A stretch of 51,542 nt of DNA from Halobaculum gomorrense (GTDB taxonomy: Archaea > Halobacteriota > Halobacteria > Halobacteriales > Haloferacaceae): the NCBI RefSeq assembly GCF_900129775.1, contig NZ_FQWV01000013.1:1-51542 (forward strand), in the 5' to 3' direction. The stretch's first letter is position 1; each line of letters opens with the position of its first letter. Made by a program: the position numbers and the translations under genes. Under the pieces are notes generated by a model, which worked only from the letters and a program-made list of their open reading frames with translations, was not told the DNA's origin and ran no database searches. Positions 1 to 51,542 of the stretch are shown here, piece by piece.

Positions 1-1
1 G

Positions 2-358
2 GTGTCGCGCGTCGAGCGCAAGGAGATCGGTCGGACCTACCGGTACGTCTCCCAGGAGCTCGGGCTCGAGCTGAAGCCGGTCGACCCCAAGCAGTACGTC
101 CCCCGCTTCAGCTCCGAGCTCGACCTCAGCGAGGAGGTCAAATCGAAGGCCAACGAGATCATCGAGACGACCGCCGAGCAGGGGCTGCTCTCGGGGAAGT
201 CGCCCACGGGCTTCGCCGCCGCCGCGATCTACGCGGCCTCGCTGCTGTGCAACGAGAAGAAGACCCAGCGCGAGGTCGCCGACGTCGCCCAGGTCACCGA
301 GGTCACCATCCGCAACCGCTACCAGGAACAGATCGAGGCGATGGGGATCCACGGCTAA
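2..358 (+). CDS. tfb: Transcription initiation factor TFB, C-terminal part (5' truncated by window edge)
   Basis: The 118 visible residues are the C-terminal core of archaeal TFB (TFIIB homologue), which binds the TBP-TATA complex and recruits RNA polymerase. They cover the end of cyclin repeat 1 ([18 protein letters not shown]) and all of cyclin repeat 2 (from about [12 protein letters not shown] to [15 protein letters not shown]), including the [16 protein letters not shown] segment typical of the family. The N-terminal zinc ribbon and B-finger lie outside the window, so the GTG at position 2 is an internal codon, not a start. Haloarchaea carry many TFB paralogues; which one this is cannot be told from the C-terminus. 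Confidence 0.93.
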
Positions 359-654
359 CGCGGCCGCCGGATCGCCCGGCGTCGATCGCCCGCCGTCTCC
401 TCTCGTGTGCCCATCGCCGCCGACGCGACGAAGCTTCAAGTCCGATGGCGGGACCACACCGCGCGTGACCTGAATCGCCGCCGCGCGGCGGCCTGCGGGT
501 GTGCGGTCGCCCGCCGCGCGATTCTCCCGGTCGGATCGCCGGTGCTTTCGGGAGTCACCGACCGCCTGTCAGCCTTCATCCGAGCGTCGCGACCGTCGAC
601 ACCGACGGCCGCGGGGAACGTTCTTGTCAGCGGAGCGGCTATGCCGAACCGACC
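359..654. other. Intergenic region between tfb and nreA
   Basis: About 296 bases of GC-rich sequence with no convincing gene. Short open frames here lack haloarchaeal composition, and the longer reverse frame is antisense to nreA. No clear TATA-like element stands out ahead of the GTG at 655. Confidence 0.5.
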
Positions 655-1938
655 GTGAAGCTGGACGACTACGTCGAGTTCGAGGAGAACGAGCGGGCCG
701 AGCGCCGGCGGCTCGCCCAGGAGAAGTCCTACGAGCTGATGGACCACCTCGAGTCGTTCCAGCACCGCTTTGAGGAGGCGACCGGCGGCGACTCGGTCTT
801 CGGGTCGGTCTCCCCGTCGATATTTGTCGGGTCGTCGAACTATCCAAACCTCTCGACCGGGCTCCTCTCGCCCGTCGGCCACGAGGAGGATGCTGCGGCC
901 TACGAGACCAGCGGCGCGTGGTACGAGGAGGGCGTCTCGATCTCGGACGTGTTCGAGCGGCGCACCTCGCTGCTCAACTCCACGCAGGGCGTCGACGCCC
1001 GCAGCGTCGGCGACGGGGGAAGCGTCCACGACGCCTGGGACGGCTTCCTCGGCGTCCAGCGCGAGGTCGCCATCGCAGACCGGCCGGTCGACGTGGAGGT
1101 GTTCCTCGACGACGGCCCGGACATCGACTACGACGTGTCGCCGGACGACGTGGCGACGCCGACGGGACCGCGCGCCCGCGCCGCCGCCGCGGACCTGATG
1201 GAGAACCCGCACGTCCCGCGACCGATCAAGAAGACCTTGGAGGACGACGACTGGCGCGCCGAGGGCGCGATGAACTACCTCTATCGGCGCGGGTTCGACG
1301 TGTACGACATCAACACCGTCCTCTCGGCTGGCGCACTGGGCCGGGGCGACCAGCGGCGGCTGGTCCCGACCAGGTGGTCGATCACCGCCGTCGACGACAC
1401 GGTCGGCAAGTACCTCCGCGGAACGATCCGCGACCGCCGGAGCGTCGATACCGTCCAGGTGTGGCGCAACGAGTACCTTGGCAACGCCTTCTGGGTCATC
1501 CTCGCCCCTGGCGACTGGGAGTTCGAACTGGTCGAGATCAAGTCACCGGGAAGCATCTGGCACCCAGACCCGCAGGGGGATACGTTCCTCTCCTCGGCCC
1601 ACGAGAACCGCGAGGGCCGGACGAAGTACGTTGATGAAACCGCCGGCGCGTATTACGCCTCCCGATTCGGCGTGCTCGAACACCTCTCGGAACGCGGTCG
1701 GCAGGCGAAGGTGCTCGTCCTCCGGCACGTCTCCGACGACTACTGGGGACCCGTCGGCGTGTGGCAGGTGCGTGAGAGCGTCCGCAACGCCTTCGAGGGG
1801 GAACACGGTGAGGCGGAGACGTTCGAGGACGCCGTCCGCGGCGTGAGCGACCAGCTTCCGGTGTCGCTGGCGCGCCTCCGTCAGAAATCCACGATGGTGG
1901 CGGGGCTGCAGTCGAGTCTCACCGACTGGACGACGTAG
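655..1938 (+). CDS. nreA: DNA repair protein NreA
   Basis: A 427-residue archaeal NreA protein. The family interacts with PCNA and is linked to repair after mitomycin C/alkylation damage in Haloferax. The GTG at 655 is preferred because the family begins with a short acidic start followed by a charged helix (here KLDDYVEFEENERAERRRLA); sequence upstream in the frame is Arg/Pro-rich and not coding-like. The family core is visible as SVSPSIFVGSSNYPNLSTG and, near the end, VWQVRESVRNAFEG. The last residues contain QSSLTDW, a PIP-box-like motif (QxxLxxW) expected at the NreA C-terminus for PCNA binding. It stands alone downstream of tfb. Confidence 0.92.
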   Translation: MKLDDYVEFEENERAERRRLAQEKSYELMDHLESFQHRFEEATGGDSVFGSVSPSIFVGSSNYPNLSTGLLSPVGHEEDAAAYETSGAWYEEGVSISDVFERRTSLLNSTQGVDARSVGDGGSVHDAWDGFLGVQREVAIADRPVDVEVFLDDGPDIDYDVSPDDVATPTGPRARAAAADLMENPHVPRPIKKTLEDDDWRAEGAMNYLYRRGFDVYDINTVLSAGALGRGDQRRLVPTRWSITAVDDTVGKYLRGTIRDRRSVDTVQVWRNEYLGNAFWVILAPGDWEFELVEIKSPGSIWHPDPQGDTFLSSAHENREGRTKYVDETAGAYYASRFGVLEHLSERGRQAKVLVLRHVSDDYWGPVGVWQVRESVRNAFEGEHGEAETFEDAVRGVSDQLPVSLARLRQKSTMVAGLQSSLTDWTT

Positions 1939-1955
1939 CTGCCTCCGATGCTACC

Positions 1956-2150
1956 GTGGCTTCTGGCGGCGCGAGCGACGGCGTCGATCGGATCGACGGG
2001 GGTCGCGTCACGGGACCCGAACGCGAACTCGCTGAGACGCGCGGGGAACTCGCGGAACTCCGAACCGATCTCGACGAAGGATCCGGTGTTGACACGGGAA
2101 CGACGCAGTCAGGCGACGGCGACGGCGGCGACCGCGACGACTACGACGAG
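1956..2150 (+). other. Coding-like segment without a credible gene end
   Basis: From a GTG at 1956 the frame reads MASGGASDGVDRIDGGRV, then a charged helix-like stretch (GPERELAETRGELAELRTDL), then a Gly/Asp-rich tail. Codon use (G-rich first positions, C/G third positions) and acidity match haloarchaeal coding DNA. However, the frame then runs on antisense through the DUF302 gene to 2516, which is implausible. It may be the decayed 5' part of a gene. No function can be assigned. Confidence 0.25.
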
Positions 2151-2590
2151 TCGAGGTCGTCGTACGCGGCCTCGACCAACTCGCCGGTCTCGCCGATGAT
2201 CTCCTCCATCGTCTCGCAGTCGGCGTCGAGGCCGAGCAGCCGCGCGATCCGCATGATCGAGACGTGGTACACGGTCTGCACGCCGGGCGACTCCTCCCAC
2301 ACGACGACGTTGCACGGCATGAGCGCCCCGAGCCTGTTGTCGGTCGCCTCGAGCGCGCGGTCGGCGACCGATGGATTGCACGCGCCGAGCACGTGGTACG
2401 GGTCGCGCTCGGCGTCGACCTTCTCGTTGAGCATGTCCGAGACAGAGAACTCGACCGGGATGCCGAACCCGTTCTCGGTGAACACCTCGCGGACGTGCTC
2501 GACCGCCTCCTCGTGATCCATCTCGAGGGTCGCGCGCTTTTCGCCGATGTCGCCGGCCTTGACCGCTGCCGGATCGATTGGCAGACTCAT
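2141..2590 (-). CDS. DUF302 domain protein
   Basis: A 149-residue protein starting with ATG at 2590 (MSLPIDPAAVKAGDIGEK). The central part (HVREVFTENGFGIPVEFSVSDMLNEKVDAERDPYHVLGACNP) followed by LGALMPCNVVVWEE is the DUF302 fold, a small alpha/beta domain with an invariant region around the GACNP and LMPCNV turns; the two cysteines are conserved in the family and a metal or ligand role has been suggested, not proven. No signal peptide. Longer upstream extensions of the frame are Arg-rich shadow sequence. Confidence 0.85.
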   Translation of the reverse strand: MSLPIDPAAVKAGDIGEKRATLEMDHEEAVEHVREVFTENGFGIPVEFSVSDMLNEKVDAERDPYHVLGACNPSVADRALEATDNRLGALMPCNVVVWEESPGVQTVYHVSIMRIARLLGLDADCETMEEIIGETGELVEAAYDDLDSS

Positions 2591-2694
2591 GGCCCTGCGT
2601 TCGCCGTGGCGGGTGGAAAAGTTGGCGCCAATGCGCGCACCGCGACCGGTCGCAGTACGCCGGTTCGACCGCACCGCGACGGGCCGTCTCGACG

Positions 2695-2985
2695 TTACTC
2701 CGCGGCCTGGACGGGGCCGCGGCCGATCACGTCCTCGACGGCGCTGACGAACGTCTGCCGCCGGTCGAAGTAGGTGATGTCGACATCGCTCAGCACGTCC
2801 GAGAGCTCGTGCGGACCGTCCGGCGTCCGGATGGTCGCGTCGCCTTCCTTGTCGAGCACCGTCGATTTCTCCTGTGGCCACGTGAGCCGCGAGGCGACGC
2901 GTGCGAGCGGCGCGCCCTCGACGGCCGGACCCTCGCCGAGCTCGACGGCGGGTTCCTCTTCCTCGGGTTCGTCGTCGTCAGCCAT
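2695..2985 (-). CDS. DUF5789 family small haloarchaeal protein
   Basis: A 96-residue acidic protein starting at 2985 (MADDDEPEEEEPAVELG). It contains the block RLTWPQEKSTVLDKEGDATIRTPDGP, characteristic of DUF5789, then a helix ending in IGRGPVQAAE. The family is restricted to haloarchaea, cytosolic and of unknown function. It lies upstream of the DUF302 gene on the same strand with a gap of about 100 bases, so co-transcription is possible. Confidence 0.82.
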   Translation of the reverse strand: MADDDEPEEEEPAVELGEGPAVEGAPLARVASRLTWPQEKSTVLDKEGDATIRTPDGPHELSDVLSDVDITYFDRRQTFVSAVEDVIGRGPVQAAE

Positions 2986-3102
2986 GTCCCTGGCTTCGCC
3001 TAGGTCCGGCGTAACCCTTTCGGAGCGCCGCCGTGGTGTCCGTCAGTCATGGCGGCGGCACCAACGGTGCGGGCACGCGTCATGCTGGTGTCTGACGCAT
3101 CC

Positions 3103-3108
3103 TTTTAA
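3103..3108 (+). promoter_or_regulatory. TATA-like box (TTTTAA) for the membrane gene at 3133
   Basis: TTTTAA lies about 25 bases upstream of the ATG at 3133 in otherwise GC-rich DNA. That is the spacing expected for a leaderless haloarchaeal transcript starting at the ATG. Confidence 0.6.
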
Positions 3109-3132
3109 GTGATGCTGCTATAACACGGGTGT

Positions 3133-4173
3133 ATGAGCAGCCTCGCCGAGGTGTACGAGGGCCAGGTCGGCGAGTACGCCAGCCTCCGGCGACTCTACCT
3201 CGGCGTCGGGTCGTTTTCGTTCGGCGCGATCCTCGTCAGCGTCGGCATCGTCGTCGCGGCGACGGACCTCACGACCGCCGTACTCGGGTGGAACCTCGGC
3301 CAGGCGCGAGAGACGGCGGGGATCCTCGCCGGGCTCGGTCTCCCCGCGACGTTCCTCGGCGTGCTGGTGATCATGCCGACCAGCCGTCGCACGCAGGCGG
3401 CGGCCGTCGTCGGGACCGGCGTCGCCGCCCTCGGCGTGGCGCTGTTCGCCCACGCGTACCCGTGTCACTGGTCGGGAGCGAACTGCGCCGGGCAGTACGC
3501 CGATCTCACGCTCCCCACCGCTGGCGTGTACTTCCTCGGCGCCTTCACCACCTTCTGGTGTCTGTTTACCGGCGTCGCGAACTTCAAGGCGCGAAACAAC
3601 CCCGGCGGAACGGTCACGCTGGAGATCACCCGGGAGGGGGAAACGAAGGTTATCGAGGTGCCGAAATCGACCGCCGAGGAGATCCGCGGCGCGAACGGAG
3701 CGACGGGACGCGTCGGGGGCATCGGCCTGCTCGGCACGACTCCCGACGGGAGCGTCGAGACGCAGACGAACCGCCCCGAGTTCAAGCAGAAACAGGCGGA
3801 GACCGCCGGGACGGCATCGACCGGCGGTGCCGACAACGGAAGCCTCGGGTCGGGCACCCCCGGCGCGGCGGCCGGCGCCGCGAGCGACGGGGGGGCGTCC
3901 TCCTCCGACATCACCCCGCTGGCCGACCGGCAGCAGCCCGAGTCGGCATCGGAAATCGATCGGATCGGCCCCTCGGCGGAGCGGTCAGCGACCGGGTCGT
4001 CGGCCGCGGCCGACGCGGCGCCAGCCCGTACGAAGTCGCCCGGCGACTCCTACTGCGGTTCCTGCGGCCACTTCCAGTACGTCCGGACGGATCAGGGGAT
4101 GCAGCCGTACTGCAGCCTCCACGACGACCTGATGGACGACATGGACGCCTGCGACGACTGGAACCCGCGCTGA
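3133..4173 (+). CDS. Haloarchaeal membrane protein with cytosolic Cys-containing tail (DUF7139-like)
   Basis: A 346-residue protein. The first half carries about four hydrophobic segments (near residues 23-45, 58-80, 90-112, 130-150). A short soluble domain follows (GTVTLEITREGETKVIEVPKS), then a Gly/Ala/Ser-rich linker from about 200 to 300, and a C-terminal domain with YCGSCGHFQYVR, PYCSLHDDLMDDMDACDDW. Four cysteines plus a histidine in that tail could bind a metal. I believe it belongs to haloarchaeal DUF7139 but could not check; function unknown. The ATG at 3133 is supported by the TATA-like box upstream. Confidence 0.75.
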   Translation: MSSLAEVYEGQVGEYASLRRLYLGVGSFSFGAILVSVGIVVAATDLTTAVLGWNLGQARETAGILAGLGLPATFLGVLVIMPTSRRTQAAAVVGTGVAALGVALFAHAYPCHWSGANCAGQYADLTLPTAGVYFLGAFTTFWCLFTGVANFKARNNPGGTVTLEITREGETKVIEVPKSTAEEIRGANGATGRVGGIGLLGTTPDGSVETQTNRPEFKQKQAETAGTASTGGADNGSLGSGTPGAAAGAASDGGASSSDITPLADRQQPESASEIDRIGPSAERSATGSSAAADAAPARTKSPGDSYCGSCGHFQYVRTDQGMQPYCSLHDDLMDDMDACDDWNPR

Positions 4174-4214
4174 TCGGATGACGGGGCCGCTGGCGCCGTC
4201 GCCGATCGCCGGGT

Positions 4215-4706
4215 TCACAACGCGTCGAGCGTCGCCACCACGTCGTGCCAGTGGCTCCCCCTCCAGAAGTGCTGGCCGCAGTCGGCACAGCGCCACAGCG
4301 GCCCCTCCGCGGGCGCGTGCTCCGGCCGTGGATCCTCGTCGTCGACTCGTTCGAGCACCCCGTTGCATGCGCCGCAGCGTGCGGGGCGGTCGCTCGGCGA
4401 CACACCGACGCCCGTATCGCGAAGTTCGCGCAGCTGGTCGGTCACGTCGCGTTCGGTGAGCAGCACCGACCCAGGCGTGCTCGCGGCGAGCGCGCGGTCG
4501 CGCGTGAGCAGGCGACGACCGTCGGCCACCGCGCGCGAGCGCACCGCGTCGTCGGCTTCGAGCCCCTCATCGAGGGCGTACAGGGCATCGTACCCGCATA
4601 TCCGAAGGTAGACGGTCAGCTTCCCGAGCATCACGTCGAGCACCAGTGCGTCGCGATCCGGAGTGAGTTCGAGGGCGTCGCCGCGGTCGCTGCGGTCTCC
4701 GTTCAT
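4215..4706 (-). CDS. Mut7-C family RNase-like protein with zinc ribbon
   Basis: A 163-residue protein. The N-terminal part (LVLDVMLGKLTVYLRICGYDAL ... RRLLTRDRALA) is the PIN-like Mut7-C nuclease domain, with the first Asp of the acidic set in LDVMLGKL and the second in LTRDRAL. The C-terminal part (CGACNGVL ... WRCADCGQHFWRGSHW) is a zinc ribbon with two CxxC knuckles. The ATG at 4706 overlaps the stop of polX (TGATG), so the two are probably translationally coupled. The activity is inferred from the family; the RNA target is unknown. Confidence 0.85.
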   Translation of the reverse strand: MNGDRSDRGDALELTPDRDALVLDVMLGKLTVYLRICGYDALYALDEGLEADDAVRSRAVADGRRLLTRDRALAASTPGSVLLTERDVTDQLRELRDTGVGVSPSDRPARCGACNGVLERVDDEDPRPEHAPAEGPLWRCADCGQHFWRGSHWHDVVATLDAL

Positions 4707-6448
4707 CACCCGAGAAACTCGCGCACGCCAGCGGCGTCGCGCGCGTTCACCACGTCCGCGGTCTCGGCCCACCCTCGCCGGGCGGTGTGGACCCCATAGC
4801 GGACGTTGTCGAATTCTTGGGGGGAGTGCGCGTCGGTGTTCACGGCGATCGGCGCGCCGGCCTCGACGGCCGCCCGGACGGCGTCGCCGTCGCAGTCCAA
4901 GCGGGCCGGGTTCGAGTTCACCTCCAGCGCCGTCCCGGCGGTTGCGGCGGCGTCTGCGAGCCGCTCGAAGTCGACCTCCACCCCCGGCCGCTGATTGATC
5001 AGTCGACCGGTCGGGTGTCCGAGGACGTCGACGTGCGGGTGTTCGACCGCCCGGATCAGCCGGTCGGTCGCCTCACCCTGGTCCAAGGCGGCATGCGGCG
5101 AGGCGACGACGATATCGAGGTCCGCAAGCAGGTCGTCGCTCGTCGTCACCTCCCCGTCGGCGCCGATGTTCGCCTCGACCCCGTGGAACACCTCGATCTC
5201 GGCGTCGTCGCGGACCGTCGCGACCGCCTCAGCCTGTTCGCGAACCTCCTCGTCGGACAGCCCCGTGTCGCCGAAGACGCCCGGCCCTTCGGCGTGGTCG
5301 GTGACGCAATGGTAGTCGTAGCCGCGGTCGGCGGCGGCCGTCACCATCTCGGCGACCGTGTTAGCGCCGTCGGACCACTCGGTGTGCGTGTGCAGATCGC
5401 CGCGGATGTCGCCCTCGCTGAGGAGCTCCGGAAGCTCGCCGGCCGCGGCGGCGTCGATCTCGCCGGTATCCTCGCGCATCTCGGGGGGGATGACCGGGAG
5501 GTCGAGCGCGGCGTACATCTCCGGCTCCTCAGCACCGCCGAGGCGCTCGCCGACGCGCTGTCCCGAGTCGGGGTCCTCGACGGCGCTCACGTCGAAGACG
5601 CCGTACTCGTTCAGCTTGAGGCCGCGGTCGATGGCGCGGTTGCGCAGCGTGACGTTGTGGTCCTTCGATCCGGTGAAGTACTGGAGCGCCGAGCCGAACT
5701 CCCCGGGGACGACGACCCGGAGGTCGATCCGGACGCCGTCGGCGCGGACGCTCGCCTTCTGCTCGCCGGCCTCGATGACCTCGTCGGCGTCGGGCCAGTC
5801 GGTGAACAGGTCGACGACCGCCGCGCCGTCCTCGCTCGCGACGAGCACGTCCACGTCGCCGATGGTGTCCTTCCACCGGCGGATGGAGCCGGCCACGTCG
5901 ACTCGTTGTACCGCCTCCTCGTGGTCAAGGTGGCCGATCACGTCGTCGGCGAGCGGGCGCGCGTCGCCGAGGCGCTGGCGCTGGCCCGCCTCCTTCGCGA
6001 ACTCGACGTTGTCGAGGATGTTCCGCTCGGTCTTCGCGCCGAAGCCCTTGATCTCCTGTATCCTCCCGTCCTCGGCGGCCGCTTCGAGTTCGTCGAGCGT
6101 CGTGATCCCGAGTTCCTCATACAGCGTGCCGACGGTCTTCGGGCCGACGCCCTCGACTCTGGTGAGGGCGGCCATGTCGACCGGGAGGTCGTCGCGGAGT
6201 TCCTCCAACTCCTCGATCTCGCCGGTGTCGAGGTACTCGACGACCTTCGAGGCGATGGCGTCGCCGACGCGGTCGATCTCGGCGACTGCGTCGGCGCCGC
6301 CCTCGTCGGCGAGGTCCTCGATGGCCCGCGGGTGATCGCGGATGTTCTCGGCGGCGCGGCGGTAGGCGTTCGGCTTGTACTCGATACCCTGCGCCTCCAG
6401 TAGGTCCGCGAACTCCTCCAGCAGGCCGGCGACCTCGGCGTTGCGCAT
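4706..6448 (-). CDS. polX: DNA polymerase X with C-terminal PHP domain
   Basis: A 580-residue family-X DNA polymerase acting in gap-filling repair. Residues 1-80 are the HhH/8-kDa domain (MRNAEVAGLLEEFADLLE), then a second HhH (VEGVGPKTVGTLYEELG). The palm follows with GSIRRWKDTIGDVDVLV supplying two catalytic aspartates and RIDLRVV the third. The C-terminal PHP domain shows the metal-binding motifs GDLHTHTEWSDG, CVTDHAEGP, EANIGADG, ASPHAALD, LGHPTGRL and VNTDAHS, so a 3'-5' exonuclease or AP-endonuclease activity is plausible. I chose the ATG at 6448 because family members start at the MRNAEV helix; an in-frame ATG at 6472 is possible. Confidence 0.94.
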   Translation of the reverse strand: MRNAEVAGLLEEFADLLEAQGIEYKPNAYRRAAENIRDHPRAIEDLADEGGADAVAEIDRVGDAIASKVVEYLDTGEIEELEELRDDLPVDMAALTRVEGVGPKTVGTLYEELGITTLDELEAAAEDGRIQEIKGFGAKTERNILDNVEFAKEAGQRQRLGDARPLADDVIGHLDHEEAVQRVDVAGSIRRWKDTIGDVDVLVASEDGAAVVDLFTDWPDADEVIEAGEQKASVRADGVRIDLRVVVPGEFGSALQYFTGSKDHNVTLRNRAIDRGLKLNEYGVFDVSAVEDPDSGQRVGERLGGAEEPEMYAALDLPVIPPEMREDTGEIDAAAAGELPELLSEGDIRGDLHTHTEWSDGANTVAEMVTAAADRGYDYHCVTDHAEGPGVFGDTGLSDEEVREQAEAVATVRDDAEIEVFHGVEANIGADGEVTTSDDLLADLDIVVASPHAALDQGEATDRLIRAVEHPHVDVLGHPTGRLINQRPGVEVDFERLADAAATAGTALEVNSNPARLDCDGDAVRAAVEAGAPIAVNTDAHSPQEFDNVRYGVHTARRGWAETADVVNARDAAGVREFLG

Positions 6449-6547
6449 TGCTACGTCCCTCTCGGTCGGCACGCGACTTAGAACGACGGGCCGTTCGACG
6501 GGTCCCGATCCGCCGTCGACGGGTCGTGAGCGGTTCCCCGCGACCGG

Positions 6548-6991
6548 TCAGTAGCCGCCGCGCTTGCTCCCGCTGGCGTCCTCCTGCCCGAGCGCCTTCT
6601 TGAGGAAGCTCATCCAGCGCTTCTGGTCCATCGTCTCCTGACGGCGCGCCTCGCCTTCCACGTCCGCGGGACGGAGGGTGTCGAGCGCCTCCAGCGCGCG
6701 GTCGATGCCGATGATCGACGCCGCGAGCGCCTCGCCCGTCTCGAAGTCGACCCGGTTCTCCTCGATCCGTTCGAGCCGTTCGAGGCGCTCGCGCCGGAGG
6801 TTCCGTTTGGCCCGCTCGACGCGTTCGCGCTCGCCGTCGGGGATCGTGTCTCGGCGCTTGATCTCGAAGACGAACGTCCGGAGGTCGATCTCCTCGCCCT
6901 GCACCTCGATGCGGTCGGGGATGTCGGCGCCGATGGTCGCGCTCTCCTTGTTGACGCGTTCGAGGAGCTGTTTGCGCTGGTACTCCTGCAC
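6548..6991 (-). CDS. DUF5788 family protein
   Basis: A 147-residue, highly charged, mostly helical protein. The GTG at 6991 gives MQEYQRKQLLERVNKESATIG, the usual family N-terminus; sequence further upstream is antisense-like. The conserved middle is DIPDRIEVQGEEIDLRTF then VFEIKRRDTIP, and the end carries KKRWMSFLKKALG-like sequence (here QKRWMSFLKKALGQ). The family is haloarchaeal with unknown function. It is divergent from the acyl-CoA mutase gene, with 121 bases between starts. Confidence 0.8.
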   Translation of the reverse strand: MQEYQRKQLLERVNKESATIGADIPDRIEVQGEEIDLRTFVFEIKRRDTIPDGERERVERAKRNLRRERLERLERIEENRVDFETGEALAASIIGIDRALEALDTLRPADVEGEARRQETMDQKRWMSFLKKALGQEDASGSKRGGY

Positions 6992-7112
6992 GGGCAGTCG
7001 CTCGTTCGTTCGGGGGCGAGCCTGTTTCGTGTTTCGCTCCCGGTCGGATCGCCGTTCCCGTCGATCCCTGGCACCCGAATCGTTAATGGTCCTTCCGGAA
7101 CTCTGTGGGTCC

Positions 7113-8816
<1,704 letters not shown>

Positions 8817-8904
8817 CGCGGACCGCGTCGGGGCGAAGCGCCGCTCCGTCCGGTTTCTTTCACTCCGGTGGACTTACTTCGGTGGTCGGCATGACGTTGG
8901 AACG

Positions 8905-9180
8905 ATGGACGGCGTTTTGTGGTACGTGCTCACCGGAACCCGCGGCGGTGAGAACCGCGTCCGCATCCTGAAGGCGCTCGACGAGCGCCCGCGGAACGCC
9001 AACAAGCTCGCAGGGGCCCTGGAACTGGACTACACGACGGTCCGCCACCACCTCGACGTGTTGTGCGACAACGACGTGCTCCGGAAGCAGGGCGGTGACT
9101 ACGGCGCGGTGTACCTCCCCACCGACCGAGCGCGCCGGCACTGGGAGACGGTCGAACAGATCATGGAGAAGGTCGAATGA
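8905..9180 (+). CDS. Small winged-helix transcriptional regulator (ArsR/MarR-like)
   Basis: A 91-residue protein that is essentially one winged HTH: GGENRVRILKALDERP is helix 1, NANKLAGALELDYTTVRHHLDVL the recognition helix-turn-helix, and DNDVLRKQGGDYGAVYLPT the beta wing. A C-terminal helix (HWETVEQIMEKVE) may dimerise. It lies 70 bases upstream of a small membrane-protein gene on the same strand; such HTH/membrane pairs recur in haloarchaea, so it may control that neighbour. No ligand-binding cysteines are present. Confidence 0.85.
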   Translation: MDGVLWYVLTGTRGGENRVRILKALDERPRNANKLAGALELDYTTVRHHLDVLCDNDVLRKQGGDYGAVYLPTDRARRHWETVEQIMEKVE

Positions 9181-9214
9181 GGGGACACGCATTCGGGACG
9201 AAATTTGGAAAGAG

Positions 9215-9220
9215 TATAAA
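9215..9220 (+). promoter_or_regulatory. TATA box (TATAAA) for the membrane gene at 9251
   Basis: TATAAA in an AT-rich patch lies about 31 bases before the ATG at 9251, suggesting this gene has its own promoter even though it follows the HTH gene closely. Confidence 0.6.
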
Positions 9221-9250
9221 CCCACCAGCCCGCTACGGAGTGGTGAGTAG

Positions 9251-9553
9251 ATGAGCCTCTGGTTGCAGGTGACGTGGCTCGCCGCCGCGCTCAACATCGT
9301 CCTCCTGGTCGGTTTGAGCTACGTCTGGGGGCGAAACTACACCCGGTTCCGGTCGAAACACACACTCGGGCTGGCGGCGTTCGGCACGATCCTCCTCGCG
9401 GAGAACGCGCTCGCGCTGTACATCTTCTACTTCCACCCGGTGCTCAGCGGCTGGATCGCGGAGTCGGCGCCCATCGCTCACACCGCCGTCGGCGCGCTGC
9501 GCCTGCTGGAGCTGGGCGCGCTCGCGTTCCTCGCGTGGGTCACCTTGGACTGA
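9251..9553 (+). CDS. Small three-helix membrane protein
   Basis: A 100-residue protein with three predicted membrane segments: about 5-25 (VTWLAAALNIVLLVGLSYVW), 38-60 (LGLAAFGTILLAENALALYI) and 76-97 (TAVGALRLLELGALAFLAWV). A basic loop (GRNYTRFRSKH) follows the first helix. It matches the general type of haloarchaeal membrane proteins encoded beside HTH genes (DUF7521-like, not verified). Function unknown; the upstream regulator is the best lead. Confidence 0.75.
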   Translation: MSLWLQVTWLAAALNIVLLVGLSYVWGRNYTRFRSKHTLGLAAFGTILLAENALALYIFYFHPVLSGWIAESAPIAHTAVGALRLLELGALAFLAWVTLD

Positions 9554-9584
9554 CGCCCGCCATTTCGCTGCCCCGCCCATCCGC

Positions 9585-9616
9585 CGCTCCATCGCTTCGG
9601 CGCTCCATCGCTTCGG
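9585..9616. repeat. Two tandem copies of a 16-base unit (CGCTCCATCGCTTCGG)
   Basis: Perfect copies at 9585-9600 and 9601-9616, followed by the first six bases of a third. It sits just downstream of the membrane gene and upstream of the acs promoter. No coding role is evident. Confidence 0.8.
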
Positions 9617-9740
9617 CGCTCCTCGACCGGCGTTCTCTCGGCCGAACGGTGCAGTGACCGGACCGTTCGCGCACGGCCCTGCCTGCGCCCGCCCCGCGAA
9701 ACCCCGCGACGACGCGGCGAATTCGACACGGTGAGGCAGT

Positions 9741-9747
9741 TTTATCA
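9741..9747 (+). promoter_or_regulatory. TATA-like box (TTTATCA) for acs
   Basis: TTTATCA about 28 bases upstream of the ATG at 9775, consistent with a leaderless or very short-leader mRNA. Confidence 0.55.
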
Positions 9748-9774
9748 CGGTCGATTCCGACGTATCGCGTGACT

Positions 9775-11769
<1,995 letters not shown>

Positions 11770-11810
11770 GCGCGGACGACGCTCGCACCGTCCGTTTTCG
11801 CTCCGCCCCG

Positions 11811-12053
11811 CTACTCCGTTCCCAGCCACGCCGCCACGCAGGCTTCGTCACAGAGGTGGTAGCGGTCGTCGCCGCCGATCTCCCCCGAGAGGGCGACGAG
11901 AACGTGTCGTTCGGACAGTTCTAACTCGGTCCCGCAGTTCGGACACCGGCTACGCGTCCGACTGCCAGGCGACCAGCGATAGTGCGTCGCGGCGTGCGCG
12001 ACGGTTGCGTTCCCGTTCGGATGGCACCGCCCGACGAACTCCCTGAGTGTCAT
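11811..12053 (-). CDS. Small zinc-ribbon protein
   Basis: An 80-residue protein with CPNCGTELELSERHVLV followed by a second pair-like HLCDEACVAAWLG, giving a CxxC...CxxxC treble-clef-like metal site. This type is common and poorly characterised in haloarchaea (DUF7576-like, not verified). The ATG at 12053 has a possible promoter (rev. comp. TTGATAAGTAG) about 25-30 bases upstream. It is convergent with acs, 41 bases from its stop. Confidence 0.75.
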   Translation of the reverse strand: MTLREFVGRCHPNGNATVAHAATHYRWSPGSRTRSRCPNCGTELELSERHVLVALSGEIGGDDRYHLCDEACVAAWLGTE

Positions 12054-12219
12054 ACCGTCCCTGTCGGCCGCGGACTACTTATCAATCATCTGTATAGTCC
12101 TGTGTGCGGGTACTCGAGGCTCGCTACTGCTCCGGAGCGCCCGGTATCCCTCCCGGATCCGTCTGAGACCGCGGGACGAGACGGGATCGTCTCGTGGTAA
12201 GTGGTACCGTCCCCGCAAC

Positions 12220-12226
12220 GATTATC
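12220..12226 (+). promoter_or_regulatory. TATA-like box (GATTATC) for the acyl-CoA ligase gene
   Basis: GATTATC lies about 28-34 bases before the ATG at 12254; it supports that start over the upstream GTG at 12194, which would lie before the box. Confidence 0.45.
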
Positions 12227-12253
12227 ACGAATGTGCCTGAAGATTCGCTGTCT

Positions 12254-13864
12254 ATGGAGAAACCGCTGTTAGTGACGGACTTCCTCGACCGCGCCCGCCG
12301 CAACTACGGGGGCCACGAGGCGGTCCTCGGGGTCGACGGGGAACGGTTCACGTACGACGAACTGGGCGAGCGCGCCGACGGCTTCGCGGCGGCGCTGCAG
12401 GCGCGCGGGATCGAGAAGGGCGACCGCGTCGCGGTGCTCGACCCGAACACGCACTACCACCTCGCGGCCGCGTACGGCAACTTCCAGGCCGGGGCGATCC
12501 ACACGCCGCTGAACTACCGCCTCGTGGAGTCGGACTTCGAGTACATCCTCTCCGACGCCGGCGTCGACGCCATCTACGCCGACCACGCGTACGCCGACAA
12601 GATCGAGGCGATCCGCGACGACGTGCCCACGGAGACGTTCATCACGAACGACGCCGACGCCGTCGAGGGCGACTGGGAGGAGTTCGACGAGGTGATCGCC
12701 GAGTCGACCGACTACGACCGCCCGGAGATGAGCGAGGACGAGGTGATTACGATCAACTACACCTCCGGGACGACCGGCGATCCGAAGGGCGTCTGCCGCA
12801 CCCACCGGGCGGAGACGCTGCACGCGTACCTGATCGCAATCCATCAAGACATCAGCGACGACGACACGTACCTGTGGACGCTCCCGATGTTCCACGTGAA
12901 CGGCTGGGGGCACATCTACGCCGTCACGGGCATGGGCGCCCGCCACGTCTGCACCCGCGGCGTCGACGAGGCGTACGTCTTCGACAAGCTGCGCACCGAA
13001 GACGTGACGTACTTCTGTGCCGCCCCGACAGTGCTGAAGCTGCTCGGCGACCACATCGACGAGCACGGCGGCGATCCCGACGCCGGCCAGGACGTGCGCG
13101 TCGCCACCGCGGGCGCGGCGCCGCCGGAGGCCACGATCCGCACCGTAGAGGACGACTTCGGCTGGTACCTCAAGCACGTGTACGGCGCCACCGAGACCGG
13201 CCCGCTCATCACGACCAGCGACGCCCGCCGCTACTTCGAGGACGACTCCGACGACCGCTTCGCGGTGAAGAAGACGCAGGGGTTCGGCTACCTCGGGACG
13301 GAGATCCGCGTCGTCGACGAGGACGGCACCGACGTGCCGCAGGACGGCGAGACGATCGGCGAGGTCGTCGTCCGCGGCAATCAGGTGATGGACCGCTACT
13401 GGAACAAACCGGATGCGACCGAGGAGGCGTTCACCGACCGCGTCGAGGGGTACTACCACATGGGCGACCTCGCGGTCGTCGACGACAACGGGATGATCTC
13501 GATCCAGGACCGCAAGAAGGACATCATCATCTCCGGCGGCGAGAACATCTCCTCGATCGAGGTCGAGGACACCCTCTTCAGCCACGACCGCGTCGACGAC
13601 GTGGCCGTCATCCCCTCGCCGCACGACGACTGGGGCGAGACGCCGAAGGCGTACGTCGTGCCGGTCAGCGGCGACCCTGACGACCCCGGCGTCACCGCCG
13701 ACGAGCTGATCCAGTACGCCCGCGATAACATGGCCCACTACAAGGCGCCCACCCGCATCGAGTTCGTCAAGCAGTTGCCGAAGACCTCGACCGGGAAAGT
13801 CCAGAAGTACGAACTCCGCCAGGAGGAGTGGGAGGAGGAAGACCGGATGGTCGGCGAGGGGTAG
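12254..13864 (+). CDS. Fatty acyl-CoA ligase (AMP-forming)
   Basis: A 536-residue member of the acyl-CoA synthetase family that activates a carboxylic acid with ATP and CoA. Motifs: NYTSGTTGDPKGVCRTHR (phosphate loop), LPMFHVNGWGH, YGATETGP, YHMGDLAVVDDNGMISIQDR, KKDIIISGGENISSIEVED and the catalytic lysine in PKTSTGKVQKYELR. Length and the MFHVNGW motif are typical of medium/long-chain or dicarboxylate-type ligases; the exact chain length cannot be read from sequence. Start ATG 12254 (MEKPLLVTDFLDRARRNYG). Confidence 0.9.
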   Translation: MEKPLLVTDFLDRARRNYGGHEAVLGVDGERFTYDELGERADGFAAALQARGIEKGDRVAVLDPNTHYHLAAAYGNFQAGAIHTPLNYRLVESDFEYILSDAGVDAIYADHAYADKIEAIRDDVPTETFITNDADAVEGDWEEFDEVIAESTDYDRPEMSEDEVITINYTSGTTGDPKGVCRTHRAETLHAYLIAIHQDISDDDTYLWTLPMFHVNGWGHIYAVTGMGARHVCTRGVDEAYVFDKLRTEDVTYFCAAPTVLKLLGDHIDEHGGDPDAGQDVRVATAGAAPPEATIRTVEDDFGWYLKHVYGATETGPLITTSDARRYFEDDSDDRFAVKKTQGFGYLGTEIRVVDEDGTDVPQDGETIGEVVVRGNQVMDRYWNKPDATEEAFTDRVEGYYHMGDLAVVDDNGMISIQDRKKDIIISGGENISSIEVEDTLFSHDRVDDVAVIPSPHDDWGETPKAYVVPVSGDPDDPGVTADELIQYARDNMAHYKAPTRIEFVKQLPKTSTGKVQKYELRQEEWEEEDRMVGEG

Positions 13865-14012
13865 TCCGCCTCCGACGCCGACCGCCGACCGCCGACAGCG
13901 TCGCCCGACCCTCGTCGAGGCACTCGCGCCCGAAACAGTGCAGGTGCGTGAACCACGAGTTCAGTCGGCACACGGGTCCGCGATCCCGGTCACTGTCGCG
14001 TTCGCCGTCTCG

Positions 14013-14864
14013 TCATCCGAACGGGTTCGTGAAGCCGTCGTCGCCGGCGGTCCCGTTCCCGCTGCCGCCGTCCGCGAACGCGTCGGCCCCGCCGTCGCCG
14101 TCACCGAAGCGGAAGCCGCTCGTGTTCGCCGTGACCGTCATGCCGAGCATGTCGGGGCGCTTGCGGAGGGCCGCGGCGACCTCCCGGTACGCCCCGGCGG
14201 CGTCGCTGTGCGGGCGATACGAGACGGCCGGCTGGCCGGCGTCTTGGGCCTTCGGGATGGCCTCGTCGTGGGGGACGTGCCCGAGGAGTTCGGTGTCGAG
14301 GAAGCTCGCGATGCGGTCGGCCGGGGGGGAGCGACCGGTGCCCGACTTCGTGAGCACGACGCCGCCGACGGGGGCGTCCGCGCGGTCGGCGACAGTGATG
14401 GTCTTGTCGGCGTCGCGGATGGAGGCGACCCGCGGCGTCGACACGAGCACCGAAGCGTCAGCGCCCGACATGGGGACGACCGTCTCGCTGCTGACGCCGG
14501 CGGCGGTGTCGACCAGCACCGCGTCGTAGCGCGCCTTCAGCGCGTCCATCGCCGACGGGAAGCGGTCGAGATCGGCCTCGACGAAGCCGTCGAGGGTGAC
14601 GCCGCTGGGGACCACGTCGAAGCCGCCGGGGGCGGGGTAGGTGGCGTCGGTGACGCCCGCGCCGCCAGCCAGCACGTCGTGGAGGGTCCGCCCGCCGTTG
14701 ACGCGGATGTCGAGGAAGTCGACCGCGTTCGCCATCGCCAGATCCGCCTCGACGACCGCGACGGCGCGGCCGTCTTCCGCGAGCGCGGCCGCGAGGTTGA
14801 GGCTCGTCGTCGTCTTGCCGACGCCCCCCTTCGCGCCGACGACGGCGAGCACGCGTCCGTCCAT
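14013..14864 (-). CDS. ParA/MinD-like P-loop ATPase
   Basis: A 283-residue SIMIBI ATPase. It starts MDGRVLAVVGAKGGVGKTTT with the deviant Walker A (KGGVGKTT), then VAVVEADLAMANAVDFL (A'), and YDAVLVDTAAGVSSET (Walker B). The usual Asp in the second motif (DxDxxxAN) is Glu here (EADLAMAN). The C-terminus is a Gly/Asp-rich tail ending in DDGFTNPFG, perhaps disordered. Haloarchaea carry several MinD paralogues positioning motility and surface structures, others are plasmid-type ParA; no ParB partner is adjacent, so a chromosomal MinD-like role is more likely but unproven. Confidence 0.85.
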   Translation of the reverse strand: MDGRVLAVVGAKGGVGKTTTSLNLAAALAEDGRAVAVVEADLAMANAVDFLDIRVNGGRTLHDVLAGGAGVTDATYPAPGGFDVVPSGVTLDGFVEADLDRFPSAMDALKARYDAVLVDTAAGVSSETVVPMSGADASVLVSTPRVASIRDADKTITVADRADAPVGGVVLTKSGTGRSPPADRIASFLDTELLGHVPHDEAIPKAQDAGQPAVSYRPHSDAAGAYREVAAALRKRPDMLGMTVTANTSGFRFGDGDGGADAFADGGSGNGTAGDDGFTNPFG

Positions 14865-14960
14865 GTGCGCTCGACGACGCCGCCGCGACTTAACTACCGC
14901 CCCCGAAGTATCGCACGTGAGACTGCCGGGCGCCGGGGCCACCGACGGTCCGCCGGGACC

Positions 14961-15716
14961 CTAGAGATACGCCGCGTCCCACCGGCCCGCCTTCCGCTTG
15001 TTCCCGCACTCGCTACACTGCACGCGGTCCATGGTGTCGACGTTCACCGCGAAGCCGTCGCAGTTGCCGCAGACGTATCCCATCCGCTCGGTGCGTTCGC
15101 GGTCGGCGTACGTCGCGTAGAAGGGCGCCTCCGACGCGCGTTCGGCCTCGTCGTAGGCGACGTACACCTGTCGGCCGTCATCGGTCACGCGCGCCTCGGT
15201 GAGGACCTGATCGCCGTCGCCGCTGGGGAAGCGAGCGAACACGTGCTCGCGGAACTCCTCGCCGCCGATTTCGACGGTTCGGTCGCCGATCTCCACGAAC
15301 CCCTCGCGCTCGTAGAACTCGGCGCCGGACTCGTTGGCCGCGAGCACTCGCCCCTCGATCCGCTCGGCGCCCAGCTCCAGCAGCTCCGTCTCCGCGCGAC
15401 GGAGGAGGTCGTCGCCGATCCCGCGCCCGCGGTGGTCGGGGTGGACGTGGAGCCAGTCGAGCTCCCCGACGGGTTCGCGGCGCTCGACGAGCCGGCTCTG
15501 CGCGAAGCCCACTACCTCGCCGTCATTGACGGCGACGACGAACACCGCATCCTCGCCGTCGAGGGCGTCGGCGACGGTCTCGGCGTCGTACCACGACTCG
15601 ACGGCCCCGTCGATGAGATCCGTCGAGAGCGCGTGGCCGTAGGACGCCGACAGCGACGCGCGCGCGGTCTCTCGGATGTCCTCGATGTCCTCGGTCGTTG
15701 CGTCTCTGAGGTCCAT
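14961..15716 (-). CDS. GNAT-family N-acetyltransferase with C-terminal zinc ribbon
   Basis: A 251-residue protein. Residues 1-160 are a GNAT domain: MDLRDATTEDIEDIRETARASL start, ELDWLHVHPDHRGRGIGDDLL as the acetyl-CoA pyrophosphate-binding motif, and NESGAEFYEREGFVEIGDR as motif B. The C-terminal 60 residues hold two CxxC pairs (YVCGNCDGFAVN, VQCSECGNKRKAG) forming a zinc ribbon, perhaps for binding a protein or nucleic-acid target. The acceptor substrate is unknown. Start ATG 15716, supported by the box at 15741-15746. Confidence 0.88.
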   Translation of the reverse strand: MDLRDATTEDIEDIRETARASLSASYGHALSTDLIDGAVESWYDAETVADALDGEDAVFVVAVNDGEVVGFAQSRLVERREPVGELDWLHVHPDHRGRGIGDDLLRRAETELLELGAERIEGRVLAANESGAEFYEREGFVEIGDRTVEIGGEEFREHVFARFPSGDGDQVLTEARVTDDGRQVYVAYDEAERASEAPFYATYADRERTERMGYVCGNCDGFAVNVDTMDRVQCSECGNKRKAGRWDAAYL

Positions 15717-15740
15717 GGGGGTGGATAGCACTGACAACCA

Positions 15741-15746
15741 CTTAAT
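15741..15746 (-). promoter_or_regulatory. TATA-like box (ATTAAG on the minus strand) for the GNAT gene
   Basis: ATTAAG, read on the minus strand, lies 25 bases upstream of the ATG at 15716, the usual leaderless spacing. Confidence 0.5.
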
Positions 15747-15933
15747 GACGCGGGGGCTTCTGTCCCTCCGGACTCGGTATGGGCTGCGTACCGCCCTGCA
15801 GCGGGCAGCGGCGGCGTCCGTCGGCTCGAATGCGACCCTCGAGCGGCGATCCCGGACGGAGTGCGGCGGGGACGAACCATCACGAACCGCCGCCACCCGT
15901 GGTACTATCACGCACGAATTTGATGGCTGGTGT

Positions 15934-16608
15934 ATGCCAGAGACCGTGTGCTTCGACATGTACGGAACGCTGTGCGACACGAGTAGCGTGACGGGCACGC
16001 TCGCGGACGAACTCGACGCGCCCGACGCGCTCGTGTCGGAGCTGGACGCCACGTGGCGGGCCAAGCAGCTCCAGTACTCCTATCAGGCGGCGCTGATGGA
16101 GGAGTACCAGCCGTTCTGGACCGTGACCGCGGACGCGCTCGCATACGCGCTGGACCAGTGGGGCGTCGAGGCGGACGAGCCGACTCGCGAGCGCATCCTC
16201 GCCGCCTACGAACATCTCGACCCGTACCCGGACGCGATCGAGACGCTCACTCGGCTCTCGGAGGCCGGACACACGGTGACCGTGCTGTCGAACGGGAACC
16301 CGGAGATGCTGGAGACGCTCGCGGACAACGCGGGACTCGCCCCGCACCTCGACGACGTGATCAGCGCCGACGAGGTGTCGACGTTCAAGCCGAACCCCGC
16401 GGTGTACGAGAACGCAGCCGCCCGCACGGACACGCCGATCGACGGCTGTCGACTCGTCTCGGGCAACGCGTGGGACGTCGCGGGCGCCGGGAGCGCGGGG
16501 ATGCACACCGCGTGGGTGAATCGCGCGAACGACCCGTTCGAGGAGATCGGCGTCGGTCCATCGATCGAAGTATCTTCGCTCTCGGCGGTCGCGGACGAAC
16601 TCGCGTAG
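15934..16608 (+). CDS. HAD-superfamily hydrolase, haloacid dehalogenase type II-like
   Basis: A 224-residue HAD protein. The nucleophile motif is CFDMYGTLCD (Asp8), motif II is VLSNGNPEML (Ser/Asn), the motif III lysine is in STFKPNPAVY, and the motif IV region is VSGNAWDVAGAGSAGM. This arrangement (DMYGTL, SNGN, FKPxP) matches type II (S)-2-haloacid dehalogenases, but many such proteins are phosphatases of unknown substrate. The first GTG/ATG choices upstream give Arg-rich sequence, so ATG 15934 (MPETVCFDMYG) is chosen. Confidence 0.87.
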   Translation: MPETVCFDMYGTLCDTSSVTGTLADELDAPDALVSELDATWRAKQLQYSYQAALMEEYQPFWTVTADALAYALDQWGVEADEPTRERILAAYEHLDPYPDAIETLTRLSEAGHTVTVLSNGNPEMLETLADNAGLAPHLDDVISADEVSTFKPNPAVYENAAARTDTPIDGCRLVSGNAWDVAGAGSAGMHTAWVNRANDPFEEIGVGPSIEVSSLSAVADELA

Positions 16609-16719
16609 CGCGCCATCGGGGCGGGAAACGGGGGGCCACCCCCGCGCAGTTTATTGTCTCATCGACCGACTGAAACGGCCTACGAGTGATAACCATTATC
16701 ATGGTGTATCTCGGTATCC

Positions 16720-16740
16720 CATGTTATCAATATTAACATG
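16720..16740. promoter_or_regulatory. Inverted repeat (CATGTTA N7 TAACATG) upstream of the Liv operon
   Basis: A perfect 7-base inverted repeat, CATGTTA at 16720-16726 and TAACATG at 16734-16740, separated by TCAATAT. It lies in a markedly AT-rich 120-base region 53 bases before the binding-protein start, with TTTAAG at 16742-16747 immediately downstream and CATTAAGG at 16767-16774 as candidate TATA boxes. A smaller repeat, GATAA CCA TTATC, lies at 16688-16700. The position suits a dimeric regulator site controlling the importer. Confidence 0.5.
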
Positions 16741-16793
16741 ATTTAAGGAAATATGGCGGAACGTTCATTAAGGTTGCATCCGCCGATCGGAGC

Positions 16794-18143
16794 ATGGCAC
16801 GGGATACCACCGAACTCAGCAGACGTGATGTGCTCAAGGCGTCCGGGACGGCCGGCGCCGCAGGACTCGCAGGACTGGCCGGCTGCACCGGCGGCGGCGG
16901 CGGCTCGGAGTATCCTCCGATCGGGAACTACCCCGTCGAGGGCGACGAGGTCGTCTTCGGCTTCAACGTCCCGCAGTCGGGGTCGTACTCCCAGGAGGGC
17001 GCAGACGAACTGCGCGGGTACAATCTCGCGAAGAAGCACCTGAACAACGGCGGTGGCTGGGTCGACAGTTACGAGAACCTCTCAGGTAACGGCGTGCTCG
17101 GCAAGACGGTCGCGTCCGTGGAGGGCGACACGGCGACGAATCCGGACACCGCTCGCCAGTCCGCCCAGCGGATGATCAACCGCGACAATGCGATCATGGT
17201 CTCCGGGGGGTCGTCCTCGGCGGTCGCCATCGCGGTCCAGAAGCTGTGTCAGTCGGAGAAGGTCCAGTTCCAGTGCTGTCTGACACACTCCAACGACACG
17301 ACCGGCTCCGAGTGCGTCCGCTACTCGTTCCGGGAGATGTTCAACGCGTACATGACGGGCCAGGCGCTCGCGCCCGTCCTCGCGGAGGAGTACGGCGAGA
17401 ACCTCAAGTTCTACCAGCTGTACGCCGACTACTCGTGGGGGCAGACCCAGCAGGCGTCGATGAAGAAGTTCTTCACCGAGGTCGGCAACTGGACGCAGAT
17501 CGACTCGGTCCCGACGCCGCTCGGCACCTCCGACTACTCGTCGTATCTGTCGGATGTCCCCAGCGAAGAGACGGACGTGCTCGTGCTCAACCACTACGGG
17601 CTGGACGCGGCCAACTCCCTCCCGCAGGCGATCGAGCAGGGGCTCAAGCAGGATATGGAGATCGTCGTCCCGCTGTACAACCGATTGATGGCAGAGGCAG
17701 CCGCTGACTCCATCGAGGGCATCTTTGGCACGGCCGACTGGAGCTGGCAGCTCTCCGACCAGTACTCGAAGACGTTTACCGAGGCGTTCCGCAACGAGTA
17801 CAACAAGGTGCCCAGCTACGCCGCGCGCCTGGCGTACAGCCAGACGGTGCAGTACGCCGCTGCCTGCCAGCGGGCGGACACCTTCTACCCGCCCGAGGTG
17901 ATCAAACAGCTTGAGAACCACCAGTACTCCAATGCCGGCCTGGGCGCCGAGACGATGCGGAAATGCGACCATCAGGCTCAGCGGGACGTGCTCGTCGTGC
18001 AGGGCCTGCCGTCGGACCAGCAGACCGAGAGCAAACTGCTGCGGATCGTCAACCAGACCTCCCGCGACAAGCTCGGCTACGCCTGCGACGCCGGCCCCGC
18101 CGCCGAGTGTTCGCTCGGCCCGTACGGCGGCGAGAACAACTGA
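16794..18143 (+). CDS. ABC transporter substrate-binding lipoprotein, branched-chain amino acid/urea type
   Basis: A 449-residue type-1 periplasmic-binding-fold protein (LivK/UrtA group) that presents a small nitrogenous or acidic solute to the permeases encoded next. The N-terminus is a Tat lipoprotein signal: SRRDVLK at residues 9-15, a hydrophobic Ala/Gly stretch, and lipobox LAGC with Cys31 as the lipidation site. The mature part starts GSEYPPIGNYPVEGDEVVFGF and has the family's NVPQSGSYSQEGADELRGYNLA and IMVSGGSSSAVAIA segments. It contains nine cysteines, many for a haloarchaeal exported protein. The true ligand cannot be decided from sequence. Confidence 0.9.
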   Translation: MARDTTELSRRDVLKASGTAGAAGLAGLAGCTGGGGGSEYPPIGNYPVEGDEVVFGFNVPQSGSYSQEGADELRGYNLAKKHLNNGGGWVDSYENLSGNGVLGKTVASVEGDTATNPDTARQSAQRMINRDNAIMVSGGSSSAVAIAVQKLCQSEKVQFQCCLTHSNDTTGSECVRYSFREMFNAYMTGQALAPVLAEEYGENLKFYQLYADYSWGQTQQASMKKFFTEVGNWTQIDSVPTPLGTSDYSSYLSDVPSEETDVLVLNHYGLDAANSLPQAIEQGLKQDMEIVVPLYNRLMAEAAADSIEGIFGTADWSWQLSDQYSKTFTEAFRNEYNKVPSYAARLAYSQTVQYAAACQRADTFYPPEVIKQLENHQYSNAGLGAETMRKCDHQAQRDVLVVQGLPSDQQTESKLLRIVNQTSRDKLGYACDAGPAAECSLGPYGGENN

Positions 18144-18267
18144 CGACGGCGCCGCCGTCGCAGATCCAGACCGGCACTTTCTTCGCCCGGGGAACGGAAC
18201 CGCGTCAACGAATGACAACACCGACAACTACTCACAGGCGGACCACACGCGTCTCACACGAACAATA

Positions 18268-19224
18268 ATGATCCCTCTACAGGTGGACATCGCATCGATA
18301 CTCCTCAACGGCCTCCAGCAGGGCGCGATCTACGCGTTGTTGGGACTCGGCCTCACTATCATCCTGGGGACGATGGAGTTCTTGAACCTCGCGCACGGGG
18401 CGCTGTACCTCGTCGGCGCGTACGTCGGACTCCTCGTCTTCCGAGAGACGACCCTCACCAACGGGCTGTTGTACAGCTTCGGGGTCACGACGATCGGCTT
18501 CGACGGCGGCTTCCTCGCCGCGCTCGTGGTGGTCCCGATCGTCGGCTTCGGGATCGGCCTGCTCATGGAACGATTCGTCGCCGAGCCGTTCTACGACCGT
18601 CCCGAGACCGACCAGCTGCTCGTAACGTTCGGCCTCGCGCTCATCGTCGAGGAGATAATCAAGAACGTGATCGGCGGGAACACCTTCCAGTCGATCGGAC
18701 CTCAGACCATCTTCGGGTTCAACGTCTCACAGCCCGTCGCCCTCCCGGTCGTCGGGCTGTTCCCCTCGTGGCGGCTGTTCATCATCGTCATCGCGCTCGT
18801 CATCATCGCGGTGACGTGGCTCGCCATCGAGCGCACGGACTTCGGGCTCGTCGTGCAGGCGGGGACGCGTGACTCCGAGATGGTTCGCCTGCTCGGGATC
18901 AAGATCAACCGCTCGTACAGCCTCGTGTTCGCGCTGGGGGCGGCGCTCGCGGCGTTCGCGGGCCTCATCGGCGCGTCGATCCAGACGCTCAGCCCGCAGA
19001 TCGGTACCGATCGGGCCCTGCTCCCGGCGTTCCTCACGATCGTCGTCGGCGGCGCCGGGTCGGTCCGCGGGGCCATCGCCGGCGGCATGTTGCTGGGCGT
19101 GATCGTCTCCGCGATGACCCAGACGTACAGCCAGTGGGCGCAGATCGTCCTCTACTTGTTCGTCGCGCTCATGCTCATCGTGCGCCCCGAGGGGCTGTTC
19201 GGCAGCGGGGAGGTGGGCGAATGA
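18268..19224 (+). CDS. livH: ABC transporter permease, LivH type
   Basis: A 318-residue polytopic permease starting MIPLQVDIASILLNGLQQGAIYALLGLG, the classic LivH opening. It has about eight hydrophobic segments, the conserved GTMEFLNLAHGALYLVGAY near residue 35-52, and RALLPAFLTIVVGGAGSVRGAIAGG, which contains the EAA-like contact region for the ATPases. The gene begins 124 bases after the binding protein and its stop overlaps the next ATG (ATGA), so it is translationally coupled to livM. Confidence 0.92.
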   Translation: MIPLQVDIASILLNGLQQGAIYALLGLGLTIILGTMEFLNLAHGALYLVGAYVGLLVFRETTLTNGLLYSFGVTTIGFDGGFLAALVVVPIVGFGIGLLMERFVAEPFYDRPETDQLLVTFGLALIVEEIIKNVIGGNTFQSIGPQTIFGFNVSQPVALPVVGLFPSWRLFIIVIALVIIAVTWLAIERTDFGLVVQAGTRDSEMVRLLGIKINRSYSLVFALGAALAAFAGLIGASIQTLSPQIGTDRALLPAFLTIVVGGAGSVRGAIAGGMLLGVIVSAMTQTYSQWAQIVLYLFVALMLIVRPEGLFGSGEVGE

Positions 19225-20408
19225 GCGACGACGCCGACGCCGTGACCGACGGAGGCGCCGTCGCGGAGTCCGAGTCGGCGGCCGCCTCCGGCGGGTCGGG
19301 ACTCGCCTCGCTTCGCGAGCGCGACGACTTCGTCGTGATCGCGACCGCCGCCGTGCTCGTCGTGTTCCCGTTCCTGCTCATCGACGTGTTCGGGGCCATC
19401 GGCGACCTGACGGGCTTTTCGATCGGTGGCTACTCCGGCCTACCGTCGCTGGTGCTCATCTACGGGATCGTCGTCATCGGATTCAACCTCCTGCTCGGCT
19501 ACACCGGACTGCTCTCGTTCGGGCACGCCGCCTTCTTCGGGTCTGCGGCGTACTCGGCCGCGCTGTTCAGTCAGGTCGTCCCGAGCCCGCTGTTAATGGT
19601 GGTCGTCGGGACGCTCGTCGCGACGCTGCTCGCGTGGCCGATCGGCTTCGTCTCGATCCGCCGCTCGGGCGTCTACTTCGCCGTGTTGACGCTGACGTTC
19701 GGGCAGGCGCTGTACTTCTACGCGCTCGGCCCGGGCGCGTGGCTCACTAACGGGGACAACGGCTTCTCCGACATCGCCGCCCACGGGCTGTTCTTCGGTG
19801 CCATCCCGCTCGAGGCACCGCTGACGCCGCTGTACGCGCTCAACTCCTACACGGTGATCTACGCGTTCACCGCGGTGATGATGCTGATCGCCGTCTGGGT
19901 CGCCAACCGGATCATCAACTCCCCGTACGGCCTCATCTTCGAGGCGCTTGGCGAGAACGAGGAGCGCGTCGAGTTCGTCGGGCTGAACGTCTTCCGCTAC
20001 AAGCTGATGGCGTTCATCATCTCTGCGGTGTTCGCCGGCGTCGGCGGCACGATGTTCGTCATCCACGAGCAGTACATCCACCCGACGACGGGGCTGTACT
20101 GGATCCAGTCGGGCGACTTCGTCATCATGACCGTCCTCGGCGGCACCGGCAGCCTCGTCGGTCCCGTGCTCGGGGCGTTCATCTTCGAGTACGTCGCGAA
20201 CGTCATTTCCGGGGTCAGTCTCCCGGGGATCGGCCCGATCGGCTCGCTGTGGCGGTTCGTCCTCGGCGCCGTCTTCGTGTTCATCGTGTGGGTGTTCCCC
20301 CGCGGCGTCTACGGCGCAGCCGAGGACCTGATCGGCCTCGTGACCGGCGGCGGCGGTGGCGACGACGGCAGCGAGCCGGCCGCGACCGACGGAGGTGAGG
20401 CGGAATGA
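19221..20408 (+). CDS. livM: ABC transporter permease, LivM type
   Basis: A 395-residue partner permease. After an acidic, disordered N-terminus of about 40 residues (MSDDADAVTDGG...), it has roughly ten hydrophobic segments with the LivM signatures GFNLLLGYTGLLSFGHAAFFG and VLGGTGSLVGPVLGAF, and an acidic Gly-rich tail. The start overlaps the livH stop by four bases and its own stop overlaps livG (ATGA at 20405), so LivH-M-G-F are made together. Confidence 0.92.
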   Translation: MSDDADAVTDGGAVAESESAAASGGSGLASLRERDDFVVIATAAVLVVFPFLLIDVFGAIGDLTGFSIGGYSGLPSLVLIYGIVVIGFNLLLGYTGLLSFGHAAFFGSAAYSAALFSQVVPSPLLMVVVGTLVATLLAWPIGFVSIRRSGVYFAVLTLTFGQALYFYALGPGAWLTNGDNGFSDIAAHGLFFGAIPLEAPLTPLYALNSYTVIYAFTAVMMLIAVWVANRIINSPYGLIFEALGENEERVEFVGLNVFRYKLMAFIISAVFAGVGGTMFVIHEQYIHPTTGLYWIQSGDFVIMTVLGGTGSLVGPVLGAFIFEYVANVISGVSLPGIGPIGSLWRFVLGAVFVFIVWVFPRGVYGAAEDLIGLVTGGGGGDDGSEPAATDGGEAE

Positions 20409-21163
20409 CGCTGCTTCAGACGGACGGACTGACCAAGCAGTTCGGCGGCCTCGTCGCCGTCGACGACGTGAGCTTCGAGGTCGACTCGGGCGAAACCCGC
20501 GCGGTCATCGGCCCCAACGGCGCCGGGAAGTCGACGCTCATCAACTGCATCACTGGCGCCCTCGAACCGACGGCCGGGACCGTGGAGTTCGACGGACAGA
20601 ACATCACGAACCTGGAGCCGCACGAGACCGTGCAGGCCGGGGTCTCGAAGTCGTTCCAGACGGCGTCGATCTTCCCGTCGATGTCGGTCCGCGAGAACGT
20701 CGAGATCGCTGCGCTGGCGGCCGAACACGGCTCGTTCCAGCTCAACTTCCTCAAGCGGCTCTCCGGGTTCTCCGCGGTGCACGACACCGCAGACCAGATG
20801 CTGGGGGCGGTCGATCTGCTCGATAGCGCTGGCGCCGAGGCCGGGAGCCTCCCGTACGGCGACAAGCGCCGCCTGGAGATTGCGATCGCGCTGGCTTCCG
20901 AGCCGGACCTGCTGTTGATGGACGAACCGACCGCCGGCATGTCGCCGGACGAGACCGCCGACACCGTGGACCTCGTGGAAGCGCTCCAGGAGGACCTCGG
21001 ACTCACGATCCTCATCGTGGAACACGACATGGAAATCATCTTCCGAATCGCCGACCGGATCCTCGTGTTGAACCGCGGGCAGGTCATCGCCGACGGCACG
21101 CCCGAGGAGGTCCAACAGAGCGAACAGGTGCAGGAGGCGTACCTCGGGGGGGTGGAGCTGTGA
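20405..21163 (+). CDS. livG: ABC transporter ATP-binding protein, LivG type
   Basis: A 252-residue ATPase. Walker A is GPNGAGKST, the signature is the LivG-type LPYGDKRRLEIAIAL (a degenerate LSGGQ), Walker B with catalytic Glu is LLLMDEPTAGM, and the switch His is in IVEHDMEII. KSFQTASIFPSMSVREN is the Q-loop region. It ends in the short LivG tail typical of the group. It overlaps livM and livF by four bases each. Confidence 0.93.
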   Translation: MTLLQTDGLTKQFGGLVAVDDVSFEVDSGETRAVIGPNGAGKSTLINCITGALEPTAGTVEFDGQNITNLEPHETVQAGVSKSFQTASIFPSMSVRENVEIAALAAEHGSFQLNFLKRLSGFSAVHDTADQMLGAVDLLDSAGAEAGSLPYGDKRRLEIAIALASEPDLLLMDEPTAGMSPDETADTVDLVEALQEDLGLTILIVEHDMEIIFRIADRILVLNRGQVIADGTPEEVQQSEQVQEAYLGGVEL

Positions 21164-22083
21164 GCTCGGACGCCCCCGACTCCGCCACGGACGCGACCGA
21201 CGGAGGCGCTGCCGCAGACGCGACTGATGACGCTGCCGCCACGGAGTCGCCGGACGAGGCCGTCGGGGCCGACGAGGCGGACCGGGACGCGGACACCGCG
21301 ACCCACGCCGAGCGCGCGACCGCCGCCGCCGCCGAGGGAGATCACCTCCTCTCCGTCGAGGACATCGACGCGTACTACGCGCAGAGCCACATCCTCCGCA
21401 ACCTCTCGATGCACGTCGAGGAAGGCGAAGTGTGCGCCCTGCTCGGTCGCAACGGCGCGGGCAAGACGACGACGCTCCGGTCGATCGCGGGGGCGCACCC
21501 GCCCGAGGTTCGAGACGGTGTCGTCCGGTACAAGAACGACGACATCACCGACTACTCGACGGAGGACGTCTCCTCGCTGGGCATCTCGCTGGTCCCGGAG
21601 GAACGCCGCGTCTTCCCGAACCTCTCGGTCGGAGAGAACCTCCATCTGTCGGACGTCGCGCGCAACTGGTCGAACGTCGTCGGGCGCACGGTGTCGATGG
21701 ACCATCCCGGGATGAGCACCGAGGAGGTGTACGAGGTGTTCCCGCGGCTGGAGGAGCGCGAGTCACAGAAGGCCGGGACGCTCTCGGGCGGCGAGCAGCA
21801 GATGCTCGCCATCGCGCGCGCGCTGAAGCAGGACACGGACCTGTTGATGCTCGACGAGCCGTACGAGGGACTGGCGCCGCAGATCATCGACACGGTCGAG
21901 GACGCCATCGCGCGCATCGCCGAGACGGGGACGACTATCCTGCTGGTCGAGCAGAACGCGGTCGCAGCGATGAACATCGCCGACCGCGCGTACGTCGTCG
22001 ACCAGGGAGAGATCGTGTTCACGGGCACCTCCGAGGAGCTCCGCACCGACGAGGAGACCCGCGAGCAGTACCTGGGTGTCTAA
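21160..22083 (+). CDS. livF: ABC transporter ATP-binding protein, LivF type, with acidic N-terminal extension
   Basis: A 307-residue ATPase. Walker A GRNGAGKTT, signature LSGGEQQMLAIARAL, Walker B LLMLDEPYEGLAP and the switch region LLVEQNAVAAMNIADRAY identify LivF. The canonical domain starts at about residue 60 (LLSVEDIDAYYAQSHILRNL). The first 58 residues are almost entirely Ala, Asp, Glu, Ser and Thr, an extension absent from bacterial LivF. The GTG at 21160 overlaps the livG stop (GTGA), which supports this long form, though a downstream start near the domain cannot be excluded. Confidence 0.9.
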   Translation: MSSDAPDSATDATDGGAAADATDDAAATESPDEAVGADEADRDADTATHAERATAAAAEGDHLLSVEDIDAYYAQSHILRNLSMHVEEGEVCALLGRNGAGKTTTLRSIAGAHPPEVRDGVVRYKNDDITDYSTEDVSSLGISLVPEERRVFPNLSVGENLHLSDVARNWSNVVGRTVSMDHPGMSTEEVYEVFPRLEERESQKAGTLSGGEQQMLAIARALKQDTDLLMLDEPYEGLAPQIIDTVEDAIARIAETGTTILLVEQNAVAAMNIADRAYVVDQGEIVFTGTSEELRTDEETREQYLGV

Positions 22084-22085
22084 CC

Positions 22086-22805
22086 GTGAGCGCGAACCCC
22101 AACCCCGGACCGCCGGTCGACGGGCCGGACCCCGAAGAGCTGCTCGACCGGCTCATCGACGTCGGAGCGATCCGCGAGGACGACGACGGCACCCTCCGGA
22201 TCTCTGCGGCGCTCCACGACACCATCGATCTGTACGAGCAGAGCTACGGCGACCTGCCCGAACAGGAGTTCACCGAGGCTGTCGCCGACGCGTTCGGCCT
22301 CGACTACTCGGAGGCCGTCCGCCGAATCGACGAGCAGGGGGTCACCCGCGAGGAGTTCATCGCGTACCTCTCGCTTCGCTCGCACTTCGAGGACGCCGAG
22401 GAACCGGTTCCGGATACCGTCGAGCGCGCGACGATGGCCACGCTCGTCACGGATGTCGCCCCCGCGACGCCGGTTCCGCAGGCACTGCCGGAACTGGATG
22501 ACGACGCAGTCGAGGGGTTCCTCGCCGACAACGACCGCGCGGTCGTGTTCGTCTGGAGCCTCCGGTGTGACCCCTGCGAGTCGATGAAGGCCGAACTCGA
22601 CGAGACGCTCGCCGCGCTGCCCGAGGGCGTCGCTGTCGCGGGGATCGACGGCGAGGCGGCGCCCGAGTTCCGCCAGCGGTTCGGCGTCGACGCGGCGCCG
22701 GCGATCGTGTGCATCGGCGACGGCGAGGCGCTGGCGACCGAGACGGGTTACCAGTCGCCCTCGGCGGTCGCCGACCTGGTCGGGGACGCGTTCGCGGACG
22801 ACTGA
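22086..22805 (+). CDS. Thioredoxin-fold protein with CDPC motif, last gene of the Liv operon
   Basis: A 239-residue cytosolic protein. Residues 1-125 form an acidic helical domain (LLDRLIDVGAIREDDDGTLR ... AVADAFGLDYSEAVRRIDE) of unrecognised type. The C-terminal 105 residues are a thioredoxin fold: DRAVVFVWSLRCDPCESMKAEL with the redox pair CDPC, the cis-Pro region DAAPAIVCIG, and ETGYQSPSAVADLV. The GTG at 22086 lies two bases after the livF stop, so the gene belongs to the operon. No signal peptide, so it cannot act directly on the exported binding protein. Its link to transport is unknown. Confidence 0.82.
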   Translation: MSANPNPGPPVDGPDPEELLDRLIDVGAIREDDDGTLRISAALHDTIDLYEQSYGDLPEQEFTEAVADAFGLDYSEAVRRIDEQGVTREEFIAYLSLRSHFEDAEEPVPDTVERATMATLVTDVAPATPVPQALPELDDDAVEGFLADNDRAVVFVWSLRCDPCESMKAELDETLAALPEGVAVAGIDGEAAPEFRQRFGVDAAPAIVCIGDGEALATETGYQSPSAVADLVGDAFADD

Positions 22806-22870
22806 GTCGTCCACCCCGAATCGAACCGACTAGCTCGATCCTCGCGTTCGCGACGGAGACGCGGGGAGGT

Positions 22871-23257
22871 GTGGCGACCGGCCTCGCCGGAATGGTCGTG
22901 GGCACGGTTCTCACGGGCGTTCTCGCGCTCGTGTTCGGCTACGCCGCGGTCGCCGCGATCGTGACCGCCGTCGACGAGGACCGGCTCGGTGCGGCGTTCG
23001 ACCCCGCCGCGCTCAAGCCGATCGTCTTCAGCGCCGACTACGCCACCGCCTGGGCGCTCTCACTCGCCGTGTTCCTCGGCGCGGGCGTGCTCGTCGGGGT
23101 GTTGAACGGGATCCCGATCTTGGGTGCGATCATCGGCGCGTTCGTGTTCTTCTACGCGCAGGTTGTCGCCGCGCGGCTGTGGGCCGGCGGGTACGCCGAC
23201 GCACGCGCCGGGACCGCGGAAGCCGGCCGCCTCGATATCGGCGAGTCGATCGCCTGA
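22871..23257 (+). CDS. Small membrane protein, unrecognised
   Basis: A protein of about 128 residues with three hydrophobic segments (LAGMVVGTVLTGVLALVFGY, WALSLAVFLGAGVLVGVLNG, ILGAIIGAFVFFYAQVVAA) and a short polar tail. The ending FFYAQVVAARLWAGGYADA recalls DUF4013-type proteins but the rest is too short. The start is uncertain: the frame opens inside the thioredoxin gene, so GTG 22871 (MATGLAG) or ATG 22892 are the realistic choices. It follows the thioredoxin gene by 65 bases on the same strand. Confidence 0.6.
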   Translation: MATGLAGMVVGTVLTGVLALVFGYAAVAAIVTAVDEDRLGAAFDPAALKPIVFSADYATAWALSLAVFLGAGVLVGVLNGIPILGAIIGAFVFFYAQVVAARLWAGGYADARAGTAEAGRLDIGESIA

Positions 23258-23319
23258 CGGGTCCCGCTCGGTGTCGAGCAGACGGCGGACCTGCCCGCTC
23301 GGGTCGACAGGTGTGCCGC

Positions 23320-23721
23320 TTATTCCCCGTCGACGACGCCGGTGACCATCACCGGTCGCCCGCCGTTGAGGATCACCGTCTGAGTGACCGAGCCGAACAG
23401 CGCCTTCCCGGCCGGCGAGCGCTTGCGGCCTCCGACGACGATCAGGTCCGCGTCGGCCTCGTCGCCGACCTCGATGATCGCGTCCGCGGGGTCGCCGCTG
23501 GACTCGGTCACGTCGACGGTGATCCCGGCGTCCTCAAGCAACTCTTGTGCCTCGCGGACCGACGCGACCTGCGTCGCGGAGGCGCCGCTGGGGTTGTCTT
23601 GGAACACGTGGACGATGGTGACCTCGGTCTCGCTCCCGTCGCCCGGTAGCTTCGCGATCTCTTCGGCGGCGGCGCGCGCGTGTTCTTCGTCCTCATCGAC
23701 GCCGAGTACGACGTGATACAT
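23320..23721 (-). CDS. Universal stress protein, UspA family
   Basis: A 133-residue single-domain USP. It starts MYHVVLGVDEDEEHARAAAE, with the Asp of the ATP-binding VGVD region, and ends with the phosphate-binding GGRKRSPAGKALFGSVTQTVI (G-x2-G-x9-G-[ST]-like) and RPVMVTGVV. This binding motif suggests an ATP-binding USP. ATG 23721 is used because homologues start at MYxxIL; an ATG three codons upstream is in frame. Confidence 0.9.
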   Translation of the reverse strand: MYHVVLGVDEDEEHARAAAEEIAKLPGDGSETEVTIVHVFQDNPSGASATQVASVREAQELLEDAGITVDVTESSGDPADAIIEVGDEADADLIVVGGRKRSPAGKALFGSVTQTVILNGGRPVMVTGVVDGE

Positions 23722-23820
23722 ACACCGCACCTCTCCCGGACAGGGATTAGTCCTTTCGCCGGCGGCGACGCTCCCGGTCCGCTCGTCGTCCCCCCGCGCC
23801 GCGGTCTCGATGGGTCCGTC

Positions 23821-24186
23821 TCACTCGTCGACCCCGTTCGGATCGTCGATCCCTCGGGAGACGTAGACCACCAGCGCGAGGGGGATGCCCAACACCGTCG
23901 CGATTGTGACGGCTCCGTAGATGCCGAACCCGAGCGCGCTCGCCGGCAGCGGGATCACCGCGTACAGCGCCGGCGCGCTCAGGCCGTCGACGAAGGTCGC
24001 GACAAGCACGCCGGCGACGCCGCCGACGGCCGTGAGGACGGCGTAGAGGAGGAGAACGAGGCGGGGGCCATCGAAGCGCCCCGCCGGTTCCCTCTCGCTC
24101 GCGTCCCCGGTCCCCTCGGTTGCGTCCCCGACTCTCTCGATCGGGTCACCGGCGATCCCGCTCGCGTCGTCTCGCTCGCGGGTCAC
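23821..24186 (-). CDS. Two-to-three-helix membrane protein in the coxA neighbourhood
   Basis: A 121-residue protein. About 38 acidic N-terminal residues precede hydrophobic segments near 42-66 (LVLLLYAVLTAVGGVAGVLVATFV), 70-90 and 92-110 (GAVTIATVLGIPLALVVYVSRG). The GTG at 24186 overlaps the stop of the 28-residue gene upstream (GTGA), so both are probably translated together. I recall such proteins near haloarchaeal cytochrome oxidase genes (DUF7520-like, unverified); function unknown. Confidence 0.65.
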   Translation of the reverse strand: MTRERDDASGIAGDPIERVGDATEGTGDASEREPAGRFDGPRLVLLLYAVLTAVGGVAGVLVATFVDGLSAPALYAVIPLPASALGFGIYGAVTIATVLGIPLALVVYVSRGIDDPNGVDE

Positions 24187-24269
24187 TGCAACACGAGGAT
24201 CAAGCCCGTCGCGAACATGAGCAGGGCGATGCCGCCGAGCACGATCCCGAGGAGGTCCTTATCGCTCAT
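24183..24269 (-). CDS. 28-residue single-pass membrane microprotein
   Basis: ATG at 24269 reads MSDKDLLGIVLGGIALLM, then FATGLILVLQ and stop. It is one hydrophobic helix with a short charged N-terminus. Its TGA overlaps the GTG of the following membrane gene, and it lies 170 bases downstream of coxA on the same strand. Length and position recall the tiny hydrophobic subunits or assembly peptides of terminal oxidases (for example CydX or the subunit IV-type peptides), but this is inference; homology was not checked. Confidence 0.6.
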   Translation of the reverse strand: MSDKDLLGIVLGGIALLMFATGLILVLQ

Positions 24270-24394
24270 ACCGGGGTTCGGGTCCGCGCGAACAAAAGCC
24301 CCGTCGTCCCGGTCGGCGCCACGGCGCCCGCCCGTCGCTGGCGCTGGGCAGTCGAACAACAGCGGCGTCCGAAAATCGAACCGAAGGACCAGAG

Positions 24395-24414
24395 CCGAAC
24401 CGAACCGAACCGAA
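24395..24414. repeat. Four tandem copies of CCGAA
   Basis: Perfect pentamer array in the coxA downstream spacer, with related CCGAA units nearby at about 24380 and 24424. Probably a slippage repeat; no role seen. Confidence 0.7.
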
Positions 24415-24439
24415 TCTACTGGAACCGAACTGACTGCCG

Positions 24440-26215
24440 TTACTCGTCGTCAGCGCGCGATTCCTGACCGCCGTCCGTCTTGACCTCCTCACCGCCGTCG
24501 GTGGCCGCGAGCGAGGTCTCACGCTTGGCCTCGAACCAGTCCCACTCCGCGGTGTTGAGGTTCGTCTCGTCGAGGCGCCACGGGTCGCCCGACTCGACGC
24601 GCTTGCCCTCCATCCAGGAGGTCACGATGTTGTACACCCAGATGATACCGCCCACGAGGAGCAGGAGCGCCCCGAGCGAGGCGATCTGGTGGAGCGTCGC
24701 GAACTTCGGGAGGTAGGTCGCGTACCGGCGCGGCATCCCGCCGTAGCCGAGCAGCACCATCGCAAAGAAGGTGACGTTGGTGCCGATCATCCACAGCCAG
24801 AAGTGCGCCTTCGCGAGCCGACGCTGGTACCAGCGCCCGGTGACGAGCGGGAACCAGTAGTAGATGCCCGCCATCCCGGCGAAGGTGATGGCGCCCATCA
24901 CGATGTAGTGGAAGTGGCCGACGACGTAGTAGGTGTCGTGAAGCACGAGGTCGACGGGGATGGACGCCAGGAACACGCCCGTCACGCCGCCGATGATGAA
25001 GTTGCTCACGAACCCGATGCAAAACAGCATGGGCGTCGTGAGGCGGAGTTTCCCATTCCACATCGTCGTGATCCAGTTGAACGTCTTCACCGCGGACGGT
25101 ATCGCGATGGCCAACGAGACGGCCATGAACGAGGCGCGAAGCCGCGGGTCGATGCCCGTCGCGAACATGTGGTGGGCCCACACGCCGAACGAGAGCACGC
25201 CGATCGCGAGCGTGGAGTAGACGACGAATTTGAAGCCGAACAGCTTCCGGCCGGAGAACCGCGGGAGCACGTAGCTCACGATCCCCATCGGCGGAAGCAC
25301 GAGGATGTACACCTCGGGGTGGCCGAAGAACCAGAACAGGTGCTGCCAGAGGATGGGGCCGCCGCCCTCCACCGCGAAGAACGTCGTCCCGAAGTTGCGG
25401 TCCAGCAGGAGCATGACAAGCGCGCTGCCCAGCAGCGGGAACGCGAACAGGATCAGCCCCGACTGGGTGAGGATCGTCCACGAGAAGATGTCGAGGTTCG
25501 CCCAGGTGACCTCCTCAGCGCGCTCGGTGAAGATGGTCGCGATGAAGTTGATCGCGCCCATCGTCGCCGAGACCCCCGTCAGGTGGAGGCCCAGCAGCAT
25601 CAGGTCCACGCCGACGTTCGCCTGGTTACCGGCGCCGACACCCGCCGAAAGCGGCGTGTACATCGTCCAGGCGGTCTGTGCCGGGATGACACCCGGGATG
25701 GGGAAAAAGCCCGCCCAGATGAGTAGCGCGCCCGGCGGCAGCAGCCAGAACGCGATGGCGTTGATCCGCGGGAACGCCATGTCGTCGGCGCCGATGACCA
25801 GCGGGATGAGGTAGTTCGAGAACGCCGCGATGATCGGCGTCCCGAACAGGAACAGCATCGTGATCCCGTGGCTGGTGAGCAGCGAGTTGTAGAACGTCGC
25901 CGACCCGAGCACGTCCGTCGCGGGGGTGGTGAGCTCCGCGCGCATCAGCATCACCATCAGCCCGCCGACGACGAACGCGATGGTCGCGTACGCGCCGTAC
26001 AGCAGTCCGATGTCCTTGTGGTCGACCGTCGTGAGCCAGCGGATCAGCCCGGCGGGCTTTTCTGCGTGCCCGTAGCCGGACTCGCCGACTGCGCCGCCAC
26101 CGGCGCCCAGCGGGGTGTACGACCGCCAGTCCTCGACCCGCGCGAGGAAGGCGGCCACGCCCAGGAGGAACGCTCCCATGAGCACCGTCAGCAGTAGTTG
26201 GCCGGATGTCTCCAT
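24440..26215 (-). CDS. coxA: Cytochrome c oxidase-type terminal oxidase subunit I
   Basis: A 591-residue haem-copper oxidase subunit I that reduces O2 to water and pumps protons. It has about 12-13 membrane helices. Haem and CuB ligands are visible: HGITMLFLFG (low-spin haem His), WFFGHPEVYI (CuB His with the cross-linked Tyr), WAHHMFATG (two CuB His) and HDTYYVVGHFHYI (haem a3 and low-spin haem His). The GHPEVYI tyrosine places it in the A-type family. The first 50 residues carry one extra helix. ATG 26215 is chosen; a GTG two codons upstream is possible. Subunits II and III are not encoded in this window. The acidic C-terminal tail is typical for haloarchaea. Confidence 0.93.
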   Translation of the reverse strand: METSGQLLLTVLMGAFLLGVAAFLARVEDWRSYTPLGAGGGAVGESGYGHAEKPAGLIRWLTTVDHKDIGLLYGAYATIAFVVGGLMVMLMRAELTTPATDVLGSATFYNSLLTSHGITMLFLFGTPIIAAFSNYLIPLVIGADDMAFPRINAIAFWLLPPGALLIWAGFFPIPGVIPAQTAWTMYTPLSAGVGAGNQANVGVDLMLLGLHLTGVSATMGAINFIATIFTERAEEVTWANLDIFSWTILTQSGLILFAFPLLGSALVMLLLDRNFGTTFFAVEGGGPILWQHLFWFFGHPEVYILVLPPMGIVSYVLPRFSGRKLFGFKFVVYSTLAIGVLSFGVWAHHMFATGIDPRLRASFMAVSLAIAIPSAVKTFNWITTMWNGKLRLTTPMLFCIGFVSNFIIGGVTGVFLASIPVDLVLHDTYYVVGHFHYIVMGAITFAGMAGIYYWFPLVTGRWYQRRLAKAHFWLWMIGTNVTFFAMVLLGYGGMPRRYATYLPKFATLHQIASLGALLLLVGGIIWVYNIVTSWMEGKRVESGDPWRLDETNLNTAEWDWFEAKRETSLAATDGGEEVKTDGGQESRADDE

Positions 26216-26322
26216 GGACACGATTCAGCGTCGAATGCACAAGAAAGATTCGGGTCACTCCCGCCCGTGGGCCGTCGATTCCGGGGTCGATCGACGGTCA
26301 GATTCGGCCGCTGGGTGGTCGA

Positions 26323-26757
26323 CTAGTCGTCGGCGGCGGCGTCTGCGTCCGCACCGTCCGCCTCGTCTGTATCGTCCGCACCGTCCGCCTCGTCCGCGTC
26401 GCCGCCCTCGGTGGCTTCGCCGTCGGACGCCGCTTCGGCGTCACCCGCGATCTCGGCTTCGATCGCCTCCTCGACTTCGTGTTTGGTCTTGGCATCCTCC
26501 ATCGTCGCCTGTCCCTGGAAGAACACCTTCGACTGCTTCTCGTCGCCCGCGATGGCCTTCCCGGAGACGTACGTGAGGATGGCGAGCGCGACGAACGGGA
26601 ACGCGAGCAGCCCCATCTGCAGTACGCGCCCGTAGAAGTCGAGGCTGCTGAACGGATCGAGGATGACGAACGCCGCGACGAAAAACAGGATGATCCCCAG
26701 CGGGATGACGTTGACCGTCAGATCCAGCAGGGTATCCCTGTCGAAGATCTCTGCCAT
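26323..26757 (-). CDS. Two-helix membrane protein with acidic tail (DUF6684-like)
   Basis: A 144-residue protein, 107 bases upstream of coxA on the same strand. MAEIFDRDTLLDLTVNVIPL leads into helix 1 (GIILFFVAAFVILDPF), and helix 2 is about LLAFPFVALAILTYVSG. The last 55 residues are an Asp/Ala/Glu-rich tail (ADEADGADDTDEADGADADA). The N-terminal block is characteristic of small proteins next to haloarchaeal coxA (DUF6684, from memory). A role in oxidase assembly or as a small subunit is inferred from context only. Confidence 0.75.
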   Translation of the reverse strand: MAEIFDRDTLLDLTVNVIPLGIILFFVAAFVILDPFSSLDFYGRVLQMGLLAFPFVALAILTYVSGKAIAGDEKQSKVFFQGQATMEDAKTKHEVEEAIEAEIAGDAEAASDGEATEGGDADEADGADDTDEADGADADAAADD

Positions 26758-26845
26758 GACCGAGACGTACACGCTCGCAGCCTAATACCTTGCCCATTTG
26801 TGCGCCCGGGACGCCGTCGGTCGGCTCACGACGACGCTGCCGCCG

Positions 26846-27223
26846 TCACACGGTGGGCTCGGTGTCGCGGGCGAACAGCTCCCCGCCCACGCCCGCGAGC
26901 AGCAGCAGCACGCCCGTTCCGATCATCGAGTACGCGCGAACCAGGAGATCCGATTCGGTGGCCGCGTCGGCGTACCAGAGCCCGCCGCCGGCGACGATGA
27001 CGAACACCGACAGCACCGCGAGCCCGCGCCACGCCGAGGCGACGTACTCGTTCTCGTGGAGGATCCCGGCGATCGATCCGCAGAACAGCAGCAGCCCGCC
27101 GACGGCTAACGGAACCAGGCCGAACAGGATGCCGATCTCGGCGATCGGAATGCCGAGCGCGACGAACAGCGGCCACGGGCTGGCCACCCGGTACCCTTCG
27201 CTGACTCCCGGATTCTCGTCCAT
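26846..27223 (-). CDS. Four-helix membrane protein in the coxA neighbourhood
   Basis: A 125-residue protein starting MDENPGVSEGYRVASPWPLF. Hydrophobic segments are near 18-36 (LFVALGIPIAEIGILFGLVP), 37-58, 70-88 (GLAVLSVFVIVAGGGLWYA) and 98-116. The conserved-looking opening (DENPGVSE.YR.ASPWPLFVALG) is shared by haloarchaeal proteins encoded near cox genes (DUF7541-like, unverified). Together with the DUF6684-like gene and coxA it forms a same-strand set that may be co-expressed. Confidence 0.7.
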   Translation of the reverse strand: MDENPGVSEGYRVASPWPLFVALGIPIAEIGILFGLVPLAVGGLLLFCGSIAGILHENEYVASAWRGLAVLSVFVIVAGGGLWYADAATESDLLVRAYSMIGTGVLLLLAGVGGELFARDTEPTV

Positions 27224-27307
27224 ACTCCCACGACGAGCCTGCGCGTTCAAAGCCTGTCGGTCGGCTCAGCGACGATGTCGGTTCGAGCTGCCCGAGCGTC
27301 GCCCCGA

Positions 27308-27508
27308 TCACGGGAGCGTGACGCCGTGGCGGGCGAGAAATTCGGATGCCGCCTTGATCTCGACGGGGCTGCCGATGATCCGACAGCGGTCCCCGTCGGT
27401 GAACACCGAAACGGTGAACTCCGATTCGAGCGACGATCGGATCCCCTCCAGGTCCCTGCGGGGGACAACGATCTGCGTGCTGTCTCGGAGGCGGGAGGGA
27501 TCCGGCAT
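27308..27508 (-). CDS. VNG_1110C-family small protein
   Basis: A 66-residue protein starting MPDPSRLRDSTQIVVPRRDL and ending IIGSPVEIKAASEFLARHGV-TLP. The repeated elements (PSRLRDSTQ, RIIGSPVEIKAAS) match a small haloarchaeal family named after Halobacterium VNG_1110C, of unknown function; the KH-like pattern IIGSPVEIKAA suggests possible nucleic-acid contact. ATG 27508 is chosen because the upstream extension is basic and unlike the family. Confidence 0.75.
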   Translation of the reverse strand: MPDPSRLRDSTQIVVPRRDLEGIRSSLESEFTVSVFTDGDRCRIIGSPVEIKAASEFLARHGVTLP

Positions 27509-27750
27509 GCCGTCTTTGTATCCGTCTGAGGCGCGCTGGGATATAGTGGTACCGAACTTCGAACCGCGGGCGAGCCGGCCGTCAGCGACCGACCCTCGCC
27601 GCACGGGAGGAATCGCGCAGCTCGGGCGATCCCGGATAGCCGTCCGCGAGACCGCGATCCCCGCTGGACCGACCGCGGCCGACGGCGGGATCGCGCCGGC
27701 GGCGACGCCGCTGCTCTCCGGCGAACGCCGCGGCCCGTCGAAGGGAAGCG

Positions 27751-27756
27751 TTTAGG
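27751..27756 (+). promoter_or_regulatory. TATA-like box (TTTAGG) for the DRG gene
   Basis: TTTAGG lies 25 bases before the ATG at 27782 in a long GC-rich spacer, the usual leaderless spacing. Confidence 0.45.
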
Positions 27757-27781
27757 CGCGCGGACGGTCCATCGGCTAGTG

Positions 27782-28891
27782 ATGGGACTCGAGGAGGAGA
27801 TCGAAGAACTCCGCGAGGAGATCGCCGAGACCCCGTACAACAAGTCGACCGAGGCGCACATCGGCCGGCTGAAGGCGAAGCTCGCGGAAAAGAAGGAGAA
27901 ACTGGAGAACCAGTCCTCCTCCGGCGGCGGCCAGGGATACGCCGTCGAGAAGACCGGCGACGCGACGGTCGCGCTCGTCGGCTTCCCCTCGGTCGGCAAG
28001 TCCACGCTGATCAACGCGCTCACCAACGCCGACAGCGAGATCGGCGAGTACGAGTTCACCACGCTGAACGTCAACCCGGGGATGCTGAAGTACCGCGGGG
28101 CGAACATCCAGATCCTCGACGTGCCGGGGCTGATCGAGGGCGCCGCCGGCGGCCGCGGGGGCGGCAAGGAGGTGCTGTCGGTCGTGCGGACGGCGGACCT
28201 CGTCGTGTTCGTTCTCTCGGTGTTCGAGATCGACCAGTACGAGCGCCTCAGCCACGAACTATACGAGAACAAGGTCCGCCTCGACACCGAGCCGCCGAAC
28301 ATCTCCGTCCGCAAGACGCACAAGGACGGCATCCAGGTGACGATGCGCGACACCGTCTCGTTGGACGAGGAGACGGTGAAAGACGTGCTGCGGGCGCACG
28401 GCTTCGTCAACGCCGACGTGACGATCCCGCACGACCTCACGATCGATGAACTCATCGACGGCGTGATGGACAACCGCGAGTACCTCCCTTCTATCGTCTC
28501 GGTGAACAAGGCGGACCTCATCGACGAGGACTACCTCCCCACCGTCAACGAAGACCTCCGCGCGCACGACATCGACCCCGACGACGCGATCTTCATCTCC
28601 GCCGAGGAGGAGCGGGGACTCGATGTCCTGAAGGAGCGCATTTTCGACGCGCTCGGGCTCATCCGCATCTACATGGACAAGCCGGGCCGCGGCGTCGACT
28701 ACGAGGAGCCGCTCGTGCTCCGCGAGGGCGACACCGTCGGCGACGCGTGCGAGAAGCTCGGGGGGAGCTTCCAAGAGCGCTTCAAGTTCGCGCGCGTCTC
28801 AGGCCCCTCCGCCAAACATGACGAACAGCAGGTCGGCCAAAGCCACGTACTCGCCGACGAGGACGTGCTGCGGATCGTCGCTCGGAAGTAG
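27782..28891 (+). CDS. Developmentally regulated GTP-binding protein (archaeal DRG, Obg family)
   Basis: A 369-residue translation-associated GTPase. An N-terminal helical hairpin (MGLEEEIEELREEIAETPYN) is followed by the G domain: G1 GFPSVGKST, G2 near EYEFTTLNV, G3 DVPGLIEGAAGG (Obg-type glycine switch), G4 NKAD and G5-like ISAEEERGL. The C-terminal TGS domain runs from IRIYMDKPGRGVDYEEPLVL to the end, with HVLADEDVLRIVARK. Length and order match archaeal/eukaryotic DRG. It overlaps nothing but the next gene starts two bases after its stop. Confidence 0.95.
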   Translation: MGLEEEIEELREEIAETPYNKSTEAHIGRLKAKLAEKKEKLENQSSSGGGQGYAVEKTGDATVALVGFPSVGKSTLINALTNADSEIGEYEFTTLNVNPGMLKYRGANIQILDVPGLIEGAAGGRGGGKEVLSVVRTADLVVFVLSVFEIDQYERLSHELYENKVRLDTEPPNISVRKTHKDGIQVTMRDTVSLDEETVKDVLRAHGFVNADVTIPHDLTIDELIDGVMDNREYLPSIVSVNKADLIDEDYLPTVNEDLRAHDIDPDDAIFISAEEERGLDVLKERIFDALGLIRIYMDKPGRGVDYEEPLVLREGDTVGDACEKLGGSFQERFKFARVSGPSAKHDEQQVGQSHVLADEDVLRIVARK

Positions 28892-28892
28892 C

Positions 28893-29351
28893 GTGGGCGG
28901 CGGGTCCTCTCGCCGTCCGCGGGCGTCGCCACGGCTCGTGCTGGTCGCCGTGCTCCTGTGCGGGCTCGTCCCGTGGTCGGTTCAGTCGTTCGCAGACAGC
29001 GGCGTCCCCTTCCTCCGGTTCGCGTGGGGCGGGATCTCGTTCACGCCGGTCCTGTCCGCCCGAACGCTCCTGGAGTACCTCACGCTGTCGGGGTCGCCGC
29101 TGCTCGTTCCGTGGATCGTCGCCACGGGCTGCTGGCTCCTCGCGGTCGCCTCCGCGTCGCTGGGACTCGCTGACCGTGAGGACCCACGGGTCACGTCGGG
29201 CCTGCTCGTGCTCGCGGGCGCGGTGAACGCCTCCGTCGCCCTCCGATTCGGGATCCAGCCCCTGCGGACGGCGTACCCCCTCGGGACGCTCGCGCTGTGG
29301 GCCGTCGCGGCGTGGCGCTACCGCGCGTGGACGCGAGACCGACCCCGGTGA
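28893..29351 (+). CDS. TIGR04206-family haloarchaeal membrane protein
   Basis: A 152-residue protein from the GTG at 28893, which lies directly after the DRG stop (TAGCGTG), so the two are likely co-translated. It has about four hydrophobic segments: LVLVAVLLCGLVPWSVQSFA, LLVPWIVATGCWLLAVASAS, SGLLVLAGAVNASVAL and LGTLALWAVAAW. The PWSVQ turn followed by a short extracytoplasmic loop with FAWGG matches TIGR04206 proteins, which are haloarchaea-specific and uncharacterised. Confidence 0.7.
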   Translation: MGGGSSRRPRASPRLVLVAVLLCGLVPWSVQSFADSGVPFLRFAWGGISFTPVLSARTLLEYLTLSGSPLLVPWIVATGCWLLAVASASLGLADREDPRVTSGLLVLAGAVNASVALRFGIQPLRTAYPLGTLALWAVAAWRYRAWTRDRPR

Positions 29352-29378
29352 GCCCCGGCGCACGCCCGGCGCCGCGAC

Positions 29379-30308
29379 TCACGAGAGATACACCTCCAAC
29401 GCCGCGACGTGGGTGAGAAGGAAGTCCGTCTCGGCGAGCGCCCGCCGCGATCGGTCGTCGAGGTCGGACACGGCCGCCTCGACGGGGTCGAGCGTCGACG
29501 CCCAGTCGGCGAGGAGGTCGTCGACGACGGGGCGCGCGCTTTCCGGGAGCGGATCGAGGTGCAGCGTCGGTGCGTCGGCCGGTTCGTCGTCGGTCGGCGT
29601 CACGGTCGCGACGTACCACACCTCGTTCGAGAAGAACGCGGCGTCGGTCTGCTGTCGCTCGCGGCCGCGGTACACCGTCCCCCGATAGCGGACGTAGCCG
29701 CCGACGAACGCCGTGCGCGCCCACGTCCCCAGCGGCGTCTGCGGCTCGACGGTCGCGCGGCCGCCCTCGACCGCCTCGACCGCGAGCGACCGCCGGTCGG
29801 CCGGGAGGTCGTCGACGACCACGACCTCGGCGTCCGCTGGCGGCTCCTCGACGGCGGTCGCGCCCAGTAGCCACTCGTACAGGAGGCCGCCGTCGACGCC
29901 GAGCGCGTACGCGCCGTCATCGACGCGGTCGCCGGTGAGCCGAACCGTTCGCTTCCCGGGCAGGAGCGGCGGCTGGCCGGTCCGGACGATCGTATCCGTC
30001 GTCCGCACGACCTCGCCGGTCGCGGCGCCGCGTTCGAGGAGGGCGGCCAGCGCACGCAGATGCACGCGGACGGGTCGACCGGTCGGGAGTCGGTCGACGG
30101 CGGCGAGCCGAAGGGTGTCCGCGGGCGACGCGCCGTCGCCCGGACCGGCGCTCGGAGCGGATCCTGTCACGTCGGTCGTCGGGCCGTCGGTCGTCGGGCC
30201 GTCGGTCGTCGAGCCGGCCGGGGAGTCGGTCGGTGCGCTCCCGAGACAGCCCGCGGCGGCGGCCGTACCGAGCGCGGCGAGGAGGGGTCTGCGTCGGGTG
30301 GGGGCCAT
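29379..30308 (-). CDS. Tat-exported haloarchaeal lipoprotein of unknown function
   Basis: A 309-residue protein. The signal reads MAPTRRRPLLAALGTAAAAGC, with twin Arg and a lipobox Cys at 21. A Thr/Asp/Gly/Pro-rich linker of about 40 residues follows, encoded by three 15-base repeats. The mature domain, from LRLAAVDRLPTGRPVRVHLRAL, is mixed alpha/beta with no family I recognise; WARTAFVGGYVRYRGTVYRGRE may be a beta-hairpin core. It is the only gene on this strand between DRG and the metal-hydrolase-like gene. Confidence 0.75.
   Translation of the reverse strand: MAPTRRRPLLAALGTAAAAGCLGSAPTDSPAGSTTDGPTTDGPTTDVTGSAPSAGPGDGASPADTLRLAAVDRLPTGRPVRVHLRALAALLERGAATGEVVRTTDTIVRTGQPPLLPGKRTVRLTGDRVDDGAYALGVDGGLLYEWLLGATAVEEPPADAEVVVVDDLPADRRSLAVEAVEGGRATVEPQTPLGTWARTAFVGGYVRYRGTVYRGRERQQTDAAFFSNEVWYVATVTPTDDEPADAPTLHLDPLPESARPVVDDLLADWASTLDPVEAAVSDLDDRSRRALAETDFLLTHVAALEVYLS
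30171..30215. repeat. Three tandem 15-base units inside the lipoprotein gene
   Basis: Units at 30171-30185, 30186-30200 and 30201-30215 (GTCGGTCGTCGGGCC, with one change in the third). They encode TTDGP repeats in the linker behind the lipobox, so copy-number change would alter linker length without a frameshift. Confidence 0.85.
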
Positions 30309-30380
30309 GCTTCGAGCGTCTCGAACGCGCGGGGATGTGCTTTGTGGAGGCGCGCGTCGCGACGGACGCGGGCGCGACCG

Positions 30381-30902
30381 TCACGGGCGACGCGAATCGC
30401 CGTCGCCGTTGTCGCCGTCTCCTCGGACGGCGACCCGGCGGACGTTCTCGTGGTACCGGTCGTGGCGCCACACGTCCCAGATCAGGTCGGTGAGCACGTG
30501 GACGTACAGGACGACCGCCGTCGCCAGCGCGGCCGCGGTCGGCGTCACCCCGAGCCCGCCTGCATCGAGTGCGGCGCCCGCGATCCAGGCCGCCGCCACC
30601 GCGAGCGGCGCGAGCACCGCGTGGCTGAGGAGCCGGTGGAGCGGCCACAGGTCGCCCGGATCGAACAGCTCCGACTGGTCGAAGACGGCGGCGCGCGGGG
30701 TCGCGAGCGCCCGGCGCGCGTTCGCCCAGTCGCCGCGGACGAGCCGCGCCATCAGGAAGTGGTCGAGGTCGATCGCGACGCCTGCGGCGGTGAGCAGCGC
30801 CCACGCGCCGGCCGCGACGGCGGGCGTTTCCCCGAGAGGGAGGACCGCGACGAGTCCGGCGGCGACGGCCCCGGAGACCGCCGCGTGGTGTCGGGAGTAC
30901 AC
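30381..30902 (-). CDS. Predicted membrane-bound metal-dependent hydrolase (YdjM/DUF457-like)
   Basis: A protein of about 173 residues with four to five hydrophobic segments. Polar motifs sit in or beside the helices: YSRHHAAVSG at the start, AIDLDHFLMARL (DxDH), LWPLHRLLSHAVLAP (HRxxxH) and VHVLTDLIWDVWRH. This His/Asp set is the metal-binding signature of the YdjM family. The start is uncertain: GTG 30902 (MYSRHHAAVSG) is preferred over GTG 30938 because homologues start near the first His pair. The substrate is unknown. Confidence 0.72.
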   Translation of the reverse strand: MYSRHHAAVSGAVAAGLVAVLPLGETPAVAAGAWALLTAAGVAIDLDHFLMARLVRGDWANARRALATPRAAVFDQSELFDPGDLWPLHRLLSHAVLAPLAVAAAWIAGAALDAGGLGVTPTAAALATAVVLYVHVLTDLIWDVWRHDRYHENVRRVAVRGDGDNGDGDSRRP

Positions 30903-31113
30903 GACCGGCGCGGACGCGTCCGAGCCACAAAACCCCACGGCTCGCCCGCTTCCGTCGCGTCCGTCGTCCGGCCGCCCTTCTGGGCGCCCCCCGCCAGCGC
31001 GATTGGTCGACTCCCGCCGTCGCTGCGGGCCCGCCGCGCGGGCTGCCCGCGAGAATCACTCGTGACATTCGGCGCCGAAGCGTTATGCCCGCCCGTCCGG
31101 CTCCCTCAGATCG

Positions 31114-32208
31114 ATGGACTCCGACGCGCTCGTGTGTTTCCAACAGACTCGCCGCGGCACCGGCGAGCGGTGGTACAAGGTGTACCGCGTCGGCGTCGAC
31201 TCCCCCGACGGCTTCGTCGACCGTATGGGGGAGTACGTCCGTCAGACGCACTTCGACGGGCCGGTGACGGCGCCCCACTGGTTCGACACCGGCGGCGGTC
31301 CCGCGATGCAGTGCCGCCTCGCGGAGCTGGGCGAGAAGCTCGTGCCGTTCTCGACGGCCGACGTGTTCGTCGTCACCCACAGGACGGTCCGCCCGTTGCT
31401 GGCGGTTCCGATGGCGGTCGATATCGTCCCCGTCCTCGCGGAGGGGATCCGAACGCGCGAGTACGCAGGGGCCGACTGCGACACGGACGGCGACGACCCA
31501 TCGCTCGCGCCCGCGCCCGACGCGACGCCGACCCGCGTCGTCGACGCCGACGCGTTCGACCCACCGCTCTCGGGGGCGGCCGCGTCGGGCGGTCGCATCG
31601 AGTGGTTCCACCTGTTCGCGCTGCAGGCGGCCTACCGGCTCGCGGTCGGGCCGCGGACCGGCGTCGTCGAGACGGGCGGCGATCACCCGACGATGCGCGT
31701 CCGCGACGGCGACGGCGTGTTGTGTCTGGACCTCCTCGACACCGGCGCGCTGAAACGGATCGACCGCGACCTCCTGTTTCTCGACTACGCGCTCGACGCG
31801 GACGCGGGCGGCGACGCGGACCGCTCGGTTGACGAGTCGCTCACGCTCGCGCTGCGCGACACCGCGCGGCTCCGCTGGCGGTACGCGAGCCACCTCTGGC
31901 ACGTGCGCCACGGCGAGACCGACGAGCGGTTCGCGTCGATCGCGCGCAACAAGACCGAGCCGACGTACGCCGACGAGCGGGCTGCCGCCCGGGGTGCGTT
32001 CCTCGATGCGCTGTGTGAGGCGTACGGCGCGTCGCTCGCGCCGTTCTCGACCGGCGTCGCCGGCGCCGCGCTCCGCTGGGAGACGGGCACGCGCGCGGAC
32101 ACGTTCTCACTGAACGAGGCGCCCTCGTTCACGCACGACTCGGTCGCCGAGGTCATGGACCGGGTCGACCCGGGGTACGTCCCCGAGAAGCGCAAGAAAC
32201 GGTTCTGA
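31114..32208 (+). CDS. Haloarchaeal hypothetical protein, 364 residues
   Basis: A soluble protein I cannot assign. It starts MDSDALVCFQQTRRGTGERWYKVYRV. The first 100 residues look alpha/beta (HFDGPVTAPHWFDTGGGPAMQCRLAEL). A poorly ordered acidic loop lies near 125-160 (ADCDTDGDDPSLAPAPDATP). The remainder includes EWFHLFALQAAYRLAVG, RLRWRYASHLWHVRHGETDERF and a basic C-terminus YVPEKRKKRF, which could contact nucleic acid. No signal peptide or membrane helix. Codon use fits the chromosome. It is followed 75 bases later by the VOC gene. Confidence 0.75.
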   Translation: MDSDALVCFQQTRRGTGERWYKVYRVGVDSPDGFVDRMGEYVRQTHFDGPVTAPHWFDTGGGPAMQCRLAELGEKLVPFSTADVFVVTHRTVRPLLAVPMAVDIVPVLAEGIRTREYAGADCDTDGDDPSLAPAPDATPTRVVDADAFDPPLSGAAASGGRIEWFHLFALQAAYRLAVGPRTGVVETGGDHPTMRVRDGDGVLCLDLLDTGALKRIDRDLLFLDYALDADAGGDADRSVDESLTLALRDTARLRWRYASHLWHVRHGETDERFASIARNKTEPTYADERAAARGAFLDALCEAYGASLAPFSTGVAGAALRWETGTRADTFSLNEAPSFTHDSVAEVMDRVDPGYVPEKRKKRF

Positions 32209-32282
32209 TCGCGGCCCTGACGTGTGACCCGGTGACATCGTCGGTCGGTATCCTTTTCGAGCGCGCGGCCGGTGTGTCGTAC

Positions 32283-33035
32283 ATGGCGTACACGCTCGAC
32301 CACGTGATGATGCGGATCGAAAACGAGGAGGAGTCGCTCGACTGGTACACCGAGCACCTCGACTACGAGGTCAAAGGCGAGATGGAGGGCGGCGACTTCA
32401 CGAACTACTACCTCGGTCCGGAGGACGTGCACGAGGACGGCGCGCTGCTGGAGCTCACCTACAACCACGGCGACCACAGCTACGACATGGGCGACGCGTG
32501 GGGCCACATCGCCGTCCGCGTCGAGGACGTCGAGGAGGCCTACTACGAGCTGATGGACGAGGGCGTCGAGGACTACCGCCCGCCCGAGGAGAACCCCGGC
32601 TACGCGTTCGTGAAAGACCCCGACGGCCACGAGATCGAGATCGTCGAGCGCGACCACGGCGCGCGCTGGTCCATCGACCACACGATGATCCGCGTCGAGG
32701 ACGCCACCGAGGCGCTCGGCTACTGGATGCGCACCTTCGAGTACGAGCACACCGGCCGCTGGGAGGCCGACTCCTTCGCGAACTACTTCATGAAGCCCGA
32801 GGACGCCGCCGAGGAGGCGATGGCGATCGAACTCACGTACAACTACGACGGCCGGAGCTACACGATGGGCGACGCGTGGGGGCACGTGTGCGTGCGCGCC
32901 GACGACTTGGAGGCCGACTGGGAGGAGCTGATGGTCCGTGAGACCGCGGACTACCGCGACCCCGAGTCGTGCGACCACAACTACGCGTTCACGACGGACT
33001 CCGACGGCCACGAGATCGAACTGCTGGAGCGGTAG
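32283..33035 (+). CDS. Two-domain VOC (glyoxalase/bleomycin-resistance-like) protein
   Basis: A 250-residue protein made of two VOC domains in tandem. Domain 1 (about 4-118) starts LDHVMMRIENEEESLDWYTEHL and contains LLELTYNHGDHSY, DAWGHIAVRV and DGHEIEIVER. Domain 2 (about 130-249) repeats the pattern with IDHTMIRVEDATEALGYWM, AIELTYNYDGRSY, DAWGHVCVRA and DGHEIELLER. Each domain thus shows the His/Glu/His/Glu metal-ligand set. The family usually dimerises two domains; here the dimer is fused. Lactoylglutathione lyase is the nearest name, but haloarchaea lack glutathione, so another thiol or substrate is more likely. Confidence 0.87.
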   Translation: MAYTLDHVMMRIENEEESLDWYTEHLDYEVKGEMEGGDFTNYYLGPEDVHEDGALLELTYNHGDHSYDMGDAWGHIAVRVEDVEEAYYELMDEGVEDYRPPEENPGYAFVKDPDGHEIEIVERDHGARWSIDHTMIRVEDATEALGYWMRTFEYEHTGRWEADSFANYFMKPEDAAEEAMAIELTYNYDGRSYTMGDAWGHVCVRADDLEADWEELMVRETADYRDPESCDHNYAFTTDSDGHEIELLER

Positions 33036-33117
33036 GTCACGCCCGTCGTTCCGGGTTCCGGCCCCGTCAGTTCGCGATCAGTACCGATCCGCATAGTCTG
33101 GTTCTCTTGTAGAAACG

Positions 33118-33123
33118 TTTACT
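33118..33123 (+). promoter_or_regulatory. TATA-like box (TTTACT) for the vapBC-type pair
   Basis: TTTACT lies 25 bases before the antitoxin ATG at 33148 in a locally AT-richer stretch. Confidence 0.45.
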
Positions 33124-33147
33124 CGGTAGCAACAGCTACTATCGATC

Positions 33148-33423
33148 ATGACGACCGCGGTCAAAGTAGACGAGGACGCGAAATCCCGGTTGGAGGAGTT
33201 ACAGGCCGAGATCAGGCTCGAAACCGGAACACGCGTCACCCAACAGGAACTGCTCTCGCGGATCATCGACGATGCGTACACCTCGCGGGAAGCGATGATC
33301 GACTCGTTCAGAGACACGACCGTCCCGCTGTCGGCCGAAGAGAAGGAGGCCATGGCTGAGGGACGATTCTCCTCGGGCGTCGAGACGGACGAGGACGATA
33401 TCGACGGGATCCTCTACGGATGA
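33148..33423 (+). CDS. Antitoxin of a VapBC-type pair
   Basis: A 91-residue acidic protein. TAVKVDEDAKSRLEELQAEIRL then TGTRVTQQELLSRIIDDAY fits a ribbon-helix-helix-like DNA-binding N-terminus (strand AVKVDE, two helices), followed by a toxin-binding tail ending DEDDIDGILYG. It overlaps the toxin gene by four bases (ATGA at 33420), the usual antitoxin-first order. It would neutralise the PIN toxin and repress the promoter. Confidence 0.8.
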   Translation: MTTAVKVDEDAKSRLEELQAEIRLETGTRVTQQELLSRIIDDAYTSREAMIDSFRDTTVPLSAEEKEAMAEGRFSSGVETDEDDIDGILYG

Positions 33424-33848
33424 GTGTGCTCGTGGACACCGGCGTGATCTACGCCGACCACGATACCGACGCCGCGCGCCACGAGGCCGCGGTCGATTCG
33501 CTCGATGCGGTGTACGACGGTGCACTCGGACAGCCGTACGTGAGCGACTACGTGTACGACGAGGCAATCACGCTCACGCTTCGACGAGGGTCGTTTTCGG
33601 CCGCGAAGCGACTCGGCGAGCGACTTCGCGGCGTCGAGCCGTTCACGCATGCGTTCGAGCTACTCCATCTCTCGGAGTCGACCTTCGAGGAGGCGGTCGA
33701 CGTGTTCGAGCGATACGACGACCAGGGACTCAGCTTCACGGACGCGGCGACGATCGCGGCGGTGCGGCACCACGGCCTCGACGGGGTATTGAGTTTCGAT
33801 GACGACTTCGACGGGCTCGTCGAGCGGTTCGACCCGGCGACGCTGTAG
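33420..33848 (+). CDS. PIN-domain toxin of a VapBC-type pair
   Basis: A 142-residue PIN nuclease. Acidic active-site positions are visible: LVDTGVIYADHD (first Asp), the Glu in YVYDEAITL, FTDAATIAAV (third acidic residue) and LSFDDDFDGL (fourth). PIN toxins usually cut tRNA or rRNA. Coupling to the upstream antitoxin supports a toxin role; a cellular RNase is the alternative. Codon use is like the chromosome, so the pair is not obviously recent. Confidence 0.85.
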   Translation: MSVLVDTGVIYADHDTDAARHEAAVDSLDAVYDGALGQPYVSDYVYDEAITLTLRRGSFSAAKRLGERLRGVEPFTHAFELLHLSESTFEEAVDVFERYDDQGLSFTDAATIAAVRHHGLDGVLSFDDDFDGLVERFDPATL

Positions 33849-33874
33849 CGGCGCCGGCGCTCGCCTCCGAATCA

Positions 33875-33880
33875 ATTAAG
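33875..33880 (+). promoter_or_regulatory. TATA-like box (ATTAAG) for the AI-2E-type gene
   Basis: ATTAAG in a short AT-rich patch, 24-30 bases upstream of the GTG at 33905. Confidence 0.5.
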
Positions 33881-33904
33881 TCAGATTGCTTACCTTCGTC
33901 TGAC

Positions 33905-35065
33905 GTGAACGAGAAGCGCCTCGTCGTCGCGGCGTTCGGGCTCGCGGTCGCGGTCGTCATCGGTGCGCTCGCGTACCGCTTCATCGCGGCGTTCACCGTC
34001 TCGGTGTTCCTCTACTACTCGACGCGGCGGTATCACCGGTTTCTCGCCAGGTTTCGACTGCCCCCGCGGGTGCGGGCGGGGGTCGTGCTCGCGTCGCTGG
34101 CGATCCCGTTGATTTTGCTCATCAGCTACGCGGGCGTCCTGCTCGTCGTCGAGGCGCGGCAGTTCGTCGCCGACACCGCGCTCGTCAGTGTCGCGGCGTC
34201 GAACATCGCGTGGTTCGCCGCGATCGAGCGCATTCCCTCGTTCACCGTGCAGGGGATCTACCGGGCGTACCAGTCGGGCGATCTGGAGCCGTTCGTCGAG
34301 TTCGCGACCGAGAACGCCACGTTCCTCACGACGGTCGTCTCGGAGTTCGTCCTCAACCTCTTCATCGTCACCATCGTCACCTACTACCTGCTCGTCGACG
34401 GCGACCGGATCAGCGACTGGCTGCTCCGGTTCGACGACGACGCGATCGTCCGCGAGTACCTGGAGGCGGTCGACGACGAACTGGAGGCGGTGCTGTTCGG
34501 CAACCTCCTGAACGTCGTCGCCATCTCGCTCATCGCGATCGCGACGTTCAACGCGTACAACGCCGTCGTCCCGGCCGCGGTTCGGGTGCCGTACCCCGCG
34601 CTTGCGGGCGCACTCACGGGAATCGCGAGCCTGGTTCCGATCGTCGGGATGAAGATCGTCTACCTCCCGGTGACGGCGGCGATGGCGATCCCGGCGCTGC
34701 TCGACGGGTCGCTCGGGGAGCTGGGGTACGTGTTCGCGTTCCTCGTCGTCGCGGTGGTCGTGGTCGACACGATCCCGGATCTCGTGTTACGGCCGCTGTT
34801 GAGCGGCGACGAGACCCATGTCGGCCTGCTGATGCTGGCGTACACGCTCGGGCCGGTGGTGCTCGGCTTCTACGGCCTCTTCTTCGCGCCGATCGTGCTC
34901 GTCGTGGGGCTGACGTTCGCGAACACCGCCCTGCCGCGACTGCTGGGGGCCGACGACGCGCAGACGAGGCTGTCCGAGCCCGGGGACGACGACCGCGGCG
35001 AGATGGTCGACGACGACTCTGAGAGGCTCGACGCCGAGGCGGGCGACGCCGAGCCGACCGGCTGA
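33905..35065 (+). CDS. AI-2E family transporter
   Basis: A 386-residue membrane protein of the AI-2 exporter superfamily. It has about eight helices; the family-typical arrangement is N-terminal helices (FIAAFTVSVFLYYSTRRYHRFL), a long extracytoplasmic region, and the C-terminal bundle with VPIVGMKIVYLPVTAAMAIPAL and LVVGLTFANTALPRLLG. The C-terminal tail is acidic. Despite the name, members also export other small molecules or act as Na+/H+ antiporters; substrate unknown here. GTG 33905 is supported by the upstream box. Confidence 0.85.
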   Translation: MNEKRLVVAAFGLAVAVVIGALAYRFIAAFTVSVFLYYSTRRYHRFLARFRLPPRVRAGVVLASLAIPLILLISYAGVLLVVEARQFVADTALVSVAASNIAWFAAIERIPSFTVQGIYRAYQSGDLEPFVEFATENATFLTTVVSEFVLNLFIVTIVTYYLLVDGDRISDWLLRFDDDAIVREYLEAVDDELEAVLFGNLLNVVAISLIAIATFNAYNAVVPAAVRVPYPALAGALTGIASLVPIVGMKIVYLPVTAAMAIPALLDGSLGELGYVFAFLVVAVVVVDTIPDLVLRPLLSGDETHVGLLMLAYTLGPVVLGFYGLFFAPIVLVVGLTFANTALPRLLGADDAQTRLSEPGDDDRGEMVDDDSERLDAEAGDAEPTG

Positions 35066-35145
35066 TCGAACTGTCTGCCCGTGATGGGTCGTGGAGACCG
35101 TCGGCGCACATCCACTCAGCCGTCGAGGCCCGTCGACGGGTGCCC

Positions 35146-35383
35146 GTGAGCCACACTCATACGTCGGTGCCTCGAAGCGAGGACCACGATACGCTCGCGT
35201 GATCTGGAAGCGGACGTCGAACGGAACGTCGCGGACCGGCGGGCGTTTCTCAGGCGGTGGGCCGCGTACGTGCGCGAGCACGACGACGAGGAGTGGTCGC
35301 GCCAGCAGAACACGGTCATCGACTCGCAGATCCGGCGGGCCAACGAACTCGCCAAGCGGGGCGAGATCGACCCCGTCGAGTGA
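35146..35383 (+). pseudogene. Small haloarchaeal gene split by an apparent two-base deletion
   Basis: From GTG 35146 one frame reads MSHTHTSVPRSEDHDTLA and stops at TGA 35200-35202. The next frame continues without interruption as RDLEADVERNVADRRAFL, RRWAAYVREHDDEEWSRQQN, TVIDSQIRRANELAKRGEID-PVE, stopping at 35383. Both parts are acidic, C/G-ending and clearly coding-like, and the second part has no ATG, GTG or TTG start of its own. Restoring a lost CG at the GCG/CGT junction near 35199 would join them into one protein of about 80 residues. Function unknown. A sequencing error is possible. Confidence 0.6.
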
Positions 35384-35620
35384 GTCGTTCGCAGTCTACC
35401 GGTTCACTCCCAGCGCGTCACAACGCCGCGTCGCGGAGGGTGCCGTCGGTCGTAGAGCCTCGCGGGAAACCGACACGGTGACGTACTGTTCGGTTGGGTC
35501 GTTGGACCGACCGAGTCAAAAAGGGCGATCGAGGTAACCCTGTCCGGTGTGCTGTTCGATGTGCTGCCCGGGTTTATTCAAACCAGTACGCCATTATAGC
35601 CGGACCGTCCTCATTTGCCC
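35384..35620. other. Intergenic region before uppP
   Basis: About 237 bases with no convincing gene. GC drops toward the right end, where TTATAG at 35594-35599 marks the probable uppP promoter. Confidence 0.5.
35594..35599 (+). promoter_or_regulatory. TATA-like box (TTATAG) for uppP
   Basis: TTATAG lies 22-27 bases before the GTG at 35621. This favours that start over the in-frame TTG at 35615. Confidence 0.5.
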
Positions 35621-36433
35621 GTGGACCGTTCGCTCGTCGTCGCGCTCGTAATCGGTGCGCTCCAGGGGATCTTCGAGTGGCTTCCCATCTCAAGCGAGGG
35701 GAACATCACGATCGCCCTTTCGGCACTTGGACGCTCGCCCGAGACGGCCGTCGCGTTCGCGCTGTTTCTCCACCTCGGAACCGCGCTCTCTGCGACCGTC
35801 TACTATCGCGACGAACTACGTGAGATCATCTGGCTGCTCCCGCAGTGGCGTCCCGGCCGCGCGTTCGAGGGAGAACAGGCAGTCGTCTCCTTTCTCGCGA
35901 TCGGGACGCTCGTCTCGGGTGTCGTGGGTATCGTCGCGTATGCGACCCTCGAGGAGGTCGTCTCGGCACTGACTGGCGGCGCGGTCGTCGTCAGTATCGG
36001 CCTCTTGCTCATCCTCACTGGCGTCTTCCAGCGGGTCTCGACGCACCTGAACGTCGACAGACGAACCGACCCGGACGCGATCGACGCCGTTCTCGTCGGC
36101 GTCGCTCAGGGCGTTGCCATCCTCCCGGGAATCTCTCGCTCGGGAATGACCACCGGAACCCTTCTCTTGCGGGGACACGACGCGCCGGACTCGTTTCGCT
36201 ACTCGTTCGTGCTCTCGATCCCGGCAGCTGTCGGGGGTGGGCTACTTGCGTATCTCGATACGGGACTGGGAACGGTGACTCCCGCCGCGGCGCTCGTCTC
36301 GCTCACCGCCGCTTGTGTCGTCGGCTACGCGACGATCGACGTGCTCATTCGCATCGTCGAGCGCGTCTCATTTTGGGCCGTGTGTGTCGGGTTGGGCGGA
36401 CTCGCAATGGCTGGTGGATTTCTCGTGTTGTGA
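35621..36433 (+). CDS. uppP: Undecaprenyl-diphosphatase-like polyprenyl diphosphate phosphatase
   Basis: A 270-residue BacA/UppP-type membrane phosphatase that recycles a polyprenyl (dolichyl in archaea) diphosphate carrier to the monophosphate for another round of glycan assembly. Both signature blocks are present: LQGIFEWLPISSEGN (the E/SS motif) and VAQGVAILPGISRSGMTTG (PGxSRSG). About seven to eight hydrophobic segments. It opens a long region of glycan-related genes, divergent from the VanZ/STT3-like operon, which supports a role in lipid-carrier recycling there. Confidence 0.9.
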   Translation: MDRSLVVALVIGALQGIFEWLPISSEGNITIALSALGRSPETAVAFALFLHLGTALSATVYYRDELREIIWLLPQWRPGRAFEGEQAVVSFLAIGTLVSGVVGIVAYATLEEVVSALTGGAVVVSIGLLLILTGVFQRVSTHLNVDRRTDPDAIDAVLVGVAQGVAILPGISRSGMTTGTLLLRGHDAPDSFRYSFVLSIPAAVGGGLLAYLDTGLGTVTPAAALVSLTAACVVGYATIDVLIRIVERVSFWAVCVGLGGLAMAGGFLVL

Positions 36434-36609
36434 CCGACGCTCCGTGGCACGAGGTCGATTATTGGATCTGATTTACGCGCAAACAAGGGAGCGGATACAG
36501 TTCAATATTCGAGTTCATCACGGACGAGGAAGCGCGCGGTCAGGTCGGAATCGGGACGCTCATATGTCTCGACCGAATGGTGACTCGTCTGCGGTATCTG
36601 TCGGCGAAC

Positions 36610-37035
36610 TCACTTCGAGAAATCTGTGTTCGGAGCCATCCGAATTCGCACGTACCGCACGCGACGCTCGATGAGGAACCAGATCCCGACCAGCACACTC
36701 CCGAGCGTGTTCGCGAGGAGATCCCCCCAGCCGAAGTAGCGGTTCGGAAGCGTCCCCTGCACCAGTTCGATGCCGATCCCAACTCCGAGGGCACCGCCGA
36801 CGACGGCAGTCGCGCGAACAGCCGGTCGATCGCGGTAGCGAACCGTCGCATACGCCAGCGCGAGTGCAAGCCCCGCGTACGCCGCGAAGTGCAGTCGCTT
36901 GTCCCAGAACGACGTCTGTGACGGCGCTGACGGGGGTGCTGTGAGTAACGAGAAATAGCCAATGACACCGAGGACAGCCACCACGCCGAGGTATCGGAGC
37001 CACCGTGGGAGAAGCGGGAATGGAATCCAACTCAT
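36610..37035 (-). CDS. VanZ-family membrane protein
   Basis: A 141-residue protein with four hydrophobic segments: WLRYLGVVAVLGVIGYFSLL, LHFAAYAGLALALAYATV, AVVGGALGVGIGIELVQG and WGDLLANTLGSVLVGIWFLI. The family motif is seen as WDKRLHFAAYAGLALAL, IGIELVQG-LPNRYFGWGDLLANTLG (Q, R and D within the membrane region). VanZ proteins are linked to teicoplanin resistance in bacteria and to envelope glycan genes elsewhere. The ATG at 37035 overlaps the STT3-like stop by four bases, so the two genes are coupled. Confidence 0.88.
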   Translation of the reverse strand: MSWIPFPLLPRWLRYLGVVAVLGVIGYFSLLTAPPSAPSQTSFWDKRLHFAAYAGLALALAYATVRYRDRPAVRATAVVGGALGVGIGIELVQGTLPNRYFGWGDLLANTLGSVLVGIWFLIERRVRYVRIRMAPNTDFSK

Positions 37036-39326
37036 GACGCTGTGGTCACCGTGACTGTTGTCCCGTTTCGTACAGCCGACTCGTTGACGGTGACCGTCCC
37101 GTTCGGAACGCGGTACGTGCCGGGGTACGCGACGCGCAGCGTGTACGTGCCGCTCGGCTGGGCTGTCGTCTGTCTCGTGTACGTGAACGACGCGCCTTCG
37201 ATCTCGACGGTCGTCTCGACGGTCACGGTCGCGTTCGGCGTCGCTGTCCCCTGGAGGACGGCACCGGGGACGAGCGTGAAGACCTTGTACTGTTCGTCGC
37301 TACTGACGTACCCCAGTCGGTAGTGGGCGAGACCAGCGGTTCCGTTCGCTCGAGACCCGTGTTCGCGGTAGAGTCGGGTGCCCAGTTGTGAGTCGTTGCC
37401 GACGACGGTGGGGGTGACGACAACGTATCCCGCCCGGTTGGTGAGCCGGTTGTACCAGGCACTCGAATCAGTTGCGGAAATGAACGACTCGTAATTCGTT
37501 CGCGCGTACCCGTACGACCGCGACTCGCCATTCACGAAGTAGTTGTAGTGGCGATTGGCCCCCCAGGCGCTGAACACGTAGTTCTGGGGGTATTCCAAAT
37601 CGTGTGTTTCGGCGTGGTCGTTCATCCAGGACGTCGTCTCGTACTGCTCTTGCGTGTGGATGAGCTGAGCGCTCTTGAGAGGCACCTGCACGGCTCCAAA
37701 GGCCCCGAGCAGGACGAACAACGCACCGACCGCGAAGACGGTCTGTCGGTCCGGTGTTCCGATGTTTCGGACCGGGTCGCCGCCGAAGGGCGTCGGCTGT
37801 CTGGCGACGTCGACGCGTTCGGTGAAGTGAACGAACGCGAGCCCGCCGAAGATCCCGAGGAACGGTCCGAGTTGGCCGACGAATCGAACCTGTACCGCCG
37901 CGAGCGCGAAGAAGTACCACGTGTAGACGACGGGGACCAGCCACCGAGAATCGTCGCGAACCCGGTAAGTCGCCCACAGGAGGTACGGGACGCCGACGAA
38001 CAAGAGCAGGCCGATGAGCAGGAGCCAGCCGCCCGACTCACCGAACAGCCCCGTCGTCTCTGCGATTGCGTCTGTGCGGAACAAGCGAGTGTCGAGGCTC
38101 TGTTCTACTCGTGTCCACAGCGTCGGTGCGAGCGTGCTGAACGCGATAGTGCCGCCGATCACGCCGACGATCGTGACGCCCGCGAGTGCCGGCATCGGCA
38201 CGTCGAAGCGGTGTGAGAGCGTCCCGGCGAGCACCACCCCGAGGCCGCCGGCCGTGAGCAACGCCGGCGAGATGGCGACGAGCGTCGTGTGCCAGCCGAA
38301 GGCGGTGTGTGCGACCCACACGAGCCCCGCCGCTAGGGCCGTCGCGAGGACGAGCGGTCCGCCGCTCCAGAAGGGGTCGCGGTCGGTGGAGACACCGACG
38401 ACGGCGTCCGCGGCGAGGAGCACCCCGAGCGGAACGAGGAGGAGCGGACCTGCGTCCCACGCGAGCGCCTGTGCGGCGACGCCGACGGTGACCGCGGTCG
38501 TCGCTGTGAGCGTTCGCGTCGAGACGAGCGGTCGCTCGTCGATCGCGTCGCGGACGACGATCGTCGCACCGAGTGCAGTGAGCAACAGCCAGAGGTAGTC
38601 GAAGGCGTGGTGGTCGGCGAAACCGAGGCTGGTGCGAAGCCCGTGGCCCGCGACGGTCCCCATGAACACGACCGCGGCGATCCCGACCCGACGATCGTCA
38701 GTCACCTCGACGGTGAGGAGGTAGACGAACACGCCGGTGACGAGCGCAGAGACGACCGGGTACCACGCGAGGACCTGTCCGGCGACGGCTTTGGTGCCGC
38801 CGAGTAAGGACGAGACTAGCCACAGCGTCGCAACGAGAAGCGGCTCGCCCTTCGCGATGCCATCGGGCACTGTGGTAAGCGTGGTCTCGGGGTCGGTGAG
38901 CATCCGCTCGACCCAATAGCGATAGTAGTAGGGGTCGTTCGCCGTGAGGACGACCTCTCCTTGGAAGACGGCCGGGAAGGTCGTGACGCGGAGCGCGAAG
39001 ACGATCGCTAACGCGCCGGCGAGTGCAGCGAGGACGCGCGTGTTCGGGAGGGACGGAAGCGAGATCTCGAAGGAGGGGGACTGCTCGTCGGCCTGCTCTG
39101 AGACCTGACCGGCGAGCGCTTGCCGGGTGGCTTCGCGGTCGGCGACGACGTAGCCGTCGTCGGTCTGGGTGACGACGTCGTGTGAGACCAGTTCTCCGAA
39201 GGCACCCGAGTCGACGTCGATGTCTTCGAATGCCCACGGCTCCTCCGGTTCGAGGACCGACTCGACTGCGGGTTCGAGATCAGGCCGCTCGTCGAGGAGA
39301 TCTTTGATATCGCGAGCGGTGACCAT
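37032..39326 (-). CDS. Divergent STT3/AglB-like oligosaccharyltransferase with N-terminal winged-helix-like domain
   Basis: A 764-residue protein. Residues 1-75 (MVTARDIKDLLDERPDLEPA ... VSHDVVTQTDDGYVVADREA) look like a winged helix. Membrane helices fill about 98-540. The catalytic-side DPYYYRYW (Asp131) and GFADHHAFDYL (Asp238) match the two acidic STT3 motifs of the first and second outer loops. The soluble C-terminal part has SAWGANRHYNYF (588 region) where WWDYG is expected, and five NxS/T sequons in its last 110 residues. It would transfer a lipid-linked glycan to protein or another acceptor. ATG 39326 is preferred to an upstream start at 39386. Confidence 0.85.
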   Translation of the reverse strand: MVTARDIKDLLDERPDLEPAVESVLEPEEPWAFEDIDVDSGAFGELVSHDVVTQTDDGYVVADREATRQALAGQVSEQADEQSPSFEISLPSLPNTRVLAALAGALAIVFALRVTTFPAVFQGEVVLTANDPYYYRYWVERMLTDPETTLTTVPDGIAKGEPLLVATLWLVSSLLGGTKAVAGQVLAWYPVVSALVTGVFVYLLTVEVTDDRRVGIAAVVFMGTVAGHGLRTSLGFADHHAFDYLWLLLTALGATIVVRDAIDERPLVSTRTLTATTAVTVGVAAQALAWDAGPLLLVPLGVLLAADAVVGVSTDRDPFWSGGPLVLATALAAGLVWVAHTAFGWHTTLVAISPALLTAGGLGVVLAGTLSHRFDVPMPALAGVTIVGVIGGTIAFSTLAPTLWTRVEQSLDTRLFRTDAIAETTGLFGESGGWLLLIGLLLFVGVPYLLWATYRVRDDSRWLVPVVYTWYFFALAAVQVRFVGQLGPFLGIFGGLAFVHFTERVDVARQPTPFGGDPVRNIGTPDRQTVFAVGALFVLLGAFGAVQVPLKSAQLIHTQEQYETTSWMNDHAETHDLEYPQNYVFSAWGANRHYNYFVNGESRSYGYARTNYESFISATDSSAWYNRLTNRAGYVVVTPTVVGNDSQLGTRLYREHGSRANGTAGLAHYRLGYVSSDEQYKVFTLVPGAVLQGTATPNATVTVETTVEIEGASFTYTRQTTAQPSGTYTLRVAYPGTYRVPNGTVTVNESAVRNGTTVTVTTAS

Positions 39327-39481
39327 AGCGCGAGTCTGTGTTACTCGGGTAAAGAAGCCGTCGTCTCCGATCTCACAGGAGGGCAAGAGGATTCGAACTC
39401 GCTCGTAGTGTGTTTTCAGGTCGGTGCTTTCTGTGTAGTGCTATCGTAGTTGGTAGCCCGTGCGAAGCGGATCCCGGGCAG

Positions 39482-39994
39482 TTAGGGCTCGTCGTTGATA
39501 CTGCCGGTTTCGCCGCCGTCACGGTTGCTCGACGCTGCTCGTGGCTCCTCGGTGTCCCGGTTTGACTGCGTAGGCTGTTCTTCGGGGGGCGCTGGCGGTT
39601 CGAGCACTCGAATAAGTAGCTGTCCAGCGCGGGTTTCGCCAGCACGTTCGGCGAGTGCCACCGCTCGGTCGAGCCCACGCTTGATCGCCGATCCGCACCA
39701 GTACGGAAGTGTTCTGTCTATCGCCCAGTCGAGGAGGGCGATGACCGGGCCGACGGTCCACGTCTCTCGGAGGTCGATGACGATGACCTCCGGTTCGGGC
39801 TCTTTGGTCAACCAGGTGTAGAGCCACGAGTTTCGCACGTACGTGCCGGTTCGTTCGCCCAGCGTAGCGACGGACGATGTCCAGACTGCGTCGCCGAGGT
39901 TGGCAATTGTCGACCCGATAGTCGAGCGCCTCGCGACGTCTCGGACGCGAGCCTTCATCCGTTGCACGTGAGATTCCGGGTTCTGGTCCGACAT
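39482..39994 (-). CDS. Haloarchaeal hypothetical protein between the STT3-like and DUF4330 genes
   Basis: A 170-residue soluble or membrane-attached protein. ARVRDVARRSTIGSTIANLG is basic; a hydrophobic/aromatic patch follows (VRNSWLYTWLTKEPEPEVIVIDLRETWTVGPVIALL) and the C-terminal 45 residues are polar and Pro/Glu/Asn-rich. I do not recognise a family. EVIVIDLRETWTVGPVIALLDWAIDRT is likely the ordered core. It lies on the same strand between DUF4330 and the STT3-like gene (67 and 155 bases away), suggesting co-expression. Confidence 0.7.
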   Translation of the reverse strand: MSDQNPESHVQRMKARVRDVARRSTIGSTIANLGDAVWTSSVATLGERTGTYVRNSWLYTWLTKEPEPEVIVIDLRETWTVGPVIALLDWAIDRTLPYWCGSAIKRGLDRAVALAERAGETRAGQLLIRVLEPPAPPEEQPTQSNRDTEEPRAASSNRDGGETGSINDEP

Positions 39995-40061
39995 TACTTG
40001 ATTGAGTCGCGATCTATCTTGGAGTCAGTGCTCGTTCGACCAACGAGACACATTCGAGCGG

Positions 40062-41462
40062 TCATCTGATCGAAATGACTGTCGCGCGGATGGTGATCGT
40101 CCCGAGGTCGAGCACGACTGTCGAACCCTGTTGGATCGTTCGTCCCTTGAACCGGACACCCGAGACGGTTTCACGGACCTGTAGCGTCGCCGTGATCGTC
40201 ACGTCGCGCAGCGTCGGGTGGTCATAGACGCCGAGGTCACCTCGGTCACCTTTGAGGATGATCGTCGACGGCTCGACCTTCACGCGGTCGATGTGCGCGA
40301 TCGTCTCGCCGCCGGAGCGTTCGCGCATGCCCGCGTCGATGGCTTGTGCCATCGGTTCGCGGACCTCTCGAATGCTGAGCGTCACTGTCCGGTCCGCGAG
40401 CGCGCCGCGTTGGGTCGTCGCGCCGACCCGCTCGATGTTCCCGGTCAGGCTGTACGCATCCGTCGCGAACGTCAGCGTCGAGCCACGGCGGAGTTCAGTC
40501 GTTCCGAACTGCCGGTCCGTCCCCGTGGTGACCGTCGTCAGCGACAGGCCGACGAATACGCGCTTTCGGTCGGGGTTGCTTGTGCCGTAACTGGCGACGT
40601 GTTCGACGGTCGCGACGTCTCGGGTCCCGACTGTCGTCGTGTCTCCCTCGGTGATCTGTTGGGCCACCGCAGTCGGGACGGTCTGGCTGATGAGCACGTC
40701 GGCCTGGCCGCTCTCGAGTCCTCGTCCGACCGCGAGGACGCGCCCGTCGACGGTGTAGCTCTCTCCCGGGAGCGTAACCGTCTGTCCGCGTCGGAGCGAC
40801 TCGCCGCCGAAGCGGAGGGTGCCGCTTTGGCGGTGAGCGCTCAGGTTCGCTGTGAGAAAGACGAGTTGCTTGCCCGAGTCCTCGGTGGGGTACGCACGCA
40901 CCGTTTCGATCGTCGCGACTGTGCGACCGGAGAGGCGTATCTCGTCGCCCGCGCTCAGTTCGCGGGCGTCCTGTGTGGGGATCGTATCGCGGATGACGAC
41001 GGGCGTCCCCGCGGTGTCGAGCGCGGTGCCAGCACCGACCGCTCTGATCTGCCCTTTGACCTGGTACAATTCGGTCGCGATCTGGAGCGTGCGCCCCAGT
41101 CGAGCCGGTGCGCCATCGTAGCTGAACGAGCCGCCGGAGCGGACGCCTTGAATCTGAACGCGCAGGATGGCTCGTGTCTTGGTTCCCTGTGGTGTGAGGT
41201 GGACGTCGGTGATCGTGATCTGCTGGTTACTCGCCGGACTGTAGGTGTCGCCTTCGTTGATCACGTCGACGACGTACTGGGGTACGGTGCCGAGATCGAG
41301 CGTCGCGTTCCTGGTGGCCGTATTTGGAGCCTCGGGCTCGGGTTCCGGCTGGAGGACGAACGCTGCACCCGCGGCGACGACGGCGAGGACGAGCAGGATA
41401 ACGAGGGCGTCGACAACGTTGACGACGCCAAAGAGGTTGCCCTCGTCGTCGATGAGCGTCAT
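40062..41462 (-). CDS. DUF4330 protein with four tandem modules
   Basis: A 466-residue protein. It starts MTLIDDEGNLFGVVNVVDAL then one membrane helix (about 18-37, VILLVLAVVAAGAAFVL), the DUF4330 hallmark (lIDekGrLFGkvNiiD...). The extracytoplasmic part is a four-fold repeat: modules at about 53-145, 156-246, 258-348 and 360-466, each ending in a strand pair such as LRRGQTVTLPGESYTVDGRV, LRRGSTLTFATDAYSLTGNI, RLGRTLQIATELYQVKGQIR and IQQGSTVVLDLGTITIRATV. It is a single-pass, surface-exposed beta-rich protein. DUF4330 function is not known; association with envelope genes suggests a structural or export-assisting role. Confidence 0.82.
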   Translation of the reverse strand: MTLIDDEGNLFGVVNVVDALVILLVLAVVAAGAAFVLQPEPEPEAPNTATRNATLDLGTVPQYVVDVINEGDTYSPASNQQITITDVHLTPQGTKTRAILRVQIQGVRSGGSFSYDGAPARLGRTLQIATELYQVKGQIRAVGAGTALDTAGTPVVIRDTIPTQDARELSAGDEIRLSGRTVATIETVRAYPTEDSGKQLVFLTANLSAHRQSGTLRFGGESLRRGQTVTLPGESYTVDGRVLAVGRGLESGQADVLISQTVPTAVAQQITEGDTTTVGTRDVATVEHVASYGTSNPDRKRVFVGLSLTTVTTGTDRQFGTTELRRGSTLTFATDAYSLTGNIERVGATTQRGALADRTVTLSIREVREPMAQAIDAGMRERSGGETIAHIDRVKVEPSTIILKGDRGDLGVYDHPTLRDVTITATLQVRETVSGVRFKGRTIQQGSTVVLDLGTITIRATVISIR

Positions 41463-41968
41463 TGGAGGTCACCCGCTGGTCGCATTGCTCCGTACGTGTT
41501 GTATCGGAAGCAAAACGGTTCCGGATCGAACGCCACGCTCTCGTTTCTCTCGTAGGGTTGTCCCCTCCCGCCCCTCCGTCCGTCCGTTGGGTCGATATCG
41601 CAGCGAGTGGTTCTTCCAGCACCGGACAGAGATCCGCATCGAGCCGCTTCGAGCGCACTCGGCTGAAATTGAATCTGTAGATGCGTTCCGAGAAGCGGTC
41701 GTTGCGCTGTGTCTCGAGGAGCTGACCCAATTCGATACCTCTAGAGCCCTGCCGTCGAGCTGCAGAATCGGCCCGTGCGTCGAAGCAGTCCTCGTCCGTG
41801 ACGTGGACCTCGCGGGGAAGCGTTCTGGCATCTAATCGCCCGTCGTGAACTGCCGCAAGGGCATCTCTCGGGGCACTCGCGTTGACCGGCCTGTAGATCG
41901 TGACACGAATCTCGACTCGCGCCGAGGCGGACCGAAGCTTCAACTCGGGACCGGCAGATCGTTCACCC
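41463..41968. other. 506-base gap with ambiguous coding signal
   Basis: Between the divergent DUF4330 gene and the 41969 gene. A plus-strand frame from about 41586 to the TAA ending at 41835 (RSEWFFQHRTEIRIEPLRAH ... CVEAVLVRDVDLAGKRSGI) has acidic, coding-like composition but no ATG/GTG near its beginning, and the codon-aligned minus frame is about equally plausible. I see a possible gene remnant but cannot choose a strand. Confidence 0.3.
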
Positions 41969-42823
41969 GTGTCAGACCCGCCCGCCGACGAGATCGCGCC
42001 ACCACGACTGCGCACCGTGGGTGAGGAGTTCCTCGAAACGGGTCACGTCTGGCTGTACGAGTACCCTGACGGGACGCCATTCGAGGCGCGCCTCGACGCC
42101 GACAGCCGACTGCAGGTCGCGTTCGCTGCCGGCGCACAGTCGTCGGACCAGCCCCGCCGGTGGGTCGATGCCGAAGAGGCTCCCTCGGAGTTTGGCTTCG
42201 CAGTGCGGACGCTCACCACCCAACTCGACCGGCGTGCACTCCGGCGTGCGGTCGACGACCCGACAGCCGTCAGGCTCCGCTGTATCGCAGTCCATCGCCG
42301 TCACCGAGGATACGACTGGTCGCGGGCACCTCCGGTCGTGGGAGTCGACGTCGCATATCCGGGGTCGGAGTTGCTCCCCCACGAACTCGAACGGGCGTTC
42401 GAGGAATTCGGCGTTGCGACGATGCCGATACTCGACACGGAAGTCCACGTGCGCGATATCGAGTTGCCGGGTGAGGCCCCACCCGAGACGCAATGGGGCG
42501 AGGGGACTGCCTACGGAGTTCTGTATCGCAAGAAGGGCGGTGGCGTCGCGCGGGCGATCGCGGGCGAGTATGCAGGAGAGCCACCAGCAGTTGAGCCGAT
42601 CCGATCGGCTGTTGCGGAGTACGCAGCGACTGTTGCATCAGATGACGTGCTCGCGTCGTTCGTCCAGGAGTGTGACTCGTCGCCGAGCGTGTCGACGGTG
42701 ACTGATGCAGTGGTCGATCAGGCGTTGCGTGCGGAGTTCGGGCGGCTCACTCACAGTGGGACGGCGTTCGATATCGAGGACCTCCGGAGTGCACTCCCCC
42801 AGCGCGTCGCGGCGTTTCTGTAG
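41969..42823 (+). CDS. Haloarchaeal hypothetical protein, 284 residues
   Basis: A soluble protein. GTG 41969 gives MSDPPADEIAPPRLRTVGEE; a GTG at 41900 would add basic, non-family-like sequence. It has a beta-rich N-terminal half (LETGHVWLYEYPDGTPFEARL, DADSRLQVAFAAGAQ), a middle with VVGVDVAYPGSELLPHELERAF and MPILDTEVHVRDIELPGE, then GTAYGVLYRKKGGGVARAIA. The order loosely recalls nucleotidyltransferase/RNA-ligase folds (EG-type motif before YGVLYRKK), but no motif-I lysine is visible, so I do not assign that. The C-terminal 90 residues are helical. Confidence 0.65.
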   Translation: MSDPPADEIAPPRLRTVGEEFLETGHVWLYEYPDGTPFEARLDADSRLQVAFAAGAQSSDQPRRWVDAEEAPSEFGFAVRTLTTQLDRRALRRAVDDPTAVRLRCIAVHRRHRGYDWSRAPPVVGVDVAYPGSELLPHELERAFEEFGVATMPILDTEVHVRDIELPGEAPPETQWGEGTAYGVLYRKKGGGVARAIAGEYAGEPPAVEPIRSAVAEYAATVASDDVLASFVQECDSSPSVSTVTDAVVDQALRAEFGRLTHSGTAFDIEDLRSALPQRVAAFL

Positions 42824-42971
42824 GGTGAGTCGAGGCGACAGACGGCCAAACACGGTGAGTGCCAGTTAGTTGCCGGTTTTTACTTGCAGTATATCTGCCG
42901 GTCAGCTTTGACAGAGACACTCGTGTGATGCCCGAGTCACACCAACGAGGTGTCGGTGGTTCCGGATCTCG

Positions 42972-43577
42972 TCATTCATCGGCGTATACCTCGGTCCGGA
43001 GTTCGGAGAGTTGGTCGGAGCCGACTAATGTGATCCCGTCATCGAACTGCGGGCGGAGTTGGTCACCAATTCGTTGGACACTGTCCGTCGACTCGACGAG
43101 CGGCTGGAACGTGTATCGGTTCCCCTCGAACCGTTGGTCTTCGAGCTCACTGACGCCTGACTGGACAGCCCGACGAGCTGCCGTTTTGTCTTCGGCGACA
43201 ATCACCAATACGTCGATGTCGCTGGCTCTGTCTGCCTCCCCACGAGCGACGCTTCCGAACAGGACGACCCCGACTACGTCGTCTAACTCCTCTTGGATCT
43301 GTTGCAGAAATGCCTGAACTGGTTGGTGAAACTCACCCTGCGGGATCGAGGGGATCGGATTCGGTTTTGTGAGCCGTTCACGGTTGATATGGACCTGCTG
43401 GGTCCGCCCGTCCTGTGCAGTCTCGACGACATCAAGCTCGGACAGCAGCCTGACCGCCTTCGAGATCGTCCCTGTATTTGCCCCGGTAAGGGTTGCGAGT
43501 TCACTCATCGAGTATGTCGCATACGGTTGGTCGATGAGAACGGTGAGAACGTCCTGCATTGCTTGGTATCGGAACAC
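42972..43577 (-). CDS. MNT-type nucleotidyltransferase fused to an N-terminal HTH
   Basis: A 201-residue protein. Residues 1-70 are a winged HTH (YSMSELATLTGANTGTISKA, VRLLSELDVVETAQDGRTQQ-VHINRERL). Residues 88-160 are the pol-beta-type MNT domain with the catalytic GSVARGEADRASDIDVLVIV (GSx10DxD-like). The C-terminus has ELRTEVYADE. MNT proteins often pair with HEPN toxins, but no HEPN gene is next to this one, so it could regulate itself or modify RNA/protein. Start GTG 43577; an ATG at 43559 is possible. A MITE begins 50 bases upstream. Confidence 0.8.
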   Translation of the reverse strand: MFRYQAMQDVLTVLIDQPYATYSMSELATLTGANTGTISKAVRLLSELDVVETAQDGRTQQVHINRERLTKPNPIPSIPQGEFHQPVQAFLQQIQEELDDVVGVVLFGSVARGEADRASDIDVLVIVAEDKTAARRAVQSGVSELEDQRFEGNRYTFQPLVESTDSVQRIGDQLRPQFDDGITLVGSDQLSELRTEVYADE

Positions 43578-43618
43578 CCGATCCTCCGGAAACGGATACT
43601 GTAACGCTATCGAGATAG

Positions 43619-43626
43619 ACTCTTTC
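43619..43626. repeat. Left copy of an 8-base target-site duplication (ACTCTTTC)
   Basis: ACTCTTTC flanks the MITE directly on its left; the identical octamer flanks it on the right at 43752-43759. Confidence 0.85.
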
Positions 43627-43751
43627 GGCTCTGTTGAAACCCTCTCGCCCTCTTGCGGTTTGCTGAAAAGCCAGTTTCGTAGCGGATCCGTCTGATCCGG
43701 TCGGAAGAGCCGGTCTCCCCCATGTCAACTCTGAAGGATTTCAACAGAGCC
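43627..43751. mobile_element. 125-base MITE with IS6-like terminal inverted repeats
   Basis: The left end reads GGCTCTGTTGAAACCCT and the right end, on the other strand, GGCTCTGTTGAAATCCT: 13 identical bases, then 16 of 17 matching. It is bounded by perfect 8-base repeats. There is no transposase inside. The GGxxCTGTTGxAAA type of end plus 8-base duplication is characteristic of IS6-family elements (IS26/IS257-like, and haloarchaeal members), so the element was probably mobilised by such a transposase. It inserted between the nucleotidyltransferase gene and a repeat pair. Confidence 0.85.
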
Positions 43752-43759
43752 ACTCTTTC
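43752..43759. repeat. Right copy of the 8-base target-site duplication
   Basis: ACTCTTTC, identical to the left copy at 43619-43626. Confidence 0.85.
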
Positions 43760-43787
43760 CTATTAGGCATACGATTCCTATTAGGAA
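43757..43787. promoter_or_regulatory. Pair of near-palindromic repeats (TTCCTATTAGG) 18 bases apart
   Basis: TTCCTATTAGG occurs at 43757-43767 and 43775-43785; the second extends to the palindrome TTCCTA-T-TAGGAA. The pair lies between the nucleotidyltransferase gene (minus) and the RHH/PIN genes (plus), a position suited to an operator. The left copy overlaps the MITE's right target duplication, so the MITE landed at its edge. Confidence 0.45.
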
Positions 43788-43909
43788 ATAGTCTGAAAAT
43801 TCTGGTGGTGAACTGGTCTCTTTACGTCGCAGACAGTGCCGTGTGCGAGGAGAGGCATCCTATTTGGAGCGTTCACTGTCGAATCGGTTTGGCGATAGCA
43901 GTTTGTATT

Positions 43910-43930
43910 TGTACAGACAACGTGTGTACA
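43910..43930. promoter_or_regulatory. Paired TGTACA palindromes at the RHH antitoxin start
   Basis: TGTACA at 43910-43915 and again at 43925-43930, the second touching the ATG. Two identical six-base palindromes spaced 15 bases fit the binding of a dimeric or tetrameric ribbon-helix-helix protein and would autoregulate the pair. Confidence 0.45.
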
Positions 43931-44232
43931 TGAGCACGAAACGCGTCAATTTTCGGCTTCCTGAGGAATTAGTCACCCAAGCTGATATCGCAGCAGAAGT
44001 GACACACAAAAATCGAACAGAGATTCTTATCGAAGCACTTCGAGAGTATCTCGCTGAACTCGAGGCTGAAGAGGAGTTTAAAGAGACTGTCGTCGAGTTC
44101 TATCTTGAAGATCATATCGAGTTCGATGCCCTCGTCTCCATCATCGGACGCCAAGATGCTGAATCCATCCAGGCGTCAAAGGAGGTCCTCAACCATGGTG
44201 ATGAGCTTGCAGAGAAGCTGACGGACCTGTAA
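43930..44232 (+). CDS. Ribbon-helix-helix antitoxin of a second toxin-antitoxin pair
   Basis: A 100-residue protein starting MSTKRVNFRLPEELVTQADI. The RVNFRLPEELV strand and the AAEVTHKNRTEILIEALREYL helix pair form an RHH domain like CopG/VapB; the tail (EFYLEDHIEFDALVSIIGRQ...) would bind the toxin. The stop is followed at once by the toxin ATG. The gene is lower in GC than the chromosome average, unlike the pair at 33.1-33.8 kb, suggesting a later arrival. Confidence 0.8.
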   Translation: MSTKRVNFRLPEELVTQADIAAEVTHKNRTEILIEALREYLAELEAEEEFKETVVEFYLEDHIEFDALVSIIGRQDAESIQASKEVLNHGDELAEKLTDL

Positions 44233-44721
44233 ATGCTCGTTATTGACGCGAGCGCATTCATCTCGCTTGGAGTCGGAAACGTCCTCGACACGCTTGTCGA
44301 CGAGTTCGATATCTGTATGACAGAAGTCGTTCTCGACGAACTTGCCGAGACTGCGACGTATGCTGATCGCCACGGTGACGCTGCAGACACTGCGCTTGAA
44401 GCTAGAGACACGTTTGATATCTTTTCAGTATCGGGGAGCCCGGTCACAACAAGTCGTGTAGATGTGGGTGAAGCGAGCTGTGTTGCTCTCACGCGGTCTC
44501 TCGATGCAGACTTTCTACTCACGAACGATTATCGAGCACTTCCTGAGTTGCAGGCGATCACTGAGTGTGAGGTTGCTGTCTCACCGATCGTTCTTCGAGC
44601 ATTGGTTTCTCGTGATGTCCTCACTGAGGCGGAAGCGAGAGAGACATTCGAGACGGCCGCAAACGGTCGAGATTGGTTGGAAGCACCCATCTATCGTCAT
44701 GCCCAACGACTGTTTGAGTAG
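44233..44721 (+). CDS. PIN-like toxin of the second pair
   Basis: A 162-residue protein. MLVIDASAFISLGVGNVLDT gives the first acidic residue, EVVLDELAETA the second, VGEASCVALTRSLDADFLLTNDYRA the remaining ones, an order that fits the PIN-related nuclease fold. It directly follows the antitoxin (TAA then ATG), so the two are coupled. Longer than ordinary VapC (about 130), it belongs to a PIN-like subgroup common in haloarchaeal plasmids and islands. RNA target unknown. Confidence 0.78.
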   Translation: MLVIDASAFISLGVGNVLDTLVDEFDICMTEVVLDELAETATYADRHGDAADTALEARDTFDIFSVSGSPVTTSRVDVGEASCVALTRSLDADFLLTNDYRALPELQAITECEVAVSPIVLRALVSRDVLTEAEARETFETAANGRDWLEAPIYRHAQRLFE

Positions 44722-44753
44722 TTCCGTACAGAAATCACATACGACACCTCAAG

Positions 44754-44891
44754 GTGCTGGACGAGCGTGAGTCGATCGACTGTCCTAAGGTAGCTGAGCG
44801 GCGTTACGTCGATGACCCACATTCACAGCGCCTCGAGATCCGCGTCGAGATGTACGACGACGCGTGCTTCTTCACCATGCCCGGAAATTGA
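44754..44891 (+). CDS. Possible small or truncated gene after the toxin
   Basis: From GTG 44754 the frame reads MLDERESIDCPKVAERRYVD, DPHSQRLEIRVEMYDDACFF-TMPGN, then stop at 44889-44891. It is acidic with a protein-like end. The same frame is open upstream to 44718, where it passes a stop, so it may be the 3' part of a larger gene lost by recombination beside the toxin. Function unknown. Confidence 0.35.
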   Translation: MLDERESIDCPKVAERRYVDDPHSQRLEIRVEMYDDACFFTMPGN

Positions 44892-45064
44892 GTACAAGGA
44901 ACGCCTGAGCGCGCCTCTGTTCGCCCCCAGTGCGCTTCGGTGAGTCCACGCGTCGTACTGTGGTGGACGACGATGCCGATAGTGTGACGACGCTGTCTCG
45001 ACTCGGGTCGTCAGGATGCGTCTGTACTCACTTCCTTGGACGACACAGAAGTGATTTTCACTGA
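44892..45064. other. Intergenic stretch with no recognised feature
   Basis: About 173 bases between the possible small gene and the convergent GT39-type gene; I see no gene or repeat. Confidence 0.5.
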
Positions 45065-46771
45065 TCAGGGTTGGTCTGTGAATCTAACGAGAGTCAGATT
45101 TGCGTGGTTTCTATTTGTGGTTTGTAGTTGGATTTGATATGGTCGTGTGAGCTCAGACCGATCAGATGTTATGATGAGTGCGTATTGGCTCTGTATCTCT
45201 GCTGGGGTTGCAACAGTAATGTCTGGCTCAGCGTAGAATGCAAATGGGTAGAGCGGTTCCGTTTGCGTAAGATTCTGCTGAAGTGTGACTTCGTGATCTC
45301 TATCTGCACGGTCGTTAAGCGCTAACGCGTGGAGCTTCTGTTGTGAGTCCCACTGTGCATCAGGTCCCGCACCGGGTGATACAACAGGGGTCGGTGCAGC
45401 GAGTCCAGGGAGAATGAGAAGTAAAAACACAACCCCGAGTAGGCGTTGTTTTTGAATCCCATATTTGGAGATCATCGACCGTGTTACGTCTATGTGTGCG
45501 ATGAGCAGTACCCCTACAATGCTTCCAGCGATCGCAGCGAGATACCCAATACCAGAGGGGACTGTCCCACCAAGCACAATTGTTTCTAACTCACGAACTT
45601 CGAATCCAATATCGACCATGGAAATAATGAACCCAGGTACGCGATACGAGAATAAGCTGATTCCTATCACTCCGAGGATCAGCGAGCCGTACGCAAGATA
45701 GTCTCCACCAAGCGCGCGCTTGAGCAGGCAGGCTGACAGAACGGCTGTCGCAGGATACATCGGTAGTAGATAGTGGTCGTGGTTGCCGGTGAGCGCGAAA
45801 AAGAGTGGGACACTGGTTGCCCACCACACTAAGAAATAGAATTTCAATGAATGCTGACCTTGTTGGTATCGACGATAGAGTCCAAGCAGAACTGCCTGAG
45901 GTAATATATAAATAAACGGATCTAATGCAATCGGAAGCAGTTTGAAATATGGATAATTCATAAACTCGAAAATACCGTTTTGCGCGGTATATCCAGCATC
46001 GCTAACCCGCCCAAGTACCTGACTGAAGAAGATCTGTTGGAGAAATTCTTGTCCAAACTTCACATACATGTAGACCGGCCACGGTACAATACAGATGAAC
46101 GAGATGAGGAGCCCATATACGGTAGTTCGATTACTCAGCTGTCGCCAGTGGAGCAGTACAACTGGAAGTAGAATGACGGCGTAGATCCCTGCTGCAAATC
46201 CTTTTGTGAGAATAGCGAGGGATATCGCGACACTTGCGGGCAGGAGGAGTCTCTCCTGGCCGTGGAGTGCCCGCCACGAGAGGTACACAAACAGTGTCCC
46301 GAAGAACACGAACGGGATATCAATTGCTGCACTTCGGCCCGCATTTTGTCCTGCAAATACGTGTGGGGTAATAAGGAAACAAAAGCCTGCCAATATTCCT
46401 GTTACTTCGTCCCATTCTGTACGAACAAACCCATATGTCGCTATGGCAATCCCGAGGACACCTATCGCAGACGGAAGCCGAACTGCTACAATCGAATGAT
46501 CAAATCCTATTATTGTTGCTTCTTGGATCCAGAATCCAAGTGGGGGTTTCTGGAGAAATGGCCCGACTCTTCCATGCCATAATCCAGTTGGAACAATCCA
46601 TTGCCCGTGCCTGACACCGTGTTCAGCGATATACGCATAGATTCCTTCATCCCACGATAATAGTGGGAACGAACCTAATCCAAGAATATACACGAATACC
46701 CACGTGATCCCTAATGCTGATACTGAGGCAGCAGTCTCGGGGATTTCATCAGCACTAAAACGAAATCTCAT
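45065..46771 (-). CDS. GT39-type membrane glycosyltransferase (ArnT/PMT-like)
   Basis: A 568-residue polytopic protein with about eleven helices. SFPLLSWDEGIYAYIAEHGV near residue 40 carries the acidic pair (Asp41-Glu42) of GT39/ArnT enzymes in the first outer loop, followed by GRVGPFLQKPPLGFWIQE, also family-like. The C-terminal part is a soluble extracytoplasmic domain. It would transfer a sugar from a polyprenyl-phosphate donor to a surface acceptor. Its GC content is clearly lower than neighbours and codons are less biased (many A/T third positions), indicating horizontal transfer. ATG 46771 (MRFRFSADEIPETAAS) is chosen over 46825 because the latter adds unlike sequence. Confidence 0.82.
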   Translation of the reverse strand: MRFRFSADEIPETAASVSALGITWVFVYILGLGSFPLLSWDEGIYAYIAEHGVRHGQWIVPTGLWHGRVGPFLQKPPLGFWIQEATIIGFDHSIVAVRLPSAIGVLGIAIATYGFVRTEWDEVTGILAGFCFLITPHVFAGQNAGRSAAIDIPFVFFGTLFVYLSWRALHGQERLLLPASVAISLAILTKGFAAGIYAVILLPVVLLHWRQLSNRTTVYGLLISFICIVPWPVYMYVKFGQEFLQQIFFSQVLGRVSDAGYTAQNGIFEFMNYPYFKLLPIALDPFIYILPQAVLLGLYRRYQQGQHSLKFYFLVWWATSVPLFFALTGNHDHYLLPMYPATAVLSACLLKRALGGDYLAYGSLILGVIGISLFSYRVPGFIISMVDIGFEVRELETIVLGGTVPSGIGYLAAIAGSIVGVLLIAHIDVTRSMISKYGIQKQRLLGVVFLLLILPGLAAPTPVVSPGAGPDAQWDSQQKLHALALNDRADRDHEVTLQQNLTQTEPLYPFAFYAEPDITVATPAEIQSQYALIITSDRSELTRPYQIQLQTTNRNHANLTLVRFTDQP

Positions 46772-46877
46772 AGTACAATTTTGGAATCTTGTGTGGGTGA
46801 TAATCCTGTCGAATACAGAGAGCACTCTTCCTCAAGACGCGCAACTCCTATGAACCAATAGACTACAGAGGTAACGA

Positions 46878-48083
46878 ATGAACGTTCTCGCACTCACTGA
46901 CTATCTCGGAAACGTCGGAGGTGCTGAATTGAGTGCTCGTGAAATCCTCGTAGGTCTTGCCGCACATGAGGAAATTACTTCGGTCACTGCTGTAGGGGGT
47001 GACCTCCCCGGCGTTGACCGACTGGATTTTCCGGGCGTCGACCTCGCACCGGTCGAGATATCTCGATATCAGGAAAATATCCCGGATCTGGTTTCTGATT
47101 CAGTACTTGGACGACGGTTAGCACGTACTGCACGGCAGTATGTTGACGACGCAGACGTGATACACGCTCATCATCAACGATCTGCATTCGCATTAACTCA
47201 CTTGAACACGAGCACCCCAACAGTTGCGACAGTCCGAGACTTCTGGCCGATCTGCCCGATTAGCATCTACAGTGTGAACGGGAGGCAGTGTCGAGGGTGT
47301 GATGCAGACCTAAATGCCTGTCTTCAGAACCAAGGGTGGGATGGACCTGAATCACCTGCAGTGAAAGCCTATCTTAGGCTGAAGCGCAGACACAATCGAG
47401 GGGTGCTTACAGAATTCGACGCTAACATCTTCATTGCGGACCATATCCGGAAAACAGTCAGTCAATCTTCAGCTGTCGCGGACGAAACGAATGTTATCCA
47501 TAATCCAGTCGAGGTCACATTCGAGGGAAATCCGATTACAACAGATCATCCACGATTTGTTACGGCAAGTAGCTTGGTCGACCAGAAGGGAATCGATGTC
47601 GCAATCCGAGCAGTTGGGCATCTCGATGAGTTCCAGAACGCAGAGCTCGTTATCTTCGGTGACGGACCACAGCGCAGTTCTCTTGAATCGCTGGCTGCGT
47701 CTGTCGCTCCCGGCCAAGTAGACTTCCGGGGACGCGTAGATCTACAAGAAGTCTACCAGGCGATGGCTGGGGCCACTGCAACGATTTTTCCATCGACATG
47801 GGAGGAGCCGTTCGGTCGGGTGACTGTCGAATCAATGTCGCTCGGCACTCCGGTCGTCGGGAGTGCTGTCGGTGGTATCAGCGAAGTGATCGATGACAAC
47901 AAAACCGGCCTGCTGTTTCCCCCTGGTGATGATGCTGTACTGGCTGATCACTTGGAATCACTGTGTAAGGAGACGGAGTTTGCAGCATCTCTCGGTCAGC
48001 GGGCGAGAGAGGCTTCGAAACGATTCACAAGAGAATCGGTCGCGTCTCAGCACTATTCGTTTTACAACTCACTCGTTCGATAA
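46878..48083 (+). CDS. GT4-family glycosyltransferase
   Basis: A 401-residue GT-B enzyme using a nucleotide-sugar donor. The N-terminal domain starts MNVLALTDYLGNVGGAELSA with the Gly-rich GGAE loop and HAHHQRSAFAL. A Cys cluster (WPICPISIYSVNGRQCRGCD) is a family insertion perhaps binding metal. The donor domain has FVTASSLVDQKGIDVAIRAV, and the catalytic EPFGRVTVE (ExxGxxxxE, Glu310 and Glu318) before LGTPVVGSAVGGISEVI. It is divergent from the GT39-type gene, with 106 bases between starts. Confidence 0.88.
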   Translation: MNVLALTDYLGNVGGAELSAREILVGLAAHEEITSVTAVGGDLPGVDRLDFPGVDLAPVEISRYQENIPDLVSDSVLGRRLARTARQYVDDADVIHAHHQRSAFALTHLNTSTPTVATVRDFWPICPISIYSVNGRQCRGCDADLNACLQNQGWDGPESPAVKAYLRLKRRHNRGVLTEFDANIFIADHIRKTVSQSSAVADETNVIHNPVEVTFEGNPITTDHPRFVTASSLVDQKGIDVAIRAVGHLDEFQNAELVIFGDGPQRSSLESLAASVAPGQVDFRGRVDLQEVYQAMAGATATIFPSTWEEPFGRVTVESMSLGTPVVGSAVGGISEVIDDNKTGLLFPPGDDAVLADHLESLCKETEFAASLGQRAREASKRFTRESVASQHYSFYNSLVR

Positions 48084-48085
48084 CA

Positions 48086-48107
48086 AATTCGCCAAAATCG
48101 GCGAGTT
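48086..48107. terminator. Possible hairpin after the GT4 gene
   Basis: AATTCGCC at 48086-48093 and GGCGAGTT at 48100-48107 pair with one G-T wobble around a six-base loop, two bases after the GT4 stop. Archaeal termination does not require hairpins and no T-run follows, so the role is uncertain. Confidence 0.25.
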
Positions 48108-48260
48108 CTATGACTGAGTATGGTCGACATCATTTGAGTGATATTCGGGTGGTATACTCGAGGCAAATAGCTTGACGATGAGACTAACGGACGTGCGGAA
48201 CGCTTTCCACGATTGCCTGCCGCTTGGAGGGCAGAATAGGCTTCTTCTTGGTTGATCTCG

Positions 48261-49187
48261 TCAGTTCAAATAGTACTCGACGGTTCGTTCGAGCCCTTCT
48301 TCAAACGTGTATTCAGGTTCCCAGCCGAGCGCTTTGATCTTCTCAGTTTCGAGCGCGTAGCGCTGGTCGTGGCCGGCACGATCATCAACGAACTCGATCA
48401 GGTCATCGTCCGCGCCGACGGCGTTCAAAATCGCCTCGGTTACCTCGAGGTTAGTCTTCTCCGCGTCGCTTCCGATGTTGTAGATCTCACCGATTGTCCC
48501 GTCTCGAAGAACGACATCGAGCGCCCGACAGTTGTCCTCAACGTAGATCCACTCGCGTACGTTCGACCCGTCGCCGTAGACGGGAAGTGCCTCGCTATCG
48601 GCGGCGTTCTGGATGAACTTGGGGATGAGCTTCTCAGGGTGCTGTCGAGGGCCGAAGTTGTTGCAGGTACGGGTGATGAGAACCGGGAGGTTGTGGGTCT
48701 TCTGGAAGCTCCGTGCGAGGAGGTCTGCACCAGCCTTCGTCGCCGAGTAGGGATTTCGGGGATTGAGCGGATCGTTCTCGGAGAACTTCCCTTCGAGGAT
48801 CTGCCCGTACACCTCGTCAGTCGAGATCTGGAGAAAGCGATCGATATCTGCCTCTTTGGCGGCATCGAGGAGCGTCTGTGTCCCTTGGACGTTCGTCGAG
48901 ACGAACGGTTCCGCACCGTCGATAGACCGGTCGACGTGTGACTCTGCGGCAAAGTTGACGATCGCGTCAACATCGCTCACGAGGTCAGTGACGAGGTCGC
49001 GATCGCGGATGTCGCCTTCGACAAACTCGTGGCGAGGATCGTCGAGCACACCATCGAGGTTGTCCTTCGAGCCCGCATACGTCAACGCATCCAGCGTGAC
49101 CACCTCGTCGTTCACGTGTTCATCGAGGACGTATTGGACGAAGTTCGAGCCGATGAACCCGGCACCGCCCGTAACGAGTATTCGCAT
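48261..49187 (-). CDS. rmlB: dTDP-glucose 4,6-dehydratase
   Basis: A 308-residue extended short-chain dehydrogenase that converts dTDP-glucose to dTDP-4-keto-6-deoxyglucose, the second step to dTDP-rhamnose. Rossmann motif GGAGFIGSNFV at the start; NFAAESHVDRSID; STDEVYGQI with the catalytic Asp/Glu; and NPYSATKAGADLL with Tyr and Lys of YxxxK. The start ATG 49187 is supported by a TATA-like box shared with the divergent rmlD gene. Together with rmlA and rmlD it supplies a deoxysugar to nearby glycosyltransferases. Confidence 0.93.
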   Translation of the reverse strand: MRILVTGGAGFIGSNFVQYVLDEHVNDEVVTLDALTYAGSKDNLDGVLDDPRHEFVEGDIRDRDLVTDLVSDVDAIVNFAAESHVDRSIDGAEPFVSTNVQGTQTLLDAAKEADIDRFLQISTDEVYGQILEGKFSENDPLNPRNPYSATKAGADLLARSFQKTHNLPVLITRTCNNFGPRQHPEKLIPKFIQNAADSEALPVYGDGSNVREWIYVEDNCRALDVVLRDGTIGEIYNIGSDAEKTNLEVTEAILNAVGADDDLIEFVDDRAGHDQRYALETEKIKALGWEPEYTFEEGLERTVEYYLN

Positions 49188-49201
49188 GTATGACTGTGTT
49201 C

Positions 49202-49221
49202 ACAGTACCTATTTACAGTAC
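49202..49221. promoter_or_regulatory. Shared TATA-like box between rmlB and rmlD, flanked by ACAGTAC repeats
   Basis: The 51-base gap between the two divergent starts contains one AT-rich hexamer, TATTTA at 49210-49215 (TAAATA on the other strand). Its centre is about 26 bases from each ATG. ACAGTAC occurs on either side (49202-49208 and 49215-49221) as a direct repeat 13 bases apart. No other TATA candidate exists in the gap, so one box may serve both leaderless genes. Confidence 0.6.
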
Positions 49222-49238
49222 TGCCGGAACTCTATCGC

Positions 49239-50129
49239 ATGCGACTTCTTGTGCTTGGCGCGAATGGCCTCTTGGGCAGTAACGTCTTATGCGCTGGTCA
49301 GCAACGCGACTGGACCGTCTGTGGAACGTACCACTCAACACAACCGGCGTTCGACATTCCGCTCACGCAGTTCGATCTCCGAGCGTACACCTCGTTTGAG
49401 GACGTTCTCACCGAACACGGTCCCGATGTTGTTGTCAACTGTGCTGCGATGACGGATGTCGACGGCTGTGAAACGAATCCGGAACGAGCGCGCGTCCTCA
49501 ATGGCGACGCACCCGGCGGGCTCGCGGCTGTATGTTCGGAAAATGATGTCGAATTCGTTCACGTATCGACGGACTATGTCTTCGATGGGAGAGAACGCGA
49601 GCCGTACAGCGAGTCCGCGGAAACGAATCCTAGACAGGTGTACGGCGAGTCAAAGCTAGTGGGCGAGCAGGCCGTCGCCGAAGAGGCGACGGACGCGCTC
49701 GTGGCTCGCCTTTCGTTTGTATGGGGTATCCACCGCGGTACTGGCGATCTCACTGGTTTTCCCGCATGGGTTCGCGGGCGACTTGGGTCGGGAGACACTG
49801 TTCCGTTATTCACAGACCAATGGGTTACGCCGACGCGTGCCGGGCAAGCAGCCGAAACATTGCTGGACTTGATCGAACAAGACACAACCGGCCGTTTCCA
49901 CGTTGCATGTTCGTCGTGTGTCTCCCCCTACGAGTTCGGGAAAGCGATTGCCGAGTCTGTCGGGGCCGACGAGGATCTGCTCATTAAAGGATCGATGGAG
50001 GATGTCGAACGAAACGCGACACGGCCGACGTACAGCTGTCTTGATGTCAAACATTTGGAATCCGCGCTTGGTCGTTCACAGCCAACGATATGCGAGGATG
50101 TCGAAGCCGTCCGAGAGGCGTTCCGCTAG
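49239..50129 (+). CDS. rmlD: dTDP-4-dehydrorhamnose reductase
   Basis: A 296-residue reductase performing the last step to dTDP-L-rhamnose. The start RLLVLGANGLLGSNVL is the nucleotide-binding loop (GxxGxxG); NCAAMTDVDGCE, VSTDYVFDG and VYGESKLVGEQAV (YxxxK) are RmlD landmarks, as is RLSFVWG. ATG 49239 fits the shared promoter. The end overlaps the convergent zinc-protein gene by four bases. rmlC (3,5-epimerase) is not in this window. Confidence 0.9.
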   Translation: MRLLVLGANGLLGSNVLCAGQQRDWTVCGTYHSTQPAFDIPLTQFDLRAYTSFEDVLTEHGPDVVVNCAAMTDVDGCETNPERARVLNGDAPGGLAAVCSENDVEFVHVSTDYVFDGREREPYSESAETNPRQVYGESKLVGEQAVAEEATDALVARLSFVWGIHRGTGDLTGFPAWVRGRLGSGDTVPLFTDQWVTPTRAGQAAETLLDLIEQDTTGRFHVACSSCVSPYEFGKAIAESVGADEDLLIKGSMEDVERNATRPTYSCLDVKHLESALGRSQPTICEDVEAVREAFR

Positions 50130-50305
50130 ATCTGGTAGCGGTCCCAGTGTTCGCGGAAGTGCTCGCGTGCGTCCTCAGAGAGGTCCTCGAAGCGTAGCAC
50201 TTCCTGACAGCCGAGTCCCGGACACTTCATCACGCGGTTTCTCTCGAGTTCGTTCGCCGCGACGACGGTGCCACAGGCTGGACAGGTGTGAGTGATGATG
50301 CGCAT
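50126..50305 (-). CDS. 59-residue zinc-binding protein between rmlD and rmlA
   Basis: ATG 50305 reads MRIITHTCPACGTVVAANEL, then ERNRVMKCPGLGCQEVLRFE, DLSEDAREHFREHWDRYQI. CPAC and CPGLGC form a probable four-Cys zinc knuckle, with a helical tail. It starts two bases after the rmlA stop on the same strand, so it is in that operon, and its stop overlaps rmlD's end. The family is unrecognised; such proteins accompany sugar-nucleotide genes in haloarchaea, role unknown. Confidence 0.75.
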   Translation of the reverse strand: MRIITHTCPACGTVVAANELERNRVMKCPGLGCQEVLRFEDLSEDAREHFREHWDRYQI

Positions 50306-50307
50306 CG

Positions 50308-51381
50308 TTAGAGTTTGAGCTGGGAGTTCTCACCGACGACGAGGCGGCGCCCCTCGGGTAGGAGTTCCTTGGCGCTTCCGACGTTCGCGCCGCGGCCGAG
50401 GAGGCTGTCAACGATGCGGCCGTTCGCGGTGATCTCGGAGTCGCCGATGACGACGCTGTTCTCGATGTGGATGTCTTCGAGCGTCGAGTTCGCGCCGACT
50501 GACGTGTACGGGCCGACGTAGGTCCCACGCTTGATGGTCGTGTTCTCCGCGATCGAGACCGGGCCGCGGACGACCGCTCCGTCCTCGATGACCGCTGTTT
50601 CGGCGAGTTCGATGCGGCCATCGGTCTCTGCGCCGTCCTCGACGACGCCCGAAGTCTTCAGCTCCCTGTCCTCGAGGACGAGCCGGTTCGCTTCGAGGAT
50701 GTCCTCGGGTTTTCCGGTGTCCTTCCACCAGCCGGTGACGACGTGTGAGTCGATCTCGTAGCCGTCTTCGAGAAGATCTTGGATAGCGTCCGTGATCTCC
50801 AGTTCGCCGCGCCACGAGGGTTTGAGGCCCTCAATGGCGTCGAACACCGCCGGGGAGAACACGTACATCCCGATGAGTGCGAGGTTCGTCGGCGGGTCAT
50901 CGGGCTTCTCAATAAGCTGTGTGACGTTGCCCTCGTCGTCGACGTCCGCGATGCCGAACGCCTGCGGGTCTTCCACCTCTTGGAGGGCGATCCCAGCCCC
51001 GTAGTCGCCCGCCTCGAAGCTCTCGACCAGATCGGTGACGCCGGATTTGAGGATGTTGTCGCCGAGATACATCACGAAGTCGTCGTCGCCGACGAAGTCA
51101 CGCGCACAGCCCGCTGCGTGTGCAAGCCCGAGGGGGTTTCCTTGGACGATATACGTGATGTCGACGCCGTACTTCGAGCCGTCGCCGAGGAGTTCCTGAA
51201 TTTCGTCTCTGCCTTTGTTGCCGAGAATGACGCCGATCTCGGTGATGCCTGCTTCTTTGAGATCCTCAATCGCGTATTCGAGGACCGGTTTGTTCGCGAC
51301 CGGGACGAGTTGTTTGGGGCCGGTGTGGGTGATTGGTCGAAGACGAGAGCCAGTACCGCCAGACAATAGGACACCTTTCAT
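50308..51381 (-). CDS. rmlA: Glucose-1-phosphate thymidylyltransferase with C-terminal beta-helix
   Basis: A 357-residue sugar nucleotidyltransferase making dTDP-glucose. GVLLSGGTGSRLRPITHTGP with the following KQLVPVANKP is the nucleotide-binding signature; MYLGDNILKSG supplies the metal-binding Asp; and EVEDPQAFGIADV, EKPDDPPTNLALIGMYVF are family blocks. From about residue 245 a left-handed beta-helix with hexapeptide repeats (IELAETAVIEDGAVVRGPVS...) follows; this long form is typical of archaeal RmlA-like enzymes, where the helix is used for oligomerisation. A TATA-like box lies at 51410-51416. Confidence 0.92.
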   Translation of the reverse strand: MKGVLLSGGTGSRLRPITHTGPKQLVPVANKPVLEYAIEDLKEAGITEIGVILGNKGRDEIQELLGDGSKYGVDITYIVQGNPLGLAHAAGCARDFVGDDDFVMYLGDNILKSGVTDLVESFEAGDYGAGIALQEVEDPQAFGIADVDDEGNVTQLIEKPDDPPTNLALIGMYVFSPAVFDAIEGLKPSWRGELEITDAIQDLLEDGYEIDSHVVTGWWKDTGKPEDILEANRLVLEDRELKTSGVVEDGAETDGRIELAETAVIEDGAVVRGPVSIAENTTIKRGTYVGPYTSVGANSTLEDIHIENSVVIGDSEITANGRIVDSLLGRGANVGSAKELLPEGRRLVVGENSQLKL

Positions 51382-51409
51382 TGATACGGTGAGATACCTT
51401 GCACGGGCC

Positions 51410-51416
51410 TAAATAA
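51410..51416 (-). promoter_or_regulatory. TATA-like box (TTATTTA on the minus strand) for rmlA
   Basis: TTATTTA on the minus strand lies 29 bases upstream of the rmlA ATG at 51381. Confidence 0.55.
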
Positions 51417-51488
51417 GATTGTGCTCCGCTGATTGCATCGTGTTCAGATAAGGATGAAGAGTGAGGCGGTGTGTTTTCTGAGTGGTTC

Positions 51489-51542
51489 ATGCCCGAAAAC
51501 ACACGCCTCAGCGGGAGTATCGACCAGATCAACTTAGAGTTT
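51489..51542 (+). mobile_element. Start of an IS6-family transposase gene (cut by window end)
   Basis: ATG 51489 opens an 18-codon frame reading MPENTRLSGSIDQINLEF, the characteristic N-terminus of haloarchaeal IS6-family transposases. The rest lies beyond the window. The element's left end is probably about 30-50 bases upstream; GTGTTCAGATAAGG at 51441-51454 is a candidate terminal repeat, unproven without the right end. The insertion lies about 60-110 bases upstream of rmlA. Confidence 0.75.

Follow-up and report, generated by a model that had tools for sequence, protein, structure and literature searches.

A probable bidirectional core promoter with a single TATA box between the divergent rmlB and rmlD genes of Halobaculum gomorrense

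The divergent rmlB and rmlD genes

The question raised by this locus is whether two genes that point away from each other can be transcribed from one and the same TATA box. The window, i.e., the whole analysed stretch of 51,542 nucleotides from Halobaculum gomorrense, carries rmlB on the minus strand (48261..49187; 308 aa) and rmlD on the plus strand (49239..50129; 296 aa), with a gap of only 51 bp between them (49188..49238). The original prediction, made from these letters alone, was that one TATTTA in the middle of the gap drives both genes as leaderless transcription units, and that the whole is a compact bidirectional switch whose direction is set by BRE/repeat asymmetry or by a regulator.

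The gene names given in that prediction are right. The rmlB product, a dTDP-glucose 4,6-dehydratase, scores 438.5 bits against TIGR01181 (NCBIfam cut-off 365.1), and the rmlD product, a dTDP-4-dehydrorhamnose reductase, scores 234.7 bits against TIGR01214 (cut-off 224.05). The closest named match of rmlB is from Halobacterium bonnevillei (92% identity). An in-frame TGA lies within 5 codons upstream of rmlB and within 16 codons upstream of rmlD, and no ATG, GTG or TTG is found between these stops and the respective ATGs at 49187 and 49239, which are therefore the 5′-most possible starts. Since, moreover, the Rossmann motifs begin a few residues into RmlB and RmlD, both starts can be regarded as secure. 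The distance from the A of one ATG to the A of the other is 52 bp.

A third gene of the same pathway, rmlA (glucose-1-phosphate thymidylyltransferase; 50308..51381, minus strand), follows in the window and scores 448.9 bits against TIGR01208 (cut-off 320.25). The sole dTDP-sugar epimerase match of the genome (rmlC-type, PF00908; contig C5, 1836-2291) reaches a modest 65 bits and sits on a different contig from rmlA, rmlB and rmlD. The GC content of the whole rml-bearing contig (C9) is 65.3%, compared with 68–70% on other contigs, and most species of the genus lack a close rmlD. From its lower GC content and the rarity of rmlD in the genus, the contig looks like an accessory surface-glycan island.

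The central TATA box and the promoter grammar of the genome

The gap contains a single AT-rich hexamer near its middle, TATTTA at 49210..49215 (TAAATA on the minus strand), the centre of which lies at −26.5 from the ATG of rmlD and at −25.5 from that of rmlB; these coordinates agree with the predicted distance of about 26 bases on either side. One box midway between divergent ATGs about 50 bp apart is the geometry of an archaeal shared-TATA promoter, provided that transcription starts at or near the ATGs. At the position of the transcription factor B recognition element (BRE), −36 to −32 according to the columns of a matrix derived from this genome, each gene has CAGTA: at 49203..49207 on the plus strand for rmlD, where the match to CGRAA is weak, and at 49219..49223 on the minus strand (TACTG as read on the plus strand) for rmlB. 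Both copies are far from the consensus CGRAA. The hexamer itself is not palindromic; on the plus strand its T-ATTT-A is near the haloarchaeal preference, whereas TAAATA, read on the minus strand, is less favoured.

The promoter profile against which these elements were judged was obtained by aligning 525 upstream regions of this genome on the start codon. The regions come from 1.62 Mb of sequence, sampled in stretches that make up about half of the genome, with genes called heuristically by codon usage. The profile is enriched in A from −35 to −32 and in T/A from −30 to −26, has A at −11/−10 and T or C at −1, and is a leaderless pattern. In a mixture model, about 60% of the genes carry the motif CGRAA (−37 to −33) ... 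YTTWT (−30 to −26), again with a leaderless fit, and this motif agrees with the elements TTWT, CGAAA and WW published for Haloferax (PMC4983044).

A BRE/TATA matrix trained on unrelated genes of the genome was then applied to the rml gaps. In the rmlD direction the gap of H. gomorrense scores 7.5 bits, a value reached by 0.25% of random positions, whereas in the rmlB direction the score is 2.6 bits and the corresponding fraction 5.7%; a stronger rmlD direction is therefore predicted in this genome. The rmlD gene fits the haloarchaeal leaderless promoter fully, including the AA at 49228..49229, which coincides with the A peak of the genome at −11/−10 (the haloarchaeal −10, or WW, element) and occupies columns that are 80–93% conserved among close relatives. 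The rmlB gene fits by position, but weakly by score.

Conservation across haloarchaea and competing explanations

The original prediction suggested looking for the same spacing at other rml loci. Searches with rmlB, and with rmlD in 293 genomes of the order, yielded 41 distinct divergent rmlB/rmlD gaps (28 of them non-redundant), all 51–59 bp long and 37 of them 51–54 bp. The AT box lies 22–24 nt from the rmlB start in 40 of the 41 gaps and 23–24 nt from the rmlD start in 35, and it reads exactly TATTTA in 30. Mean matrix scores over the 41 gaps are 6.8 bits for the rmlD direction and 5.3 bits for the rmlB direction, as compared with −0.7 and −0.5 bits, respectively, after shuffling of the gaps (500 shuffles, sd 0.6). 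Both directions pass the score in 38 of the gaps, with the same result for the non-redundant set, and the score profiles have their maximum at a shift of −1 to +1 in both directions. The two longest gaps, L103 (57 bp) and L098 (59 bp), also have a longer AT tract, which leaves either start with a box about 25–28 nt away.

This geometry has been held across haloarchaea despite divergence of the flanks and of synonymous sites, which amounts to deep conservation. In comparisons with relatives whose RmlD is 74–80% identical, the promoter core is 82–87% identical, whereas identity at four-fold degenerate positions of the two genes is only 39–60%. The arm on the BRE side of rmlB reads TTACTG in close relatives and TTTC in distant ones, the latter giving GAAA, a good BRE, in the rmlB direction. 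Judging from these sequences, the GAAA of the distant relatives may make up for the weaker TAAATA orientation. In close relatives the conserved stretch also runs beyond the TATA box, but solely towards rmlD, at 49219-49231 (TGTCGGAAC). The AA within this stretch is the −10 element of rmlD. Its TGTCG part is kept in L030 though rmlD is gone there and may, for that reason, belong to the upstream promoter of rmlB.

Several loci have an intact rmlB next to a damaged or missing rmlD. The latter is a remnant in L012 and L014 and is cut after 44 residues in L197, and L030 has no rmlD within 1.5 kb upstream of rmlB; in all four cases the box is kept. Upstream of rmlB in L012, L014, L018 and L197, where rmlD is decayed, frameshifted or truncated, the promoter core is likewise retained. 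Retention of the box in front of an intact rmlB whose neighbour has decayed suggests that rmlB needs it too, in spite of the modest rmlB score in H. gomorrense.

Taken together, the 41 gaps and the matrix peaks in both orientations give good comparative support to the prediction of a single TATA box for two leaderless genes, and we consider it very probable that the divergent rmlB and rmlD genes share one box as a bidirectional core promoter. What speaks against a shared box is the low rmlB score in H. gomorrense, the poor fit of both BRE arms to the consensus, and dyad symmetry around the box no greater than in shuffles. Three other explanations have to be weighed against this reading. There might instead be two separate, overlapping TATA boxes, one per gene and offset by 1–2 bp, the gap being the shortest that accommodates both. 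The best matrix positions from the two sides do differ by 1–2 bp in most orthologues, and the extended AT tracts of L098 and L103 could hold two boxes; nevertheless, a TBP site spans 6–8 bp, so that such an offset denotes the same site in practice, and the 30 gaps with a single TATTTA likewise make this arrangement unlikely. That one gene alone uses the box, the other having a leader or a distant promoter and the symmetry being accidental, might be read from the 2.6 bits of rmlB in this genome. Such an accident is very improbable, however, given that both directions pass in all but three of the 41 orthologues, that in most of them the box stands 22–24 nt from both starts despite indels and saturation, and that rmlB retains it where rmlD has been lost.

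The third explanation, a regulated switch in which a transcription factor bound to the flanking repeats picks the gene that is on, has equally little probability. It draws on the two copies of ACAGTAC that flank the box (49202-49208 and 49215-49221), on the conservation of the right side (TGTCGGAAC) beyond a minimal TATA box in close relatives, and on a palindrome, ACTGTGttCACAGT, at 49193-49206. The repeats noted in the original prediction are indeed present here, and ACAGTAC occurs 5 times in the 51.5 kb against 2.2 expected, but as a direct repeat they are not conserved: in most close relatives the right copy is ACATTAC, and the direct repeat was rejected as a conserved element. A feature that does recur in the flanks is an opposed pair, CAGTA on one side and TACTG on the other, with one member at the BRE position of either gene. 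The palindrome is not common to the relatives, and single-mismatch palindromes like it are no commoner in the genome than in a reversed control, so it was discarded as a candidate operator; around the box, dyad symmetry is no greater than in shuffled sequences (p about 0.53). A regulon motif was rejected as well: a 25-bp extended core was found in 9 of the 293 genomes and only at rml loci, eight of the matches being just upstream of rmlD and the ninth adjoining rmlB and the cut rmlD of L197. No conserved operator or UAS of the kind present in a gvp-type divergent switch was found in the rmlB/rmlD gap. Moreover, RmlB and RmlD serve one pathway, and basal bidirectional promoters of Escherichia coli interfere with each other only upon strong activation of one direction (PMC12825309). 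The switch part of the original prediction thus finds no backing in the repeats, the symmetry or the distribution of the core.

If, as we prefer, the box is shared, we infer leaderless starts at the rml locus, occupancy by TBP and TFB, and co-expression of the two genes. TBP would bind the near-symmetric TATTTA, and TFB would dock at either of the two BRE positions and thereby fix the direction. RNA polymerase would then start at, or a few bases from, one of the two ATGs and produce a leaderless rmlB or rmlD mRNA. Each initiation in one direction would exclude the other at that moment, while over time both genes would be expressed from the one element. Because both enzymes act in the dTDP-rhamnose pathway, the likely outcome is their co-expression and not an either/or alternation. 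A further idea is that selection acts on the spacing throughout the class, with exclusive loading at one TATA box coupling RmlB and RmlD output at a set ratio; we regard it as possible but rather doubtful.

Relation to known bidirectional promoters and to the rest of the genome

Discussion of archaeal bidirectional promoters has mostly centred on the useless antisense RNA that they generate. At the rml locus, two useful genes very probably rely on a single TATA box, in a layout that has outlasted strong sequence divergence. The original prediction called such exact symmetry rarely noted, which is only partly right, as shared-TATA bidirectional promoters have been published for Pyrococcus furiosus (PMC6640164) and for halovirus HF2 (PMC8707807). 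The BRE-TATA-BRE promoters of P. furiosus, with opposite starts 49–50 bp apart and, for PF1918, activity in both directions shown in vitro (PMC6640164), resemble the rml gap in having one TATA box, flanked by a BRE on each side in P. furiosus and by candidate BREs in the rml gap, and a spacing of about 50 bp. There, however, the second transcript is mostly a non-functional antisense RNA, whereas both sides of the rml gap are conserved protein-coding genes of one pathway; the rml promoter, in addition, is probably leaderless and keeps its geometry across haloarchaea. The HF2 promoter T-40936/T-40979 (PMC8707807) likewise has a haloarchaeal-type TATA box that is reported to work in both directions, but it is viral and its mapped starts are closer together (43 bp).

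The gvpA/gvpD promoters PA-PD also lie between divergent, functionally linked haloarchaeal genes, but they do not share a TATA box: two separate TATA-BRE elements stand 35 bp apart, with starts 108 bp apart and shared sites for the activator GvpE (PMC4390858). In bacteria, bidirectional promoters described by Warman and Grainger share a sigma-70 −10 element with starts 18 bp apart (PMC10268837, PMC12825309) and are similar to the rml gap in that a near-symmetric core element loads polymerase either way. By its sequence features, the rml promoter would be placed with the shared-TATA promoters of P. furiosus and HF2 and not with the gvp type, and hence in an already known class. Two points seem to be new: each direction serves a functional gene, and the geometry has been preserved across haloarchaea.

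No paper describing a shared-TATA arrangement for rml was found in the open-access literature. The dTDP-rhamnose pathway of Haloferax volcanii, encoded by agl11–agl14 (rmlABCD), has been characterised biochemically, and co-transcription of agl11–agl13 has been reported; the word “promoter” was not found in that article (PMC4022621). In the main text of the Haloferax dRNA-seq paper, the agl genes were not found under the locus tags tried. In other Haloferax species (L023, L025 and L028), rmlB and rmlD are divergent, with a gap of 53 bp. In our opinion, the rml gap offers a compact test bed for how the orientation of TFB sets the direction of transcription, and the longer gaps with extended boxes and the loci with decayed rmlD supply natural variants for such tests.

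Within the sampled 1.62 Mb of the H. gomorrense genome, 269 divergent neighbour pairs are separated by a median of 185 bp, and only four of them, rmlB/rmlD included, have gaps of 45–58 bp; the figures are approximate, gene calling being heuristic. A divergent pair on another contig (C7:145239-145290, or L178:5239-5290) has a 52-bp gap with a single central box (CGCTTAGGCG) and matrix scores of 5.3 and 6.5. It adjoins a gene that by eye is lipoate-ligase-like and, going by this sequence, is possibly a second shared-TATA pair of the genome.
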